A stretch of DNA of 64,000 nt, from contig JAQGIC010000032.1 in NCBI GenBank assembly GCA_028288725.1, forward strand, positions 1 through 64,000, given 5' to 3'. The notes beneath the pieces were generated by a model. That model was not told the DNA's origin and did no database searches. It saw only the letters and a program-made list of their open reading frames with translations. This document shows, one piece after another, positions 1 through 64,000 of this stretch. The stretch comes from Rhodospirillales bacterium (GTDB lineage: Bacteria; Pseudomonadota; Alphaproteobacteria; ATCC43930; CGMCC-115725). The number at the start of each line of letters is the position of its first letter. Within the stretch, counting starts at the first letter, position 1. The translations under genes and the position numbers were made by a program.

Positions 1-207
1 CGCCTGCGCGCCGACTGGTATTTCCGCTATGCCGAATACCGGGCCGACGGCGACGCGCACATGATCATGAGCTATGGCGAGGGCGATAGGGCGCTCGCGT
101 TCGAACTGGTCCGCTGGCTTGGTCCGGAAGCCGAGCTGCTGTCGCCGGTCGAATGGCGCGAGACGCTGCGCGGCGAACTGCTCGCGATGGCGGCACAGCT
201 CGCCTGA
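1..207 (+). CDS. WYL-domain transcriptional regulator, C-terminal fragment
   Basis: The window opens inside a reading frame that ends in TGA at 205-207, leaving 68 codons. The visible tail starts RLRADWYFRYAEYR and ends with a helix carrying LRGELLAMAAQLA. It resembles the C-terminal extension of YafY/WYL-type regulators, in which a PEAELLSPVEWRE-like stretch precedes the final helix. Those proteins pair an N-terminal helix-turn-helix with a ligand-sensing WYL domain, but neither is in the window, so the assignment rests on the tail alone. The next gene converges from the other strand one base after the stop. Confidence 0.6.
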   Translation, partial: RLRADWYFRYAEYRADGDAHMIMSYGEGDRALAFELVRWLGPEAELLSPVEWRETLRGELLAMAAQLA

Positions 208-208
208 T

Positions 209-1048
209 TTAGCAATTAGGCTTCGGAAGCGCCTGAATTTCCTTGAGCTTTGCCTTGATGACGTAGTCGCCGTAATCGATCGTCATCTCGCTGGACACGC
301 CATTGTCCATCAGGCGCATGCCCAGCTCGTAATCCGGATTCTCGTCCTTGCTCGATTCCGGGAAGAACGCCATGCGCACGTTCCAGGACGGGCGCTCGAT
401 CAGCGGCGATTTCACGTCCGTGCTCGCCGGATGGGCCTTGGCATCGATCTTGGGGCCGAGCACCGCGCTGATATCGACCGCGCCATCGACCGAGGAGCCG
501 TCGAACACGTCGGCGGCCAGGTAATGCTCGCCCTCCTGCGCCTTGCGGATCAGCATCAGCGTGTGCGCGGTCGGGAACAGCGCGCCGGCCGGCAGGTCGA
601 AATTCTGGTCCTTCGGGCGTGTGAACACCGCGCCGCCCGCCCCTTTGGCGCCTTTGAACGCGGCATCGCCCTTGATGTCTTCGTCCGGCTGGCCGTTGCG
701 CGTGCGCCGCTCGTTGAAGCGATAGGACTTGCCGTCCTTGCTTTCCCAGGTGACGAAATTCGAGTTGATCTCGACCGGCTGGTCCTGCTCGTACTGCATG
801 CTGAGCTTGTAGCGCTGCTCGATGGTCCAGCCGTCGCAGCTTTCGCCCCATTTATAGGCGAGCGAGCCGGTGGCGCCGACCACGCCGCTGTTCGGCTTGG
901 CGCTTTCCAGCGTCATCTCGTACAGCGCCTTGTGCGGCTGCACATCGACCGCCGGGCGCGCGGCGGGCGGTGCCGCGACCGCGGACCCGCCGCCGAGCGC
1001 CAGGGCCGTCGACACCAGGGCCAACCCTCGCATCGTGCTGTTGCTCAT
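209..1048 (-). CDS. eipB: EipB-like periplasmic cell-envelope integrity protein (DUF1849)
   Basis: From the chosen ATG the product is 279 residues. An n-region of about 8 residues, a hydrophobic stretch LALVSTALALGGG and an AVA-AP site make a Sec signal peptide with cleavage near residue 25. The mature part reads as beta-rich, with CDGWTIEQRY and ending PKPNC. Cys71 and the terminal Cys279 match the disulfide-forming pair reported for Brucella EipB, an SPOR-like spiral beta protein that maintains envelope integrity. Possible starts lie at 1078 and 1114; none has a strong ribosome site, and 1048 gives the best signal peptide. It is a single gene converging on the WYL gene. Confidence 0.85.
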   Translation of the reverse strand: MSNSTMRGLALVSTALALGGGSAVAAPPAARPAVDVQPHKALYEMTLESAKPNSGVVGATGSLAYKWGESCDGWTIEQRYKLSMQYEQDQPVEINSNFVTWESKDGKSYRFNERRTRNGQPDEDIKGDAAFKGAKGAGGAVFTRPKDQNFDLPAGALFPTAHTLMLIRKAQEGEHYLAADVFDGSSVDGAVDISAVLGPKIDAKAHPASTDVKSPLIERPSWNVRMAFFPESSKDENPDYELGMRLMDNGVSSEMTIDYGDYVIKAKLKEIQALPKPNC

Positions 1049-1186
1049 GCTGCTCAAGACGCTTTCCCGCTTTGTCATCCGGTTACATTGGCAGCAGCGG
1101 CGGCCCCGGCGCAATCACCGAAACCGCCCTGCCGCTTGCGGCGGATGGACGCCTTACCGAACAAAAAGCCGATCCCCGGACCGGCC

Positions 1187-2980
1187 TCAGGCCGGCTTGC
1201 CGCCCTTGGCGGGCGGCAGATTGAGCTGAATATGCAGCTCCTTCAGGCGTGCGGCCGGCACCGGCGACGGCGCCTGCATCAAGAGATCCTGGGCCTGCTG
1301 GTTGAGCGGGAAGGCCATGATCTCGCGGATGTTCGGCGTGTCGGCCAGCAGCATGACGATGCGGTCGATGCCCGGTGCCGAGCCGCCATGGGGCGGGGCG
1401 CCGAACTTGAATGCGTTCAGCATGCCGCCGAAGCGCGCCTCGACCTCCGATGCCGGATAGCCCGCGATCTCGAACGCCTTGTACATGATGTCCGGGCGAT
1501 GGTTGCGGATGGCGCCCGACGACAGTTCGATGCCGTTGCAGACGATATCGTACTGGTAGGCGTTGATCGTCAGCGGATCCTGGGTCTGGAGCGCTTCCAG
1601 GCCACCCTGCGGCATCGAGAACGGGTTGTGGCTGAACTCGATCTGGTTCGTGTCCTCGTTCAGCTCGTACATCGGGAAATCGACGACCCAGCAGAACTTG
1701 AAGATGCCGGTTTCGCAAATGCCCAGCTCCTGGGCGATCCTCATGCGCGCGGCACCGGCGAGCTTGGTCGCCGGGCCCTTGGCGTCGGACACGAAGAACA
1801 CGCTATCGCCATCGCCGGCGCCGGTGATCTCCTTCAGCCTGGCTAGACGAGTCTCGTCCAGGAATTTGGCGATCGGGCCCTTGGCGGTGCCCTCGGCGAA
1901 GGTCACGTAGCCCAGGCCCTTGGCGCCCTGCTCCTGCGCCCAGCCGTTGAGCTTGTCGAAGAAGCTGCGCGGACGCTCGGCGGCGAGCGGCGCGCGGATG
2001 CCGCGCACGACATGGCCCTTCTCGATCGCGCCTGCGAACACGGCGAAATCGGAGCCGCGGAACACGTCGGCCACATCGGTGATGATCAGCGGGTTGCGCA
2101 GATCCGGCTTGTCGGAGCCGTACTTCATCAGCGCGTCGGCATAGGCGATGCGCGGGAACGGCCATTCCGTCACGGTCTTGCCGTTCGAAAATTCCTGGAA
2201 CACGCCGCCCAGCACCGGCTCGATCGCGGCGAACACGTCTTCCTGGGTGACGAAGGACATCTCAAAATCGAGCTGGTAGAACTCGCCCGGCGAGCGGTCG
2301 GCGCGCGCGTCCTCGTCGCGGAAGCAGGGGGCGATCTGGAAATAGCGGTCGAAGCCCGCGACCATCAGCAGCTGCTTGAACTGCTGCGGCGCCTGCGGCA
2401 GCGCATAGAACTGGCCCGGATGCACGCGGCTCGGCACCAGGAAGTCGCGCGCGCCCTCGGGCGAGGACGAGGTCAGGATCGGCGTCTGGAACTCGGTGAA
2501 GCCCTGGTCGATCATGCGGCGGCGGATCGACGAGATGACGCGCGAGCGCAACAGGATGTTGGCGTGCATCTGCTCGCGCCGCAGATCGAGGAAGCGGTAC
2601 TTGAGCCGCGTCTCCTCGGGATAGTCGACATCGGTGTTGACCGGGAACGGCAGCGGATCGGCCTCGGTCTGCAGCACGAACTCGGCAACCTGGATTTCGA
2701 CTTCGCCGGTAGCGAGCGCCACGTTGACCGTCTCGGCCGAGCGCGCCAGCACCACGCCGGTGACCGTGACGACGCTTTCCAGCTTCAGCGCGACCATCTG
2801 GGAGAACATTGCGCTGCCGCTGTCGACGACGACCTGGGTCACGCCGTAATTGTCGCGCAGATCGACGAACAGCAGCTGGCCGTGATCGCGGGTGCGGTGG
2901 ACCCAACCGCTGAGCCGCACGGTCTTCCCGGCGTCGCTCAGCTTCAACTCACCGCAGGTATGGGTCCGGTAGGCGTGCAT
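1187..2980 (-). CDS. aspS: Aspartyl-tRNA synthetase, bacterial type, probably non-discriminating
   Basis: This 597-residue class IIb synthetase charges tRNA with Asp. Visible parts are an N-terminal OB-fold anticodon domain ([10 protein letters not shown] near residue 25), class II motif 2 ([10 protein letters not shown]), the bacterial GAD insertion and motif 3 ([13 protein letters not shown]) near the C-terminus. The start at [13 protein letters not shown] aligns with the family and has AGAAGG upstream; the open frame reaches further 5' but that part is not family sequence. His33 in RDHG matches the His of non-discriminating AspRS enzymes (Pseudomonas aeruginosa H31), where discriminating ones such as E. 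coli have Leu. This suggests Asp-tRNA(Asn) formation followed by GatCAB amidation. Confidence 0.97.
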
Positions 2981-3003
2981 GGTCGGGGCCTTCTGATCAC
3001 GGG

Positions 3004-3101
3004 AGCCGCCTCGGGGCGGCTGAAAATGGGCATGGAGAAGGCGGCGTTGCCGCCGTTCCCTCGAAGCGGCGTAGAGCACCCTGCCGTCCCGGGTTTGTCA
3101 A
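3004..3101 (-). promoter_or_regulatory. aspS promoter and structured leader
   Basis: On the minus strand a perfect TTGACA (3101-3096) is followed after 17 nt by TGCTCT (3078-3073), a plausible but weak -10. Downstream are two hairpins: a 6-bp GGCGGC/GCCGCC stem at 3040-3054 and a 7-bp stem at 3004-3021, the latter about 24 nt before the aspS ATG and just before its ribosome site. No T-box is expected in this lineage and none is recognisable. Promoter placement is inferred by pattern only. Confidence 0.4.
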
Positions 3102-3185
3102 GCGGCGGCCGGCCAGGCATGCGCCGGCTGCGAGGCCTCTGCCGTACGGCTTCCCGCCGGGCACGGTCCCGTGTATAGCAGATGC

Positions 3186-4361
3186 ATGAACCTAATCACC
3201 ACGCCGGGCGAGCTGGAGGCCTTTTGCGCTAGGCTTGCCACCGCCGACTTCGTCACGGTCGACACCGAATTCCTGCGCGACAAGACCTATTGGCCGCAAT
3301 TGTGCCTGGTCCAGGTTGCCGGCCCCGACGAGGCGGCCGCGATCGACGCGCTGGCTCCGGGTCTGGATCTGAAGCCGCTCTTGGACCTGCTCGCCAACGA
3401 GAAGGTGCTGAAGGTGTTCCATGCGGCACGCCAGGACATCGAGATCTTCGTCAACCTGACCGGCGCCGTGCCGAAGCCTTTGTTCGACAGCCAGGTCGCC
3501 GGCATGGTCTGCGGCTATGGCGACGCGGTCAGCTACGAGACGCTGGCGACCAAGCTCGCCGGCGCCAAGATCGACAAATCCTCACGCTTCACCGACTGGG
3601 CCCATCGTCCGCTGACCGAGCGGCAGCTGGTCTATGCGTTGGCGGACGTGACCTATCTGCGCACCGTCTATGAAAAGCTGAAGGCGAAGATCGAGAAATC
3701 CGGCCGCATGGAGTGGCTGGCCGACGAGATGGCGCTCCTGACCGAGCCCGGCACCTACCGGGTCGATCCGTCCGACGCGTGGAAGCGCTTGAAGACCCGC
3801 GGCGGCAACAAGAAATTCCTGTCGATCCTGAAGGAGCTGGCCGCCTGGCGCGAGCTGGCGGCGCAGAGCCGCGACATTCCGCGCGGCCGCATCCTGCGCG
3901 ACGAATCGCTGTTGGAGATCGCGGCCCACGCGCCGACCACGATCGACGATCTGGCCCGCATCCGCGGCCTCGGCCGATCGGTCGCCGAGGGCAAGCTCGG
4001 CAGCGACATGATCGCCTGCGTCGAGCGCGGCCTGGCCTCGCCCGAGACGTCGGCGCCGGAACTGCCCGCGCGCAACGACCTGCCGCCGGGCCTCGGCCCG
4101 CTCGTCGACCTGCTGCGCGTGCTCCTGAAGCTGCGCTGCGAGGAAAACGACGTCGCGCAGAAGCTGGTCGCCAACGGCGAACAGCTCGAAATGATCGCGG
4201 CCGACGACCATGCCGAAGTGCCGGTCATGACCGGCTGGCGCTTCGAGCTGTTCGGCAAGGACGCGCTGGCCCTCAAGCACGGCAAGCTGGCGCTGACCGC
4301 CCAGGGCAAGCGCATCAAGGTCGTCGATCTCAGCGCGTCGGAAAGCCCCACGGCGGAATAG
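3186..4361 (+). CDS. rnd: Ribonuclease D
   Basis: This 391-residue 3'-5' exoribonuclease acts in tRNA 3' end trimming. The DEDDy exonuclease domain occupies about residues 1-170: exo I is VDTEFLRDKTYWP with Asp26 and Glu28, exo II is FHAARQDIEIF, and exo III is YALADVTYL, giving the Tyr-x3-Asp pair. An HRDC domain follows at about 200-285 (FLSILKELAAWRELAAQ, IRGLGRSVAEGK), then a C-terminal helical domain. An in-frame GTG lies 5 codons upstream at 3171, but the ATG gives the usual MNLIT start. It is divergent from aspS, as in many alphaproteobacteria. Confidence 0.95.
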   Translation: MNLITTPGELEAFCARLATADFVTVDTEFLRDKTYWPQLCLVQVAGPDEAAAIDALAPGLDLKPLLDLLANEKVLKVFHAARQDIEIFVNLTGAVPKPLFDSQVAGMVCGYGDAVSYETLATKLAGAKIDKSSRFTDWAHRPLTERQLVYALADVTYLRTVYEKLKAKIEKSGRMEWLADEMALLTEPGTYRVDPSDAWKRLKTRGGNKKFLSILKELAAWRELAAQSRDIPRGRILRDESLLEIAAHAPTTIDDLARIRGLGRSVAEGKLGSDMIACVERGLASPETSAPELPARNDLPPGLGPLVDLLRVLLKLRCEENDVAQKLVANGEQLEMIAADDHAEVPVMTGWRFELFGKDALALKHGKLALTAQGKRIKVVDLSASESPTAE

Positions 4362-4381
4362 TCTCTCCGTCAGGGTTTGTC

Positions 4382-4734
4382 CGGCGCCAACTGATCGCAG
4401 ATGCGCAGCAGTGCCGCCCTGGCTGGCGCGCACGTCGCGCCAGAGCGTGCGCGCCAGGCGATAGCGCCGGGCTCGTGCCGGTATATTCGAGCGCGTCGCC
4501 GGCGATGACGACCGAGCCCCACCAATGGCGCCGCAGCGCCGCGCGGGCCCAGAAGCGATAGATGCCCAGCGTGATGAAGGTCAGGAAGGCATTCTTGACC
4601 AACAGACCGACCCGCCCCGATCCAGAAAGCGGACAGGGCCGGACGGTAGCGGGGTTCGGGACAAGGGAAAGGCGAGCGGCGTTTCGGCGGCGAACGAACT
4701 GTGAGGTGCTACTCCGGCGAAGCACCCGAAGCAT
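4382..4734 (-). pseudogene. DUF898 (YjgN-like) membrane protein remnant, internally deleted
   Basis: One minus-strand frame reads SGSGRVGLLVKNAFLTFITL then GIYRFWARAALRRHWWG and GDALEYTGT, the first membrane segment and following region of DUF898 proteins. Immediately after LEYTGT the homology jumps to another frame, ARRYRLARTLWRDVR, which in intact family members lies well downstream after further membrane helices. The sequence then runs into the 3' end of rnd with no C-terminal half. So the copy carries an internal deletion that breaks the frame and also lacks the 3' end. The outer boundaries are approximate because the 5' end is not recognisable beyond about 4680. Confidence 0.7.
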
Positions 4735-4792
4735 CTGAGCGCGAAACCTCGATAGCGCTCACGCCATACGAGCATCCAGGCAGATCTGGCCT

Positions 4793-6361
4793 CTACCCCC
4801 GCGCGCGCTTCTTCGTCGGCGGGGGCACCTCGGCATCGTCGATCCTGACCAGGGTGCGTTTGCCGACCGCGCGACCGAGCGCGTCCAGGCGGCGCTGCAC
4901 TGCCTCGCCGGTATAGATCGCGGTATGTTCCGGTACGGTCAGGGCCAGCGTGGTCTCGTCGACCTCGAGCGTGGCGCCGCCGACCAGGCCGGGGGCACCG
5001 CCCGACAGCGTATAGGCGAGCCTGAGACCCAGGCCGACCGAACGGGCCCGGGCGAAGGTCGCCTCGTCGATCAGGCCGAAAATGCGGGATAGGATCGGCG
5101 CTTCCGGATTGCCGCCGTAGCGGGCATGCAGCGCCACCGCCAGAAAGGCGCGCGCCGCATGGTCGAGGCCGGCGAACGGCATGCGCAGGCAGCGCATGAA
5201 GGTCTGTTCGTCGCGATAGTCCGGATGCTCGCTCCAGCCGATGTCCGACAGCAGGGCCGCGGCCCGGCGCAGGCGCTTCTGCGCGGCGGTCTCGTCGGGA
5301 AACAGCGGATCGGTCCAGCGCACCAGCTCGTCGCCGCCGGTGGCGAAGCGCGGGTTGGTCCGGGCCATCGTCTCGGCCGCGGCCAACAGCGGGTCCAGGC
5401 GCTGCTCGGTCGGCGGCAGCTGCTCGAACAGATGGCCCTCGCGCAGGCCATAGGCACTGAACACGACCCGTTCCGGCTGGATCGCCTTGATCAGGCGATG
5501 CAGCACATAGGCGGCGAGCGGCACCGTCTCCAGGCGCTTGCGCGAGATGCCGGCGACCTTGTCGAGCGAGCGGCGCGACTGGCGGCTGATCAGGTCGGTG
5601 AAATTCTCCGCTTCCACCCGGCCGATGGAATAATTCTGAATGATATGCAGCGGGTAGCCCGTCTGCTCCATATGAATGCGGGCAAGCGCGCGCCAGGTGC
5701 CGCCGACCGCGTAGAACTTCCGGCCCCGACCTTGGGCGAGCCAATCCAGGCTGGCGACCGCCTGGTCGACGATCTGCCGCGCCCGGGCATCGTCGCCGCC
5801 GGCCTCGGTCAGGCGCAGCGCGCCGATCGGCAGGCTGGAGACCAGCTTTGAGACCACGGCGCCGGTCATCGCAAGCTCGACCGAGCCGCCGCCCAGATCG
5901 CCGGTGATGCCGTCGGCGTCGGGGATGCCGGCGCGCACGCCGGCAGCCGACAGACGACCCTCCTCCTCGCCGTCGATTACCTGGATCTTGATCTGGTTCC
6001 GGCCCTCGATCTCGGCCACGAACTGGGCGCCGTCGGACGCGTCGCGCACGGCCGCCGTCGCCAGAATGTCGAGCCGTGCCACGCCCAGGCCGCGCGCCAG
6101 CGCCACGAAACGCTCGATATTGTCGCGCGCCAGCACGACGCCGTCGGGATTGAGCCGGCCGGTGCTGTTCAGGCCCCGTCCCAGCGCGCACATGACCTTT
6201 TCGTTGAACAGCACCATCGGCGACCGGCTGATCCGGTCATAGATGACAAGGCGCAGGGAATTGGACCCGATATCGATGACGCCGACCATCGTGCGGCGCC
6301 GCTCGTCCAAAAGCGCCACGGCAGCAAAAGGCTGCGTCACAACTTCCATACCTGAACTCAT
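4793..6361 (-). CDS. ppx: Ppx/GppA-family exopolyphosphatase
   Basis: This 522-residue protein belongs to the actin-like ASKHA phosphatases that hydrolyse terminal phosphates of polyphosphate and/or pppGpp. The phosphate-1 motif [16 protein letters not shown] is near residue 27 and the phosphate-2 motif [12 protein letters not shown] near 155; a C-terminal HD-like helical region follows ([14 protein letters not shown]). Its ATG overlaps the ppk stop as ATGA, so translation is coupled. Later in-frame Met codons (residues 5 and 25) could also serve. Pairing with ppk makes polyphosphate turnover the likely job. The C-terminus ends in a basic tail (TKKRARG). Confidence 0.93.
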
Positions 6362-8544
6362 ACGTTATCAAGCACCAAACGTGGCGCGCCGGCCGGCTTT
6401 CGCAAGGCCGAACCGCGGCCGGACAGGCTGGGATTCGTCATGAAATAATTCTGCGCGTTCACCGCATCCGCCTTGGCCGGAATGCGGGTATAGACGCCAT
6501 CGGGATCCAAGGTCCAGCTCTGCGCCTCGTCCTTGAGGTTTTCCAGCATGATCTCGTTCAGCACCTGCTGGTGGACGGTCGGGTTCTCGATCGGCACCAG
6601 GGTTTCGACGCGCCGGTCGAAATTGCGCTGCATGCAGTCGGCCGAGCTGATGAACACCAGCGCCTTGGCCGAGGGCAGCTTCTCGCCATTGCCGAACGCA
6701 TAGATCCGGCTGTGTTCCAGGAAGCGCCCGATCAGGCTTTTCACCCGGATATTCTCGCTCAATCCCGGCAGGCCGGGGCGCAGGCAACAGATGCCGCGCA
6801 CGACCAGATCGATCTGCACGCCGGCCGAGGAAGCGCGATAGAGCGCGTCGATCATCATCGAATCGACCAGCTGGTTCGCCTTCAGCCAGATCGTGCCGGG
6901 CCGGCCGGCCTTGACATGCTCGATCTCGGCTTCGATCGAGCCCAGCAGGCGCTGGCGCAGGTTGATCGGCGCGATCGCGACCTTTTCCAGCTTTTCCGGC
7001 GTCGCATAGCCGGTGATGTAGTTGAACAGCCGCCCGGCGTCCCGCGCCAGCGCCGGATCGCAGGTGAAGAACGACAGGTCGGTGTAAACCTTGGCGGTGT
7101 AGGGGTGGTAGTTGCCGGTGCCGAAATGGCAGTAGGTGCGCAAGCCCCCGCCTTCGCGCCGGACCACCATCGAGACCTTGGCGTGGGTCTTCAGTTCAAC
7201 GAAGCCGTAGACGACCTGCACGCCGGCGCGCTCCATGTCGCGCGCCCAGCGGATGTTCGCCTCTTCGTCGAACCGGGCCTTCAGCTCGACCAGTGCCGTC
7301 ACCGACTTGCCGGCCTCGGCCGCCTCGATCAGCGCGCGGACGATCGGGCTGTCGTCGCTGGTGCGATAGAGCGTCTGCTTGATCGCCACCACGGCCGGGT
7401 CGCGCGCCGCCTGGCGGACGAACTGCACGACGACGTCGAAGCTTTCGTAGGGATGATGGACGATGATGTCCTTGGCCGTGATCGCCGCGAAGCAATCGCC
7501 GCCGAAATCGCGGATGCGCTCCGGGAAGCGGGCGTTATAGGGCGCGAATTTCAGATCCGGCCGTTCGTCGATGATCAGCTGCTTCAGATCGACCAGACCC
7601 AGCAGCCCCTCCATCTTGAACACGTCGTCCGGCTTGGCGTCGATCCGGTCCATCAGGAACTGCGCCAGATCCATCGGCATCGCCGCCTCGACGCCCAGAT
7701 GGATGACATGGCCGCGGCGCCGGCGCTTCAGCGCGGTTTCGAACAGGCGGACCAGATCCTCGGCCTCTTCCTCGACCTCGATGTCGCTGTCGCGCAGGAT
7801 GCGGAAGGCGCCCTGGCCCGAGACGGTGAAGCCCGGGAACAATCGGTCGAGGAACAGGCCGATCGTGGTCTCGATCGGGATCATGCGCACGCCGTCGCCC
7901 GGCAGACGCAAGAAGCGCGGCACCGAGGCCGGGATCATCAAGAGCGCCTGCATGCGCTTCTTGTCGGCCAGCCGCTGCAGCAGCAGCGCCAGGCCGAAGC
8001 CCAGGTTCGGGATGAACGGAAACGGATGGGCCGGATCGACAGCGAGCGGCGTCAGCAGCGGGAACACGTCGGCCATGAAGCGGTCGTGCAGCCAGGTCCG
8101 CTCCGTCTCGGTGACCTCGTCGGCTCCGATCACGGCGATGCCGGCCTCGCGCAGCTCCTTGGCGAGGCGCGCGTAGCACGTCTGTTGCGACCGCATCAGC
8201 AGGTTGACGCGCTTGTGGACCGCATCGAGCTGCTGGACCGGCAGCAGCCCGTCCTGGCTCGGCGTCTCGATCCCGGCATTGACCTGACCGCGCAAGCCCG
8301 CGACGCGCACCATGTAGAATTCGTCGAGATTATTGGCCGAGATCGACAGGAAGCGCAGCCGCTCGAACAGCGGATGGCATTTGTTGTCGGCCTCTTCCAG
8401 CACGCGCTCGTTGAACGCCAGCCACGACAGTTCGCGATTGATGAAGCGACGCTCGGAGGTCGCTTCGATCTTCGGGGCGCGGGCGGTCGCTGTTCTCGTC
8501 GGCACGGCGGCGGTCTCCATCGGTCGAGTTCCCGGCGCCCCCAT
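6358..8544 (-). CDS. ppk: Polyphosphate kinase 1
   Basis: This 728-residue enzyme polymerises the ATP gamma-phosphate into inorganic polyphosphate. The N-terminal domain starts at [20 protein letters not shown]; the two phospholipase-D-like catalytic domains follow. The autophosphorylated His is in [13 protein letters not shown], followed by [20 protein letters not shown]; the second conserved His is in [13 protein letters not shown]. Length is normal for PPK1 apart from a low-complexity N-terminal stretch of about 30 residues; an alternative ATG is at residue 9 (8520). It is first gene of the ppk-ppx pair, stop overlapping the ppx start. Confidence 0.96.
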
Positions 8545-8663
8545 GGCAACGGAACCTGCAACATCGACCCTATCTTAGCGAAGAGTCGCTGTCATGACAG
8601 TGACCGCTTTGGTGCCGCATACCGGATCGGGGCACCGCAAGGGGGACCGGATTCTCGGACCCG

Positions 8664-10085
8664 TCAGGTCAGCCCGAGGAAATACCCGGCCACACCCAGG
8701 GCGGAGCAGGCGGCCAAAGTCGGGATCATGCCGACCTTGAAGCGGAACAGCGCCAGCATGGCGCCGATTGCCAGGACCAGGGTCGCGACGCTGATCGAGC
8801 CGGGGTCCGGCACCTGAAGCCGAAGACCCAGGCCCGGGTGGACCACGTCGACCCGACCGAACAGGGTGTGGATCGCGAACCAGACGGCGAGGTTCAGAAT
8901 GACGCCGACGATCGCGGCGGTAATGGCCGAGAGCGCCGCCGACAGCGCCTTGTTGCCGCGCAGCGCCTCGATGTACGGCCCGCCGAGGAAGATCCACAGA
9001 AAGCACGGCGCGAAGGTCGTCCAGGTCGCGAGCGTGCCGCCCAGCACGCCGGCGAGCATCGGCGGCAGGCCGCCCGCATGGCGGAACGCGCCCATGAAGC
9101 CCACGAATTGCAGGACGATGACCAGCGGACCCGGCGTCGTCTCGGCCATGCCCAATCCGGCGAGCATTTCGCCCGGCTGGAGCCAGCCATACCGCTCGAC
9201 CGCCTCCTGGGCGACATAGGCCAACACGGCATAGGCGCCGCCGAAGGTGACCACAGCCATTTTCGAGAAGAAAACGGCGATGTCCGTGAAGACATTGTGC
9301 GGGCCGACCGTGGCCAGCAGCACGACCAGCGGGCCCAGCCAGAGGACGAGGCACACGGCGGCGGTCTTGATGGCACGGGACATCGAGGGTCGCACGTGTT
9401 CGGGGATCTGCCGCGCGAACGCCTGGTCGATCGCCGCGGTACCATCGTCATTGGCGGCGGCCTTGCCGCCCTTGGCGGCGGGACGGAAGGCTTCGACCCC
9501 CGCCGCGTTGCCGAGGAAGCCGACCACCCCCGCCGTGACAATGATCAGCGGAAACGGCACGCCGAAGAAGAAGATCGCGACGAAGGCGAGACCCGCCAGG
9601 CCGACCATGGTGCCGTTGCGCAGCGCGCGCTTGCCGACCTTCAGAAGGGCTTCGAGCACCACCGCCAGCACGGCGGCCTTGAGCCCGAAGAACAGTCCCT
9701 GGACGACACCCAGGTCGCCGTAGCCGGCATAGAGCCAGCTCAGCACCATCAGGGCGATATAGCCGGGCAGCACGAACAGGCCCCCGGCGATCAGGCCGCC
9801 GCGGACCCGGTGCAGCAGCCAGCCGATATAGGTCGCGAGCTGCTGCGCCTCCGGGCCCGGCAGCAGCATGCAGTAGTTGAGCGCATGCAGGAACCGGGTC
9901 TCGCCGATCCATTTCTTCTCCTCGACCAGAATGCGGTGCATGACCGCGATCTGGCCGGCCGGGCCGCCGAAGCTGAGCGCGGCGATGCGCAGCCAGACCC
10001 AGACGGCCTCGCCGAGCGGTATGCCGTGGCCGGGGCGGCCCGCCGCAGCGGGCTCGGCGGCCGAAAGATCGACGACACCGCTCAT
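8664..10085 (-). CDS. chrA: Chromate transporter, two-domain CHR family
   Basis: This 473-residue inner-membrane protein carries two CHR domains. The N-terminal copy has WLRIAALSFGGPAGQIAVMH and LNYCMLLPGPEAQQLATYIG. The C-terminal copy repeats the pattern as FFSKMAVVTFGGAYAVLAYV and LGMAETTPGPLVIVLQFVGF. The FGG and PGP motifs in both halves are the family hallmark. About ten membrane segments are visible. Two-domain members export chromate by proton-driven antiport. The start overlaps the end of the upstream ChrB-like gene by four bases (ATGA), so the two form a chromate-resistance unit. Confidence 0.92.
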   Translation of the reverse strand: MSGVVDLSAAEPAAAGRPGHGIPLGEAVWVWLRIAALSFGGPAGQIAVMHRILVEEKKWIGETRFLHALNYCMLLPGPEAQQLATYIGWLLHRVRGGLIAGGLFVLPGYIALMVLSWLYAGYGDLGVVQGLFFGLKAAVLAVVLEALLKVGKRALRNGTMVGLAGLAFVAIFFFGVPFPLIIVTAGVVGFLGNAAGVEAFRPAAKGGKAAANDDGTAAIDQAFARQIPEHVRPSMSRAIKTAAVCLVLWLGPLVVLLATVGPHNVFTDIAVFFSKMAVVTFGGAYAVLAYVAQEAVERYGWLQPGEMLAGLGMAETTPGPLVIVLQFVGFMGAFRHAGGLPPMLAGVLGGTLATWTTFAPCFLWIFLGGPYIEALRGNKALSAALSAITAAIVGVILNLAVWFAIHTLFGRVDVVHPGLGLRLQVPDPGSISVATLVLAIGAMLALFRFKVGMIPTLAACSALGVAGYFLGLT

Positions 10086-10876
10086 GCCGGCTGCTTCCAG
10101 CTATGGGTCTCGTCCTGAAGGCCGCGGCACCAGGAAAACAGCGCGTCATAGACGATCATGCCCTGTTCGAGCATGGCGTGATCGTCCCGGTAATTCGCCG
10201 ACAGACCCAGCGAGATGGCGAGCAGGCCCGCCGCCTGGGGTGCAAGATCGGGCCGCGCGGTGTCGGCGCCCCGCACGATGACGGCGAGCTGGTCGAGCGC
10301 GGTATCGTCGATGCCATAGATCTTGAGGACGGCGTCGAAGCTGCACAATGCGCCGTCGTGGGAGAACGGCTCGGCGCCGGGAATGTCGTAGGCGATGGCG
10401 CCGGTCTCGGCCGCCGTCGACAGCACCCGGTCGGTCGGAACGTAGAGGAACGTCGCCTCGGGATCGACGAAGCGGCGGATCAGCCAAGGGCACGCAATCC
10501 GGTCGATCTTCGGCCGCTCTCGGGTCACCCAGGTCGATGGCATCGCGCCCAGCTTGCGCCGGGTCGGCAAGCGGGCGTCCCGCCAGGCCGCGATGCCGCC
10601 GATGAGGAAGCTGGCCGGGATGCCGGCATCGCAGAGCGAGGCCGCCACGCCCTGGCTGACTTCATGCCCATGCGCGCAATAGGCGATGACCCGGCGGCCC
10701 GGCGGCAGCGCGCCCAGCCATTCGGCAACGGTCTCCGGCGGTCGCCGAACGGCACCGACGATCATGGTCTGGTCGCCGTCGAACGCCGCCTCGCGGCGCA
10801 CGTCGATGAGCAGGGGCGCCGATGCGGTGCCCAGGGACGCATAGAGAGATTGGTGAGAAGTCGACGGAATATCCAT
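10082..10876 (-). CDS. Rhodanese-ChrB fusion, chromate-resistance protein
   Basis: This 264-residue protein joins two domains. Residues about 10-110 form a rhodanese domain (LLIDVRREAAFDGD, then the catalytic-loop Cys in AYCAHGHEVSQG). Residues about 120-260 match the C-terminal domain of ChrB chromate-resistance proteins (TWVTRERPKIDRIACPWLIR, RRFVDPEATFLYVP, SFDAVLKIYGI). Classical ChrB has a different N-terminal part and acts as a chromate-sensitive regulator; here that part is replaced by rhodanese. The partner chrA overlaps downstream by 4 bp. A role in chromate or oxyanion detoxification is inferred; whether it regulates or catalyses cannot be told. Confidence 0.85.
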   Translation of the reverse strand: MDIPSTSHQSLYASLGTASAPLLIDVRREAAFDGDQTMIVGAVRRPPETVAEWLGALPPGRRVIAYCAHGHEVSQGVAASLCDAGIPASFLIGGIAAWRDARLPTRRKLGAMPSTWVTRERPKIDRIACPWLIRRFVDPEATFLYVPTDRVLSTAAETGAIAYDIPGAEPFSHDGALCSFDAVLKIYGIDDTALDQLAVIVRGADTARPDLAPQAAGLLAISLGLSANYRDDHAMLEQGMIVYDALFSWCRGLQDETHSWKQPA

Positions 10877-11024
10877 GGGCTCGCACCTCGGGCCTCGAGG
10901 GTTGAGCAGAGCTTGGACGGACGCCGTCTTGGAAAGGCCGGGAGCCTGCAGACCCCGACGCCCAGACCATAGCGCGCACCGGCATGCATCGCAAGCCCCG
11001 CCCCTGGATCGACTTGCCGCAGCC

Positions 11025-11645
11025 TCAGACCACCGGCCCCATCAGATGGCTTTGAAAGCCGGGGCGGGCGGCCAGCCGCTTGTGCCAGGCGGCGAGGTTC
11101 GGCAGATCCGGCCGCTCGAAATCGAAGGCGTACCAGCGCCGGATCGAATTGCCCAGGACGATATCGCCCAGGCTGAGACCGGCGCCGGCGACATAGGGCT
11201 GGTTGCCGAGATGGCGGTCGAGCAACGCCCAGGTCTGGCCGAGCTTGTCGATCAGTGCCCGCAGCTGCTTGGCATCGGGCCCGCCCGGCGCGGGCCGCAC
11301 CAGCGCCCAGAACACCGGCCCGATTGCCGGGGCGAGCGTCGACAATTGCCAATCCATCCAGCGTTCGACCAGGGCGCGCCGGCCCGGTTCCGCCGGATAG
11401 AGCGCCTCGCCGCCGTAGCGGTTCGCCAGATAGCGCATGATCGTGTTGGATTCCCACAGGATCAGCTCGCCGTCGCGGATCGTCGGGACCAGCCGGTTGG
11501 GGTTGAGTTCCGCGTACCAATCCTGATCGACCTGACCGAATTCCCGGCCGGCATCGCGCCGTTCGAACGGCACGGCCAGCTCCTCGCAGGTCCACAACAC
11601 CTTCTGAACGTTGGACGAAGTCGCCCGGCCCCAGATCGTCAGCAT
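11025..11645 (-). CDS. Glutathione S-transferase family protein
   Basis: This is a 206-residue cytosolic GST. The thioredoxin-like N-terminal domain reads LTIWGRATSSNVQKVLWTCE, with the glutathione-binding NRLVPTI and ESNTIMRYLA segments (cis-Pro then Glu-Ser). The all-helical C-terminal domain has LVERWMDWQLSTL and the N-capping box region SLGDIVLG. The start at MLTIWGR is preceded by AAGGTGAGGGG; the open frame extends 39 codons upstream without family similarity. The substrate is unknown. It stands alone, divergent from the quinone oxidoreductase gene; the roughly 250-bp gap between them holds no feature I can support. Confidence 0.9.
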   Translation of the reverse strand: MLTIWGRATSSNVQKVLWTCEELAVPFERRDAGREFGQVDQDWYAELNPNRLVPTIRDGELILWESNTIMRYLANRYGGEALYPAEPGRRALVERWMDWQLSTLAPAIGPVFWALVRPAPGGPDAKQLRALIDKLGQTWALLDRHLGNQPYVAGAGLSLGDIVLGNSIRRWYAFDFERPDLPNLAAWHKRLAARPGFQSHLMGPVV

Positions 11646-11894
11646 GGTCCCCTCACCTTCCCGGCATTTGTCACCCTTCGAGCGACCATCCTGCCGCCTC
11701 CTCCATCGCATGATTGCGGTGGGCCAGGGAACCCCGTCTCCATCAAGAAAGCGGCATCGCAAATGCTCCCGGTGGCCCTCGCCCCCTGCTCCTCGTCATT
11801 CTGCCGGCCGACGCTGCCCAGCTGGCACGTTCATCGCTGGAACCAATCCCGCCGCGCGACCTTGGGGAAGCACACCCAATGTCAGGAGGTCCGC

Positions 11895-12830
11895 ATGGCG
11901 ACTATGAAAGCCATCCGCATCCATCAGTTCGGCGGCCCCGAACAGCTGGAACTGGAGACCATCGAGCGGCCGGTCGCCGATGTCGGCGAGATGCTGGTGC
12001 GCGTCGAGGCGGCCGGCGTCAATCCGGTCGACGGCAAGACGCGCGAGGGAAAATTCCCGCCCATCCCGGCCGGGAAGTTGCCGATCACGCCCGGTCGCGA
12101 CATCTATGGCGAGGTCGTCGCCAGCTGCGACGCTGCCAACGGCTTCGAGATCGGCGACAAGCTCTATGCCATGCTGGACCTGTTCCACGGCGGCTATGCC
12201 GAATATGCCGTCGTCTCCTCCGCGGAAGCCGCGCGCCCGCCCGAGCGACTGAGCCCGACCGAGGCCGCCGCCGTGCCGCTGGCGGCGCTGACCGCCTGGC
12301 AGGGCCTGTTCATCCACGGCGAGCTCAAGGCCGGCCAGACGGTGCTGATCCATGGCGGCAGCGGCGGCGTCGGCCATTTCGCGGTCCAGTTCGCCCATGC
12401 CAAGGGCGCCCGTGTCACCACGACCGTCTCGGGCGCCGACGTGGATTTCGCCCTGTCGCTCGGGGCCGAACGGGCGATCGACTATCAGAATGAGAAATTC
12501 GAGGGCACCGGCCCCTACGACCTGGTGCTGGATCTGGTCGGCGGCGAGACGCAGGCGCGCAGCTGGTCGGTGCTGAAACCGGGCGGCGCCCTGATCTCGA
12601 CCCTGACCGAACCGTCGCCGGAGCGTGCCGCCGAACTGCGGGCGCGCGCGCGGCGCTACATGACCGAGCCCAGCGGCAGCCAATTGGCCGAGATCGCCGA
12701 CCTGATCGACGACGGCAAGGTCATTGTCGCGGTCGATACGATCTTCGAGCTGCGCCAAGCCCGGCGCGCGCAGGAATACCAGGAAACCGGCCATCCGCGC
12801 GGCAAGATCGTGCTGCAGATCGGGGAGTGA
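11895..12830 (+). CDS. NADPH:quinone oxidoreductase-like MDR-family protein
   Basis: This 311-residue protein is a zinc-free medium-chain dehydrogenase/reductase. The GroES-like half has EMLVRVEAAGVNPVDGKTRE and PITPGRDIYGEV; the Rossmann half has the nucleotide motif LIHGGSGGVGHFAVQFA and DLVLDLVGGETQARS. The C-terminus HPRGKIVLQI is typical of quinone-reductase/zeta-crystallin relatives. The Cys and His ligands of zinc alcohol dehydrogenases are absent. A strong AGGAGGT lies 4 nt before the ATG, fixing the start inside a much longer open frame. It likely reduces quinones or enals using NADPH; the substrate is not predictable. The stop is 2 bp from the convergent MFS gene. Confidence 0.9.
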   Translation: MATMKAIRIHQFGGPEQLELETIERPVADVGEMLVRVEAAGVNPVDGKTREGKFPPIPAGKLPITPGRDIYGEVVASCDAANGFEIGDKLYAMLDLFHGGYAEYAVVSSAEAARPPERLSPTEAAAVPLAALTAWQGLFIHGELKAGQTVLIHGGSGGVGHFAVQFAHAKGARVTTTVSGADVDFALSLGAERAIDYQNEKFEGTGPYDLVLDLVGGETQARSWSVLKPGGALISTLTEPSPERAAELRARARRYMTEPSGSQLAEIADLIDDGKVIVAVDTIFELRQARRAQEYQETGHPRGKIVLQIGE

Positions 12831-12832
12831 GC

Positions 12833-14239
12833 TCAGGCGTCTGCGCGCCGATGCCCGCTGACCTCCGCCCCGGCATCGGGCGCCAGCCGCCGCACGTCGA
12901 ACAAGGCCGCCAGCGCCACCACCGCGACCAACCCAAACGCGATGCGGAAATCCATCACGCTCGGCGTGCCGGTCGCGTTGCGCTCGATCGCGGCGCCGAG
13001 CCTTAGGCACAGCGCGCCGAAGGCGATGCCCATGCCCATGGTCATCTGCTGCACCATGCTCGACAGCGTGCTGGCGGCACTCATCTGCGGCGCCGGGATC
13101 TCGGCGAGGCTGAGGGTGGTGAGGCTGGTGAATTGCATCGACCGGGCGAGGCCGTTGACGAACAGCACGGCCGCGATGACCGGCCAGGGCGTCGCCGGCG
13201 TGAAGCCGGCGCAGGCGGCGGCGGCCACGACCACGACCAGGCCGTTGCCGATGAGCGTGGTGCGGAAGCCCCAGCGTTTCAGCACCGGTGTCGTCGCGGT
13301 CTTCATGGCGAGATTGCCGGCGAACAATGTCAGCACCAGCAGGCCCGAATGGAACGCATCCAGGCCGAACCCGACCTGAAACAGCAGCGGCAGCAGGAAC
13401 GGCGCGGTGCTGATGGCGATGCGGAACAGCGAACCGCCCCAGATCGCGACGGCGAAGCTCGGCACCTGGAGCGCGCCCAGATCGAGCAGCGGATGCGGAT
13501 GGCGGCGGGCATGGCGCCAGGCGAGGCTCCCCAGCGCGAAGGCCACCGCAGCCAGAATGCCGACCTCGTCCCAAGGCGCGTCCTGCCGGCCGAGCAGTTC
13601 GATGCCGTACATGAGCGTGACGCAGGCGCCGCCGCTCAGCGCGAATCCGAACCCGTCGAACGGCTTTTTGGCCGGGCCACGGTCGTTGCGGATCCAGGCC
13701 AGTGCCAGCGCGAGGGCGACGATCCCGAGCGGGATGTTCAGCAGAAAGATCCAGCGCCAGGAGGCATAGGTCGTGATGAAGCCGCCCAGGGGCGGGCCCA
13801 GCACCGGCGCCACCAGCCCGGGCCAGACGATGATGCCGATGGCGCGCATCAGATCGCGCTTCTCGGTCGCGCGCACCACGATCAGCCGGCCGACCGGCAC
13901 CATCATGGCGCCGGCGATGCCCTGCAGGACGCGCGCCGCGGTGAATTCCCAGAGGCCGTTCGACATGGCGCACAGCACCGAGGCCGCGGTGAAGCCGACG
14001 ATCGCCCCGCCGAACACGCTGCGCGCGCCGAACCGGTCGGCGAACCAGCCGCTCGCCGGGATGAACACGGCCAACGTCAGCAGATAGGCGGTCATGCCCA
14101 GATTGAGATCGACCGGGCCGATCGCGAAGGAACGCGCCATCTGCGGCAGCGCCGTCGCGATGACCGTGCCGTCGAGATTTTCCATGAAGAATGCGCCGGC
14201 GACCAGATAGGCCACCCGCATCGGACTGGCGGTGGGCAC
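12833..14239 (-). CDS. MFS drug exporter, DHA2 (EmrB/QacA) type
   Basis: This 468-residue integral membrane protein has 13-14 hydrophobic segments. The first helix contains the DHA2 hallmark FFMENLDGTVIATALPQMAR (compare LDxTIVNVALP). The motif A loop reads GWFADRFGARSVF, and motif C-like LVAPVLGPPLGGFIT follows in helix 5, diagnostic of antiporters. It should export a lipophilic compound in exchange for protons; the substrate is not predictable. There is no adjacent membrane-fusion or regulator gene. Its start lies 3 bp upstream of... the sufT stop on the same strand (14243), so weak readthrough from the suf operon is possible. Confidence 0.9.
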   Translation of the reverse strand: MPTASPMRVAYLVAGAFFMENLDGTVIATALPQMARSFAIGPVDLNLGMTAYLLTLAVFIPASGWFADRFGARSVFGGAIVGFTAASVLCAMSNGLWEFTAARVLQGIAGAMMVPVGRLIVVRATEKRDLMRAIGIIVWPGLVAPVLGPPLGGFITTYASWRWIFLLNIPLGIVALALALAWIRNDRGPAKKPFDGFGFALSGGACVTLMYGIELLGRQDAPWDEVGILAAVAFALGSLAWRHARRHPHPLLDLGALQVPSFAVAIWGGSLFRIAISTAPFLLPLLFQVGFGLDAFHSGLLVLTLFAGNLAMKTATTPVLKRWGFRTTLIGNGLVVVVAAAACAGFTPATPWPVIAAVLFVNGLARSMQFTSLTTLSLAEIPAPQMSAASTLSSMVQQMTMGMGIAFGALCLRLGAAIERNATGTPSVMDFRIAFGLVAVVALAALFDVRRLAPDAGAEVSGHRRADA

Positions 14240-14242
14240 TTG

Positions 14243-14650
14243 CTAGAGCAGACCCAGTTCGAGCCGCGCCTCTTCGCTCATCAGGTCCTGGTGCCAGGGC
14301 GGCGTCCAGACCAGATTGACCTGCACGTCGGTCACGCCCGCGACCGTGCGGATGGCATTGGCGACGTCGCCCGGCAGGGAGCCCGCGACCGGGCAATTGG
14401 GCGCGGTCAGGGTCATCTCGACATAGACCTTGCCGTCGGCGCCCACGACCAGATCGTAGATCAGCCCCAGATCGACCAGATTGACCGGCAGTTCCGGGTC
14501 GCGGACGGTCTTCAGCGCCTCCAGCACCAGGGCTTCGAGCGCCTTGTCCTCGCCCTGGATCTGCAGCTTGTCGAGCGGATCCGCCTCGGCCGCCTGCGGG
14601 CGGCCTGGCATGAAATCGAACAGGGTCTTGCCGTCGTCCTCTACAGGCAT
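14243..14650 (-). CDS. sufT: SufT-type MIP18/DUF59 Fe-S maturation factor
   Basis: This 135-residue protein has a DUF59/MIP18 domain from about residue 35: LEALKTVRDPELPVNLVDLG, then VEMTLTAPNCPVAG with the conserved Cys, and VNLVWTPPWHQDLMSEEAR near the end. SufT proteins help deliver Fe-S clusters to target enzymes. The ATG at 14650 is 2 bp past the sufU stop, so it is the last gene of the suf operon; the open frame reaches upstream into sufU but has no similarity there. The N-terminal 30 residues are a poorly conserved leader. Position and motif together make the call firm. Confidence 0.92.
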   Translation of the reverse strand: MPVEDDGKTLFDFMPGRPQAAEADPLDKLQIQGEDKALEALVLEALKTVRDPELPVNLVDLGLIYDLVVGADGKVYVEMTLTAPNCPVAGSLPGDVANAIRTVAGVTDVQVNLVWTPPWHQDLMSEEARLELGLL

Positions 14651-14652
14651 GG

Positions 14653-15123
14653 CTATTCCGTCTTGACCGGTTCGGCCACTTTGCCGCCGGCCTTCAGCGC
14701 CGCCTCGAGCGCGTGCCAGGCGAGCGTTGCGCATTTGACCCGGGCCGGATAGGCGGCGACGCCTTCGAGCGGGGTCAGGCGCTCGAAATCATCTTCCAGC
14801 GTGTCGGCAATCTCGACTGCCTCGCCGCCGATGATCTTGGCGTGGAAGGCGCGGAACATCTGGTCGGCCTCGTCCAGCGTCTTGCCCTTCAGCACCTCGG
14901 TCATCAGCGACGAGGAGGCGGTCGAGATGGCGCAGCCGCGGCCCTGGAACGCCACGTCGGTGATCCGATCGCCCTCGACCGTCAGATAGAGGTTGATACG
15001 GTCGCCGCACAGCGGGTTGTGGCCCTTGGCGCTATGGGTCGGATGGTCGATCTCGCGGAAATTCCGCGGCTTCTGACCATGGTCCAGGATAATGTCCTGG
15101 TACAGATCGCGCAGGTCCATCAT
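14653..15123 (-). CDS. sufU: SufU/IscU-like Fe-S scaffold or sulfur-transfer protein
   Basis: This 156-residue protein carries the SufU signature: Cys39 and Asp41 in NPLCGDRI, Cys64 in GRGCAIS and Cys131 in VKCATLAW. In SufU these bind zinc and accept persulfide from SufS. The insertion between the second and third Cys (about residues 80-115) is typical of SufU rather than IscU. Its ATG overlaps the sufS stop (ATGA). It occupies the place that SufE fills in other SUF operons. Cytosolic. Confidence 0.93.
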   Translation of the reverse strand: MMDLRDLYQDIILDHGQKPRNFREIDHPTHSAKGHNPLCGDRINLYLTVEGDRITDVAFQGRGCAISTASSSLMTEVLKGKTLDEADQMFRAFHAKIIGGEAVEIADTLEDDFERLTPLEGVAAYPARVKCATLAWHALEAALKAGGKVAEPVKTE

Positions 15124-16391
15124 CGCCCGAACAACTCCTTCGCCGCCTTGATCGCGTCGACCAGCGCATCGACATCGCTCTCGTCGTTGTAGATGCCGAA
15201 CGAGGCGCGGGTCGTCGCCGGCACGCCCAGCCGATCCATCAGCGGCTGGGCACAATGATGGCCGGCGCGCACGGCCACGCGATGCTGGTCGAGGATGGTC
15301 GCCAGATCATGCGGGTGGATGCCGTCGACCTCGAACGACAACACCGCCAGCCGGCGCTGACCGGCGCCCAGCAGCTTCACGCCCGGAATGCGCGACAGCG
15401 CTTCCTCGCCATATTGCGTCAGCCGTTCCTCATGTTCGAGGATCCGGTCGCGGCCGAGCGCTTCCATGTAATCCAGCGCCACGGCCAGGCCATGGGTGCC
15501 GGTGATGTCGGGCGTGCCGGCCTCGAACTTGTGCGGCACCTCGTTGAAGTCCGTATGCTCGAACGTCACCGACAGGATCATGTCGCCGCCGCCCTGCCAG
15601 GGCGGCATGGCGTCCAAAAGATCGAACCGGCCCCACAGCACGCCGATGCCCGTGGGCCCATAGGTCTTGTGGCCGGAGAAGACATAGAAATCGCAGCCGA
15701 TCGCCTGCACGTCGACCGGCATGCGCGGGGCGGCCTGGCAGCCGTCGATCAGCACCTTGGCGCCGACCTTGTGCGCCCGCTCGACGATCGCTTCGACCGG
15801 CAGCACCGACCCCAGCGCGTTCGCGACATGGGTGACCGCGACCAGCTTGGTGCGCGACGACAGCCGCTCCTCGAACGCAGCCAGGTCGAGGCCGCCGGTC
15901 GGGTCCATCGGCGCCACGACCAGTTTGATGCCGATCCGATCGCGCAGCATCTGCCACGGCACGATGTTGGAATGATGCTCCAACTCGGTCACCAGCACCT
16001 CGTCGCCGGCCTTCAAGGCCGAAACGCCCCAGGTCTGGGCCACGAGATTGATCGCCTCGGTCGCCCCGCGCACGAACACGATTTCCTTGGCGGTCTTGGC
16101 GTTCAGGAAGCGGCGAACGGTCTCGCGCGCGGCCTCGTACTTGTCGGTCGCGCGCTGAGACAGGCCATAGACGCCGCGATGGACGTTGGCGTAGTCGCGC
16201 TCGTAGAAGCTCGACACCGCATCGATCACGACCTGGGGCTTCTGGGCGCTGGCGGCTGAATCCAGGAACACGACGTCCGGGTTGTTGCGAAAGATCGGGA
16301 AGTCCCGCTTCACCACGCGCGGATCGAACGCCGGGCGCGACACGGGGGCGATGGAAACCGGCTGGCGGTGCAGATCGCTATCCTTGCTCAT
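15120..16391 (-). CDS. sufS: SufS cysteine desulfurase
   Basis: This 423-residue PLP enzyme takes sulfur from cysteine for Fe-S assembly. It has FLDSAASAQKPQ near the N-terminus, LVTELEHHSNIVPWQ, the PLP lysine in FSGHKTYGPTGIG and the catalytic Cys380 in VRAGHHCAQPLMDRLGV. The short active-site loop and the RAGHHCAQP signature mark group II (SufS/CsdA) rather than IscS. An extra 25 residues precede the usual start. It follows sufD by 9 bp and overlaps sufU, so it is translated as part of the suf operon. Confidence 0.96.
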   Translation of the reverse strand: MSKDSDLHRQPVSIAPVSRPAFDPRVVKRDFPIFRNNPDVVFLDSAASAQKPQVVIDAVSSFYERDYANVHRGVYGLSQRATDKYEAARETVRRFLNAKTAKEIVFVRGATEAINLVAQTWGVSALKAGDEVLVTELEHHSNIVPWQMLRDRIGIKLVVAPMDPTGGLDLAAFEERLSSRTKLVAVTHVANALGSVLPVEAIVERAHKVGAKVLIDGCQAAPRMPVDVQAIGCDFYVFSGHKTYGPTGIGVLWGRFDLLDAMPPWQGGGDMILSVTFEHTDFNEVPHKFEAGTPDITGTHGLAVALDYMEALGRDRILEHEERLTQYGEEALSRIPGVKLLGAGQRRLAVLSFEVDGIHPHDLATILDQHRVAVRAGHHCAQPLMDRLGVPATTRASFGIYNDESDVDALVDAIKAAKELFGR

Positions 16392-16400
16392 GGGAGCCCC

Positions 16401-17696
16401 TCACTTTTCCGGATGGCGCAACGCCAGCCAGCGACCGATGGCGTCGGTCAGATAGTCGCGCGCCTGCTCGTGACCGACCAGTTCGACCGCGTCGACGACG
16501 AAAGCCTCGATCAGCATGGCGCGGGCCTGCTCCGGTGCTATGCCGCGCGAGCGCAGGTAGAATTCCGCGGCCTCGTCCAGGTCGCCGACGGTGGCGCCAT
16601 GGCTGCATTTGACGTCGTCGGCGAAGATCTCCAGCTCCGGCTTCGCGTCCATGACGGCGCGGTCGCCCAGCAGGATGGTCTTGTTCAGCTGATAGGCATC
16701 GGTCTTCTGCGCCGTCTGGGCGACCTTGATCTGACCCTGGAACACGCCGTGCGACCGGTCGGCCAGGCAACCCTTGAACACTTCCTTGGTCCGGCCGTCG
16801 CGCGCGATATGCTCGATCACCGTCGCGACCGTGGATTCCTGCCGCTCGGCCAGCAGATAGACGCCCGAGACGCCGCAGAACGCCCGATCGCCGATCAGCT
16901 TCGTATTGATGTCCTGGCGCGCCATCGATGCGCCCAGCGACAGGGTGAAGCCGTCATAGGCGGCGTCCGTGCCGATGGTGACGTCGAGCGTGCCGGTGTG
17001 GAACGCGGTCAGAGCCTCGTCCTGCAGCCGGTAGTGGCCCAGATGCGCGGTCTCCGCGACCTCGACGCTCATGGCGGCATTGGTCCAGGTCCGGCCGGTG
17101 CCGGTGAAGGTCTCGATCACGGTGGCCTTGGCGCCGGCACCGACGCGGATCAGGCCCTTGAGCTGCGCCGCCGCCGGATCGGCCGCCTCGCCCCAATAGA
17201 GCACATGGACCGGATGGTCGAGCGTGACGCCGGGCGGCACGATCAGCGCCAGGCCGTCGGTGAAGAAGCCCTGATTGAGCGCGCGGAACGCGTCGGGCGC
17301 GCCCGCCGGCCGCTGGAACAGATCGGCGGCCTCGCCGTTCCGGGCGGCCCAATCGGCGAAGGAGCCGAGGAACACGCCATCCGGCAGGGTGCAGATATGG
17401 CTGTGGTCGGCATCGAACCGGCCGTTGACGAACACCACACGGCTGGCGTGGCTCAGGAGGCGGCACAGCCGCTCGCCGATTACGGTCGCGTCGCCGGCAA
17501 GCGCCGGGGCCGGCGCGAAATTGGTGCCGGTCAGGCTTTTCAGCTCGGTGAAGCGCCAGGCCTCGTGCCGGCGGGTCGGAAAGCCGGTCTCGGCGAAATG
17601 GGCCCGGGCGGCGTCGCGCGACCGGCTGAGCCAGGCGGGCTCCGTCTGGTCGCGGGGGCTCGCGAGGCTGTCGAGGAAGGGGGCGGCGATCGACAT
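16401..17696 (-). CDS. sufD: SufD, Fe-S assembly scaffold subunit
   Basis: This 431-residue protein is the SufD partner of the SufBCD complex. The N-terminus has the family motif FPTRRHEAWRFTELKSL; the C-terminal core is a right-handed beta-helix ending with FADDVKCSHGATVGDLDEAA, which holds the conserved Cys-His pair at the SufB-SufD interface, then LRSRGIAPEQARAMLIEAF. Its ATG is 2 bp after the sufC stop. Cytosolic. Length is normal. Confidence 0.95.
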   Translation of the reverse strand: MSIAAPFLDSLASPRDQTEPAWLSRSRDAARAHFAETGFPTRRHEAWRFTELKSLTGTNFAPAPALAGDATVIGERLCRLLSHASRVVFVNGRFDADHSHICTLPDGVFLGSFADWAARNGEAADLFQRPAGAPDAFRALNQGFFTDGLALIVPPGVTLDHPVHVLYWGEAADPAAAQLKGLIRVGAGAKATVIETFTGTGRTWTNAAMSVEVAETAHLGHYRLQDEALTAFHTGTLDVTIGTDAAYDGFTLSLGASMARQDINTKLIGDRAFCGVSGVYLLAERQESTVATVIEHIARDGRTKEVFKGCLADRSHGVFQGQIKVAQTAQKTDAYQLNKTILLGDRAVMDAKPELEIFADDVKCSHGATVGDLDEAAEFYLRSRGIAPEQARAMLIEAFVVDAVELVGHEQARDYLTDAIGRWLALRHPEK

Positions 17697-17698
17697 GA

Positions 17699-18445
<747 letters not shown>

Positions 18446-18481
18446 GTCGTTCCTCGTCTCGAATTTCTCGTGGCGGCGGCG

Positions 18482-19939
18482 TCAGCCGACGCTGCCTTCC
18501 AGGCTGATCGCGAGCAGCTTCTGCGCCTCGACGGCGAATTCCATCGGAAGCTCCTTCAGAACTTCCTTGGCGAAGCCATTGACGATCAAAGACAAAGCGT
18601 CCTCGGCCGACAGGCCGCGCTGCTGGCAGTAGAACATCTGGTCTTCGCTGACCTTCGACGTCGTCGCCTCGTGCTCGACCCGGGCCGTGCGGTTATAGAC
18701 GTCGATGTAGGGCACCGTGTGAGCGCCGCACTGGTCGCCGATCAGCAGGCTGTCGCACTGGGTGAAGTTGCGGGCGCCGTTGGCCTTGGGCAGCACCTTG
18801 ACCTGCCCGCGATATGTCCCCTGGCCCCGGCCGGCGGAGATGCCCTTGGAGATGATCGTCGACTTCGTATTCTTGCCGATATGGATCATCTTCGAGCCGG
18901 TATCGGCCTGCTGCCGGTTATTGACGATCGCGACCGAGTAGAACTCGCCGACCGAATTGTCGCCGGTCAGCACGCAGCTCGGGTATTTCCAGGTGATCGC
19001 CGACCCGGTCTCGACCTGGGTCCAGGAGATCTTGGAATTGGCGCCGCGGCAGTCGCCGCGCTTGGTCACGAAATTATAGATGCCGCCCTTGCCCTCGGCG
19101 TCGCCCGGATACCAGTTCTGGACGGTCGAGTACTTGATCTGGGCGTCCTTCATGGTCACCAGCTCGACCACGGCGGCATGCAGCTGGTTCTCGTCGCGCT
19201 GCGGCGCGGTGCAGCCTTCGAGGTAGCTGACGTAGGAGCCCTCGTCGGCGACGATCAAGGTCCGCTCGAACTGGCCCGAATTGGCCGCATTGATGCGGAA
19301 ATAGGTCGACAGCTCCATCGGGCAGCGTACGCCCTTCGGGATATAGACGAACGAGCCGTCGCTATAGACCGCGGCGTTCAGCGCCGCGAAATAATTGTCC
19401 GTGGTCGGCACGACCGAGCCCAGGTACCGGCGCACCAGCTCCGGATGCTCTTTGATCGCCTCGCCCATCGAGCAGAAGATGATGCCTTCCTCGGCGAGCT
19501 TGCCCTTGAACGTGGTCGCGACCGAGACGCTGTCGAACACCGCGTCGACCGCGATGTTGCGCACGCCGGCCAGCATTTCCTGCTCTTTCAGCGGAATGCC
19601 GAGCTTGGCATAGGTCTTCAACAGCTCCGGATCGACCTCGTCCAGCGACGAGACCGTCGGCTTCGCCTTGGGCGCGGAATAGTAGGTCGAGGCCTGATAG
19701 TCGATCGGATCGATCTTCAGCTTCGCCCAGTTGGGCGGCGTCATGGTCAGCCAGGCGCGGAACGCGGCCAAGCGCCATTCGAGCAGCCATCCCGGCTCGC
19801 CCTTCTTGGCGGAGATGAAGCGGACCGTGTCCTCGTTGAGGCCGATCGGCGCGGTCTCGCTCTCGATGTCGGTGAAAAACCCGTACTTGTACTGGCTGTT
19901 GTCGGCAACGGCGCGGACGGTGTCGAGGGCTGCGCTCAT
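18482..19939 (-). CDS. sufB: SufB, Fe-S scaffold subunit
   Basis: This 485-residue protein is the main SUF scaffold. It has [20 protein letters not shown] near the N-terminus and, in the beta-helix core, [19 protein letters not shown], whose Cys corresponds to the key sulfur-accepting Cys of SufB. Near the end it has [20 protein letters not shown] and [18 protein letters not shown]. Its ATG overlaps the stop of the upstream Rrf2 regulator by four bases (ATGA). Length and motifs are typical of SufB in Proteobacteria. Confidence 0.97.
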
Positions 19940-20391
19940 GGTGCGGTCGTCTCGATGTTGAACTGCGGGGCAAAGGATGGGATCGGCTGGCTGGGCAGGA
20001 TCATCTCGCCGAGCGTGATGCCGCCCAAGGCATCACCGACCGCCTGATTGATCCGATGCCAATGCGGCCGGGTCGGACAATAGTGCAGCCGGTCGCACGG
20101 GCCGATCTTGGAGGTGCATTGGGTCATCGCGAAATCGCCGTCGATGGCGGCGACGATCTCGGCGACCGAGATCGCATGGGCATGCCGCGTCAGGCGATAG
20201 CCGCCGGCGGCGCCGCGCACGGCCGAGACGATGCCGGCCTTGGCCAAGAGCTTCAGCACCTTGGCGACGGTCGTCTGGGGCAGACGCGTATCGGCGGCCA
20301 AATGCACCGCATTGACCTGGGCCGGCGCCACCGAGGCCAGGTGCGTGGCGACGATGACACCGTAATCGGCGAGTTTGCTCAGAATGATCAT
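19936..20391 (-). CDS. Rrf2-family regulator of the suf operon
   Basis: This 151-residue regulator has the Rrf2 winged helix at the N-terminus ([48 protein letters not shown]). Cys92, Cys99 and Cys105 form the three-Cys Fe-S ligand motif C-x6-C-x5-C of IscR-like proteins. The start is set by GAGGAAGG upstream of the ATG; the much longer open frame 5' is antisense to the DUF2807 gene. It heads the suf operon and overlaps sufB, so feedback control of Fe-S assembly by cluster occupancy is the natural inference. It corresponds to the annotated SUF-system regulator family of alphaproteobacteria. Confidence 0.93.
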
Positions 20392-20412
20392 GGTCGACCC
20401 TTCCTCAATGTA

Positions 20413-20445
20413 GACTGATTTAGTCCTGATTAACCCGCGTCTCAA
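20413..20445 (-). promoter_or_regulatory. suf operon promoter with overlapping palindromic operator
   Basis: On the minus strand TTGAGA (20445-20440) and TAAATC (20422-20417) are separated by exactly 17 nt, a good sigma-70 arrangement. A 13-bp inverted repeat, GACT-N5-AGTC (20413-20425), covers the -10 element. It lies about 20 bp before the Rrf2 ATG. Autorepression by the encoded Rrf2 protein is inferred from position; the operator sequence has not been matched to a known consensus. Confidence 0.5.
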
Positions 20446-20598
20446 CCCCACTGACGAAATAAGCCGCGCATGGCACGCATGGGACCGCGGCGGAGATTGC
20501 GCGACAGGCTCGCCGGCCCGTGGCGGCGACGCCTCGACCGCGTTATGGTGACGCGGCGCCCGCGGCCGCATCGGATTTAACTTCGAAAGAGCGGACCC

Positions 20599-21384
20599 AT
20601 GTCCCGTATGCCTATTCTCGCCGCCGCGGCAGCCCTCGCTCTCCTCACCTTCGGCCCGGTCCGGGCCGAAACCGTCAGCCAGACCATCGACGGCAAGTCG
20701 CTGTTCGTCGACGTCGCCTGCGTCGACAGGGTCGAGATCCAGCCCCAGGCCGGCCTCGCCGACAAAGTGATGGTCGAGGCCACATCGAGCGATGCCGACG
20801 ATCTCAAGGATTTCGTGTTTGCCGGCGGCCAGACCGCGTCGGTGACGCGCCCGCACCATCTCGTCTGTCTCAAGATCGCCGACGTCACCCGCAAGATCGC
20901 CGTCTCGATCAAGGTGCCGGCCGGCATGCCGATCGACATCGGGAACAGCGGATCGACCGGCTACACCATCGGTGCCGTCGGCGGCGGCCTGCATGCGCAC
21001 CTGGCCGGTTCCGGCGACATGACCGCGGCGGCGGTGGCCGATCTGGACTTGAATATCGCCGGGTCGAGCGACGTCAGGATCGGCCAATTGACCGGCGCCG
21101 CCGATATCCGCATCGCCGGCAGCGGCGACGTCAAGATCGCCTCGGCGACGATCCCGAGCCTGAAGATCGACGTGCGCGGCAGCGGCAACGTCTCGGTCGA
21201 TCAGGGCCAGATCGACATGCTCGCCGCCGCGGTCGCCGGGTCGGGCGATCTTAAAATTCACGCGACCGTCAAGGATGCCAGCCTGGCAACCGTCGGCTCG
21301 GGCGATATCGAAGTGGCGAAGGTGACCGGCAGCCTATCCAGCAGCAAGGCCGGATCCGGCTCGATCCGTGCCGGCCGAAACTGA
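20599..21384 (+). CDS. Secreted DUF2807 (GIN-domain) beta-helix protein
   Basis: This 261-residue protein starts with a clear signal peptide (PILAAAAALALLTFGPVRA, cleavage near residue 23). The mature part is a series of short strands with recurrent G-S-G-D/S/N turns (AGSGDM, AGSSDV, AGSGDV, RGSGNV, AGSGDL, VGSGDI, AGSGSI) spaced about 20 residues apart, the pattern of the putative auto-transporter adhesin head GIN domain (DUF2807). The function of these proteins is unknown; an envelope or surface location is expected. The start is preceded by GAAAGAGCGG. It lies between the suf operon and hpnA with no obvious functional link to either. Confidence 0.85.
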   Translation: MSRMPILAAAAALALLTFGPVRAETVSQTIDGKSLFVDVACVDRVEIQPQAGLADKVMVEATSSDADDLKDFVFAGGQTASVTRPHHLVCLKIADVTRKIAVSIKVPAGMPIDIGNSGSTGYTIGAVGGGLHAHLAGSGDMTAAAVADLDLNIAGSSDVRIGQLTGAADIRIAGSGDVKIASATIPSLKIDVRGSGNVSVDQGQIDMLAAAVAGSGDLKIHATVKDASLATVGSGDIEVAKVTGSLSSSKAGSGSIRAGRN

Positions 21385-21607
21385 CCCGGGAGAGCCGATC
21401 CAAACCGGGCCTTCATCCGCGCCACAGACGGTAAGCGGCCTCAGAGGCAGAACATTGCCAGGCGAATTGCTGATCGACGGCGAGCCGGGCATGGGCGAGG
21501 CCGGCTCATTTGCGTCATCCGTTTCTACGGCGCTTACCCCCTACCCCTTCGGCCGACATCGCGCTAAGCAGACGGCGCGATCGTTTCTGCCAGAGGATCC
21601 CACCCGC

Positions 21608-22600
21608 ATGATCTGTCTCGTCACCGGTGCCACCGGCTTTGTCGGTTCGGCCGTCGCGCGCAAGCTGATCGCGGCCGGTCATGAGGTCCGCGTGCTCGTG
21701 CGCGCCGGCAGCGACCGGCGCAATCTGGCCGGGCTCGATGCCGCCCCGGTCATCGGCAGCCTGGACGACCACGCCTCGCTCGGTCCCGCGGTAAAGGGGT
21801 GCGAGGCGCTGTTCCATGTCGCCGCCGACTATCGCCTGTGGGTGCCCGAGCCGGACCGGATGTATCGCACCAACGTGGACGGCACGGTGGCGCTGATGGA
21901 AGCGGCGCTGGCCGCCGGCGTCAGCCGCATCGTCCATACCTCGAGCGTCGCGACGCTGGGCCTGCTGCCGGACGGCAGCGACGCGGACGAGGCGACGCCG
22001 GTGACGCTCGCCCAGATGGTCGGCCCCTATAAGCGCTCGAAATACCTGAGCGAGGAAGCGGTGCAGCGCCTGGTGCGCGAGCGGCAGCTGCCGGCCGTGA
22101 TCGTCAATCCCTCGACCCCCGTCGGTCCGCGCGACGTGAAGCCGACGCCGACCGGCCGCATGATCGTCGAGGCCGCGTCGGGCAAAATGCCCGCCTTCGT
22201 CGATACCGGCCTCAACTTCGCCCATGTCGACGATGTCGCCGACGGCCACCTGCTGGCCTTCGCCAAGGGCACGGTCGGCGAGCGCTATATCCTGGGCGGC
22301 GAGAACCTGACGCTGCGCGCGCTCCTGGCCATGATCGCCGGCATGACCGACCGCAAGCCGCCGACGATCAGCCTGCCGATCGATCTGCTGATGCCCTTGG
22401 CCTATGGCGCCGAACTCTACGCCCGCGTCACCGGCAAGGAGCCGTTCGTAACGCGCGACGGTCTGACGCTCGCCCGCAAGAAGATGTTCTTCACCATTGC
22501 CAAGGCACGGCGCGATCTGAGCTACGCCCCGCGGCCGGCCGAGGACGGCATCCGCGACGCGATCGGGTGGTTCCGAGCGAACGGCTATATTGCGGGCTGA
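21608..22600 (+). CDS. hpnA: HpnA, hopanoid-associated NAD-dependent epimerase/dehydratase
   Basis: This 330-residue extended SDR has the Rossmann motif TGATGFVGSAVAR at residues 6-18, the strand-4 segment RIVHTSSVATLG and the catalytic Tyr-x3-Lys in GPYKRSKYLSEEA. The overall reading, including FHVAADYRLWVPEPDRMYR, matches HpnA of hopanoid clusters, thought to act on the sugar or side chain of hopanoids although its reaction is not settled. The start at MICLVTGATG has AGAGGAT upstream; the frame is open for 80 more codons without similarity. It is first gene of hpnA-C-D-E-shc-G. Confidence 0.93.
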   Translation: MICLVTGATGFVGSAVARKLIAAGHEVRVLVRAGSDRRNLAGLDAAPVIGSLDDHASLGPAVKGCEALFHVAADYRLWVPEPDRMYRTNVDGTVALMEAALAAGVSRIVHTSSVATLGLLPDGSDADEATPVTLAQMVGPYKRSKYLSEEAVQRLVRERQLPAVIVNPSTPVGPRDVKPTPTGRMIVEAASGKMPAFVDTGLNFAHVDDVADGHLLAFAKGTVGERYILGGENLTLRALLAMIAGMTDRKPPTISLPIDLLMPLAYGAELYARVTGKEPFVTRDGLTLARKKMFFTIAKARRDLSYAPRPAEDGIRDAIGWFRANGYIAG

Positions 22601-22642
22601 CGGGCTTGCCCTCCCGGCCCCTATGAGGCATTGAGTGCGCCA

Positions 22643-23563
22643 ATGAGCGAATCTCTTGAGAGCGCGCCCGCCCCCGGCACCCTCGAAACGCCCTCGGGCA
22701 AGACGGCGGCGGATGAGAATTTTCCGGTCGGCTCCTGGCTGATCCGCCCGGACCTGCGGCGCCATGTCCATACCTTCTATAATTTCGCCCGGGCCGGCGA
22801 CGATATCGCCGACAATCCGGACCTGACATCCGACGACAAGGTCGCGCGCCTGGCCCGCATGGCCGAGATCATTCAGGGCCGGGGCGATCGGACGACCGAG
22901 GCGGCGGAGTCGCTGGCCTGCGTGCGGATGCGCGAAAGCCTGGCCGAAACCGGCGTCACGCCGCAGCACAGCCTGGACCTGCTGAAGGCCTTCACCCAGG
23001 ACGCCAACAAGACGCGCTATCGCGATTGGGACGATCTCTTGGGCTATTGCTTCCTGTCCGCGGCACCGGTCGGCCGGCAGCTGCTCGATTTGCATGGCGA
23101 GGGCTCGCTCTGCCGGCCCGGCGCCGACGCGCTGTGCAACGCGCTCCAGGTCATCAACCATCTGCAGGATTGCGCCGACGATTATCGCGCGCTCGACCGG
23201 GTCTATCTGCCGACCGGTTTGATGGAGCAGGAAGGCGCCACGATCGGCGATCTGTCGCGGCCGGCCCTGACCCCGGCGCTGCGCCGCGTGCTCGACCGGA
23301 CCATCGCCCCGCTCGAAGGGCTGCTGGCGCATTGCGCCGATCTGGTGACCCAGGTCGACGACGTCCGCATCGCGCTCGAATGCCAGGTCATCCGCACGCT
23401 CGCGGTTCGGCTGACCAAACGGCTGAAGGCCGAAGACCCGATCGCGACGCGCGTCGCCCTGTCGAAACCGGTGATGGGCGGCCTGACCCTGGGCGCACTC
23501 GCGACCGGGATCCTGCGGCGCCGCTTCCGCCCCGCCCCTCGCCCCGCAGCCCAGCACCCATGA
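22643..23563 (+). CDS. hpnC: HpnC, hydroxysqualene synthase
   Basis: This 306-residue protein belongs to the squalene/phytoene synthase fold. The first Asp-rich motif is FARAGDDIADNPD, the second NHLQDCADDYRALDRVYLP. HpnC converts presqualene diphosphate made by HpnD to hydroxysqualene. The ENFPVGSWLI start is typical. A TTG start 4 codons upstream (22631) is possible but has no properly spaced ribosome site. The stop overlaps the hpnD ATG (ATGA). Confidence 0.94.
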   Translation: MSESLESAPAPGTLETPSGKTAADENFPVGSWLIRPDLRRHVHTFYNFARAGDDIADNPDLTSDDKVARLARMAEIIQGRGDRTTEAAESLACVRMRESLAETGVTPQHSLDLLKAFTQDANKTRYRDWDDLLGYCFLSAAPVGRQLLDLHGEGSLCRPGADALCNALQVINHLQDCADDYRALDRVYLPTGLMEQEGATIGDLSRPALTPALRRVLDRTIAPLEGLLAHCADLVTQVDDVRIALECQVIRTLAVRLTKRLKAEDPIATRVALSKPVMGGLTLGALATGILRRRFRPAPRPAAQHP

Positions 23564-24432
23564 GCATGAGCGCCCCCTTAGAGACCACAGACGCCTCGGC
23601 CGATCTGACCGAGGTCACGCGCCAGGTCGGCCAGGCCAAGAGTTCGTTCTACACGGCGATGCGCCTGCTGCCCGAGGATCGGCGCAACGCCATGTACGTG
23701 ATCTACGCGTTCTGCCGCGAGGTCGACGACATCGCCGACGAGCCGGCCCCCCAGGACGAAAAGCAGCGGGGCCTCGCCACCTGGCGCGCCGAGATCGAGG
23801 CGATCTACGCCGGCCGCCCCGCCAGCCTGCTGGTTGCCCGCGCGCTGGTCGGTCCGGTCCGGCAATTCGATCTGCAGAAGGCCGATTTCCACGCCGTGAT
23901 CGACGGCATGGCGATGGATGCGGAGCGCGACATAGTGGCGCCGGACGCCGCCGAGCTCGACCTCTATTGCGACCGGGTCGCGAGTGCCGTCGGCCGCCTG
24001 TCGGTCCGCGTCTTCGGCACCTGGGCCCCCAAGGCCGACGAGGTCGCGGAGCATCTGGGCCGCGCATTGCAACTGACCAACATCCTGCGCGACATCGACG
24101 AGGATGCCGAACGCGGGCGGCTGTACCTGCCGCGCGAGACGCTGGAGCACCACGGCATCGCGACCCGCGATCCGATGGCCGTGATCGCCCATCCGGCGAT
24201 CGATGCGGTCTGCACCGAGCTTGCAGCCGAGGCCCATCGCCGGTTCGAGCTGGCCGATGCCGCGATGGCCGGATGCGCCAAAAACGCCATGCGTCCGGCG
24301 CGGATGATGAGCGGCGTCTACGGCGCGATCCTGAAACGCCTGATCCGGCGCGGTTGGACGGCACCCAGGGCGACGGTCAAGGTGCCGAAGCTGGTCAAAC
24401 TCTGGATCGCGCTGACCCGCGGCCTGCTCTGA
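23560..24432 (+). CDS. hpnD: HpnD, presqualene diphosphate synthase
   Basis: This 290-residue squalene/phytoene-synthase family enzyme condenses two farnesyl diphosphates to presqualene diphosphate. It has SSFYTAMRLLPEDRRNAMY, the first Asp motif FCREVDDIADEP, and the second motif QLTNILRDIDEDAERGRLYL with the LPRE diagnostic of this branch. Translation is coupled to hpnC by a 4-bp overlap; a second ATG two codons on is equally possible. Soluble or membrane-associated, working between HpnC and HpnE. Confidence 0.95.
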   Translation: MSMSAPLETTDASADLTEVTRQVGQAKSSFYTAMRLLPEDRRNAMYVIYAFCREVDDIADEPAPQDEKQRGLATWRAEIEAIYAGRPASLLVARALVGPVRQFDLQKADFHAVIDGMAMDAERDIVAPDAAELDLYCDRVASAVGRLSVRVFGTWAPKADEVAEHLGRALQLTNILRDIDEDAERGRLYLPRETLEHHGIATRDPMAVIAHPAIDAVCTELAAEAHRRFELADAAMAGCAKNAMRPARMMSGVYGAILKRLIRRGWTAPRATVKVPKLVKLWIALTRGLL

Positions 24433-24449
24433 TCCCCAGCCATCGAACA

Positions 24450-25703
24450 ATGCAATCCATCACCCATGTCATCGGCGCCGGCCTCGCCGGGCTGAGCGCC
24501 GCCCTCCGCCTGACCCAGGCCGGTCATCGCGTCGTGATCTACGAGGCGGGACCGCAGGCCGGCGGACGCTGCCGATCCTATTTCGACGAACCGCTCGGCT
24601 GCCGCATCGACAATGGCAATCATCTGCTGATGAGCGGCAACGACGCGGCCCTGTCGTATCTGAAGCTGATCGGCGCCGAGGCTACGCTCGAAGGCCCGGC
24701 CGACGCGCGCTATCCGTTCATCGACCTTGAGACCGGCGAACGCTGGTCGCTCGCTCCCAATCGCGGCAAGCTGCCCTGGTGGGTGCTGGTGCCGGGCCGG
24801 CGCGTGCCGGGCAGCCGGGCGCGGGACTACCTGGGCGGCTTGCGCTTCCGCGCCTGCGGGCCCGACGCGACCGTCGCAGATCTGGTCGGCGACGACAGGC
24901 GCCTCTATCGCCGCTTCTGGGAACCGCTCGCGGTCGCGGCGCTCAATACCGAGGCCAAGACCGCCGCCGCCCATCTGCTCTGGCCGGTGCTGCAGGAGAC
25001 GTTCGGCCGCGGTGCCGAATTTTCGCGGCCGCTGGTCGCCCGCGACGGTCTGTCGGAAAGCTTCGTCGATCCGGCGCTGGCGTGGCTCGCCCAGCGCGGC
25101 GGCACGCTGCGCCTGTCGACCAGGGTCCGCAAGATCGGCTTTCACGGCAATCGCGCCGTCTCGCTCGATCTGGGCGGCGAATTCGTCGGATTGGACCAGG
25201 GCGATAACCTCGTTCTCGCCGTGCCGCCGGCGATCGCCACCACGCTGGTGCCGCATCTGGTGGCGCCGACCGAATACCGCCCGATCGTGAATGCGCATTT
25301 CCGCCTGGAGGCGCGCGACTCGGTCGCCGGCATCCAGATCCTGGGCGTGATCGGCGGCACCGCCGAATGGATCTTCCGGCGCGGCACGCTCGCCTCGGTC
25401 ACGATCAGCGCCGCCAATCATGTCGTCGACGAAGAGGCCGAGGCTCTGGCGCCGCGCATCTGGCGGGATGTGGCGGCCGGGCTGGGTTTGGGCGATCGTC
25501 CCCTGCCCGCCTGGCGCATCGTCAAGGAGAAGCGCGCGACCTTTGCCGAGACCCCGGAACAGGTCAAGCGGCGGCCGGAATCGAAGACTTTCTGGCGCAA
25601 TCTGGCACTGGCGGGCGACTGGACCGATACCGGATTGCCGGCCACCATCGAAGGCGCCATCCGTTCCGGCGTTAAGGCCGCCGAATTGTTGAAAAACGCT
25701 TGA
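24450..25703 (+). CDS. hpnE: HpnE, hydroxysqualene dehydroxylase
   Basis: This 417-residue FAD-dependent amine-oxidase/phytoene-desaturase-like enzyme starts with the dinucleotide motif HVIGAGLAGLSAALRLTQAG and the following acidic strand IYEAGPQAGGRCRS. The C-terminus holds the second FAD segment LALAGDWTDTGLPATIEGAI. HpnE removes the hydroxyl of hydroxysqualene to give squalene, completing the HpnC-D-E route that replaces a single squalene synthase. The ATG is 17 bp after hpnD. Normal length. Confidence 0.94.
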   Translation: MQSITHVIGAGLAGLSAALRLTQAGHRVVIYEAGPQAGGRCRSYFDEPLGCRIDNGNHLLMSGNDAALSYLKLIGAEATLEGPADARYPFIDLETGERWSLAPNRGKLPWWVLVPGRRVPGSRARDYLGGLRFRACGPDATVADLVGDDRRLYRRFWEPLAVAALNTEAKTAAAHLLWPVLQETFGRGAEFSRPLVARDGLSESFVDPALAWLAQRGGTLRLSTRVRKIGFHGNRAVSLDLGGEFVGLDQGDNLVLAVPPAIATTLVPHLVAPTEYRPIVNAHFRLEARDSVAGIQILGVIGGTAEWIFRRGTLASVTISAANHVVDEEAEALAPRIWRDVAAGLGLGDRPLPAWRIVKEKRATFAETPEQVKRRPESKTFWRNLALAGDWTDTGLPATIEGAIRSGVKAAELLKNA

Positions 25704-25727
25704 ATTTCTCGGTGAGGAACATCAGTT

Positions 25728-25761
25728 GAGCCCACGCGTTACAGCCATTACGCGTTGGCTC
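25728..25761. repeat. Inverted repeat in the hpnE-shc gap
   Basis: The arms GAGCC-C-ACGCGT (728-739) and ACGCGT-T-GGCTC (750-761) pair over 11 of 12 positions around a 10-nt loop. No T-run follows on the plus strand, so it is a weak terminator candidate; it could be an mRNA-stability or protein-binding element. The rest of the 131-bp gap holds an unconvincing -35/-10 (TTGCAG then TAGAGA, 16 nt apart) that might start shc separately. Confidence 0.4.
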
Positions 25762-25834
25762 TTGAGCTTGTCGCCATTTTTGACCAAGCTTCGTTGCAGT
25801 AGCGAAGTAACTTGTTAGAGATAACCACGCTGAG

Positions 25835-27817
25835 ATGAACGACACCGCAGACACGCTCCGAGCCGCCCCGCTGGCCGAGCCTTCGATCGCCGCGCTGGAT
25901 GCGGCCATTGAGAGCGCGACCGAAGCGCTCGTCTCGCGTCAGAACGGCGACGGGCATTGGGTCTTCGCGCTCGAAGCGGACGTGACGATTCCTGCCGAAT
26001 ATATCCTGTTGATGCATTACCTGGACGAGATCGACCGGGGGCTCCAGGAATCGATCGCGCGCTATATCCGCAAGACGCAAGGCGCCGATGGCGGCTGGCC
26101 GCTGTTCCATGCCGGTCCGTTCGACATCAGCGCCACGGTGAAGGCCTATTACGCGCTCAAGCTGGCCGGCGACGCGACCGATGCGCCGCACATGGTCCGC
26201 GCGCGCCGGACCATCCTCAGCGCCGGCGGCGCCGCCCGCTGCAACGTGTTCACCCGTATCGCGCTGGCGCTGTTCGCCCAGGTGCCATGGCGTGCCGTGC
26301 CGGTGATGCCGGTCGAGATCATGAACCTGCCCAAGTGGTTTCCCTTCCACTTGAACAAGGTCAGCTATTGGTCGCGCACGGTGATCGTGCCGCTCTTGAT
26401 CCTGATGACCCTGAAGCCGCAGGCCAAGAACCCGAACAAGGTCGACGTCACCGAACTGTTCGTGACGCCGCCGTTCGAAGAGACGCGTTATCTGCATTCG
26501 CCGACCCGGAATTTCTGGGCGACCGCCTTCCGCTGGGTCGACCATGTCGTGCGCTTCGCCGAACCGTCCTTTCCGAAGAAGGGCCGGCAGAAGGCGATCG
26601 AGCGCGCGATGGCCTTCACCGAGGAGCGGCTCAATGGCGAAGACGGCCTGGGCGCCATCTTCCCGGCGATGGCCAACGCGGTGATGGCGATGGAGCTGAT
26701 GGGTTTCGCCAAGGACGATCCGCGCCTGGTTACGGCCAAGCTGGCACTGCGCAAACTGATCATCACCGACGCCGACGGCGATTCCATGGTGCAGCCCTGC
26801 GTCTCGCCGGTCTGGGACACGGGCCTCGCCGGTCATGCCATGCTGGAAGTGGGCGACGTGCGCAACGACGGCAAGGCCGCCGCCGCCGGCAAGCAGGCCG
26901 CCGCGGCCGCGTCCGACTGGCTCGCGTCCAAGCAGATCCTGGATGTGGTCGGCGACTACGATGAATCCGCGCCCGGCGTGCGGCCGGGCGGCTGGGCGTT
27001 CCAATATGCCAATGCGCATTACCCCGACGTCGACGATACGGCGGCGGTCGTCATGGCGATCGATCGCGCCGGCGATCCGAAGCACCGCGAGAATATCGAG
27101 CGCGCGGTCGAATGGGTCATCGGCATGCAGTCGAAGAACGGCGGCTGGGGCGCGTTCGATGCCGACAACGAGCATTACTATCTGAACTACATCCCGTTCG
27201 CCGACCATGGCGCCCTGCTGGATCCGCCGACCGCCGACGTCAGCGCGCGCTGCGTGTCGATGCTGGCGCAGCTGGGATACAAGCGCGGCACGCCGGTGAT
27301 CGACAAGGGCATCGCCTATCTGTGGCGCGAGCAGGAGCCGGACGGTTCCTGGTACGGCCGCTGGGGCACCAACTACATCTACGGCACCTGGTCCGTGCTG
27401 TGCGCGCTGAACGCCGCCGGCGAGGATCTGACCTCGCCGGGCATGCAGAAGGCGGTGGACTACCTCGTCTCGATGCAGAATGCCGATGGCGGCTGGGGCG
27501 AGGACGGCATCAGCTATTACGACGGCCATCATGGCGAGGGCAACGGCTCGACCGCGTCCCAGACCGCCTGGGCCGTGCTGGGCCTGATGGCGGCTGGTGC
27601 TGTCGATCATCCCTCCGTCCAGCGCGGCATCGACTATCTGATGCGCACCCGGCCTGAGAATGGTCTATGGCACGAAGATACCTACACGGCCGTGGGCTTT
27701 CCGCGCGTGTTCTACCTGCGCTACCACGGCTATCGCGCCTATTTCCCGCTGATGGCGCTGGCGCGCTTCCGCAACCTGAAGACCGGCAATTCCAAGCTCG
27801 TCATGCACGGCATGTGA
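25835..27817 (+). CDS. shc: Squalene-hopene cyclase
   Basis: This 660-residue monotopic membrane enzyme cyclises squalene to hopene/hopanol. The catalytic acid motif is DVDDTA at residues 398-403 (Asp400 protonates the terminal double bond in this family). Several QW repeats are visible, for example RQNGDGHWVF, QGADGGWPLF, QSKNGGWGAFD, QEPDGSWYGRWG and QNADGGWGE. The conserved WGTNYIYGTW sits between the last two. It follows hpnE by 131 bp and overlaps hpnG. Length is standard. Confidence 0.97.
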   Translation: MNDTADTLRAAPLAEPSIAALDAAIESATEALVSRQNGDGHWVFALEADVTIPAEYILLMHYLDEIDRGLQESIARYIRKTQGADGGWPLFHAGPFDISATVKAYYALKLAGDATDAPHMVRARRTILSAGGAARCNVFTRIALALFAQVPWRAVPVMPVEIMNLPKWFPFHLNKVSYWSRTVIVPLLILMTLKPQAKNPNKVDVTELFVTPPFEETRYLHSPTRNFWATAFRWVDHVVRFAEPSFPKKGRQKAIERAMAFTEERLNGEDGLGAIFPAMANAVMAMELMGFAKDDPRLVTAKLALRKLIITDADGDSMVQPCVSPVWDTGLAGHAMLEVGDVRNDGKAAAAGKQAAAAASDWLASKQILDVVGDYDESAPGVRPGGWAFQYANAHYPDVDDTAAVVMAIDRAGDPKHRENIERAVEWVIGMQSKNGGWGAFDADNEHYYLNYIPFADHGALLDPPTADVSARCVSMLAQLGYKRGTPVIDKGIAYLWREQEPDGSWYGRWGTNYIYGTWSVLCALNAAGEDLTSPGMQKAVDYLVSMQNADGGWGEDGISYYDGHHGEGNGSTASQTAWAVLGLMAAGAVDHPSVQRGIDYLMRTRPENGLWHEDTYTAVGFPRVFYLRYHGYRAYFPLMALARFRNLKTGNSKLVMHGM

Positions 27818-28497
27818 ACCTTGTGACCGTCCACCTCGGCATTCTGGCGGGCCTCCAATCGGAGGCCCGTTGTCTTTCAGGCTCGGGCTACAAGGTGGCG
27901 CTCAGCGGCGCCCGGCTCGACGGTGCCCGGCGCGCGGCAGGGGAACTGGTCGCCGGCGGCGCCACCCATCTCCTGAGCTTCGGCCTGGCCGGCGGCCTCG
28001 ACCCCGCCTTGGCCCCCGGCACCCTGCTGCTGCCGGCCCGCCTGCTGATGCCCGACGGCAGCGCGGTTCCCGTCGATGCGGCCTGGCACGCGCGAGCGCT
28101 CACCCTGCTCGGCCCCCAGCGGCCGGTCACCACCGCCATGGTCGGGACCGACACGGCGATCGCGACGGCGGCGGCCAAGGCGGCCCTGTTCGCCCGGACC
28201 GGCGCGAGTGCCGTCGATATGGAAAGCCATGTCCTGGCGCAGGCGGCCCCGAACCTGCCGCTGCTGATCCTGCGCGTGGTCGCCGATGGCGCCGGCGACG
28301 CGCTGCCGCCGGCGGCGCTGGTCGGCATCAAGCCGGACGGCTCGACCGATCTCATGGGCGTCCTGGGCTCGGTCCTGCGCCGGCCGGGCCAGATCCCGGC
28401 GCTGCTGCGGCTCGGCCAGGCCGCGGCCAAGGCGGCGGCGACACTGCGCGCCGCCGCCGGCCCGGCGCTCAGCTCAGCGGCAGAAGGATCTCCGTGA
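27814..28497 (+). CDS. hpnG: HpnG, hopanoid nucleoside phosphorylase
   Basis: This 227-residue protein is in the purine/uridine phosphorylase superfamily (LLSFGLAGGLDPALAPGTLL; the conserved Met-Glu in AVDMESHVLAQAA). HpnG cleaves adenine from adenosylhopane to give ribosylhopane. The chosen GTG overlaps the shc stop (GTGA); a second GTG is 3 codons later. Coupling and the ILAGLQSEARCL start support it. The adenosylhopane synthase HpnH is not in this window. The final part is Ala-rich. A converging reading frame overlaps its last ~30 bases. Confidence 0.92.
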   Translation: MNLVTVHLGILAGLQSEARCLSGSGYKVALSGARLDGARRAAGELVAGGATHLLSFGLAGGLDPALAPGTLLLPARLLMPDGSAVPVDAAWHARALTLLGPQRPVTTAMVGTDTAIATAAAKAALFARTGASAVDMESHVLAQAAPNLPLLILRVVADGAGDALPPAALVGIKPDGSTDLMGVLGSVLRRPGQIPALLRLGQAAAKAAATLRAAAGPALSSAAEGSP

Positions 28498-28573
28498 TCG
28501 CTTCGCTTTCCGGCACGTCCGGGAAGAACTTCACCCGCTGAGCCGGGCGTGACAGGTCTTGGCCGCGGCTGGG
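28469..28573 (-). pseudogene. Possible C-terminal gene remnant overlapping the hpnG 3' end
   Basis: The minus strand between an upstream TGA (near 28574) and a TGA at 28471-28469 is open for 34 codons and ends RVKFFPDVPESEAITEILL-PLS. The mix of hydrophobic and acidic residues and the low Arg/Ala content look like real protein, unlike most shadow frames here. There is no ATG, and no family could be named. It may be the tail of a gene truncated when the hpn block formed, or chance. Confidence 0.25.
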
Positions 28574-28651
28574 TCACCGGGTCTCTCCTTGGCGATCCAA
28601 GGTTTAGGCCCGGGTGGCCGGCCGCGCCTGATCGATCTTGCTCAAAAGAAT

Positions 28652-28680
28652 ACGGGCGCTGCCACCGGCAGCGCCCGTTT
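28652..28680. terminator. Bidirectional terminator between hpnG and ispH
   Basis: A perfect 12-bp stem (28652-28663 with 28667-28678) encloses a 3-nt loop. On the plus strand it is followed by TTTA, and on the minus strand by ATTCTTTTG. It lies between the convergent ends of the hpnA-G operon and ispH, so it probably stops transcription from both sides. Confidence 0.75.
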
Positions 28681-28703
28681 ATCGCAGCGATGGTCGCTAA
28701 CGT

Positions 28704-29642
28704 TTAGGAAGCGGCCGCCATGTCGGCCAATTCCGGCGGCATCTTGAACCGGACATTCTCTTCGACGCCGGCCAGCAGCTCGACCTCGGTCGCGCCCAGT
28801 TCCTTCAGGCGGTCGACCACTTCCGTGACCAGCACTTCCGGCGCCGAGGCCCCGGCGGTGACGCCGACGGCCTTGACGCCCTTCAGCCAGGCCGGATCGA
28901 GCGACGAGGCATCCGCAATCAGATAGCCGCGGATGCCCATCTCGCCGGCCAGCTCGCGCAGGCGGTTGGAGTTGGAGCTGTTGTGCGCGCCGACCACCAG
29001 GATGACGTCGACCAGATTGGCCAGCTCGCGCACGGCGCGCTGCCGATTCTGCGTCGCGTAGCAGATGTCCTTGGTGCTGGGGCCGATGATATCCGGAAAC
29101 CGCTCCGTCAGCGCATCGATGACGCTCTTGGTATCGTCGACGCTGAGCGTGGTCTGGGTGACGTAGGACAGGCGATGCGGGTCGGACACCTCCAAGCCGG
29201 CGACATCCTGCGGAGTCGCGACCAGATGCACCTTGCCGGTGACCCGGCCCATCGTGCCCTCGACTTCCGGATGACCGTCGTGGCCGATCAGGATGACGTC
29301 GCGGCCGCCGTCGGCATAGCGCTGCGCCTCGGCATGGACCTTGGACACCAGCGGGCAGGTCGCGTCGATCACCGGCAGCGAGCGGAGCGCCGCCGCGTCT
29401 TCGACCTTCTGCGACACGCCATGGGCACTGAACACGGTGATGCCGCCCGGCGGAATCTCGTCCAGCTCTTCCACGAACACGGCGCCCTTGGCGCGCAGGC
29501 TGTCGACGACATATTTGTTATGCACGATCTCGTGGCGGACATAGACCGGCGCGCCGTACTTTTCGAGTGCGCGCTCGACGATCTCGATCGCCCGCTCCAC
29601 GCCGGCGCAGAAGCCGCGCGGCTTCGCCAAAATCACTTTCAT
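28704..29642 (-). CDS. ispH: IspH, HMBPP reductase
   Basis: This 312-residue [4Fe-4S] enzyme makes IPP and DMAPP from HMBPP, the last MEP-pathway step. Cluster ligands are Cys12 (PRGFCAGV), Cys96 (DATCPLVSK) and Cys194 (DICYATQ). Substrate residues His41 ([10 protein letters not shown]), His74 (FSAHGVS), His124 and Glu126 ([11 protein letters not shown]) are all present. Length and start agree with E. coli IspH numbering. It is placed between the hpn genes and dxs, on the opposite strand to both, which gathers isoprenoid supply beside hopanoid synthesis. Confidence 0.97.
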
Positions 29643-29947
29643 TCAACCAAGCCCCGACAATCTCGTTGCCCCGGCTGGATCACGCGAGCGTGAGAGACCG
29701 GGTTCGGCAGCGGGCAAGCTAGCACGATTGGCGCGACGCGGCAAAGCCGCGCCCAAGTCGCACCAGACCCGCGATATGGAGTTCGACTTGACTTTGCCCC
29801 CTGGGATGAAGCCTTTTTGTCCGCTGAAATTTTCGTTGTTTATCGACATTCTTGCCGCCACCGGCCCCGAGCGGGTAAGTTTGGCGAATCTCCGATTTCA
29901 TCCCGGTGTATCCGGCATGACGGTCGGAACTGAGTTAAGGAGCGAAC
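29643..29947. promoter_or_regulatory. Divergent ispH-dxs intergenic region
   Basis: This 305-bp gap holds no gene I can support. For dxs a possible promoter is TTGTCC (29817-29822), 18 nt, TATCGA (29841-29846); a better -35 (TTGACT at 29788-29793) lacks a fitting -10. A small GCGGC-AAA-GCCGC hairpin lies near 29740-29752. AAGGAG at about 29937 is the dxs ribosome site. No riboswitch was recognised. Confidence 0.3.
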
Positions 29948-31873
29948 GTGATCGGTCAAGCCAAACCCCTTCTCGATCGGGTCAACATCCCGGCCGACTT
30001 GCGCGGGCTGCCGGAATCGGACCTGAGACAGCTAGCCGACGAACTGCGCCAGGAGATGATCGAGGCCGTATCGGTTACCGGCGGCCATCTGGGCTCGGGC
30101 CTGGGCGTGGTCGAACTGACCGTGGCGTTGCATTACGTCTTCAACACGCCGGACGATCGGTTGATCTGGGACGTGGGTCACCAGGCCTATCCTCACAAGA
30201 TCCTGACCGGCCGCCGCGGCGAGATCCGCACGCTACGCCAACCGGGCGGCCTGTCCGGCTTCACCAAGCGCTCGGAGAGCGTCTACGACCCGTTCGGTGC
30301 CGCCCATTCCTCGACCTCGATCTCGGCCGGTCTCGGCATGGCGGTCGCACGCGATCTCAAGGGCGGCACCAACAACGTCATCGCCGTGATCGGTGACGGT
30401 TCGATGAGCGCCGGCATGGCCTACGAGGCGATGAACAACGCCGGCGCCATGGAGAAGACCCGCCTGGTCGTCATCCTGAACGACAACGACATGTCGATCG
30501 CCCCGCCGGTCGGCGCCTTGTCGGCCCATCTGTCGCGCCTCCTGTCGTCGAAAAGCTTCATCAGCCTGCGCCATGGCGCCATCGACCTGGCCGAGCGGCT
30601 GCCCCGCTCGCTCAAGGACGCGGCACTCCGCGCCGAGGAATATGCCCGCGGCATGGTGACCGGCGGCGGCACGCTGTTCGAGGAGCTGGGCTTCTATTAT
30701 GTCGGCCCGATCGACGGTCATAATCTCGACCATCTGCTGCCGGTGCTGAAGAACGTCCGCGACGCCGAAGGCATCGGCCCGGTGCTGATCCATGTCGTGA
30801 CGCAGAAGGGCCATGGCTATGCCCCGGCCGAGGCGGCTGGCGACAAGTATCATGCGGTCGCGAAGTTCGACGTGGTCGACGGCAAGCAGACGAAGCCGAA
30901 GTCGAACGCGCCCAGTTATCAGAACGTGTTCGGCGAAAGCCTGATCAAGGAAGCCCGCAAGGACGACAAGATCGTCGCCATCACCGCGGCCATGCCCTCG
31001 GGCACCGGCGTCAACCTGTTCGCCAAGGAATTCCCGGGTCGGACCTTCGACGTGGGGATCGCCGAGCAGCACGCGGTCACCTTCGCCGCGGGCCTCGCGA
31101 CCGAAGGCATGAAGCCGTTCTGCGCGATCTATTCGACCTTCCTGCAGCGCGGCTACGATCAGGTCGTCCATGATGTGGCGATCCAGAAGCTGCCGGTGCG
31201 CTTCGCGCTCGACCGGGCCGGCCTGGTCGGTGCCGACGGCGCCACCCATGCCGGGGCGTTCGATCTGGCCTATCTGGGCTGCCTGCCCGAGTTCGTGATC
31301 ATGGCGGCCGCCGACGAGGCCGAGCTGGTCCATATGGTCGCGACCCAGGTCGCCCATAACGAGGGACCGTCGGCGCTGCGCTATCCGCGCGGCGACGGCG
31401 TCGGCGTCGAAATGCCGGAAACGGGCGTGCCGCTGCCAATCGGCAAGGGCCGCGTCCTGCGCGAAGGCACGACCGTGGCGATCCTCAGCCTCGGCACGCG
31501 CCTCGCCGAAGCGATGAAGGCGGCGAACGAGCTGCAGACGTTCGGCCTTTCGACCACCGTGGTCGATGCGCGCTTCGCCAAGCCGCTCGATATCGAGCTG
31601 ATCAACCGTCTCGCGCGCGAGCACGAGGTGCTGATCACGATCGAGGAAGGCTCGATCGGCGGCTTCGGCAGCCATGTCGTGCATCATCTGGCGGTCGCCG
31701 GCCTGCTCGATTCCGGCCTCAAGATCCGTCCGATGGTTCTGCCCGACCGGTTCCTCGACCATGACAACCCGGTCAAGCAATATGACGAGGCGGGCCTGAA
31801 TGCCCGCCACATCACCGCAACCGCGCTTGCCGCCCTTGGGCGTACCGACGCCGTGATACCGGCGAGCGCCTGA
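29948..31873 (+). CDS. dxs: 1-deoxy-D-xylulose-5-phosphate synthase
   Basis: This 641-residue thiamine-diphosphate enzyme condenses pyruvate and glyceraldehyde-3-phosphate, the entry step of the MEP pathway. It shows His47 in [15 protein letters not shown], the ThDP/Mg motif [18 protein letters not shown], the catalytic Glu region [15 protein letters not shown] and the C-terminal transketolase domain ([15 protein letters not shown]). It starts with GTG, preceded by AAGGAGCG; no better ATG is near. It heads a short unit with hpnM and is divergent from ispH. Confidence 0.97.
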
Positions 31874-31885
31874 TCAACTGCGATC

Positions 31886-31927
31886 CGTCGGAACGGAAGC
31901 GGCCTGATGGCTGTTTCCGTTCCGACG
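31886..31927 (+). repeat. 13-bp stem-loop between dxs and hpnM
   Basis: A perfect 13-bp inverted repeat (31886-31898 with 31915-31927) encloses a 16-nt loop, 12 bases after the dxs stop and about 22 bases before the hpnM ATG. No T-run follows, so rather than a strong terminator it may be an mRNA-processing or stability element that sets different levels of dxs and hpnM. It can pair equally on both strands. Confidence 0.5.
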
Positions 31928-31949
31928 ATCCCGTCTCACATTGGCTCCG

Positions 31950-32627
31950 ATGGCATCTCCCAAAATGAGGGCTGCAAGTGCTGCCCTTGCTGTGTTCCTG
32001 ACCATTCCCAGCGTCGTCGGCCCCGCCCTGGCGGTCCCGGCGTCGCAGGCGGTTGCCGTGCCGACGCCGGGGGCCGGTCCCCATGGGCCGGCGAGCGCGG
32101 TCGTCGACACGTTCGACACGGCCCTGCTGGCCGTCATGAAGCAGGCCGACAAGCTCGGATACGAAGGGCGTGCCAAGGAACTGGCACCGGCGATCGAGAA
32201 GGCGTTCAACATCCCGCTCATGACCCGCATCATCGTGGGAGCGCCCTGGAACGAATGGGGCGACGAGCAGCGCAGCCACATCATCGGCGCGTTCGGCAAG
32301 TTCATCATCGCGACCTACGCCCGCCGTTTCGACGGCTATACCGGCGAGAGTTTCGTGAATAATGGCGAGAAGCCGGCGACGAGCGGCGGCGTGCTGGTCA
32401 CGACCGAACTGCTCCGTCCCAAGGACCCGTCGGTGACGCTGACCTATCTGATGCGCGAAGGCGACAACGGCCCGCAGATCGTCGACGTGTTTCTGACCGG
32501 CACGATCAGCGAGCTGGCCACGCGCCGCTCGGAATTCTCGGCCGTGCTGCAGCAGGGCGGCTATCAGGCCCTGCTGACCGCGCTGGAAAAGAAGACCGCG
32601 GCCCAGGCGGCCGGCGACGGGCAGTAG
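31950..32627 (+). CDS. hpnM: HpnM, periplasmic hopanoid-associated MlaC/Ttg2D-like protein
   Basis: This 225-residue protein has a signal peptide (MRAASAALAVFLTIPSVVGP, cleavage near residue 28) and a mature MlaC-like fold: FDTALLAVMKQADKLGYEGR, IEKAFNIPLMTRIIVGAPWN, FIIATYARRFDGYTGESF and VDVFLTGTISELATRRSEF. MlaC relatives carry lipids across the periplasm; HpnM is the version found in hopanoid clusters. TTG at 31941 and ATG at 31965 are alternative starts, none with a strong ribosome site. It follows dxs and converges with hpnN. Confidence 0.92.
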   Translation: MASPKMRAASAALAVFLTIPSVVGPALAVPASQAVAVPTPGAGPHGPASAVVDTFDTALLAVMKQADKLGYEGRAKELAPAIEKAFNIPLMTRIIVGAPWNEWGDEQRSHIIGAFGKFIIATYARRFDGYTGESFVNNGEKPATSGGVLVTTELLRPKDPSVTLTYLMREGDNGPQIVDVFLTGTISELATRRSEFSAVLQQGGYQALLTALEKKTAAQAAGDGQ

Positions 32628-32698
32628 ACGGGCAGTAAGCGCCGGGGCGTTAGAGTATCCGCGATGGTCAAGCCGAGCAGGTTTGATCGGATCTGGCT

Positions 32699-35326
32699 CT
32701 AGCCCCGGCCCCGACCCAATACGCTCATCAGCGCCGGCTGCACGATCAGCGTGCACAGCAGCACATAGATCAGCGACATCATCAGCAGCAGACCCATGCT
32801 GGCCGTGCCGGCATGATGCGACAAGGCCAGGCTGCCGAAGGCGGTGCCGGTCGTGGCCGCGCTGAATACGACGGCGCGCGCGGTCGAGGTCTGCAGCAAC
32901 GCGACCGGCCCGCTGCCGCCGCGCCAGACCATGACGAAATAGATGTCGAACGCGACGCCGATGCCCATCAGCAGCGGCACGGCGATGACATTGGCATAAT
33001 TGAACGCCAGACCGATCGCGACGCAGGTGCCGAGCGCGTAGAAACCGGCGAGCGCCAGCGGCAATACGACCAGGGCCACGTCGCGCACGCGCCGCAGCAC
33101 GATCGCGAGCAGCAGGGTTATCGCCGCGAGCGCCAGCAGCGAGGCCGTGGTGAAGGCGGTACTGACCGTCTTGCCGGACTCCAGGATCGAGACCGGCGCG
33201 CCGGTGGCGTCGGGGGCGAGCGTGCGCACCGCGGCGACGAAAGCCGCCATCTGGTGTTCGTCCTTCATGTCGCCCTTGGGAAAGACCGAGACGCGGGCGC
33301 GGCCGTCGGCCGCGATCCAGTCGCCGCGGATCTCGGGCGGCATGGTTTCCGGCGTCAGCTTTTCGGCCGTCATCGCGGCACGCAGCATGTCGATCCGGCC
33401 CTCGAAGCCGCCCAGCAGGGCTTCGCGCAGGACCTTCACGTCGCCGCCGTTCGGACCCGCCAGGAACCTGCCGATCGCCGTCTGCAGCGCCGATGCCGCG
33501 GGCCCGAGCGCCGCGCCATGCTCGCCGGCCAGGAAGCTGCGCAGATGCTCGGCATAGTTCCTGAGCGCCGCGCGTTCCTCGTCGTCCGAAGGCGGCGGCA
33601 GCGTCACGGCATGATCGATGATCGGGCCGAGCAGGAATTTCGTCTGCTCGAGAATATCGAGCTTGGGCTGCTGATCCTCGGGCACGAAACTCGCGAGCGT
33701 CAGCGCCTGGCGCACTTCGGGCAGGGCCGACAGCTTGTCGGCGAGTGCCTGGGCCGCCGGCAGGTCCCGCGTCAGAATCTCGATGCTATAGGGCGAGGCC
33801 AGCGGATCGGCGGTCAGCTCCTTGACCGTGGTGACCGATTCCTTGCTCGGATCCTTGAGATCGAGCGGATCGGCATCGAAGCGCACGAGCGGCATGCTCG
33901 CGGCACCGGCGACGCCCAGCAGCAGCGCCAGCGCCAGTACTGGCTTGGCGTGTCGCTGGAGCCAGCCGTCGATCGAAGCGCCCCAGGCGAAGCCGGCGGC
34001 CTCGGGCTTGCCGCGGGCGGGCAGCAGGGTCAGCAGCGCCGGCAAAACGGTCAGATTGGCGATCAGCGCCACGAACATGCTGGTGCCGGCGATCAGGCCC
34101 AACTCCGACACGCCCTTATAATCGGTCGGCAGGAAGGAATAGAATCCGACCGCCGTCGCGAGTGCGGCCAGGCCCAGGGGACCGCTGATCGCGCGGGCGG
34201 CGCGCTTCAGCGCCGCCTGGTTGGCGGCGGCGCGGTCGGTCGGCTTCGCCCCGCCGGTGACCTCGTAAAGCTCGGCCCGGTAGCGCATCGAGAACTGGAT
34301 GCCAAAATCGACGCCGATGCCGATGAACAGCACGGCGAAGGCGATCGAGATCATGTTGAGCGTGCCGACCGCGACGGCGGCGAAGGCGGCGGTCATGACC
34401 AGGCCGACGATCAGCGTGATCAGGATCGCCAGAATGAGCCGCGGCGCGCGCAGCGCCCAGAGCAGGATGCCGATGACCACGACCACGGTAATCGCGGTGG
34501 CCGTGCCGGCGCCTTCGCTGACCGAGGCGAATTCCTCGTCCTGGAGCGGCACTTCGCCGGTCAGCCGGACGCGCACGCCCTTGGCGGCGAGCCCCAGATC
34601 GGCGGCACTCCGACGGATCGCGGCACTGGCGGCGGCACCCGGTTCGAGCGCGTCGAAATCGAGCTTCGCCTGAACCAGGATGAAATGCCGGAGCTCTTCG
34701 GGCCGCGGCGGCTTGCCGGTCATCAGCTGGCCCCAGCTGACCGCCTCCGGCTTACCGGCGGTGACGCTGTCGATGGTATGGGCGAACACGCCCATGGGAC
34801 CGGAGAGCTTGCCGCCCGAGGCCTCGCCCCCCTCCATCCCGGTCAGCGCCTGGCCCAGCACGCCGAACAACCCGCGCAGGCTGGGATCGGCATCGAGCGG
34901 CCCCATCAGCGGCTGCGCCTCGGCGATCTGGTCGGACAGGGCCGCCAACTCGTCCTTGTCGAGGAACATCAGGCCGTAGCGGTTGAAGAACGGGCCGCTG
35001 TCGGGACGCCGCACGCTCTTGATGACATCGGTCTTTTCAGCGAGCGCCTTGGCCAGCGCCGCGGTCGCATCCTCCACCGCGTCCGAGGACGTGCCGTCGA
35101 GCACGATCGTGGTCAGGCTGGTGCTCGCCGGAAACGCCGCATCGAACGCGGCGCCCTGCTTCTGCCAGGCCAGATCGGGCGACAGCAGCTTGCTGGTATC
35201 GGTATTGACGCCCAGATGCCCAGAGGCGAACCATCCGCCCAGGAGCGTCAGCACCAGGGCCGCCAGCAGCACGCGCCAGGCATGACGCCGACAGAAATCC
35301 ACCAGTGCAGAAAGAAGACCGATCAT
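32699..35326 (-). CDS. hpnN: HpnN, hopanoid RND/MMPL-family transporter
   Basis: This 875-residue protein has the MMPL/RND layout: one helix near residue 17-37, a large periplasmic domain, a bundle of five to six helices (about 270-430, including VLFIGIGVDFGIQFSMRYRA, the Asp-bearing helix), a second helix-loop unit and a final bundle (MGIGVAFDIYFVMVWRGG). HpnN moves hopanoids from the inner to the outer membrane, shown in Rhodopseudomonas palustris. It lies opposite hpnM, convergent, with a 71-bp gap that holds no obvious terminator. A 35-codon secreted-peptide frame lies about 100 bp upstream on the same strand. Confidence 0.94.
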   Translation of the reverse strand: MIGLLSALVDFCRRHAWRVLLAALVLTLLGGWFASGHLGVNTDTSKLLSPDLAWQKQGAAFDAAFPASTSLTTIVLDGTSSDAVEDATAALAKALAEKTDVIKSVRRPDSGPFFNRYGLMFLDKDELAALSDQIAEAQPLMGPLDADPSLRGLFGVLGQALTGMEGGEASGGKLSGPMGVFAHTIDSVTAGKPEAVSWGQLMTGKPPRPEELRHFILVQAKLDFDALEPGAAASAAIRRSAADLGLAAKGVRVRLTGEVPLQDEEFASVSEGAGTATAITVVVVIGILLWALRAPRLILAILITLIVGLVMTAAFAAVAVGTLNMISIAFAVLFIGIGVDFGIQFSMRYRAELYEVTGGAKPTDRAAANQAALKRAARAISGPLGLAALATAVGFYSFLPTDYKGVSELGLIAGTSMFVALIANLTVLPALLTLLPARGKPEAAGFAWGASIDGWLQRHAKPVLALALLLGVAGAASMPLVRFDADPLDLKDPSKESVTTVKELTADPLASPYSIEILTRDLPAAQALADKLSALPEVRQALTLASFVPEDQQPKLDILEQTKFLLGPIIDHAVTLPPPSDDEERAALRNYAEHLRSFLAGEHGAALGPAASALQTAIGRFLAGPNGGDVKVLREALLGGFEGRIDMLRAAMTAEKLTPETMPPEIRGDWIAADGRARVSVFPKGDMKDEHQMAAFVAAVRTLAPDATGAPVSILESGKTVSTAFTTASLLALAAITLLLAIVLRRVRDVALVVLPLALAGFYALGTCVAIGLAFNYANVIAVPLLMGIGVAFDIYFVMVWRGGSGPVALLQTSTARAVVFSAATTGTAFGSLALSHHAGTASMGLLLMMSLIYVLLCTLIVQPALMSVLGRGRG

Positions 35327-35425
35327 ACTTTCCCCGTCGAAAGCGCAATGCCGACGAGGATTGTCCCGCCGGCATTGAACCGCGTTCCTATTGTTCCGAT
35401 TGCCCCCGCGGCAGGGGGCGACGGG

Positions 35426-35533
35426 TCAGAACCTGATGCCAAGCCGGATACCGATATCGTTGATACCCTCGGCCAGCCCCGGAGCGGCCAGGGCGGCGAC
35501 GCCGGCCACGAGAAGGAGGTGGGAAAAACGCAT
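35426..35533 (-). CDS. Candidate 35-residue secreted peptide upstream of hpnN
   Basis: On the minus strand an ATG at 35533 opens 35 codons: a signal peptide (RFSHLLLVAGVAALAAPGLA) followed by a short tail EGINDIGIRLGIRF and TGA at 35426. GAGGGG lies just 2 nt before the ATG, close but usable. The alternating GIRLGIRF end resembles the first strand of an outer-membrane beta protein, so this could be a peptide, a truncated porin or chance. A GCCCCC/GGGGGC hairpin (35402-35419) follows the stop. It is co-oriented with hpnN, whose start is 99 bp further on. Confidence 0.4.
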   Translation of the reverse strand: MRFSHLLLVAGVAALAAPGLAEGINDIGIRLGIRF

Positions 35534-35704
35534 GGCCCCTCGAAGGACAATGAGCGGGAAACGGCGAATGCCTTGGGCTGCACCCTAGCGATAGTGTCTT
35601 GGAAAGGCCAGATATACGCGTCTACCATGCACGCCGGGATGGTTTGCGCAGGCCCTGTCGTTCGACGGGTTGATATTCGAAATTCGAGAAGGGTTGGAGT
35701 GGTT

Positions 35705-36289
35705 ATGCCGTCGATCAAGAGCGTCTGCGTCTATTGTGGATCGTCCAATCGGGTCGATCCGAAGTTTCTCGACGCGGCGACGGAATTGGGACGCCTGATG
35801 GGCGCGGCCGGGCTGAAGCTGATCTATGGCGGCGGCCGGGTCGGCCTGATGGGCCGGGTGGCGGACGGCGTGCTGGCCACGGGCGGCAGCGTGGTCGGCA
35901 TCATTCCCGGCCATCTCCACGCCCGCGAGGTAGCGCATCCCGGCGTCAGCGAACTGCTGGTCGTCGAGACCATGCACGAGCGCAAGCAGCTGATGGCGGA
36001 ACAGGCCGACGCTTTCGTCGTGCTGCCCGGGGGTTACGGCACGCTCGACGAGATGTTCGAGATCATCACCTGGCGCCAGTTGGGCCTGCACGACAAGCCC
36101 TTGGTGCTGGTCGATCTGTTCGGCTACTGGACGCCGCTCGCCCAATTGCTCGATACCATCATCGATACCGGCTTCGCCCAGCCCGAGAGCCGCCAGCTCT
36201 ATCATACGGTGTCGAGCATCGCGGAAATCCTGCCGGCACTCGCCGAAGCCCAGCCGTCGCGCATCGCGGTCGAAACCAAATGGATGTAG
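35705..36289 (+). CDS. LOG-family nucleoside 5'-monophosphate phosphoribohydrolase
   Basis: This 194-residue cytosolic protein has the LOG motifs: VCVYCGSSNRVDPKF at the N-terminus, IYGGGRVGLMGRVADGVL, METMHERKQLMAEQADAFVV, and PGGYGTLDEMFEIITWRQ, the PGGxGTxxE active site. Members release the base from cytokinin riboside 5'-monophosphate or other nucleotides. Whether it makes cytokinin or simply salvages or degrades nucleotides cannot be told. GGAG precedes the ATG. It is transcribed away from hpnN and reads toward icd. Confidence 0.92.
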   Translation: MPSIKSVCVYCGSSNRVDPKFLDAATELGRLMGAAGLKLIYGGGRVGLMGRVADGVLATGGSVVGIIPGHLHAREVAHPGVSELLVVETMHERKQLMAEQADAFVVLPGGYGTLDEMFEIITWRQLGLHDKPLVLVDLFGYWTPLAQLLDTIIDTGFAQPESRQLYHTVSSIAEILPALAEAQPSRIAVETKWM

Positions 36290-36312
36290 CGATCCCTGCG
36301 ACACGAGCCCTC

Positions 36313-36340
36313 TTGCCGGGCTTGTCCCAGGTGCTATGGT
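36313..36340 (+). promoter_or_regulatory. Candidate icd promoter
   Basis: TTGCCG (36313-36318) and TATGGT (36335-36340) are 16 nt apart, in the 178-bp gap between the LOG gene and icd. This leaves a leader of about 120 nt. It is a pattern match only. Confidence 0.35.
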
Positions 36341-36467
36341 CCTCCGCCCCCCGCGCCGCGGCCGCTCCCTGATATCCTAGGAAGCCTTTGAGCCGCGAGC
36401 CGCCCCATTTGCCTTGCCCGGACCCGCGCATCTTCGCCGCGGGCGGGCCACTCGGAGACGCTTTCTG

Positions 36468-37682
36468 ATGAGCAAAATCAAGGTGAAGAACCCGGTCGTC
36501 GAACTCGACGGCGACGAGATGACCCGGATCATCTGGAAGTTCATCAAGGACAAGCTGATCGTTCCGTACCTCGACATCGACCTCAAGTACTACGATCTCG
36601 GGATGGAGCATCGCGACGCCACGAACGATCAGGTGACAATCGATTCCGCGAACGCGATCAAGCAGTACGGCGTCGGCGTCAAGTGCGCCACGATCACGCC
36701 CGACGAGGCGCGGGTCGAGGAATTCAAGCTCAAGAAGATGTGGAAGTCGCCGAACGGCACGATCCGCAACATCCTGGGCGGCACGGTGTTCCGCGAGCCG
36801 ATCATCTGCAAGAACGTGCCGCGCCTGGTGCCCGGCTGGACCTCGCCGATCGTCATCGGCCGTCATGCTTTCGGCGATCAGTATCGCGCGACCGACTTCA
36901 AGGTGCCCGGCAAGGGCAAGCTGACCATGACCTTCACGCCGGAAGACGGCGGCGCGCCGACCACTTACGACGTGTTCGACTTCCCGAGCTCGGGCGTCGC
37001 GATGGGCATGTACAATCTGGACGATTCGATCCGCGAATTCGCCCGCGCCAGCCTGAACTATGGCCTGCTGAAGAACTGGCCGGTGTATCTGTCGACCAAG
37101 AACACGATCCTCAAGGCCTATGACGGCCGGTTCAAGGATCTGTTCCAGGAAGTGTTCGACAAGGAATTCGCCGCCGAATTCGCCAAGCGCAAGATCACCT
37201 ACGAGCATCGCCTGATCGACGACATGGTCGCTTCCGCGCTGAAGTGGAGCGGCGACTTCGTCTGGGCCTGCAAGAACTACGACGGCGACGTGCAGTCCGA
37301 CACGGTCGCCCAGGGCTTCGGCTCGCTCGGCCTGATGACCTCGGTGCTGCTGGCGCCCGACGGCAACACGGTCGAGGCCGAGGCGGCCCACGGCACGGTG
37401 ACGCGGCATTATCGCCAGCACCAGGCCGGCAAAGAGACCTCGACCAACCCGATCGCGTCGATCTTCGCCTGGACCCGCGGCCTGTATTATCGCGGCAAGT
37501 TCGACGGCACGCCCGACGTCCAGCATTTCGCCGAGACGTTGGAGAAGGTCTGCGTCGATACGGTCGAATCCGGCAAGATGACCAAGGATCTGGCCATCCT
37601 GATCGGTCCGAACGAGCCGTGGCTGTCGACCACCCAGTTCCTGGATGCGCTCGATGCCGGCCTGAAGAAGGCGGTCAAATAA
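36468..37682 (+). CDS. icd: NADP-dependent isocitrate dehydrogenase
   Basis: This 404-residue enzyme converts isocitrate to 2-oxoglutarate in the TCA cycle. It is the homodimeric, eukaryote-like subfamily [21 protein letters not shown] at the N-terminus, [19 protein letters not shown] for isocitrate binding, and [19 protein letters not shown] with the NADP-specific His and Arg. The metal Asp residues lie in [18 protein letters not shown] and [14 protein letters not shown]. The start is chosen at [15 protein letters not shown] with GGAGA upstream. Single-gene unit with its own terminator. Confidence 0.97.
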
Positions 37683-37712
37683 ACCTCGTTTCCGACCCGA
37701 AACGAAATGCCG

Positions 37713-37747
37713 CGGGCCGGAGAGCGATCTCCGGCCCGTTTGCTTTT
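37713..37747 (+). terminator. icd rho-independent terminator
   Basis: An 11-bp GC-rich stem (37713-37723 with 37728-37738) with a GCGA tetraloop is followed by TTTGCTTTT. It begins 30 bases after the icd stop. This is the best terminator in the window. Confidence 0.85.
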
Positions 37748-37770
37748 GGGGGCGGCGCCCCTGAAATGAA

Positions 37771-37804
37771 AACGGCCCGCGCAGGCTTCCCCGCGCGGGC
37801 CGTT
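37771..37804 (-). terminator. recA terminator
   Basis: A 12-bp stem (37771-37782 with 37793-37804) with a 10-nt loop lies 21 bases past the recA stop. On the minus strand it is followed by TTCATTTC after the stem's terminal TT; on the plus strand by CATTTTT. It therefore insulates recA and icd in both directions. Confidence 0.75.
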
Positions 37805-37824
37805 CATTTTTCGAATGGTGCCGG

Positions 37825-38895
<1,071 letters not shown>

Positions 38896-38963
38896 AGCCC
38901 GGTCCCCTTATTCCATAGGCCTCACGGCGATGCAACGCACATGAATGTACATGATTTGTTCCG

Positions 38964-38978
38964 GAACACAATAAGAAC
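38964..38978 (-). promoter_or_regulatory. SOS (LexA) box of recA, GAAC-N7-GAAC type
   Basis: GAAC (38964-38967), seven bases and GAAC (38975-38978) make the alphaproteobacterial LexA operator; read with recA it is GTTC-N7-GTTC. It sits 69 bp upstream of the recA ATG. A promoter with TTGTGT overlapping the box and TACATT 16 nt downstream is plausible, so LexA would block the -35. The spacing and sequence match the known operator of Caulobacter and Rhizobium. Confidence 0.85.
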
Positions 38979-39118
38979 ATTGCCTGGAAAACCGCCGATT
39001 TCGTCAGGCCGGAAGACGCGCGGCCGACGCTTCGTCGCACTCGATCCCCAATCCAGCCCCTGGGCCGTCACGAGTCCCTGTTCGACCAGCATCGGCCGTC
39101 GGAGCGCCCGCGCCTGCC

Positions 39119-41635
39119 CTATTCCTCGCGAACCTCGCCCATGATTTCCTTCACCTTGAAGGCCAGTTGTTTCAGCGAGAACGGCTTGGCGAGGAAATGG
39201 ATATCGGAATCGTCGCCGATGCGCTTGCGGAACGTATCCTCGGTATAGCCCGAAATGAACACGACCTTCATGTCCGGATGGGTTTCCCGCACCGTCTTGA
39301 TCAGGGTCGGCCCATCCATGCGCGGCATGACCACGTCGGTCACGATCAGATGGATCGGCTGCGCCTCGGTCTGGATGATCTGCAGCGCCGCTTCGCCGCT
39401 CTTGGCCTCCAGCACGGTGTAGCCCTTGTTGCGCAACGCGCGGGCGCTGAACAGGCGCACCGGGTCTTCGTCCTCGACCAGCAGGATGGTACCCGCCCCG
39501 GTCAAGTCGCGCGGTGCCGCCACCTCCAGCGGATCGAGCAGCGGCGGCGGCTCCACCTCGCCCTCCTTGCGCTGATGCTGCGGCAGGTAAAGCGAGAATT
39601 TCGTGCCGACGCCGACTTCGCTATCGACGAAGATGAAGCCGCCGGTCTGTTTCACGATGCCGTAGACGGTGGACAGGCCGAGCCCGGTGCCGGATCCGAC
39701 CTCCTTGGTCGAGAAGAACGGCTCGAAGATGCGTCCGACGATTTCCTTCGGAATGCCGGTGCCCTGGTCGGTCACCTCGATCAGTACATAGGCCCCGGCC
39801 GGCATGAGCTCGAGCTCGCGCTGGATCGGCCCGGCCCGCTCCACGTTCGACGTCTTGATCGTGAGCGTACCGCCGTTGGGCATGGCGTCGCGCGCATTGA
39901 CCGCCAGATTGATGATGACCTGTTCCAGCTGCCCCTGATCGACGCGCACCGCGCCCAGCGTGCGGCTCTGGATCATCTTCAGATCGACATTCTCGCCCAG
40001 CAGCCGGTTCAGCAGGTGGCTGAGTTCGGTCAGCACGTCGCCGATGTCGATCACCCGCGGCTGCAGCGTCTGCTGGCGCGAGAAGGCGAGCAGCTGGCGG
40101 ACCAGATTGGCGGCGCGGTTGGCATTCTGCTTGATCTGCATGATGTCGGCAAAGGACTGATCGCCCGGCCGGAACCGCAGCAGCAAGAGATCGCAGAAGC
40201 CGATCATCGCGGTCAGCAGATTGTTGAAATCATGGGCGACGCCGCCGGCGAGCTGACCGACCGCCTGCATCTTCTGCGACTGGGCGAACTGCAGTTCGAG
40301 GTTCTTCTGCTCGGTCAGATCGATGAAATGCAGGATCAGGCCGGCGATGCCGCCCTCGGCCGTATCGAGCCGGCTGGCGAACAGCGCCAGCGTCTTGTTC
40401 TGTTGGGTACCGGTCCGCACGCGCAGTTCGAGCGGCCGTTCGAGCGGCACGCCCTTGACGATCTGCGCCAGCCGGTCGGCCGCGGGCACCTGATCGTCCT
40501 CGACCACGAACTCCATCAGGTTCCGCCCGACCAGATGCTCCTCTTCCGACAGCAGAAGCTTGTCGAGCGCGGGGTTGGTCTCCTTGAAGCGCGCATGGCT
40601 ATCGATCAGCGCGATGCCGACGGGCGCGATCTCGAAGAAGCGCTGGAACCGTTGGCGCGCGCGGATCAGCGACTCTTCCCGGACCCGATCGGGCGCCAGA
40701 TCGCGCACGACGCTGCAACTGCGCCGCCCCGGCCCGTTGCCCTCGATCGTCTGGCTGATGGCGGCATTGATCAGGCGGCCCTGCCGACCCGACAGAATGA
40801 CCTCGCGTCCCTCGCCCGGCGCCTGCGGATCGAACGGCACGCGCGTCGCATCGTCCGACGGCACCAGGAAATCCTCGATCCGCGCGCGCTCGTTGATCAA
40901 GGCCTCGGGCGAGGCGCCGAGCCAACCGGCCAGCGTCTGGTTCACCATAAGGAACCGGCCGTCCTCATCGACCGAATAGAGCCCGACCGGAACGCCGTCG
41001 AAGAACTTGAACATCAGGCTGCGTCCAGCCTCGATCACGTCCTGCAACTGGTGCCGGTCGGTGATGTCGATCAATTGCCAGACCGCGCCGCCGCGCAGCG
41101 AGCCGATGGGGGCCACCGCGACCTCGAACCAGGCGATCGAGCCATCGGGGAAACAGGCGCGCAATTCCGCGTGGGCGGTTCCGCCGAGCCGGGCCCGGGC
41201 CTTCAGCCGGTTCAGCTCGCTCTCGACCGCCTCGTCGTCCTCGGCCCCGTTCAGAAACACCTGCAGCGGCGCGCCTTCGCCGCCGAAGCGGGCGGTATAG
41301 GCGGCATTGGCGAAACCGATCATGCCATCGCGGTCGGTCACGAAGGCCGCATCCGGCAGCGCTTCCAGCGCCTGGCGCGCCAGCGACGCCATGCGTTCCG
41401 CCGCGGCCAGCCGGCCGGCGAGGACGCCCAAGGCCAGAATCGCCAGGACCGCGACGAGGTCGATCGCCAAGCTCACCCGATAGGGCGTCGAACCGGCCGG
41501 CAGTTCCTGCCCGAGCCAGATCCCCAGGCCCAGACAGGCCGCAGCAGCGAAGAGACCCAGCAGCAGCAACGACGTGACGCCCCGCATCGGATTCCGACGC
41601 CGACCATCGTTCGTCCCATCCGTCCTCAGGGCCAT
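39119..41635 (-). CDS. cckA: CckA hybrid histidine kinase/phosphatase
   Basis: This 838-residue inner-membrane protein has two transmembrane helices (about residues 20-41 and 53-75), PAS-like domains (including LPDAAFVTDRDGMIGFANAA and PVGIALIDSHARFKETNPAL), a dimerisation/phosphoacceptor domain with His468 in GGVAHDFNNLLTAMIGF, a HATPase domain (VINLAVNARDAMPNGG, DQGTGIPKEI, GTGLGLSTVYGIV) and a C-terminal receiver with Asp767 in LIVTDVVMPRMDG. This order is that of CckA, which feeds phosphate through ChpT to CtrA and so controls cell cycle and, in many relatives, flagellar genes. GGAGG precedes the chosen ATG. It lies between recA and fliR. Confidence 0.92.
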   Translation of the reverse strand: MALRTDGTNDGRRRNPMRGVTSLLLLGLFAAAACLGLGIWLGQELPAGSTPYRVSLAIDLVAVLAILALGVLAGRLAAAERMASLARQALEALPDAAFVTDRDGMIGFANAAYTARFGGEGAPLQVFLNGAEDDEAVESELNRLKARARLGGTAHAELRACFPDGSIAWFEVAVAPIGSLRGGAVWQLIDITDRHQLQDVIEAGRSLMFKFFDGVPVGLYSVDEDGRFLMVNQTLAGWLGASPEALINERARIEDFLVPSDDATRVPFDPQAPGEGREVILSGRQGRLINAAISQTIEGNGPGRRSCSVVRDLAPDRVREESLIRARQRFQRFFEIAPVGIALIDSHARFKETNPALDKLLLSEEEHLVGRNLMEFVVEDDQVPAADRLAQIVKGVPLERPLELRVRTGTQQNKTLALFASRLDTAEGGIAGLILHFIDLTEQKNLELQFAQSQKMQAVGQLAGGVAHDFNNLLTAMIGFCDLLLLRFRPGDQSFADIMQIKQNANRAANLVRQLLAFSRQQTLQPRVIDIGDVLTELSHLLNRLLGENVDLKMIQSRTLGAVRVDQGQLEQVIINLAVNARDAMPNGGTLTIKTSNVERAGPIQRELELMPAGAYVLIEVTDQGTGIPKEIVGRIFEPFFSTKEVGSGTGLGLSTVYGIVKQTGGFIFVDSEVGVGTKFSLYLPQHQRKEGEVEPPPLLDPLEVAAPRDLTGAGTILLVEDEDPVRLFSARALRNKGYTVLEAKSGEAALQIIQTEAQPIHLIVTDVVMPRMDGPTLIKTVRETHPDMKVVFISGYTEDTFRKRIGDDSDIHFLAKPFSLKQLAFKVKEIMGEVREE

Positions 41636-41688
41636 CCCGCCTCCGCCATCCCATTGTTGCCGACTCGCCGCAGCCGGACCGACGCCGC

Positions 41689-42471
41689 TCAGCCCGGCCG
41701 GGCGAACGAGGTCATCACATCGACATATTGACCCAGAAACCAATAGACCAGCGGCGGAACGGTCAATCCGATCAGGATCAACCCACCCATCACCTGCAGC
41801 GGCAAACCTATATAGAACACTTGAAGCTGCGGCATGATCTTCGCGATCAGCCCTTGCGACACATGGAATACGGTGCCGACGATCAGGAAGGGCGCCGAAA
41901 GCTCGACGCTGATCAGAAAGCCCCGCGCCACCAGGCGGGCCATGGCTTGCGACATGTCGTTGAACGGCGGCAGCGCGTCGGCCGGAAAGGCCTGATAGCT
42001 CTCGACGACGGCGCGGATCAGCATGTGATCGATGCCGGTCGCGAAGATCAGCACGACCGCCATTGCCGACAACAGGCTGGCCGGCAGGGTTTCGGGCGAC
42101 GTCGCGCCCGGATTGAAGGTGATGGCGCTGGCGAGCGAGGTCTGCATCGCGATGATGGCGCCGCCGGTTTCGAGCGAGGCCAGCAGCACCCGCCCCATCA
42201 GGCCCAGAAAGGCGCCGATGAAGATCTCGTCGGCCATCAGCGCGAACAGGCGGAAGGTATTTTGCGGTTCGGCCGGCAGGCCGTAGTCGGACTGGATGAT
42301 CGGCGTCACGGCGAAGCTGATCGTGGCGGCCACGACCAGACGGGCACGCATATTGACATAGGCATCGCCGAAACCCGGCATCAGCCCGATCGCCGCCGCC
42401 AGGCGGCAGAACACCAGGAAATAGGTCCAGAGCACGGCAGGGACCAGTTGTTCCAGCGCGTAGGTCGTCAT
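41689..42471 (-). CDS. fliR: Flagellar export-gate protein FliR
   Basis: This 260-residue membrane protein is part of the FliPQR export gate. It has six or so hydrophobic helices, with FLVFCRLAAAIGLMPGFGDA near the N-terminus and a C-terminal GLPLQVMGGLILIGLTVPP helix. It follows fliQ by 13 bp and ends the flgB-flgC-fliE-fliQ-fliR run; cckA begins 53 bp later on the same strand. In many alphaproteobacteria flhB follows fliR, but here it does not. Confidence 0.95.
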   Translation of the reverse strand: MTTYALEQLVPAVLWTYFLVFCRLAAAIGLMPGFGDAYVNMRARLVVAATISFAVTPIIQSDYGLPAEPQNTFRLFALMADEIFIGAFLGLMGRVLLASLETGGAIIAMQTSLASAITFNPGATSPETLPASLLSAMAVVLIFATGIDHMLIRAVVESYQAFPADALPPFNDMSQAMARLVARGFLISVELSAPFLIVGTVFHVSQGLIAKIMPQLQVFYIGLPLQVMGGLILIGLTVPPLVYWFLGQYVDVMTSFARPG

Positions 42472-42484
42472 CGCCGGAAGCCGA

Positions 42485-42751
42485 TTATTGAATGGCGATG
42501 ATGCGGTCGGCGAGCGAGCGGACGAAGGTTTCGAGCGTGCCCAACATGAACGGCATCATCAGCAGCACCGAGATGAAGATGACGAAGATCTTCGGTACGA
42601 AGGTCAGCGTCTGTTCCTGAATCTGGGTCAGGGCCTGGAAGATCGAGATTATGATGCCGACGACCAGCGCCGCCAGCATGGGCCCGCCCGCGATCTTGAG
42701 GGCGACGAAAATAGCTTCGCGGCCGACATCGATGATCTGGGTTTCGTTCAT
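42485..42751 (-). CDS. fliQ: Flagellar export-gate protein FliQ
   Basis: This 88-residue protein has the two hairpin helices of FliQ: EAIFVALKIAGGPMLAALVV and, after IISIFQALTQIQEQTLTFVP, a second helix IFVIFISVLLMMPFML. The QALTQIQEQTLTFVPK motif between them is diagnostic. It forms part of the FliPQR pore complex in the inner membrane. It lies between fliE (14 bp) and fliR (13 bp). Confidence 0.96.
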   Translation of the reverse strand: MNETQIIDVGREAIFVALKIAGGPMLAALVVGIIISIFQALTQIQEQTLTFVPKIFVIFISVLLMMPFMLGTLETFVRSLADRIIAIQ

Positions 42752-42765
42752 GGATTCGCGACCGC

Positions 42766-43071
42766 TCAGACGGTCATATGCAGGATTTCCTGATAGGCCG
42801 AGACCACCTTGTCCCGCACGGCCGTGACCGTCTGCAGCGTGACGTCGGCATTGGTGACCGCGGCCACGACGCTGTTGATGTCGCCGTTGCCGGCGATGGC
42901 CTGCATGCTGGCCGTTTCGCCCTTCTGCTGATCGCTGATCGCCCCTTCGAGCGTCGATTTCAGCATCTCGCCGAAACCGCCGCCGCTGACGGCTCCCGCC
43001 CCTTGCGGCGCGGTCAGCGTCTTGGCGGCATTGGCATAGGCGGCGGCGCCGGCGGCGACATTCATCGTCAT
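42766..43071 (-). CDS. fliE: Flagellar hook-basal body protein FliE
   Basis: This 101-residue protein joins the MS ring/export gate to the proximal rod. The C-terminal helix contains AVTNADVTLQTVTAVRDKVV and SAYQEILHMTV, the conserved FliE end; the N-terminal half is Ala-rich and unstructured. There is no signal peptide, as expected for a type III substrate. It sits between flgC and fliQ in the classic order. Confidence 0.94.
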   Translation of the reverse strand: MTMNVAAGAAAYANAAKTLTAPQGAGAVSGGGFGEMLKSTLEGAISDQQKGETASMQAIAGNGDINSVVAAVTNADVTLQTVTAVRDKVVSAYQEILHMTV

Positions 43072-43092
43072 GGTCTAGATCCTTGAGGCGCG

Positions 43093-43503
43093 TCAGCGCA
43101 ACATGTCGATGGTACGCGAAATCATCGTGTTCGTCGCAGTGATCACATCGACATTGGCCTGATAGCTGCGCTGAGCTTCGCGCAGATCACCCATTTCGAC
43201 CAGCGAATTGACGTTCGGCATGCGGACATAGCCGTTGCCGTCGGCCGCGGGATGGCCGGGCATGTATTTCAGCTCGAACGGCGCCGCGTCGGGAACGATG
43301 TGATCGACCTTGACCACATTGGCACCGGTCTCGCGATCGAGCGCATTCTTGAACGTCACCAGCTTGCGCCGATAGGGATCGGCGCCGGCGCTGGCGGCGG
43401 TGGAATTCGCGTTGGCGATATTTTCCGAGATGGTGCGCAGACGCACGGTCTGGGCGGTCATCGCCGAGGCCGAGGTCTTCAGTGCGTCATCGAAGTTCGA
43501 CAT
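43093..43503 (-). CDS. flgC: Flagellar proximal rod protein FlgC
   Basis: This 136-residue rod protein has the N-terminal rod signature LRTISENIANANSTAASAGA and the C-terminal segment PNVNSLVEMGDLREAQRSYQ followed by ANVDVITATNTMISRTIDML. Between them lies VRMPNVN preceded by a short spacer, typical of FlgC. It is exported by the flagellar type III system. It follows flgB by 29 bp. Confidence 0.95.
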   Translation of the reverse strand: MSNFDDALKTSASAMTAQTVRLRTISENIANANSTAASAGADPYRRKLVTFKNALDRETGANVVKVDHIVPDAAPFELKYMPGHPAADGNGYVRMPNVNSLVEMGDLREAQRSYQANVDVITATNTMISRTIDMLR

Positions 43504-43532
43504 GCCGTCCCCTCTCCAGTCTCACGCCCGTT

Positions 43533-43952
43533 TTACGGGCCCGACCGACCAATCGCCGTCTTGATCAGTCCAACCTGCTTTTTATAGAGGTTGGTCATCA
43601 GCTGATAGTCCGACGCATTGTCCGAAACCTTCATCATCTCGTCTTCAAGCGAGACGGTGTTGCCGTTGATGTCCCGGTCCGTCGTGACCTTCTCGACGAC
43701 CGGGTCGAGCCTCGCGGCCGCCTCCGTGCCGACCAGATGGCGCGGATCGGTCGTCGTCGGCGCCAGCTTCGGCGCACTCGAATGAGTGACCTCGGCCAGT
43801 TCCTTGCGAAAATCCAGCGGACGAAGATCCGACGCCTTGAAGTTCGGCGTATCGGCATTGGCAACGTTTTCGGTCACGACCTTCTGTCGTGCCGTCAACC
43901 AGTTGATCTTCTTCGACAGCGCTGCGAGCAGCGGCATATTGTTAAGGTCCAT
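43533..43952 (-). CDS. flgB: Flagellar proximal rod protein FlgB
   Basis: This 139-residue protein begins with MDLNNMPLLAALSKKINWLT and has the rod motif KVVTENVANADTPNFKASDL, then the C-terminal stretch SLEDEMMKVSDNASDYQLMT, NLYKKQVGLIKTAIGR. It is the first gene of the flgB-flgC-fliE-fliQ-fliR operon. No convincing sigma-54 or sigma-28 promoter was found in the short space upstream. Confidence 0.95.
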   Translation of the reverse strand: MDLNNMPLLAALSKKINWLTARQKVVTENVANADTPNFKASDLRPLDFRKELAEVTHSSAPKLAPTTTDPRHLVGTEAAARLDPVVEKVTTDRDINGNTVSLEDEMMKVSDNASDYQLMTNLYKKQVGLIKTAIGRSGP

Positions 43953-44025
43953 TGGACCCGACGCCTCATCCGTGAATTCAGGGCAAGATGAAGCATGCGC
44001 CCGGGCTCGTTACCAACGCGTTAAG

Positions 44026-44053
44026 CGCGAGCGGTCCGTCAGGACCGCTCGCG
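44026..44053 (-). terminator. Strong hairpin after the prolyl oligopeptidase gene
   Basis: A perfect 12-bp stem (44026-44037 with 44042-44053) closes a GTCA loop, 14 bases past the stop of the S9 peptidase gene. No clear T-run follows on either strand (minus continues CTTAACG). It probably ends the peptidase transcript before flgB, or stabilises its 3' end. Confidence 0.5.
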
Positions 44054-44066
44054 TCCCGCTGCGGGG

Positions 44067-46259
44067 CTATTTCGCCGTCGGCTGATAGGCCTTCAGGCCC
44101 ATCTGCCAGAACATGAAGGCGAATTTGTCGGCCAGCTCCTTGTTGCGCTGGGTCCGGGTCGAGCCGATGCCGTGACCGGCGTCGTAATCGACCCGCAGCA
44201 GGATCGGCCGGCCGCTGGTGGTCGCCGCCTGCAAGGTGGCCGCCATTTTACCCGATTCGTAGGACGGCACGCGCGGGTCGTTGATGCCGGTGGTCAGCAG
44301 CACCGCCGGATAGGCGGTTCCCGGCTTGATGTTATGCATCGCATCCATGGCGAGCAGGCCCTTGAAGCCGTCTTCGGTCGTGACCGTGCCGAATTCCGGA
44401 ATGTTCGGCGGGCCGTTCTCGCTGAACTCGCCCCGGAGCGCGTTCGACACGCCGACCTCGTCGATCACCACCCGGAACAGATCCGGCCGGGCCGCCATGG
44501 CGTTGCCGACCAGGATGCCGCCGGCGCTGCCGCCGTCGATCCCCAGCGTGGCCGGGGTCGCCCAGCCCTTGTCGATCAGATATTGGCCGCAGGCGATCAG
44601 GTCCTTCCAGGTATTGGCCTTGGTCGCCTTCTTGCCGGCCAGATGCCAGTCCTCGCCATATTCGCCGCCGCCCCGCACATGGCAGGTCGCCCAGATGCCG
44701 TTGTTCTCCAGCAGCGGGAACCAGCGCGGCGCGAACACCGGCGTCTCGGAGATGCCATAGGCGCCATAGCCCCAGATCAGGGTCGGATGCTTGCCGTCCG
44801 GCTTCGCGTCCTTCCGCCGCACGATCGACAGCGGCACCTCGGTGCCGTCGTAGCTCTTGATCTTGATCTCTTCGGCCATATAGCCCTTGGTATCGACCGG
44901 CGACGGCGCCAGCAGGCCGGTATCGACGATCTTGGCGGTCTTGGGCTCATAGGTGACCCAGGCGCCGGAATGCACCCAACCCTCGACGCTGAACAGCGCG
45001 CCCGGCACCCGCGTGTCGGTATAGAGCCCCTCGATGGTGGCGCCGTCATAGGCGAGCGGCACGGTTTCGACCTTGCCCGTATCATAGGGCAGGCGACGCA
45101 GGCGGCTCGGGCCGCCGTCCATGTTCTGGATATAAAGCGCGTCGGCCGCCGTTCCGATGCCGGTGATGACGACGTCGCTCGCCGGCACGACCGTCTGGGC
45201 CTGGGCCAGATCCGGCTTGCTCACGTCCTCTTTCAGGACCTTGAAGCGGGCGGCATCCTTGTGGCTCAGCAGGAACAGATCCCGGCCGTGCAGCGCGGCG
45301 TTGGTGATCTCGTCCTCCGGCAGCGCCAGCTTGACCCAGGGCGTGTTGCCGTCGACGGCCTTGCCCAGCGGTGCCGCATAGAGCCCGATCTCGTTCTGCA
45401 CGCCGTTCACCACGAAGCCCAGGACATAGTCCGACCCCGGCGTGACGACGATGGCGGGAAAGGCGATCGGGTCGATCTTGATGCCGGAGTTCAGGCCGGT
45501 GCCCAGCACCGGCTTGTCGCTCTCGGGATCCGTGCCCAGCACATGCAGGAGCGCGCGGCTGTCCTTGTACTTGTCGGTGCCGGGCGCGCCGGCGTCGAGC
45601 TTTTTCAGGCGGTTATAATAGAACGCCTTGCCGCCCGGCAGCCAGGCGACCGACGCGTCGTTGGTACGGTCGATGCGTTCGCCCAGATCCTTGCCGGTCT
45701 CGACGTCCATGACATGGAGCACGCTCTGCTCGGAGCCGCCTTCGGACAGGCCGTAGGCCACATATTTACCGTCGAGCGAGGGCTGGAAATAGTCGATCGA
45801 GACATGCTTTGCGCCGACGGACAGCTTGGTCGGGTCGACCAGCACCACCTCCTTGCCCTTGGTGCCGTGCCGCACGACCAGGGAGTAGTTGGCAGCGCCC
45901 GGCGCGCTCTTGCGATAGAAATAGGCATCGCCGACCTGGTTGACGCCCAGCACCTTCACGTTGGCATTGTCGAGCGCCACGATCCGCTTTTCCAACGCGG
46001 CACGGCCGGGAATCCGGGCGAGCGCCGCATTGGTATAGTCCGCCTGGCCTTTCATGAAAGCCTGGAATTCCGGCGATTTTGGCTCTTCCATCCAGCGGTA
46101 ATCGTCGCTCACGCTGGTGCCGAAGAAGGTCTCGACCACCGGCTTCTTGTCGGCGACCGGCTGGCCCGGTGCCGCGATCGCCGTCCCCGACACGACGAGG
46201 GCGGCCAGACCCAAGGTCAAGCCGCCCAGCGCGTTGTGAATATTCCGTCGTCCCACCAT
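44067..46259 (-). CDS. Prolyl oligopeptidase family serine peptidase (S9A), exported
   Basis: This 730-residue enzyme starts with a signal peptide (LGLAALVVSGTAIAA, cleavage near residue 30), so it should act in the periplasm. A beta-propeller fills about residues 40-460 (VSDDYRWMEEPKSPEFQAFM at its edge). The C-terminal alpha/beta-hydrolase has the nucleophile Ser in LGIDGGSAGGILVG, the Asp in TTGINDPRVPSYESGK and the His in DYDAGHGIGS. Such enzymes cut short peptides after Pro or related residues. It stands between the flagellar blocks with no clear link to them; the 78-bp gap before it holds no evident promoter. Confidence 0.93.
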   Translation of the reverse strand: MVGRRNIHNALGGLTLGLAALVVSGTAIAAPGQPVADKKPVVETFFGTSVSDDYRWMEEPKSPEFQAFMKGQADYTNAALARIPGRAALEKRIVALDNANVKVLGVNQVGDAYFYRKSAPGAANYSLVVRHGTKGKEVVLVDPTKLSVGAKHVSIDYFQPSLDGKYVAYGLSEGGSEQSVLHVMDVETGKDLGERIDRTNDASVAWLPGGKAFYYNRLKKLDAGAPGTDKYKDSRALLHVLGTDPESDKPVLGTGLNSGIKIDPIAFPAIVVTPGSDYVLGFVVNGVQNEIGLYAAPLGKAVDGNTPWVKLALPEDEITNAALHGRDLFLLSHKDAARFKVLKEDVSKPDLAQAQTVVPASDVVITGIGTAADALYIQNMDGGPSRLRRLPYDTGKVETVPLAYDGATIEGLYTDTRVPGALFSVEGWVHSGAWVTYEPKTAKIVDTGLLAPSPVDTKGYMAEEIKIKSYDGTEVPLSIVRRKDAKPDGKHPTLIWGYGAYGISETPVFAPRWFPLLENNGIWATCHVRGGGEYGEDWHLAGKKATKANTWKDLIACGQYLIDKGWATPATLGIDGGSAGGILVGNAMAARPDLFRVVIDEVGVSNALRGEFSENGPPNIPEFGTVTTEDGFKGLLAMDAMHNIKPGTAYPAVLLTTGINDPRVPSYESGKMAATLQAATTSGRPILLRVDYDAGHGIGSTRTQRNKELADKFAFMFWQMGLKAYQPTAK

Positions 46260-46337
46260 GCAACTCCCTCGATGAGGATTCTCGTTGCCGGCGACGCTAA
46301 CGCTTATTTCGCCCGAGGAACAGTCACCACCCCGTGC

Positions 46338-46725
46338 TCACAGCTCGGCATATTTCCCGTCATGCCACTGCCAGACCATCGTCGACTGCAGCGCCTTGAT
46401 CAGGTCGGGCAGCTTGATCGATTTCGCCGCCTCGGCCGCCTGGGCATAGAGCTGGATCGTGGCGTAGGCCTGGAGCGTGAAGCCCTCGCCCGAGGCCCCG
46501 GCGATCGCCCAGAACTCGGGCGTCGGCAACGCACTGTCGGAAATCAGCGTTGCGGTCAGCCCCTGCTCGCGGGCCTGGCGCACGATCAGCGCCGCTTCCT
46601 TTGATAGCCGCCGAAGAAGATCGCTTCGACCCTGGCCTGCTTCAGCTTGGAGACCAGGGCCGTGAAATCCTGGTCGCCCACGGTGATCGATTCATCCATC
46701 ACCTCTTTCACCCCGGCCGTCCGCC
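46338..46725 (-). pseudogene. Degraded branched-chain amino-acid binding protein (LivK-like)
   Basis: One minus-strand frame reads MDESITVGDQDFTALVSKLK, QARVEAIFFGGYQ; a frameshift then moves to the frame reading KEAALIVRQAREQGLTATLI, and SALPTPEFWAIAG, followed by FTLQAYATIQLYAQAAEAA and VWQWHDGKYAEL. These are consecutive parts of a periplasmic Leu/Ile/Val-binding protein. About 200 N-terminal residues are missing, and about 30 residues normally present between AGASGEG and the YATIQLYAQAA helix are gone too. So there is 5' truncation, one frameshift and probably one internal deletion. The intact relative at the end of the window is a different member. Confidence 0.75.
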
Positions 46726-46860
46726 GAGCAATCGGTTACAGCCTGTTTCGACCGCGCGTCAGCGGTTGCGCGGCCTGCGACGACGGCGCACCCTGGGGCT
46801 TCAAGGCTTTGTTAAGGGGCTCAGCCTCAGTCTCCTCCGGGACGCTATGAAAGGGCTTGG

Positions 46861-47145
46861 ATGGAACGGGAAAAGGCGATAGCCCTCGATTTTGATCAGC
46901 GGGATCCGAGCGTGCCGACTGTCGTCGCTACCGGCCAGGGCGAGGTCGCGCGCCAGATCCTGGCGATCGCGTTCGAGCATGGCATCAAGGTGCGCGAGGA
47001 CCCCGATCTGGTCGAGATCCTGTCGACGCTCGATGTCGGCGACGAGATCCCGATCATTGCCTTCGCCGCTGTTGCGGAAATCCTGACGCACGTCTATCGC
47101 TGGGAACTCCAGCAGCGTTCTCCGACCGAGCACTCTCCGACATGA
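46861..47145 (+). CDS. FlhB C-terminal-domain-like protein (FhlB/FlhX family)
   Basis: This 94-residue soluble protein matches the cytoplasmic C-terminal domain of FlhB without its membrane part: KAIALDFDQRDPSVPTVVAT, ILAIAFEHGIKVREDPDLVE, VGDEIPIIAFAAVAEILTHV. The autocleavage NPTH site of FlhB is not present. Stand-alone relatives (FhlB/FlhX) can replace the FlhB C-domain in substrate-specificity switching of the flagellar exporter. Its stop overlaps the next gene (ATGA), which leads to fliO and fliP. Full-length FlhB is not in the window. Confidence 0.88.
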   Translation: MEREKAIALDFDQRDPSVPTVVATGQGEVARQILAIAFEHGIKVREDPDLVEILSTLDVGDEIPIIAFAAVAEILTHVYRWELQQRSPTEHSPT

Positions 47146-47465
47146 CCGGCACTGCCCTCGACAGACTGTTCGACGATACCGAGGGCCAGCTCGATGCGGC
47201 TCTCGCGGCCCTGCTGAGTGGGGATCTGATCGAGCTCGCCGATCTGCCGGCCCGGGTCGAGACGATCTGCCGGATGGCGATCGACAGCCGTCGCCGGGAC
47301 GCGGCCGATCGGCTGCTGCGGCTGACCCAGAAGCTCGACGCGATCGAGACCCATCTGCGCGAGCGCCTGGCCGCCGTAACGCCGGATACGGAGCGTTCGG
47401 CCAATCCCAAGCGGGCGAGCGACGTCTATCGCGCGGCAGCGGGAGCCCCCAAATCGAAAACGTGA
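47142..47465 (+). CDS. Small helical protein of unknown function in the fliO-fliP operon
   Basis: This 107-residue protein was not recognised. It is nearly all helix (ALDRLFDDTEGQLDAALAAL, LSGDLIELADLPARVETICR, ADRLLRLTQKLDAIETHLRE) with a basic tail ending APKSKT, and has no signal or membrane segment. The L-x2-GD-hydrophobic pattern recalls FlgN/FliT-type export chaperones, but this is weak. It overlaps the FlhB-like gene and fliO by four bases each, so a flagellar export role is likely by context. Confidence 0.7.
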   Translation: MTGTALDRLFDDTEGQLDAALAALLSGDLIELADLPARVETICRMAIDSRRRDAADRLLRLTQKLDAIETHLRERLAAVTPDTERSANPKRASDVYRAAAGAPKSKT

Positions 47466-47803
47466 CGGACCTCGTCCGGCTGGCCGGCGCCCTGATCTTC
47501 GTCCTGGCGCTGATCGGCCTGGTCGCCTGGCTGATGCGCAGGTTCGGCCCGAACATCCGGCTCGGTCGCCCGGGACGCTTGGGTCTGGTCGAATCGATCG
47601 CGCTCGACAGCCGTCGCCGGCTGGTGTTGATCCGGCGCGACGGTGTGGAACATCTGCTGATGGTCGGCGGCGCCGGCGGCGATCTGGTGATCGAGGCCGG
47701 CATCAATGCCGCCGCCCCGCCGGATCTGCGCGCGCCCGTCGCGGGTCAGCGCGGACGGGCCGAGCCCAGCTTCGCCGCCCACCTGCCGGGTGAGGAAGCG
47801 TGA
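47462..47803 (+). CDS. fliO: Flagellar assembly protein FliO
   Basis: This 113-residue protein has one N-terminal helix (LAGALIFVLALIGLVAWLMR) then the FliO soluble domain: LGLVESIALDSRRRLVLIRR and EHLLMVGGAGGDLVIEAGI. FliO helps assemble FliP in the inner membrane. It starts with GTG overlapping the preceding stop, and its own stop overlaps the fliP GTG (GTGA). The C-terminal 35 residues are Pro/Ala-rich and variable. Confidence 0.9.
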   Translation: MTDLVRLAGALIFVLALIGLVAWLMRRFGPNIRLGRPGRLGLVESIALDSRRRLVLIRRDGVEHLLMVGGAGGDLVIEAGINAAAPPDLRAPVAGQRGRAEPSFAAHLPGEEA

Positions 47804-48537
47804 AGCGTATCCTGCCGCTCGTCTTGCTGGTCCTGGGTCTGATGCTGGTGGGGCCCGCTTCGGCGCAAAGCCTGTCGCTCGACCTCGGCGACGGCGGCGG
47901 ATCGACGACCGGCCGGATCATCGAACTCGTGGTCCTGATGACGGTGCTGAGCGTGGTGCCCGGCCTGCTGGTCACGGTCACCTCGTTCACGCGCATCGTC
48001 GTCGTGCTGTCTTTCCTGCGCACCGCGCTGGGCATCCAGCAGACGCCGCCCAACACGGTGCTGATCAGCCTGGCCCTGTTCCTGTCCGCCTTCATCATGG
48101 GACCGACCCTACAGCGGTCGTACGACGACGGCATCGCGCCGCTAATCGCCGAAAAGCTCGACACGATGACGGCCATGGAACGCACGGCGAAGCCGTTCCA
48201 CGATTTCATGCAGACCCATGTACGCGACCAGGATCTGCAATTGTTCATGGGGCTGGGCCGCATGCCGCCGGTCGCGACGCCCGACGACACGCCCTATCGG
48301 GCCCTGCTGCCCGCCTTCCTGATCAGCGAACTGCGCCGCGCGTTCGAGATCGGATTCCTGCTGTTCCTGCCCTTCCTGATCATCGACATCGTCGTGGCGT
48401 CGCTGATCATGTCGATGGGCATGGTCAGTCTGCCGCCGAACGTCATCAGCCTGCCGTTCAAGCTGATCTTCTTCGTTCTGATCGACGGCTGGTACCTGGT
48501 CTGCGGCTCGCTGATTCAGAGCTTCGGGCCGGGTTGA
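47800..48537 (+). CDS. fliP: Flagellar export-gate protein FliP
   Basis: This 245-residue protein has a cleavable signal (LPLVLLVLGLMLVGPASA) and four membrane helices. Hallmarks are PGLLVTVTSFTRIVVVLSFL, RTALGIQQTPPNTVLISLAL, PAFLISELRRAFEIGFLLFL and DIVVASLIMSMGMVSLPPN. It starts with GTG coupled to fliO. FliP pentamers with FliQ and FliR form the export channel; fliQ and fliR are 5 kb away on the other strand. The last 22 bases overlap the convergent DUF1636 gene. Confidence 0.97.
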   Translation: MKRILPLVLLVLGLMLVGPASAQSLSLDLGDGGGSTTGRIIELVVLMTVLSVVPGLLVTVTSFTRIVVVLSFLRTALGIQQTPPNTVLISLALFLSAFIMGPTLQRSYDDGIAPLIAEKLDTMTAMERTAKPFHDFMQTHVRDQDLQLFMGLGRMPPVATPDDTPYRALLPAFLISELRRAFEIGFLLFLPFLIIDIVVASLIMSMGMVSLPPNVISLPFKLIFFVLIDGWYLVCGSLIQSFGPG

Positions 48538-48938
48538 TCGCCGAGCGCCACCCGATAGACCGCCTCGCGATCCGCCTCGGTCGCGACCGAGCGGACGATG
48601 GCCGGATCCGCCGATAGTTCGCGACCGATCGCCACCGCGATCCGTCCCTCCGGGCACAGGCCGAGGCAGGAGGTTTCGACCACGCGCAGCGCCTTCCCGC
48701 GACCGACCGAGCCCAGCCGCTCCTTGAACCATCGGCGCAGCGTGGTGCGGCCGTCCGGATCGATGCCGTCCGGCAGTTTCGTCGAACAGCGCAGGCAGAC
48801 GAACACCACGTCCGATTCCCATTTCGCCGGTGTCGGACCGGTCTCTCCCGCCGGCGAGACCGCCAGCGGAGGGGTCGACCGCCACCCCTGCCCCCAGACC
48901 TGACGGAGCTTCGTCGGGATCATCCCCGCCCCCATCAA
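48516..48938 (-). CDS. DUF1636 thioredoxin-like [2Fe-2S] ferredoxin
   Basis: This 140-residue protein has a ferredoxin-like core from about residue 45: DVVFVCLRCSTKLPDG with Cys-x2-Cys and VVETSCLGLCPEGRIAVAI with Cys-x3-Cys. The four Cys match the cluster ligands of thioredoxin-like [2Fe-2S] proteins. The N-terminal 40 residues are unconserved, and an ATG at 48923 may be the true start. It begins inside the last codons of the PadR gene (ATGA overlap), so the two form a pair. Its redox partner and substrate are unknown. Confidence 0.82.
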   Translation of the reverse strand: MMGAGMIPTKLRQVWGQGWRSTPPLAVSPAGETGPTPAKWESDVVFVCLRCSTKLPDGIDPDGRTTLRRWFKERLGSVGRGKALRVVETSCLGLCPEGRIAVAIGRELSADPAIVRSVATEADREAVYRVALGDQPGPKL

Positions 48939-49531
48939 ACCCGCTCGATATCGGCCGCGGCCGCATCGATGATCGCGGTGATGCGCTGGACCTGCTCGTC
49001 GGTCAGCGGTTCCTTCGCCAGGCGCATCTGCAGGGCCAGCTTGAAGTTCTCGACCGCCCGCTGGATCTGCGGCCGGATGCCGCCGCCGAACCGGCGCTTC
49101 ACCTCGGCGATCTTTTCCAGGACGATGGTCATGACCGACTGGTTGCTGGCCAGAAAGGCGCGGCCCTCGTCGGTGATGGCGTAGAGCTTCTTGTTGCCCT
49201 CGGCCTGGGCGACGGTGGCGTAGCCCATTTCCTCGAGCAGGGTCAGCGTCGGATAGATGACGCCGGGGCTGGGGCTGTAGAGGCCCATCAGCTTGTCCTC
49301 GATCTCCTTGATGATCTCGTAGCCATGGCGCGGCTTTTCCGCGATCAGCGTCAGGATCAGGAAGCGCAGGTCGCCCTGCTCGAACAGCCGGCCCATGCGC
49401 CCGCCGCCGCCCCAGCCATGGCGCCCGCCATGATGGCCGCCGAAATGGCGTCCCCCGAACCCGAAATCACCCCGGGCATGACGGCGTTCGCCCTCTTCGC
49501 CCGGACCACGATGCCTCGATCTGCCAAACAT
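48935..49531 (-). CDS. PadR-family regulator with a His/Gly-rich N-terminus
   Basis: This 198-residue protein has a PadR winged-helix at about residues 50-125 (LRFLILTLIAEKPRHGYEII, SPSPGVIYPTLTLLEEMGYA, GNKKLYAITDEGRAFL) and a C-terminal dimerisation helix (IQRAVENFKLALQMRLA). The first 46 residues are very rich in Gly, with His at 7, 18, 29, 33, 34 and 38. The start has AGAGG 7 nt upstream. PadR proteins are usually autorepressors released by a ligand. It is co-translated with the DUF1636 ferredoxin. Confidence 0.9.
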   Translation of the reverse strand: MFGRSRHRGPGEEGERRHARGDFGFGGRHFGGHHGGRHGWGGGGRMGRLFEQGDLRFLILTLIAEKPRHGYEIIKEIEDKLMGLYSPSPGVIYPTLTLLEEMGYATVAQAEGNKKLYAITDEGRAFLASNQSVMTIVLEKIAEVKRRFGGGIRPQIQRAVENFKLALQMRLAKEPLTDEQVQRITAIIDAAAADIERV

Positions 49532-49562
49532 AGTAAGCCTCTTGTGTGTGTTTCGATTTGTC

Positions 49563-49577
49563 TAAGATATATCTAAA
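49563..49577 (-). promoter_or_regulatory. Palindromic operator candidate before padR-like gene
   Basis: AGATATATCT (49565-49574) is a perfect palindrome in an AT-rich island about 35-45 bp upstream of the PadR ATG. PadR operators are commonly palindromes with ATAT/ATGT-type half-sites, and the position would cover the promoter. TATCTTAGAC within it could serve as -10. This is inferred from base composition and symmetry. Confidence 0.4.
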
Positions 49578-49628
49578 TCGTTTTTAAGCAAGAGGGTCTG
49601 CGAAAGATTCTCATCGAAGCGGGAGCGG

Positions 49629-52600
49629 CTAGTTGATTTTGCTGAGCTGTTTCGTCGCCAGGCGCTGGCGATAGGTCGTCATGAAGCCCTGCAGATCGCT
49701 GATCTGGGCGACCCGGTCGGCCAGCGATTTGAAGTCACCGCTGGTCGACGAGCTGTTGCCGGCGACCACGCGGAAATCGTCCTTGAGCGCACTCCGTTCC
49801 ATCGCCGCGCCATATTGCTTCTGCAATGCGGCGAGCCCCATGCGGTCCTTGCCCAGCACCATCGCGGTCGCGATCTTGAGCGCCGTGCGCGCGGCGTCCT
49901 CGTCGAGCTTGCCGGCCTCCGGCGGATTCAGCCCGCGCTTCAGCACCGGCACCACGGCCGCCCAGTTCTGCGTCTTCCAATAGATATCGACACGCAGCCG
50001 GTCGGCATCGGCGGACTCGTCGCCGGCCAACAGCTTGAGCGCGTCGGCGGCCTTGCCCTGTTCGGCCAGCGCCCGCGCCCTGAGCTCCAGCCGCTGAGCG
50101 ACCAACTCCGGCGGCAGATCGACCGTCACCGGCAGATCGAGCGCCGCGATCGCATCGTCCGCGCGCCGATCGAGCAGGCGAACCAGCGCCAGTTGCGTGG
50201 CGACACGCGCCTGATCGATGCCGGTCAGCCGGGTCTTGACCTGGCTGTCGAGCAGGTCGGCCGCCCGGTCGAGCAGATCGACCTTGACCAGTTGGTCAGC
50301 CAGCTTGCGGATGATCTCGTCACCGGCGGCACCGGCGGGCGTCAGTTCCTTGAACTCGTCATAGAGGCCCAGTTGCTTCAGCGGTCCGATATTGTCCGCC
50401 GCCTTGCCCAGGAACAGGTCGATGAAATATTGCTGCATTTCGTCCGCGACGCCCTTGGACACGGGATTGTCGCCGTAGCTGGACAGGACCTGGCGCAGCG
50501 AGCGGAAGCCCGAGCGATAGTCGCCGTCGGCGATCTGCAGTTCCGCCAGCTTGCGCAGCACGCGCACCTCGAAATCATCGCCGCGCCAGACGAAGCGCAA
50601 CCGATCGAGCGCCGCGATCGCATCGGCCCGCTCGATCTGCTTGTCGTCCAGCTGGGTCAGGGTCATGGCGTAGGTCGCCTGTGCCCTGGCCAGGCTGGAA
50701 TCCGGCGATTTTGAAACCTCGGTCCACAAGGCGATCGCCTGCTTCAGGTCGCCCTGAATCGCCAGGATGCGGCCTTGCACCACCTTGGCCTGGTCGGCTT
50801 CGCCGCCGGTCGGGTGGCTGGCCAGCACGGTGGCGGCCAGGGCCAACGCCTTGTCGCGATCGCCGGCGTTCAGCAGGGCCTCGGCGATCTTGATCTGCAG
50901 CCGATTGCGGAGCGCCTGGGGATAGTTCTTGAGCGCGTTGTTCGATTTGCCATAGGCATTGAGTCCATCGGTCCATTGCCCGCGATCGGACGCCAGCACC
51001 GCCCGCCAGAGCTGCCCGTCGCTGCTGGCATCGAGCGAGGGATCGCCCAGATCGGCCGTCGCGGTGTCGAGTTGGTTGGCCAGTTCCTCCGACGCGCCGC
51101 GCAGCGCGCGCAGGTTCGGATCGTCGAACATGCCCGGCGCTTCACGCTCGATCGCGCGCAGCACGCTCAACGCCTCGACGCCCTGGGCATTGGCGAAATA
51201 GAAGCGTGCCAGGTCGAGCCGCGCATTGTTCTTGTCGTCGGACGAGGCGGTCACGATCGCCTCCATCAGCCCCTGGCGTCGCAAGGTGAAATTATCGCCG
51301 CCCTGCCAGTCGGCCGGGCTGAACACACGGGTCTGGTCGGCCTTGCCCGGACGTTCGGCGTGGCGGTCCGCATCGGACGAGAGCGCCAGACCGCCGGGCG
51401 CGCTCAGCTCGACCAGGCTCGGTTGCGCGCGGATCGCCAATTGATCGCTCGCCGGGCGGAACACCAAGCCCTGCGCGCTCGGCAGCACGCGGAAATCCGG
51501 AAATGCCGCGCCGAGGTCGGAGCCCTGTCCCAATTGCGGCAGCGGCACCGCCACCAGCACGTCGCCGGCATCGGGATCGATCAGGCTGATCGGGCTCGAC
51601 GGATCGCTGGCGGGAAAGATCATCGAGGCATTGGGGCCGTCGCTGCGCACCTGGCCCTGGACCGGCGCTTCGGCGCGCTGCGGCTGGCTGCGCAGCTCGA
51701 CGATCCAGGCGGTGCCGGCCCGACGGACGCTGGGGTTGAACCCGGCCCAGACATTGAGCCGCAGCACCGTGCCGCTACGGCTCGGAACCTGGGCGATCGA
51801 GGTGACGACCGGCCAGTTCGCGGCTCGAAAATCGCCGAAATCCATCTTCTGGGCGCGGTCGAACACCATCCAGACCGCGTTGCCGCGCCGGAAAATCGCG
51901 GCGGCCGCCGGCTGACGCCATTCGAAGCGCAACGAGACGCCATCGTCGATCAGCGTGTAGCGGATCTGCAGCCCGTTCTCGGCGGCGGACCCGAGCGTGC
52001 CCGAAACCTGACCGGTCGGTACCGGCGCATCCTGATCGGCATCGGCCGGCGGTGTCGGCGGACGCACCACGGGCGCCGGCGCCTCGGCGACCGGCGGCGG
52101 AACGACGGACGGTGGCGGGGCGGATACGGGCGTCGGCGGTGGTGGCGGTGTCGCCTCCGGTGCGACCTCCGGCGGCTTGCCGGGAACGACGTCGAGGATC
52201 ACCAGATTGCCCTGGCGACCGTCGTTGACCCGATGTCCGGGCGGCAAGGTGAATTGTACCTGGGTGCCGTCGGCCGACAGGGTCGCCGGACGCAGGCGCT
52301 CCGGCAACGCCCGGGCGAGCCGTGCCATGTCGATGGCCGCCGGCTGATCGAACGCGATCTGGACCTTGCCGTCGCCCTGCGCCAGCTTGTAGTCCGTCCG
52401 CTTCGGCCAATCGAACACGACCCGATCGCTGGCGCCGTGACCGCCGACCCGGACGGCGACCGGCGTCGGCTTTGCAGCATTGGGGGGTGTCGGCGGCGTC
52501 GCGGGTGCGGCGGCCGGTGTGGGCTTCACCTCCGGCGGCTTCGGCACTGGTTTCTCCGCGGCCGGCTTCGGCTTGTCGACCAGATCGACGACCAGGGTTG

Positions 52601-53036
52601 CGCTGTCGTAGGCCGCCTGCTGGATCGTGATCGGCCGCTTCAGATGCGCGGTGACGATCGTGCCGTCGGGCGCGGCGTCGAGCTGGTCCAGATAGGCGCC
52701 CAGCGCCCGCCGGATCGGGTCGAGCGGGGCGTCGACCGGGCGGTCGAACCGGATGGTCAGGCCGTCATCGGTCGCGCCGGCCTTGAACGGCACCGCGGGA
52801 CCGCCGCCGGTGCCGGCGAACACCAGCCGGGCGAAGCCCGGATGGATCGCGGCCCGCGTTTCGAGCCGGGTCCGGGCCGGTGCCGCCGGGGCGAGAGCCG
52901 CGGGCGCTGTCGGGGCGACAGCCGCAGGCGCTGTGGGCGCCGAAGGGGCCGCATCCTGCGCCCACGCCGATCCGGCGCAGACCAGACCGGTCAGCATCAG
53001 GCCTGCCAGAAGCAGCCGCCGATCAGGGCGTCGCAT
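49629..53036 (-). CDS. Giant periplasmic protein, three AMIN-like repeats plus TPR-type helices
   Basis: This 1135-residue protein has a signal peptide (LLLAGLMLTGLVCAGSAWA, cleavage near 26) and a Pro/Ala linker. Three beta-rich segments that read as homologous follow: about 56-155 (RLVFAG ... DGLTIRFDRP ... ATLVVDLVD), 190-290 (DRVVFDWP ... GKVQIAFDQP ... NLVILDVV) and 355-470 (VSLRFEWR ... NAVWMVFDRA ... AWIVELRS), split by Pro-rich linkers. They resemble AMIN domains, which bind peptidoglycan. The part from about 600 on is helical with TPR-like repeats (ARFYFANAQGVEALSVLRAI; ALLNAGDRDKALALAATVLA). It is the last gene of the fliL-fliM operon, 13 bases overlapping the MotB-like gene before it. 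The role is unknown; a motor-associated periplasmic scaffold is inferred. Confidence 0.8.
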   Translation of the reverse strand: MRRPDRRLLLAGLMLTGLVCAGSAWAQDAAPSAPTAPAAVAPTAPAALAPAAPARTRLETRAAIHPGFARLVFAGTGGGPAVPFKAGATDDGLTIRFDRPVDAPLDPIRRALGAYLDQLDAAPDGTIVTAHLKRPITIQQAAYDSATLVVDLVDKPKPAAEKPVPKPPEVKPTPAAAPATPPTPPNAAKPTPVAVRVGGHGASDRVVFDWPKRTDYKLAQGDGKVQIAFDQPAAIDMARLARALPERLRPATLSADGTQVQFTLPPGHRVNDGRQGNLVILDVVPGKPPEVAPEATPPPPPTPVSAPPPSVVPPPVAEAPAPVVRPPTPPADADQDAPVPTGQVSGTLGSAAENGLQIRYTLIDDGVSLRFEWRQPAAAAIFRRGNAVWMVFDRAQKMDFGDFRAANWPVVTSIAQVPSRSGTVLRLNVWAGFNPSVRRAGTAWIVELRSQPQRAEAPVQGQVRSDGPNASMIFPASDPSSPISLIDPDAGDVLVAVPLPQLGQGSDLGAAFPDFRVLPSAQGLVFRPASDQLAIRAQPSLVELSAPGGLALSSDADRHAERPGKADQTRVFSPADWQGGDNFTLRRQGLMEAIVTASSDDKNNARLDLARFYFANAQGVEALSVLRAIEREAPGMFDDPNLRALRGASEELANQLDTATADLGDPSLDASSDGQLWRAVLASDRGQWTDGLNAYGKSNNALKNYPQALRNRLQIKIAEALLNAGDRDKALALAATVLASHPTGGEADQAKVVQGRILAIQGDLKQAIALWTEVSKSPDSSLARAQATYAMTLTQLDDKQIERADAIAALDRLRFVWRGDDFEVRVLRKLAELQIADGDYRSGFRSLRQVLSSYGDNPVSKGVADEMQQYFIDLFLGKAADNIGPLKQLGLYDEFKELTPAGAAGDEIIRKLADQLVKVDLLDRAADLLDSQVKTRLTGIDQARVATQLALVRLLDRRADDAIAALDLPVTVDLPPELVAQRLELRARALAEQGKAADALKLLAGDESADADRLRVDIYWKTQNWAAVVPVLKRGLNPPEAGKLDEDAARTALKIATAMVLGKDRMGLAALQKQYGAAMERSALKDDFRVVAGNSSSTSGDFKSLADRVAQISDLQGFMTTYRQRLATKQLSKIN

Positions 53037-53691
53037 GGGCGCCCTCCCCGGCCGATTGGTCTTCGATCACGACATCGATCCGGGTCTGGCCGCCGTCGTT
53101 GAGATCGATCATCGCCGACAGCGGCAGCGGGCGCGGATACCCCAGATGCTGCAGCGCACTGGCGACGCTGTTCGCCGCCCCCAGCGCCGCGACCCATTCG
53201 TGGGTCGGCTCGTCGCCGGGCGCGGGGTTGGCGGCGCGATGGGCGGTAACCCCGACCTTGTTTTCCAGATTGGTCAGCAGGCGGGCGAGATCCGCCAGCG
53301 GCGGCTTGTCCGCATCGGCCCAATGGGCGATCGGCTGGGCCGGCAGGCGGAGCACCAGGCGATGCTCCTCGCGCCGCACCTCGGTGCCGGCGAGGAGCGG
53401 CTGATCGGCCACCAGCTTGTCGATCAAGGCACCGGCATAATTCAGATTCAGCCGTGCCCGGCCGGGAGCCGGCACTTCGGCCGCCCCCTTTCCCTGCAGC
53501 CGATGACCGGTCAGATATTCCGAGATCGGCAACACGACCCGTTCCCAATCATGCCGATCGACCGTGGTCGTGGCGAACAGCAGCACGAAGAACGAGACCA
53601 GCAGCGACATCAGATCGGCAAAGGTGATCATCCAGCCCGGCGAGCGCGGGCGCGCAGGCGGCTCGTCCCGATCGAAGCCGAACCGGATCAT
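53023..53691 (-). CDS. MotB-like protein with the conserved membrane Asp
   Basis: This 222-residue protein has one N-terminal helix, WMITFADLMSLLVSFFVLLF, with Asp26 where MotB carries the essential proton-binding Asp. The rest is periplasmic, with a degenerate OmpA-like C-domain (LARLLTNLENKVGVTAHRA, EWVAALGAANSVASALQHLG, RIDVVIED). The usual L-S-x2-R-A peptidoglycan motif reads LGAANS, so the binding Arg is missing. It overlaps the previous MotB-like gene by 4 bp. MotA is not in the window. It may be a stator subunit or an accessory one. Confidence 0.8.
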   Translation of the reverse strand: MIRFGFDRDEPPARPRSPGWMITFADLMSLLVSFFVLLFATTTVDRHDWERVVLPISEYLTGHRLQGKGAAEVPAPGRARLNLNYAGALIDKLVADQPLLAGTEVRREEHRLVLRLPAQPIAHWADADKPPLADLARLLTNLENKVGVTAHRAANPAPGDEPTHEWVAALGAANSVASALQHLGYPRPLPLSAMIDLNDGGQTRIDVVIEDQSAGEGAHATP

Positions 53692-54362
53692 GGCGCCGCC
53701 CCCGCATCGGGCTCGTCACCATTGAGGACGGCGAAGTCGAGCCGAAAGGCCGGACCGCTGCCGCGTTCGACCGCGATCGCCAACGCGCCGCCCGGACAGC
53801 CCTTGACATAGAGCCGGGCGGCGACCGTGGCTGCCCGCAGGCCCGCCAGACGTTCGGCCGGACCGCCCTGGGGCGCTTCGGTCGACAGCATGGCGTGCCA
53901 GGTCATGCGGATGGCCGGACCGGACGCATGGTGCTGCAGGATGAGCGACAGGCGATCCAGCGTCGGCAGCACTTCGGCCTTGAGCGTGGCGCTGCCGGGT
54001 TCGAACACCGAATCCTCGGGCAGCGAGATCTCGAGAAAGCTGTCGCTGGACGCCGCCAGGGTCGTGCGGGCGAGCGGCGCGAAGCCGGTCAGAAGCCCGG
54101 TCACGTCGCGCGCGAAACTTTCGACGCTGACGGTCTCGGGCCGTGGCGCCGGCGGCGCTTCGATCAGGCCCAGCGCCGAAGGCAGGTGCCCGAACGCGGC
54201 ATCGACCGAATCGATCACGGCGCGGGCGCGCGGACGCTGCACCTCCGAGATCGAGACCAGCACGATGAAGAACACGAACAGCAGCAGGAACAGGCTGACG
54301 TAGGTCGCCACCGCGACGCCCCCGGAGGCCTGTTGCACGGGGATCGAACCGTCCTCATCCAT
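53688..54362 (-). CDS. MotB-like protein lacking the membrane Asp
   Basis: This 224-residue protein has a single N-terminal helix, TYVSLFLLLFVFFIVLVS, that aligns without gaps to the next gene's TFADLMSLLVSFFVLLFA, but with Ser23 in place of the proton-carrying Asp. The periplasmic C-domain is OmpA-like but divergent (LEISLPEDSVFEPGSATLK, LPTLDRLSLILQHHASGP, ERLAGLRAATVAARLYVKG) and retains an Arg in the LAGLRA position. It precedes the Asp-bearing paralogue with a 4-bp overlap, which suggests a heteromeric partner. It could not pass protons as a normal MotB. Confidence 0.75.
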   Translation of the reverse strand: MDEDGSIPVQQASGGVAVATYVSLFLLLFVFFIVLVSISEVQRPRARAVIDSVDAAFGHLPSALGLIEAPPAPRPETVSVESFARDVTGLLTGFAPLARTTLAASSDSFLEISLPEDSVFEPGSATLKAEVLPTLDRLSLILQHHASGPAIRMTWHAMLSTEAPQGGPAERLAGLRAATVAARLYVKGCPGGALAIAVERGSGPAFRLDFAVLNGDEPDAGAAP

Positions 54363-54410
54363 GACCGTGAAACCGTACGGAGGAGATGCGCGATGCTGCG
54401 GGATCGAACG

Positions 54411-55061
54411 TCAGAACAGCCCCGCGAGAATGGCATCGATATCGGCCTGGCTATTGGCGGCGCTCGGCATCGCCGGGCCGTTCATCAGCTTCGCATCGGC
54501 ATCCGCCTCGGTCGCGGGCTCCGGCTCCGGCGCCGGCACGAATTGCTCGGCCTGGTCGCCGAAGGCCACCAGCAGGCCGTGGATCTTGGTCTCGATATAC
54601 CGCAGCGTCTTCACCACCTTGGTGATGCGCTGGCCGGTGATGTCCTGGAAATTCGACGCTTCGAAGATCTTGGTCACGGAATCGGTGATCTGCGCCTGCG
54701 CCTCGGGCGGCAGCGTGGCGCCCAGCTTTTCCAGGGTCTCCGCCTCGTCCAGAATCACGCCGGTCGCGGCCGCTGTCGCGGCCACGACCGCGTCCAGCTC
54801 GTCGGTCGCCAACGGAATATGGTGGTGCGGGATATCGTGGGGCTGGACCGACGCGATCTCGCGCTTGGCCGCCTGAATGACGCGCGCCAGGGTTTCCAGC
54901 TCCTGATAGAGCTTGATCTCCGACAGCGACAGCGCCCCGGTCAGGCTCGCCACGACTTCTTCGACGGCGGCATCGACCTGCGCCGCGTCCACGACCGGGC
55001 GTTGGCCGCGCATCACATCGAGGCGGCGCGTCAGGTCGTCGGCGATCGCGAGCTTTCCCAT
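54411..55061 (-). CDS. cheZ: CheZ-like chemotaxis phosphatase
   Basis: This 216-residue helical protein carries the CheZ catalytic helix FEASNFQDITGQRITKVVKT, in which the Asp and Gln of QDITGQ match CheZ Asp143 and Gln147. The C-terminal peptide ADIDAILAGLF resembles the tethered CheY-binding tail. CheZ dephosphorylates CheY-P at the motor or receptor. The start has GGGAGG; the frame is open far upstream without similarity. A Pro/Glu-rich linker lies between the helix bundle and the tail. It sits in the fliL-fliM operon, after the motE-like gene by 140 bp. Confidence 0.9.
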   Translation of the reverse strand: MGKLAIADDLTRRLDVMRGQRPVVDAAQVDAAVEEVVASLTGALSLSEIKLYQELETLARVIQAAKREIASVQPHDIPHHHIPLATDELDAVVAATAAATGVILDEAETLEKLGATLPPEAQAQITDSVTKIFEASNFQDITGQRITKVVKTLRYIETKIHGLLVAFGDQAEQFVPAPEPEPATEADADAKLMNGPAMPSAANSQADIDAILAGLF

Positions 55062-55201
55062 TGATTCCTCCCGTAGCGGCGGGGCGTGGCCTCTGACGAA
55101 GACCAGTGCCGGGACACCGCTAGAATGTGCTAAAGGCCAAACAAAACGTCTGCAAGCGATTGATGTTGAAGGCGCCGCGGCGTCGCGGCACCCCCTGAAG
55201 T

Positions 55202-55876
55202 TCAGTTCTGCGGGCTCTGGGCCCCGTCCGGCGGCACCGCAGCGGAGGTCTGCCGCCGCTGCGCCAGCGCCATGGTGATCGTCTGCGCGGTTTTCGGATC
55301 CATCGCGGCCATGATGGCCGAGGTGGTGCGATCCTTCATCCGGGTCAGGAGCTGCAGCAGCACGGGCATGTCGAGCTGCGACAGGATCGTCGCGGCTTCC
55401 TTCGGCTTCATGTTGGTGTAGATCGCGACCAGGCTGGACAGGCGCTGATCCTCTTGCGCATCGACCTTGCCCAGGCTCGCATCCACCGTCGCCTGCATCT
55501 GCTTCAACTGATCGATCTTCTCGTCGACGCGCTGTTCGGCGGCCTTGAGCAGGGTCTCGCGCTGGGTCAGTTCGTCGGCGCGCTGGTCGAGCTCGATCCG
55601 GCGCTTGGCCAGGTCCTGCAGCAGTTTCACCTCGGCTTCGGTGTAGGTCTGGGCCGGCGGCGTTTTGGGCACGCCGGGATTGAGCGGTTCGGCCGCGACC
55701 GCCGGTGCCGCGGCAGCCGACGGCGGCGCCTTCGCGGGCGTCTCGCTGGTCGGCTTGGCGGGAGCCGTCTGGGCGAAGGCGATCCCGGCCTCGTGATAGA
55801 CGGCGCCGAGCCGGGTCGCCAGCATGACGCCGGCGGCGACGATCAGAAGATGCAGAAGGCGTGGTTTCAGTCTCAC
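55202..55876 (-). CDS. motE: MotE-like protein (MgtE N-terminal-domain family)
   Basis: This 224-residue protein has an N-terminal membrane or signal helix (LLHLLIVAAGVMLATRLGA), a Pro/Ala linker, a coiled coil at about 80-145 (DLAKRRIELDQRADELTQRE, KIDQLKQMQATVDASLGKVD) and a C-terminal MgtE_N-like domain (YTNMKPKEAATILSQLDMPV, LLTRMKDRTTSAIMAAMDP). This is the layout of MotE, the periplasmic chaperone of MotC in Sinorhizobium. Here no MotC homologue was recognised, but a giant periplasmic protein ends the same operon. It overlaps the DUF6468 gene by 4 bp. Confidence 0.82.
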   Translation of the reverse strand: MRLKPRLLHLLIVAAGVMLATRLGAVYHEAGIAFAQTAPAKPTSETPAKAPPSAAAAPAVAAEPLNPGVPKTPPAQTYTEAEVKLLQDLAKRRIELDQRADELTQRETLLKAAEQRVDEKIDQLKQMQATVDASLGKVDAQEDQRLSSLVAIYTNMKPKEAATILSQLDMPVLLQLLTRMKDRTTSAIMAAMDPKTAQTITMALAQRRQTSAAVPPDGAQSPQN

Positions 55877-56520
55877 TGCCGGCTCCTCGCCTCGAGCGCA
55901 CGCAACAAATCACGCTCGGCCCGCGACTGCGGCTCCGCGGCCCGGGGCGCCTCGCGCGGCTCCGGCGGCCGGGGCGCTTCCTCGCGCGCCGGCGCCGCCG
56001 GACGCGGCTTCGGGCGGACCGGCCCGCGGTCGAGCGACGGTTCGATCCGGCCCGACGGCGCCTCGGCCGCTTCGGCCTGTTTCAAGAGCGTGGCGAGTCG
56101 GCTCTGGTTGCCCTTGGCATCGGCGGCCGCGGCGGCGGCCGCCGCCTGCTGGGCCGCCGTCAGACCGCTGGACCCGACGGTCGCCCCCGGCTGCTGATCG
56201 CGCTGCATGCGCAATCCGGCCTCGAGCCGGTTCGCGACCTCGCCGGCCCGCTCGGTGATGAAATTCAAATCGGCGTCCAGCTTGCGGGCCTGGTCGATGG
56301 TGTTCTGCAGCGTGCGACCGGCATCGCCCGCCGTCAGCTTCAGGGCCGCGACCGCTTCCTCGGCGGCGCCGGAGGATTCCTGCAGCCCCCTGATCAGGCC
56401 CTGCAGCCGCTCGCTGTCGTTGCGCAGCGCCGCCAAGCGGCCGTTGAGCTTGACCGCGAAGATGATCGTCGCGATCAGCAGGATGGCGACGACAGCGTCC
56501 ATGACCAGCGTGGTGGCCAT
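55873..56520 (-). CDS. DUF6468 membrane protein of the flagellar operon
   Basis: This 215-residue protein has an N-terminal helix (VMDAVVAILLIATIIFAVKL) directly followed by a coiled-coil region (LRNDSERLQGLIRGLQESSG, LQNTIDQARKLDADLNFITE). The second half is low-complexity Ala, then Pro/Arg/Glu-rich. DUF6468 genes usually lie beside fliM in alphaproteobacteria; the function is not known. The ATG at 56520 lies 4 bp after the fliM stop. The unconserved tail may be disordered cytoplasmic. Confidence 0.8.
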   Translation of the reverse strand: MATTLVMDAVVAILLIATIIFAVKLNGRLAALRNDSERLQGLIRGLQESSGAAEEAVAALKLTAGDAGRTLQNTIDQARKLDADLNFITERAGEVANRLEAGLRMQRDQQPGATVGSSGLTAAQQAAAAAAAADAKGNQSRLATLLKQAEAAEAPSGRIEPSLDRGPVRPKPRPAAPAREEAPRPPEPREAPRAAEPQSRAERDLLRALEARSRQ

Positions 56521-56524
56521 TCTG

Positions 56525-57631
56525 TCAGCGCTCCTTCGGCTTGGGATCGATCTTCTCATCGATGCGCACGGCCATGTTGCCGCTCTTGCGGCCCATCTTG
56601 CCGCTGAACATCAGAAGATCGCCGCATAGCAGCTCGACCTCGGAATCGGGCAGCGCGTTCAACGGCAGACGCGTGCCCACCTTCCAATGCAGCACGTCGC
56701 GCAAGGATAGGCTGAGCGTATCGAGCACGGCGCGGATTTGCACGTCCGTGTGCCACAGCTCGCCGGCCAAATGGGTTTCCCAGATCGAGTCACGGCCGAA
56801 TTTTTCGCCCATGAACATCTGCAGCAGCAGTTCGCGCACGGGTTCGAGCGTCGCGTTCGGGAACAGCAGTTCCAGACGACCGCCGCGATCCTCCATGTCG
56901 ATGCGCAGGCGCGCCACGATGGCGGCATTTGCCGGCCGGGCGATGGTGGCGAAGCGCGGATTGATCTCCAGCCGCTCGAACCGGAAATCGACCGGCGACA
57001 GCGGGTCGAACGCGGCCGACAGATCGCCCAGCACGACCGTCACCAGGCGTTCGACCAGATTGCGTTCGATCGTCGTGTAGGGCCGGCCTTCGATACGCAT
57101 CGCGGCCGTGCCGCGCCGTCCGCCCAGCAGCACGTCGACGATCGAGTAGATCAGCGCCGAATCGACCGTCAGCAGGCCGTAGTTGTCCCATTCCTCGGCC
57201 TTGAACACCGACAGCATGGCCGGCAGCGGGATCGAGTTCAGATAGTCGCCGAACCGGGTGGACGTGATGCTGTCGAGCGAGACTTCGACGTTATCGGAGG
57301 TGAAATTGCGCAAGGACGTCGACATCATGCGGACAAGGCGGTCGAACACCACCTCGAGCATCGGCAGACGTTCGTAGGAAACCAGTGCCGAATCGATGAT
57401 CGCGCGGATGCCGGACGTGTCGCGATCGCGCCCGGCGCCATCGGCGAAACCCAGCAGACTGTCGATTTCGTTCTGATTGAGGACGCGCGTCGAGGCTTCG
57501 CCGCCACCGCCGCCGAGACCCATGGCCGAAGCCATTTCGTCATCGCCGCCGCCACCGCCGTCATCGCCTCCCGCCATGGCGGCCCATTCGGCCGCCATGC
57601 GTTCTTCGTCTTCCTTCGTTACGTCCGACAT
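56525..57631 (-). CDS. fliM: Flagellar motor switch protein FliM
   Basis: This 368-residue C-ring subunit has the CheY-binding N-terminal motif VLNQNEIDSLLGFADG after an acidic and Gly-rich leader, the middle domain (LPMLEVVFDRLVRMMSTSLR, STRFGDYLNSIPLPAMLSVF, YSIVDVLLGGRRG) and the C-terminal SpoA domain (LRDVLHWKVGTRLPLNALPD). It sets rotation direction together with FliG and FliN, neither of which is in the window. fliL is 62 bp upstream. Confidence 0.96.
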   Translation of the reverse strand: MSDVTKEDEERMAAEWAAMAGGDDGGGGGDDEMASAMGLGGGGGEASTRVLNQNEIDSLLGFADGAGRDRDTSGIRAIIDSALVSYERLPMLEVVFDRLVRMMSTSLRNFTSDNVEVSLDSITSTRFGDYLNSIPLPAMLSVFKAEEWDNYGLLTVDSALIYSIVDVLLGGRRGTAAMRIEGRPYTTIERNLVERLVTVVLGDLSAAFDPLSPVDFRFERLEINPRFATIARPANAAIVARLRIDMEDRGGRLELLFPNATLEPVRELLLQMFMGEKFGRDSIWETHLAGELWHTDVQIRAVLDTLSLSLRDVLHWKVGTRLPLNALPDSEVELLCGDLLMFSGKMGRKSGNMAVRIDEKIDPKPKER

Positions 57632-57693
57632 CGCTCGTTACCAGTGCCTCAGCGTCATGAACCAACGCCCAGAAGGTTTTTTTGAAAAGGTCC

Positions 57694-58212
57694 TTACTGA
57701 ACAAGCATTTCCGTAAAGAGTACGTCGTCCACCTTGACCGGCGCCACGGCGGCGTTGACGCGCATCAACAATTCCTCGCGCAGCCGGTAGAGGCCGGCCG
57801 AACCCTTGAGGTCTTCCAGGCGCAGCTCGCGCAGATAGGTCTGGAAGGTATCGGTGATCCGCGCCTGCACCAGCTTGATCTTGACCTTGTCGTCTTCGCT
57901 CTCGATCTGAAAACTGACATGGAGCTTGAGGAAGCTGGACTTCTTGCTGCCGGTATTCAGGTTGACCAGCATATCCGGCAGATCGTCATAGAACACCGCG
58001 ACCCTGGGCGGCGGCGGCGGCGCTTCGACCTTGGTCTCGGTCTTCTCGTCGCCCTTGCCGAGCAGGGTCGACGCGATGCCGCTGAAATAGAGGCCCGCGG
58101 CGGTACCGACCATCAGAAGGACGGCGAACGCGACCAGGAAGATGAGCTTCTTGCTGCCGCGTCGGCGGCCGCCGGCCATGCCATCGTCCATCGCCTCATC
58201 GGCCATTGCCAA
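57694..58212 (-). CDS. fliL: Flagellar basal-body-associated protein FliL
   Basis: This 172-residue protein has a basic N-terminus (GGRRRGSKK), one helix (LIFLVAFAVLLMVGTAAGLY) and a periplasmic FliL domain: YDDLPDMLVNLNTGSKKSSF, LKLHVSFQIESEDDKVKIKL, RITDTFQTYLRELRLEDLKG and a C-terminal VKVDDVLFTEMLVQ. FliL rings surround the stator at the motor. A Met at residue 3 is an alternative start. A diverged paralogue precedes it by about 100 bp on the same strand. Confidence 0.93.
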   Translation of the reverse strand: MAMADEAMDDGMAGGRRRGSKKLIFLVAFAVLLMVGTAAGLYFSGIASTLLGKGDEKTETKVEAPPPPPRVAVFYDDLPDMLVNLNTGSKKSSFLKLHVSFQIESEDDKVKIKLVQARITDTFQTYLRELRLEDLKGSAGLYRLREELLMRVNAAVAPVKVDDVLFTEMLVQ

Positions 58213-58314
58213 ATCCCGTCAATTCAGAGTCTCGAGCCAGCCGGGGCCGAGCGTCGATTAACCATGACCAAAGTTGATTAAGAACTCCTTAGCCACGCGA
58301 CGGCCCCGGCGGCG

Positions 58315-58791
58315 TTATTGCTGCTGCACCATTCTGAGGTTGAGTTCCTCGGCACTGATCGGCGCGATCGCCGCATTGATGCGCGCGAGCATTTCGTCCC
58401 GATGCGAGTTCAACTTCGAGACGCTGGCGGTTTCCGAGATCGGCAGACTGCGGATATAGACCTGCATCGCATCGACCAGGATCGGCAGGAAGCTGTGCAT
58501 CCGGCCGGCATCCTCTCGGTTCACCATCAAAAGGCTGATCGCGAGCTGCAGCATCCGATTGCCGTGGCCCCCCGTGTCCAGCGAGACGATGATGAGCGGA
58601 ACATCGTAATAGCGCTCGGGCGTGAGCGGCTCCTTCGGCTTCACTTTCTCCACCTGGGCCGCGAGCGTGCCTTCCGGCGGCTTCAGGCCCAGCAGCTTCG
58701 GCAGAAAGCCGGTGACGGTGAGGGCCACGCCCGCACCGGCCAGCACGATGACCGCGCCGACCATCATGATAATGCCTACGCCGCGCTTCAT
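58315..58791 (-). CDS. Second FliL-like protein
   Basis: This 158-residue protein has the same plan as its neighbour: a membrane helix (IIMMVGAVIVLAGAGVALTV) and a FliL-type domain (YYDVPLIIVSLDTGGHGNRM, LQLAISLLMVNREDAGRMHS, LPILVDAMQVYIRSLPISET, and the end ISAEELNLRMVQQQ). Overall identity to FliL (57694-58212) is low but the order of segments and the alternating C-terminal strand agree. The chosen ATG removes a Ser/Arg-rich unconserved extension. It is the first gene of the nine-gene flagellar operon. Confidence 0.85.
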   Translation of the reverse strand: MKRGVGIIMMVGAVIVLAGAGVALTVTGFLPKLLGLKPPEGTLAAQVEKVKPKEPLTPERYYDVPLIIVSLDTGGHGNRMLQLAISLLMVNREDAGRMHSFLPILVDAMQVYIRSLPISETASVSKLNSHRDEMLARINAAIAPISAEELNLRMVQQQ

Positions 58792-59034
58792 CGACCGGCT
58801 CGCCCGCTGGTGGGAATGAGATCGAGGGATAGCCCTCCGGCCGGTCGAAGGCAAGGATGGCCGTCGGGCGGAAAATTCTGCCGGTCTCTTCGGGATTGCC
58901 CCGGCAAAGGCCGCCGCCGAAAGCCGATACACCCTGGCCAATAGACTGATCTACAAGCATTTCCCGCGTTGGCACAGGAGCCGCAAGGAGATCTTCGCCG
59001 GGCGCACTTGCCGGGTCGTGGAAGGAAGATCGAG
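58792..59034. promoter_or_regulatory. Divergent fliL-flgF control region with sigma-54-like promoter
   Basis: This 243-bp region separates the fliL operon (minus) from flgFGAH (plus). On the plus strand TGGCAC (58970-58975), five bases and CCGCA (58981-58985) keep the GG-N10-GC spacing of sigma-54 promoters (GG at 58971-58972, GC at 58983-58984) with a perfect -24 box. Transcription would start near 58996, 39 bp before flgF. In Caulobacter the flgF operon is sigma-54 dependent. No matching element was found for the minus-strand operon. Confidence 0.5.
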
Positions 59035-59757
59035 ATGCAGACGGCAACCTATGTTGCGCTTTCCAGGCAATCCGTCCTGGGCCGGTCCATGGACGTGATC
59101 GCCAACAACCTGGCGAACATGTCGACGACGGGCTTCAAGAGCGAAGCGCCGCTGTTCCAGGAATATCTGCAGCCGGGTCCGGTCAAGGGCCAGACGATCT
59201 CCTATGTCCGCGACGCCGGCGTCGTCCGCGATGCCCGTTCGGGCGAACTCTCTTCGACCGGCAACCCCCTCGACATCGGCATCGACGGCGACGGCTACTT
59301 CCAGGTCAACACGGCCGACGGTCCGCGCTACACCCGCAACGGACGCTTCCAGATCGACAGCGGCCGGAATCTGGTGACCGCCCAGGGCAACCAGGTGCTG
59401 GACCCGACCGGCCGGCCGATCACCATCCCGCAAGGTGCCACCTCGATTTCGATCGGCGCCGACGGCTCGATCGCGACCGAGACCGGTCCGATCGGCAAGA
59501 TCGGCCTGACCTCCTTCGCCAATCAGCAGGATCTGGTTGCCGCCGGCAACGGTCTCTATGCGACCTCGGCCACGCCCATTCCCGACACCGTCTCGACCAT
59601 CCACCAGGGCTTCCTCGAGGCCTCGAACGTCCAACCGATCATCGCCATGACCCAAATGCTCGATATCCAGCGCTCCTACACCTCGGCCCAGAGCATCATC
59701 GATGGTGAGGACAATCGTCTGCGCAATGCGATCGACAAGCTGTCGAAGTCGGCCTGA
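59035..59757 (+). CDS. flgF: Flagellar proximal rod protein FlgF
   Basis: This 240-residue rod protein has the N-terminal rod signature SMDVIANNLANMSTTGFKSE, the central domain (STGNPLDIGIDGDGYFQVNT, RYTRNGRFQIDSGRNLVTAQ) and the C-terminal helix VQPIIAMTQMLDIQRSYTSA. The start is at MQTATYVALSRQ with GAAGGAAG upstream. It is first gene of flgF-flgG-flgA-flgH, with 19 bp to flgG. Confidence 0.95.
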   Translation: MQTATYVALSRQSVLGRSMDVIANNLANMSTTGFKSEAPLFQEYLQPGPVKGQTISYVRDAGVVRDARSGELSSTGNPLDIGIDGDGYFQVNTADGPRYTRNGRFQIDSGRNLVTAQGNQVLDPTGRPITIPQGATSISIGADGSIATETGPIGKIGLTSFANQQDLVAAGNGLYATSATPIPDTVSTIHQGFLEASNVQPIIAMTQMLDIQRSYTSAQSIIDGEDNRLRNAIDKLSKSA

Positions 59758-59776
59758 GAACAAGGATTAGATCACC

Positions 59777-60562
59777 ATGCGCGCATTGGATATCGCCTCG
59801 ACCGGCATGCAGTCGCAGCAGCTGAACGTCGAAGTCATCTCGAACAATATCGCCAACCTCAACACCACCGGCTACAAGCGCCAGCGCGCCGAATTCCAGG
59901 ACCTGCTGTACCAGAGCATCCGCCGCCCGGGCGACACCTCGTCGGACTCGGGCACCGTCGTGCCGGTCGGCGTCCAGGTCGGTCTCGGCGTCAAGACCGC
60001 CGCGGTCTATCGCATCCATGAGCAGGGCAACCTGAACCAGACCCAGAACCCGCTCGATCTGGCGATCCAGGGCAAGGGATTCTTCCAGGTGCTGCTGCCC
60101 GACGGCACCACGGCCTATACCCGCGCCGGCTCGTTTCAGCTGAACAATTCCCGTCAGATCGTGACGGCGGACGGCTATCTGGTGCAGCCGACCATCTCGA
60201 TCCCGCAGAACACGACCTCGATCACCGTGAACGCGTCGGGCCAGGTGCTGGCCCAGGTCGCCGGTGCCACGACGCCGCAGACCGTCGGCCAGTTGCAGCT
60301 CGCCACCTTCGCGAACGATCCGGGCCTTGTGGCCCTCGGCCAGAACCTGCTGCGGGAGACCCAGGCATCGGGCAACCCCTCGACCGTCGATCCCGGCGTC
60401 AACGATGCCGGTACGATCCAGCAGGGCTTTCTCGAGACCTCGAACGTCAATGTCGTGACCGAGATCTCCAGCCTGATCACCGCCCAGCGCGCCTACGAGA
60501 TGAACTCGAAGGTCATTCAAGCCGCCGACCAGATGCAGCAGACGCTGACCAACCTGCGCTGA
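59777..60562 (+). CDS. flgG: Flagellar distal rod protein FlgG
   Basis: This 261-residue protein starts MRALDIASTGMQSQQLNVEV with the rod motif SNNIANLNTTGYKRQRAEFQ and the distal-rod insertion DLLYQSIRRPGDTSSDSGTV. Its C-terminus is VNVVTEISSLITAQRAYEMN. Length equals that of FlgG in model species. It polymerises into the distal rod through the peptidoglycan. Confidence 0.97.
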   Translation: MRALDIASTGMQSQQLNVEVISNNIANLNTTGYKRQRAEFQDLLYQSIRRPGDTSSDSGTVVPVGVQVGLGVKTAAVYRIHEQGNLNQTQNPLDLAIQGKGFFQVLLPDGTTAYTRAGSFQLNNSRQIVTADGYLVQPTISIPQNTTSITVNASGQVLAQVAGATTPQTVGQLQLATFANDPGLVALGQNLLRETQASGNPSTVDPGVNDAGTIQQGFLETSNVNVVTEISSLITAQRAYEMNSKVIQAADQMQQTLTNLR

Positions 60563-60587
60563 TCCGGATCCTTAAAGGACCATCGTC

Positions 60588-61559
60588 ATGAACAAGTCAC
60601 TCGTCCTCGCCCTCACCCTCGGTGTCGCTCTGGGATGGGCTTCAGTGTCCCATGCGGCGGGCAACACGACCGCCGCCGCCCCGCTGGTCTCGCTCCGGAC
60701 CAGCAGCCTGATCGACGGCCCGTCGGTTCGCCTGGGCGACCTGTTCGACGGCACCGGAGCGCAAGCCGACGTCGTCGTCGCGAAGGCACCGGCGGCCGGA
60801 GCCAGCACCGTGTTCGATGTGGGCTGGCTGTTTTCCACCGCCCATGCCTACGGCCTGAACTGGCGGCCGCCGTCCGCATCGAGCGCCATCCGGGTGGAGC
60901 GCAACGCGATCATGATCGACACGATCGATCTCGCCAAACAGCTGGCGAACAAGCTGCCGTCGTCCCTGCCGCTCCGCCGCGTCGAGCTCGACGCGCAATT
61001 TCGCCTGTTCGTGCCGGTCGGCGCCTCGACGGACGTCCAGATCCAGAAGGTCGATATCAAGCCGGAGACCGGTCGCTTCTCGGCCGAGGTCCGCGTGGCC
61101 GCCGACGACGCCGATGCGGCGCCGGTGCATGTCAGCGGGCGTATCGTCGGCCTGATCACCGTACCGGTGCTGACCCGGCCGATGATGCCCGGCGAGGTCG
61201 TCCGCCCCGAAGACATCACGACCGCCGACTATCGGGTCGACCAGATGCAGACCGGCGGCGTCATGGACCCGCGCGACCTGATCGGCGAGACCCCGCGCCA
61301 TCCGCTGCATGCGGGTCAACCGCTGAGGGCCTCCGATCTGCAGGTGCCGGTCGTCGTCAAGCGCAACGATCTGGTGCTGATCGTACTGGAACGGCCGGGT
61401 CTGTATCTGACGGCCGAGGGCCGCGCGCTGGAGGACGGCGGCAAGGGTGCCGTGATCCGGGTCACCAATACCCAGTCCAAGCGCACGATCGACGCGATCG
61501 TGCTGGGCACCGGACAGGTCGCCGTGCGCCCCGCCACCATTCAGCAAGCCTTGAACTGA
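60588..61559 (+). CDS. flgA: P-ring assembly chaperone FlgA
   Basis: This 323-residue protein has a signal peptide (LVLALTLGVALGWASVSHAA). The N-terminal half is variable; the C-terminal SAF/FlgA domain reads VPVLTRPMMPGEVVRPEDIT, PRHPLHAGQPLRASDLQVPV and VIRVTNTQSKRTIDAIVLG. FlgA guides FlgI into the P ring in the periplasm; flgI is not next in the operon here. It is longer than E. coli FlgA by about 100 residues but typical for alphaproteobacteria. Confidence 0.92.
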   Translation: MNKSLVLALTLGVALGWASVSHAAGNTTAAAPLVSLRTSSLIDGPSVRLGDLFDGTGAQADVVVAKAPAAGASTVFDVGWLFSTAHAYGLNWRPPSASSAIRVERNAIMIDTIDLAKQLANKLPSSLPLRRVELDAQFRLFVPVGASTDVQIQKVDIKPETGRFSAEVRVAADDADAAPVHVSGRIVGLITVPVLTRPMMPGEVVRPEDITTADYRVDQMQTGGVMDPRDLIGETPRHPLHAGQPLRASDLQVPVVVKRNDLVLIVLERPGLYLTAEGRALEDGGKGAVIRVTNTQSKRTIDAIVLGTGQVAVRPATIQQALN

Positions 61560-61588
61560 TCGACCTTGTTTTGGTGGAGATCCGAGCG

Positions 61589-62350
61589 ATGCCCCGCACC
61601 GTCCGCGCCCAGCGCGTCACTTCCGTCGTTCTGCTCGCCGTGATCCTGGGCGGCTGCAGCACCAACGCGGCGACCCGCTTCAGCGAACTGGGCGAAGTCC
61701 CGGCCATGACCAAGATCACCGATCCGACCAAGGTGCCGGGCTATGAGCCGGTTTCGATGCCCGCGCCGACCACCGAGCCGACGGTGCATCAATCGGGCTC
61801 GCTCTGGGTGACCGGCGCCAGGGCATTCTTCAAGGATCAGCGCGCCAAGGCGGTCGGCGACGTTGTGACGGTCACCATCGCGATCAACGACAGCGCCAAG
61901 CTGCAGAACGAGACGCAGGACAATCGCAACGACACGAACAACTCCGGCATCACCAATTTCCTGGGCTTCGAAACCCAGCTCCAGAAGATCCTGCCCAAGG
62001 CGTCGGTCCCCGGCTCGCTCATCAACACCAGCACGGTGAACGCGTCGGACGGCAAGGCGCAGATCAATCGCCAGGAACAGGTGACGACCACGCTCGCCGC
62101 GATCGTCACGCAGATCCTGCCCAGCGGCAACATGGTCATCGTCGGCAAGCAGGAGGTGCGCGTGAACTTCGATGTGCGCGAGCTGCAGATGACCGGCATC
62201 ATCCGGCCGACCGACATCGACCAGACGAACAGCGTGGCCTACAACAAGATTGCCGAGGCGCGGATCTCCTACGGCGGCCGCGGCCGTCAGAGCGACATCC
62301 AGCAGACGCATTACGGCACGCAGCTGCTCGATATCGTCAATCCGTTCTAA
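61589..62350 (+). CDS. flgH: L-ring lipoprotein FlgH
   Basis: This 253-residue lipoprotein has a lipobox at VILGGCS with the acylated Cys23. Family motifs are SLWVTGARAFFKDQRAKAVG, DVVTVTIAINDSAKLQNETQ and VGKQEVRVNFDVRELQMTGI, ending in GGRGRQSDIQQTHYGTQLLD. It forms the outer-membrane L ring. GGAG precedes the ATG. It is the last gene of flgFGAH; fliX- or flgI-type genes are not seen downstream. Confidence 0.95.
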   Translation: MPRTVRAQRVTSVVLLAVILGGCSTNAATRFSELGEVPAMTKITDPTKVPGYEPVSMPAPTTEPTVHQSGSLWVTGARAFFKDQRAKAVGDVVTVTIAINDSAKLQNETQDNRNDTNNSGITNFLGFETQLQKILPKASVPGSLINTSTVNASDGKAQINRQEQVTTTLAAIVTQILPSGNMVIVGKQEVRVNFDVRELQMTGIIRPTDIDQTNSVAYNKIAEARISYGGRGRQSDIQQTHYGTQLLDIVNPF

Positions 62351-62365
62351 TCCCATGATGAAAAT

Positions 62366-62397
62366 CGTCTAATGAGATTAGACGGGGATCGTCTAAT
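62366..62397 (+). repeat. Three-part CGTCTAAT repeat with alternative hairpins after flgH
   Basis: CGTCTAAT occurs at 62366-62373 and 62390-62397, with its reverse complement ATTAGACG at 62377-62384 between them. The middle copy can pair with the first (3-nt loop) or the second (5-nt loop), not both. It starts 16 bases after the flgH stop. No T-run follows. Confidence 0.6.
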
Positions 62398-62466
62398 GGG
62401 TTGACGACACGGCGCGCTTCTCCCCAGGGTTCATCCCGAGAGCGAGATGGATCTTGGGATCGGCCG

Positions 62467-62961
62467 ATGATCGACAGCCATGCAACCGCCGCCCGTTGGG
62501 GCGCCAACCAGACCATTCTCGTCGCCGGGCTGGCGGCCGCGCTCCTGGAAATTCTTCCGGCGCTGATCGTGCAAGGGGCGCTGGGCGTCTCGCCCCTGCT
62601 GCTGTTCCAATCGATTTCGAGCGGGTTGCTGGGACAGGCGGCCTATTCGGGCGGCATTGCCAGTGCCCTGCTCGGCGCCGCCATCCATCTTTTCATCTCG
62701 CTCGTCGCCGCCGGCATCTTCGTGTTCGCCAGTCGGCTTTGGCCAGTTCTGACCGTTCGCTACGTTTTCGCCGGGCTGTTCTACGGCGCACTGGTCTATG
62801 CCGTGATGAACTACGTGGTCCTGCCGCTGTCCGCCATCGCCTTCAAACCGACCTCCGCGCTGCCGTTGGTCGCCACCAGCTTTGCCGTGCACCTGGTGTT
62901 TTTCGGGTTGCCGATCTCGCTGGTGACACGCCTCGCCGCGGCACGCCGGCGCTTCTCCTGA
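62467..62961 (+). CDS. Small membrane protein of unknown function
   Basis: This 164-residue protein has four hydrophobic helices (ILVAGLAAALLEILPALIVQ; IASALLGAAIHLFISLVAAG; VFAGLFYGALVYAVMNYVVL; LVATSFAVHLVFFGLPISLV) and a basic C-terminus (RLAAARRRFS). I do not recognise a named family with confidence; it has the general look of YagU/DUF1440-like proteins. The ATG at 62467 is the first Met in a frame open from 62401; the ribosome site is weak. It lies alone, co-oriented with flgH. Confidence 0.7.
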   Translation: MIDSHATAARWGANQTILVAGLAAALLEILPALIVQGALGVSPLLLFQSISSGLLGQAAYSGGIASALLGAAIHLFISLVAAGIFVFASRLWPVLTVRYVFAGLFYGALVYAVMNYVVLPLSAIAFKPTSALPLVATSFAVHLVFFGLPISLVTRLAAARRRFS

Positions 62962-63005
62962 AGCGAGCGGTCGGCCGGCCTTTGATCAATGTCGCCGCGG
63001 CGCTC

Positions 63006-63037
63006 GACAGGCTGCGGCGCTGCCGCCGCAGCCTGTC
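63006..63037. terminator. 14-bp hairpin between convergent genes
   Basis: A perfect 14-bp stem (63006-63019 with 63024-63037) and a CTGC loop lie between the membrane-protein gene and the convergent ABC binding-protein gene. It is 17 bases after the latter's stop. Neither side has a T-run, so termination is likely but not certain. Confidence 0.55.
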
Positions 63038-63054
63038 GGATCCAGGCCCCGGTC

Positions 63055-64000
63055 CTACTTGATGAACGGGCAGCCGCCGTCGGCGAGCGGCCGGAAGGCC
63101 TCGGCCGCGGGGATATCGCGGATCTTTTTGTAATAATCCCAAGGATATTTCGACTCCTCGGGCTTCTTCACCTGATAGAGCGCCAGGTCGTACAGCACGC
63201 GGCCGTCCTGGCGGATCGAGCCCTTCCGACCGAAATAATCGGTCGGCATCGTCTTCATTTCCGCCGTGACCTTCTCGGCATCGTCGGTCTTGGCGGCGTC
63301 GAGCGCCTTTAGATAATGCAGCACGGCGGCGTAGGTGTTCGCCTGCTCCTTGGTCGGCATGCGCTGGCGCTTCTCGAAGAAACGCTTGGCGAAGGCGCGC
63401 GTCGCGTCACTCTCGTCCCAATAAAAGCCGGTCGTGACATAAGTCCCCTGGGCGGTTTTCAGACCCAGCGAATGGATGTCGGAGATGAACACGATGAAGC
63501 CGGCCAATTGCTGGCCGCCCTGGGTGATGCCGAACTCGCCGGCCTGGCGGATCGTGGCGATCGAATCCAGCCCGACATTGGCCAGGCCGATGATGTTGGC
63601 GCCCGACGCCTGTGCCTTCAACAGATAGGAGGAAAAGTCGTTCGTGCCGAGCGGATGCTTGACGTCGCCCACGACCTCGCCGCCCGATGCCTTGATGACT
63701 GCGGTGGCCGCCCCCTCCATCGCGGCGCCGAACGCGAAATCGGCGGTGATGAAGAACCATTTCTTGCCGCCGCTGGCGACGACCGCCTTGGCCGTGCCAT
63801 TGGCGAGCGCCGCCGTGTCGTCGGCCCACTGGATCGAGGTCGGCGAGCATTGCGCGCCGGTCAATTCCGCCGTCGCGGCGGCCGAGATCAGCAAAACCTT
63901 CTTCTTCTCCTTGCCGACCTGCTGCACCGCCAGCCCGACCGAGGAGACCGGCAGGTCGGTGATCGCGTCGACCTGATCCTGGTCGAACCATTGGCGCGCG
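63055..64000 (-). CDS. ABC transporter substrate-binding protein, branched-chain amino acid type (5' end cut)
   Basis: The gene runs off the window; 314 residues of the C-terminal portion are visible. Its periplasmic binding-protein type I fold shows ARQWFDQDQVDAITDLPVSS, FFITADFAFGAAMEGAATAV, GANIIGLANVGLDSIATIRQ, and TNTYAAVLHYLKALDAAKT-like and SIRQDGRVLYDLALYQVKKP segments near the end. This is the LivK/amide-urea binding group. The substrate cannot be told. The C-terminus ends GGCPFIK, common in this subgroup. Membrane and ATPase partners would lie outside. Confidence 0.9.
   Translation of the reverse strand, partial: ARQWFDQDQVDAITDLPVSSVGLAVQQVGKEKKKVLLISAAATAELTGAQCSPTSIQWADDTAALANGTAKAVVASGGKKWFFITADFAFGAAMEGAATAVIKASGGEVVGDVKHPLGTNDFSSYLLKAQASGANIIGLANVGLDSIATIRQAGEFGITQGGQQLAGFIVFISDIHSLGLKTAQGTYVTTGFYWDESDATRAFAKRFFEKRQRMPTKEQANTYAAVLHYLKALDAAKTDDAEKVTAEMKTMPTDYFGRKGSIRQDGRVLYDLALYQVKKPEESKYPWDYYKKIRDIPAAEAFRPLADGGCPFIK

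Follow-up and report, generated by a model that had tools for sequence, protein, structure and literature searches.

The window analyzed here, a stretch of 64,000 nucleotides from a Rhodospirillales bacterium, contains a run of flagellar genes on the minus strand, in the order FliL-like, FliL, FliM, DUF6468, MotE-type, CheZ, B1, B2 and a TPR protein of 1135 residues. FliL is encoded at 57694..58212 (Pfam FliL, E 8.6e-19), the C-ring switch protein FliM at 56525..57631 (Pfam FliM, E 3.7e-63), and a DUF6468 protein of 228 aa, a neighbor conserved among the loci described below, at 55873..56559 (Pfam E 4.7e-19). These are followed by a MotE-type protein of 224 aa at 55202..55876, whose MgtE_N match lies just above the cut-off, and by a CheZ-like phosphatase of 216 aa at 54411..55061 (Pfam CheZ, E 1.7e-15). 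The identities of FliM, FliN, FliL, FliO and CheZ were verified with Pfam. The product of 55202..55876 is presumed to be MotE from its position, and the gene names FliF, FliG, FliH, FlbD, FlhA, FlgF, FlgG, FliP, TolQ and MotE are likewise presumptive family names.

B1 and B2 lie near the end of this run, both on the minus strand. The upstream gene, B1 (53688..54362, read from 54362 to 53688), encodes a MotB-like protein of 224 aa with one membrane helix, in which Ser23 stands in place of the Asp, followed by an OmpA-like periplasmic domain. The downstream gene, B2 (53023..53691, read from 53691 to 53023), encodes an Asp-bearing MotB-like protein of 222 aa with the helix stretch W20..D26 and an OmpA-like domain in which Ala172 replaces the usual Arg in this genus. 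As the original prediction had it, the two reading frames are in tandem and overlap by 4 bp, the ATGA at 53688..53691 serving as both the stop of B1 and the start of B2, and translational coupling through this overlap is likely. The 3' end of B2 is in turn overlapped by the ORF of the 1135 aa protein (49629..53036, minus strand), which is MotK-like and has TPR repeats over the Pfam cut-off and an AMIN-like match under it; in the relative L013 the AMIN-like match is just over the cut-off.

Profile searches and predicted folds both agree with the assignment of the two chains as MotB-like. B2 matches Pfam MotB_plug with an E of 1.6e-11 and 44 bits (cut-off 24), and B1 does so marginally, with an E of 2.8e-5 and 24.1 bits against the same cut-off; in the relatives L012, L013 and L014 the B1 scores fall under it. 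The NCBIfam models MotB, MotD and MotS match the pair as well, all far under their cut-offs. For the periplasmic domain, B1 has a sub-threshold Pfam OmpA match (E 0.0046), no Pfam OmpA match was found for the B2 of the window, and the B2 of the relative L013 has one over the cut-off.

AlphaFold2 predicted an N-terminal helix and an OmpA-like domain for each chain, with mean pLDDT values of 81.5 for B1 and 81.6 for B2. In the B2 model, the membrane helix is followed by a second, distinct helix (residues 46-62), where the plug would be, and the B1 model has a single helix spanning residues 15-56. The top Foldseek match of B1 was Salmonella MotB (2zov, E 6.3e-8), and those of B2 were PA0833 and Salmonella MotB. 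The VIA-align Z scores of B1, in which only residues 71-218 are well covered, were 15.9 for PA0833, 14.7 for YiaD, 13.6 for PomB and 12.4 for MotB 2zov. The structure alignments A4 and A5 were built without ORFs beyond a length window and without some near-duplicates. Neither single-chain model refutes the MotB call. Taken alone, the modeled periplasmic fold would be OmpA-like rather than specific to MotB, and because the OmpA-like proteins PA0833 and YiaD match the periplasmic domain of B1 no less well than MotB does, the MotB identity of this chain derives largely from the helix.

It is in this helix that the ion-binding residue differs between the chains. The B2 stretch W20-M-I-T-F-A-D26 corresponds to V-A-T-Y-V-S23 in B1. 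The Pfam MotB_plug alignments, both gapless, place B2 residues 15-52 on profile positions 13-50 and B1 residues 19-57 on positions 20-58, so that D26 and S23 share position 24, and the Phe-Phe pairs of the two chains fall in register, in agreement with this match. Homologs for alignment were drawn from 31 loci (the 30 best B1 matches plus L012) and from 80 B2-profile loci of GTDB species genomes, and distinct rows were obtained by removing sequences identical from residue 24 on. Some loci of the two sets come from the same assembly, and L032 and L105 are identical in both B1 and B2. Asp occupies the ion site in all 107 distinct B2 homologs with a residue there and is missing in 104 of the 105 distinct B1 homologs, which carry Ser (53), Gly (28), Ala (23) or Asp (1). 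The difference between Asp26 and Ser23 on which the original prediction was built is therefore real and beyond chance. The possibility that the Asp was shifted rather than lost in B1 was ruled out: across helix positions 17-39 of the 108 B1 rows, one of them truncated within these positions, the sole acidic residue is the Asp of locus L048.

The B1 of L048, from genome G146, has kept the Trp as well as the Asp. In a tree of both chains with its root drawn at the midpoint, B1 and B2 each form one clade (100/100), and L048 branches beside the remaining 19 B1 rows, which group at 99/93. This topology fits a single Asp loss that would postdate the origin of B1 from an ordinary B subunit. Because the defining ion-binding Asp is absent, B1 should not be classed as a true MotB; its claim to be half of a stator axle is not lowered thereby.

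The original prediction had also described a reverse split in the periplasmic domains, in which the Asp-bearing chain lacks the Arg of the LSxxRA motif, which we take, with that prediction, to be the peptidoglycan site. This part of the claim holds in the window genome, where B2 reads LGAANS, with Ala at the Arg, and B1 reads LAGLRA, with the Arg kept, but it fails in the relatives, since the Arg is present in 104 of 108 distinct B2 homologs. The sequences without it are those of the window genome and its congener G001 (Ala), of L012 in the same family (Phe) and of the outlier L124 (Gln), and these few exceptions indicate that the reverse split is a local, lineage-specific change. The His of the GHTD stretch, a presumed family motif, is kept in 98 of 108 distinct B2 homologs, and the B1 Arg is present in 98 of 106. 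The proposal that one chain carries protons and the other holds the wall is not supported in general by these counts. Loss of the Arg as a general division of labor was rejected, as the Arg difference is not conserved among homologs.

The two genes also co-occur in a fixed adjacent order. B1 is the immediate upstream neighbor of B2 in all 31 loci of the first set, 30 of which were selected by B1 score, and in 77 of the 80 loci selected by the B2 profile. In the remaining three, B2 begins 2-95 bases from the start of the contig, and B1 would therefore fall off it. The 72 genomes with a strong B1 match span 44 different family labels. As far as the contigs reach, the recurring order is fliL-fliM-DUF6468-motE-...-B1-B2-AMIN/TPR, often with fliP on the opposite strand, and it is found in Thalassospira, Magnetovibrio, Terasakiella, Tistrella, Kordiimonas, Kiloniella, Pelagibius, Emcibacter and many MAGs. 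That B1 is a decaying duplicate of MotB with no particular role is thus very improbable: the divergence of B1 and its marginal Pfam scores would suit decay, but its reading frame is uninterrupted and keeps its position in 77 of 80 loci, Phe32, Phe57 and Gly188 are nearly invariant, and Arg176 is found in 100 of 108 rows.

The 4 bp overlap recurs in 31 of the 77 B2-selected loci with both genes. This observation bears on another alternative, in which B1 is a brake, such that B1:B2 would be inactive, B2:B2 active, and motor output set by the level of B1. A paralog that has lost the ion-binding residue could in principle still dimerize, as such a brake would do. However, the fixed adjacency and the overlap suggest near-equal synthesis of the two chains, which would leave little room for tuning, and regulation of this kind appears improbable.

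No MotA-type gene was found beside the B1/B2 pair. Instead, a PomA-like gene, A, lies on the same contig as the pair (C37), beyond the end of the window at about 74573-75421 (74657-75406 in the PomA search), between fliN and a FlbD-type regulator. Its product exceeds the Pfam MotA_ExbB cut-off, and its best match, the NCBIfam PomA model, gives an E of 1.1e-60 and 206 bits, under a model cut-off of 341 that was passed by none of the 289 genomes sampled from the class (completeness at least 90%). When pair-bearing genomes are defined by a best B1-profile E < 1e-11 (72 of the 289), a PomA-like A (E <= 1e-25) is found in 70 of these 72 versus 45 of the 217 others (Fisher p 2e-33). If only genomes with any searched stator gene are counted, A occurs in 45 of 113 non-pair genomes (p 2e-17); the genomes are related, and both p-values are a guide only. 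Moreover, 89 further genomes with B1 matches include some likely true pairs (e.g., G072, G261 and G328; genus label as G181), and the figure of 45 of 217 therefore overstates the number of solitary A genes. Two pair genomes, G146 and G148, have no PomA-like A at this threshold.

The genomic context of A was compared in 20 regions chosen from the 70 genomes, in 29 genomes in which one contig carries both A and the pair, and in ten standalone PomA loci, all picked from longer lists. A follows fliN in all 20 regions, 19 of which have the order fliF-fliG-fliH-fliN-A-flbD-flhA, allowing for missed or cut genes, and no B-like ORF was found near A in any of the 20. On the shared contigs, A and the pair are 18-44 kb apart and on opposite strands in 19 genomes and at least 149 kb apart in the other ten. 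The 21 pair-associated A proteins in the tree form one clade (100/99), apart from 10 standalone PomA and 3 MotA proteins, and the standalone PomA is immediately followed by one B gene with the Asp in all ten chosen loci. Based on this distribution, we infer that A is cognate to B1/B2.

Canonical MotA is also present in 65 of the 72 pair genomes, which answers the question, raised with the original prediction, of whether a normal motA occurs alongside the pair. It was not found in the other seven (G000, G081, G104, G110, G148, G215 and G290). Three of these, G081, G215 and G290, have completeness values of 94%, 99% and 91%, respectively. In them, MotB_plug matches nothing but B1 and B2, and just two proteins match the MotA/TolQ family, namely the PomA-like A and a second, presumably TolQ-type, protein, so that no other flagellar stator gene was detected in these three genomes. 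In G104 and G110, a weak third match to the MotA family was found. In the window genome (G000), which has a canonical MotB, true absence of canonical MotA was not accepted, because contig C4 (8071 bases) stops near the place that the relative G001 indicates for the gene. No MotA N-terminus is readable in the tail of C4, and the gene is probably missing only due to the contig end.

Whether B1 and B2 could face each other within one A ring was considered from the packing of the helices. In E. coli MotB, the helix pair packs via positions -1, +2, +6, +9 and +13 from the Asp, and the substitution A31I at position -1 is non-motile (PMC10659934). Across 107 pairs, these positions are mostly Leu, Tyr/Phe, Leu, Phe and Asn/Val in B1 and mostly Thr/Ala, Val/Ile, Leu, Phe and Phe in B2. 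Thus, bulky B1 residues stand opposite smaller B2 residues at -1 and +2, with the reverse at +13, a pattern that a heterodimer could use and that is suggestive only; a B1:B1 pair would be crowded at -1. In terms of layer volumes, E. coli MotB is approached more closely by a B2:B2 homodimer than by B1:B2. When mutual information between the chains was computed over 75 non-redundant pairs, the top pairs showed no clean same-layer pattern. In a mirror-tree analysis of 60 loci with FliM and FlgG as controls, the partial r was 0.64 for B1-B2, 0.68 for B2-MotE and 0.52 for B1-MotE, and the correlated evolution of B1 and B2 was therefore not specific in these loci.

These results bear most directly on the rival in which the stator is an A5 ring around a B2:B2 homodimer, and B1, anchored in the membrane outside the channel, would be an accessory that assists in positioning or anchoring the unit, perhaps together with the MotE-type and MotK-like proteins. 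B2 mostly keeps the features of MotB, and its interface residues suit a homodimer. B1 is the more divergent chain, with a mean distance over the 60 loci of 1.70 versus 1.05 for B2. There is also a precedent for accessory periplasmic proteins in the Fla2 system of Cereibacter sphaeroides, where both MotE and MotK bind to MotB2 and rotation requires them (PMC10954123). However, the MotB-type helix of B1 with its Phe pair, its MotB-compatible predicted fold and the strict gene order favor a stoichiometric partner, and the accessory role is unlikely, though the strongest of the alternatives to the heteromeric stator.

Overall, the reading that stands as the best is that A, B1 and B2 form one dedicated flagellar stator, likely with an A5 ring around a B1:B2 heterodimer, to which a probability of roughly 0.6 is assigned. 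The A/B1/B2 module itself is well supported, and we infer that B1 and B2 pair inside one A ring. Counted in favor of this reading are the linkage of the pair, the Asp split, the co-occurrence and clade of A, the three genomes without another stator, the MotB/PomB-like predicted folds and the chain-specific interface residues. Against it stand the absence of A from G146 and G148, the score of A under the PomA cut-off, the canonical MotA of most pair genomes, the B2:B2 volumes, the covariation pattern, the unspecific mirror-tree signal and the MotB identity of B1 being largely that of its helix.

In this heteromeric stator, five A subunits would ring a B1:B2 axle in which B2 alone would offer an ion-binding Asp, and B1 would supply the second axle helix and a second OmpA-like domain. 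The binding of MotE and MotK to MotB2 in C. sphaeroides makes it plausible that the MotE-type and AMIN/TPR (MotK-like) proteins encoded beside the pair recruit or activate the stator at the wall, and they would probably do so. With one Asp per axle, each unit would have one ion site and would be expected to use about 5 ions per turn in 72-degree steps, instead of 10 ions and 36-degree steps. The fuller proposal, namely an obligate-heterodimer axle with a single Asp that operates as a half-loaded motor, taking about 5 ions for each turn in steps of 72 degrees, and trades torque for ion cost, is tentative and somewhat short of even odds.

Among known systems, the proposed stator resembles MotAB and PomAB (A5B2) in having an A protein that matches the PomA model, a MotB_plug helix, an OmpA-like domain and a flagellar location. 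It differs from them in that its two B genes are not identical and one lacks the ion-binding Asp, in that A and the B genes belong to separate operons, and in that its A protein scores under the PomA cut-off of 341. As compared by description, the AglR/AglQ/AglS system of Myxococcus likewise has one MotA-type and two MotB-type proteins; that system serves gliding, whereas the one described here is flagellar. The Fla2 cluster of C. sphaeroides, fliL2-pflI-motE-motA2-motK (PMC10954123), likewise has FliL, then MotE, then a periplasmic protein to whose AMIN/TPR architecture that of the 1135 aa protein probably corresponds. The likeness of the 1135 aa protein to MotK is one of architecture and position only. 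In Fla2, motA2 lies between motE and motK (PMC10954123), whereas CheZ, B1 and B2 are found there in the present locus, which also has fliM. A single MotB2 is named in the available portion of the Fla2 report (PMC10954123), in contrast to the two B chains here.

A literature search found no description of an Asp-less B and an Asp-bearing B together with an orphan PomA-like A. The parts come from known families, and the conserved Asp-less/Asp-bearing pair with its orphan A is apparently new. In many alphaproteobacteria (e.g., Thalassospira, Magnetovibrio, Tistrella, Terasakiella and Kiloniella), these stator genes sit amid the core flagellar genes, and they suggest a swimming motor with a lopsided axle. 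According to the part of the source available, it is not known if AglQ and AglS pair with each other or each with itself (PMC9389320), and the B1/B2 pair provides a flagellar counterpart to that open question. In models of 5:2 rotary motors, the two axle chains are taken to be equivalent, and each ion drives one 36-degree step (PMC9389320). An Asp kept on one chain only is a natural test of this assumption, and raises the questions of whether one site suffices and how step size, ion cost and torque are affected.

The canonical MotA of the window's own genome (G000) appears to coincide with a contig break, at the end of contig C4 (locus L172). The canonical MotB of this genome is complete and lies on contig C18. 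It does not adjoin MotA, which is also the case in the congener G001.

Both the Trp and the Asp of the MotB-type helix are kept in a single aligned homologue of B1, the Asp-less MotB-like protein (L048:1471-2175, genome G146). This genome possesses two canonical MotA genes, and no homologue of A, the PomA-like proposed stator partner, was detected in it at the profile-search threshold. It is possible that the L048 B1 represents a transitional form. In the homologues of B2, the Asp-bearing partner, at L023 and L024, the OmpA-like domain has no GHTD stretch; despite this, their genomes (G049 and G165, respectively) contain both the B1/B2 pair and the A gene.

Two genes ahead of a FliO match, 46861-47145 (plus strand) encodes a stand-alone FlhB C-terminal domain homologue of 94 residues, which matches Pfam Bac_export_2 over positions 262-335 (E 1.5e-15). 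A further tandem duplication in the B1/B2 operon is formed by two adjoining FliL-family genes on the minus strand, 57694-58212 and 58315-58941 (Pfam FliL, E 8.6e-19 and 1.6e-7, respectively). Because FliL is a known stator partner, a connection between these genes and B1/B2 is conceivable.
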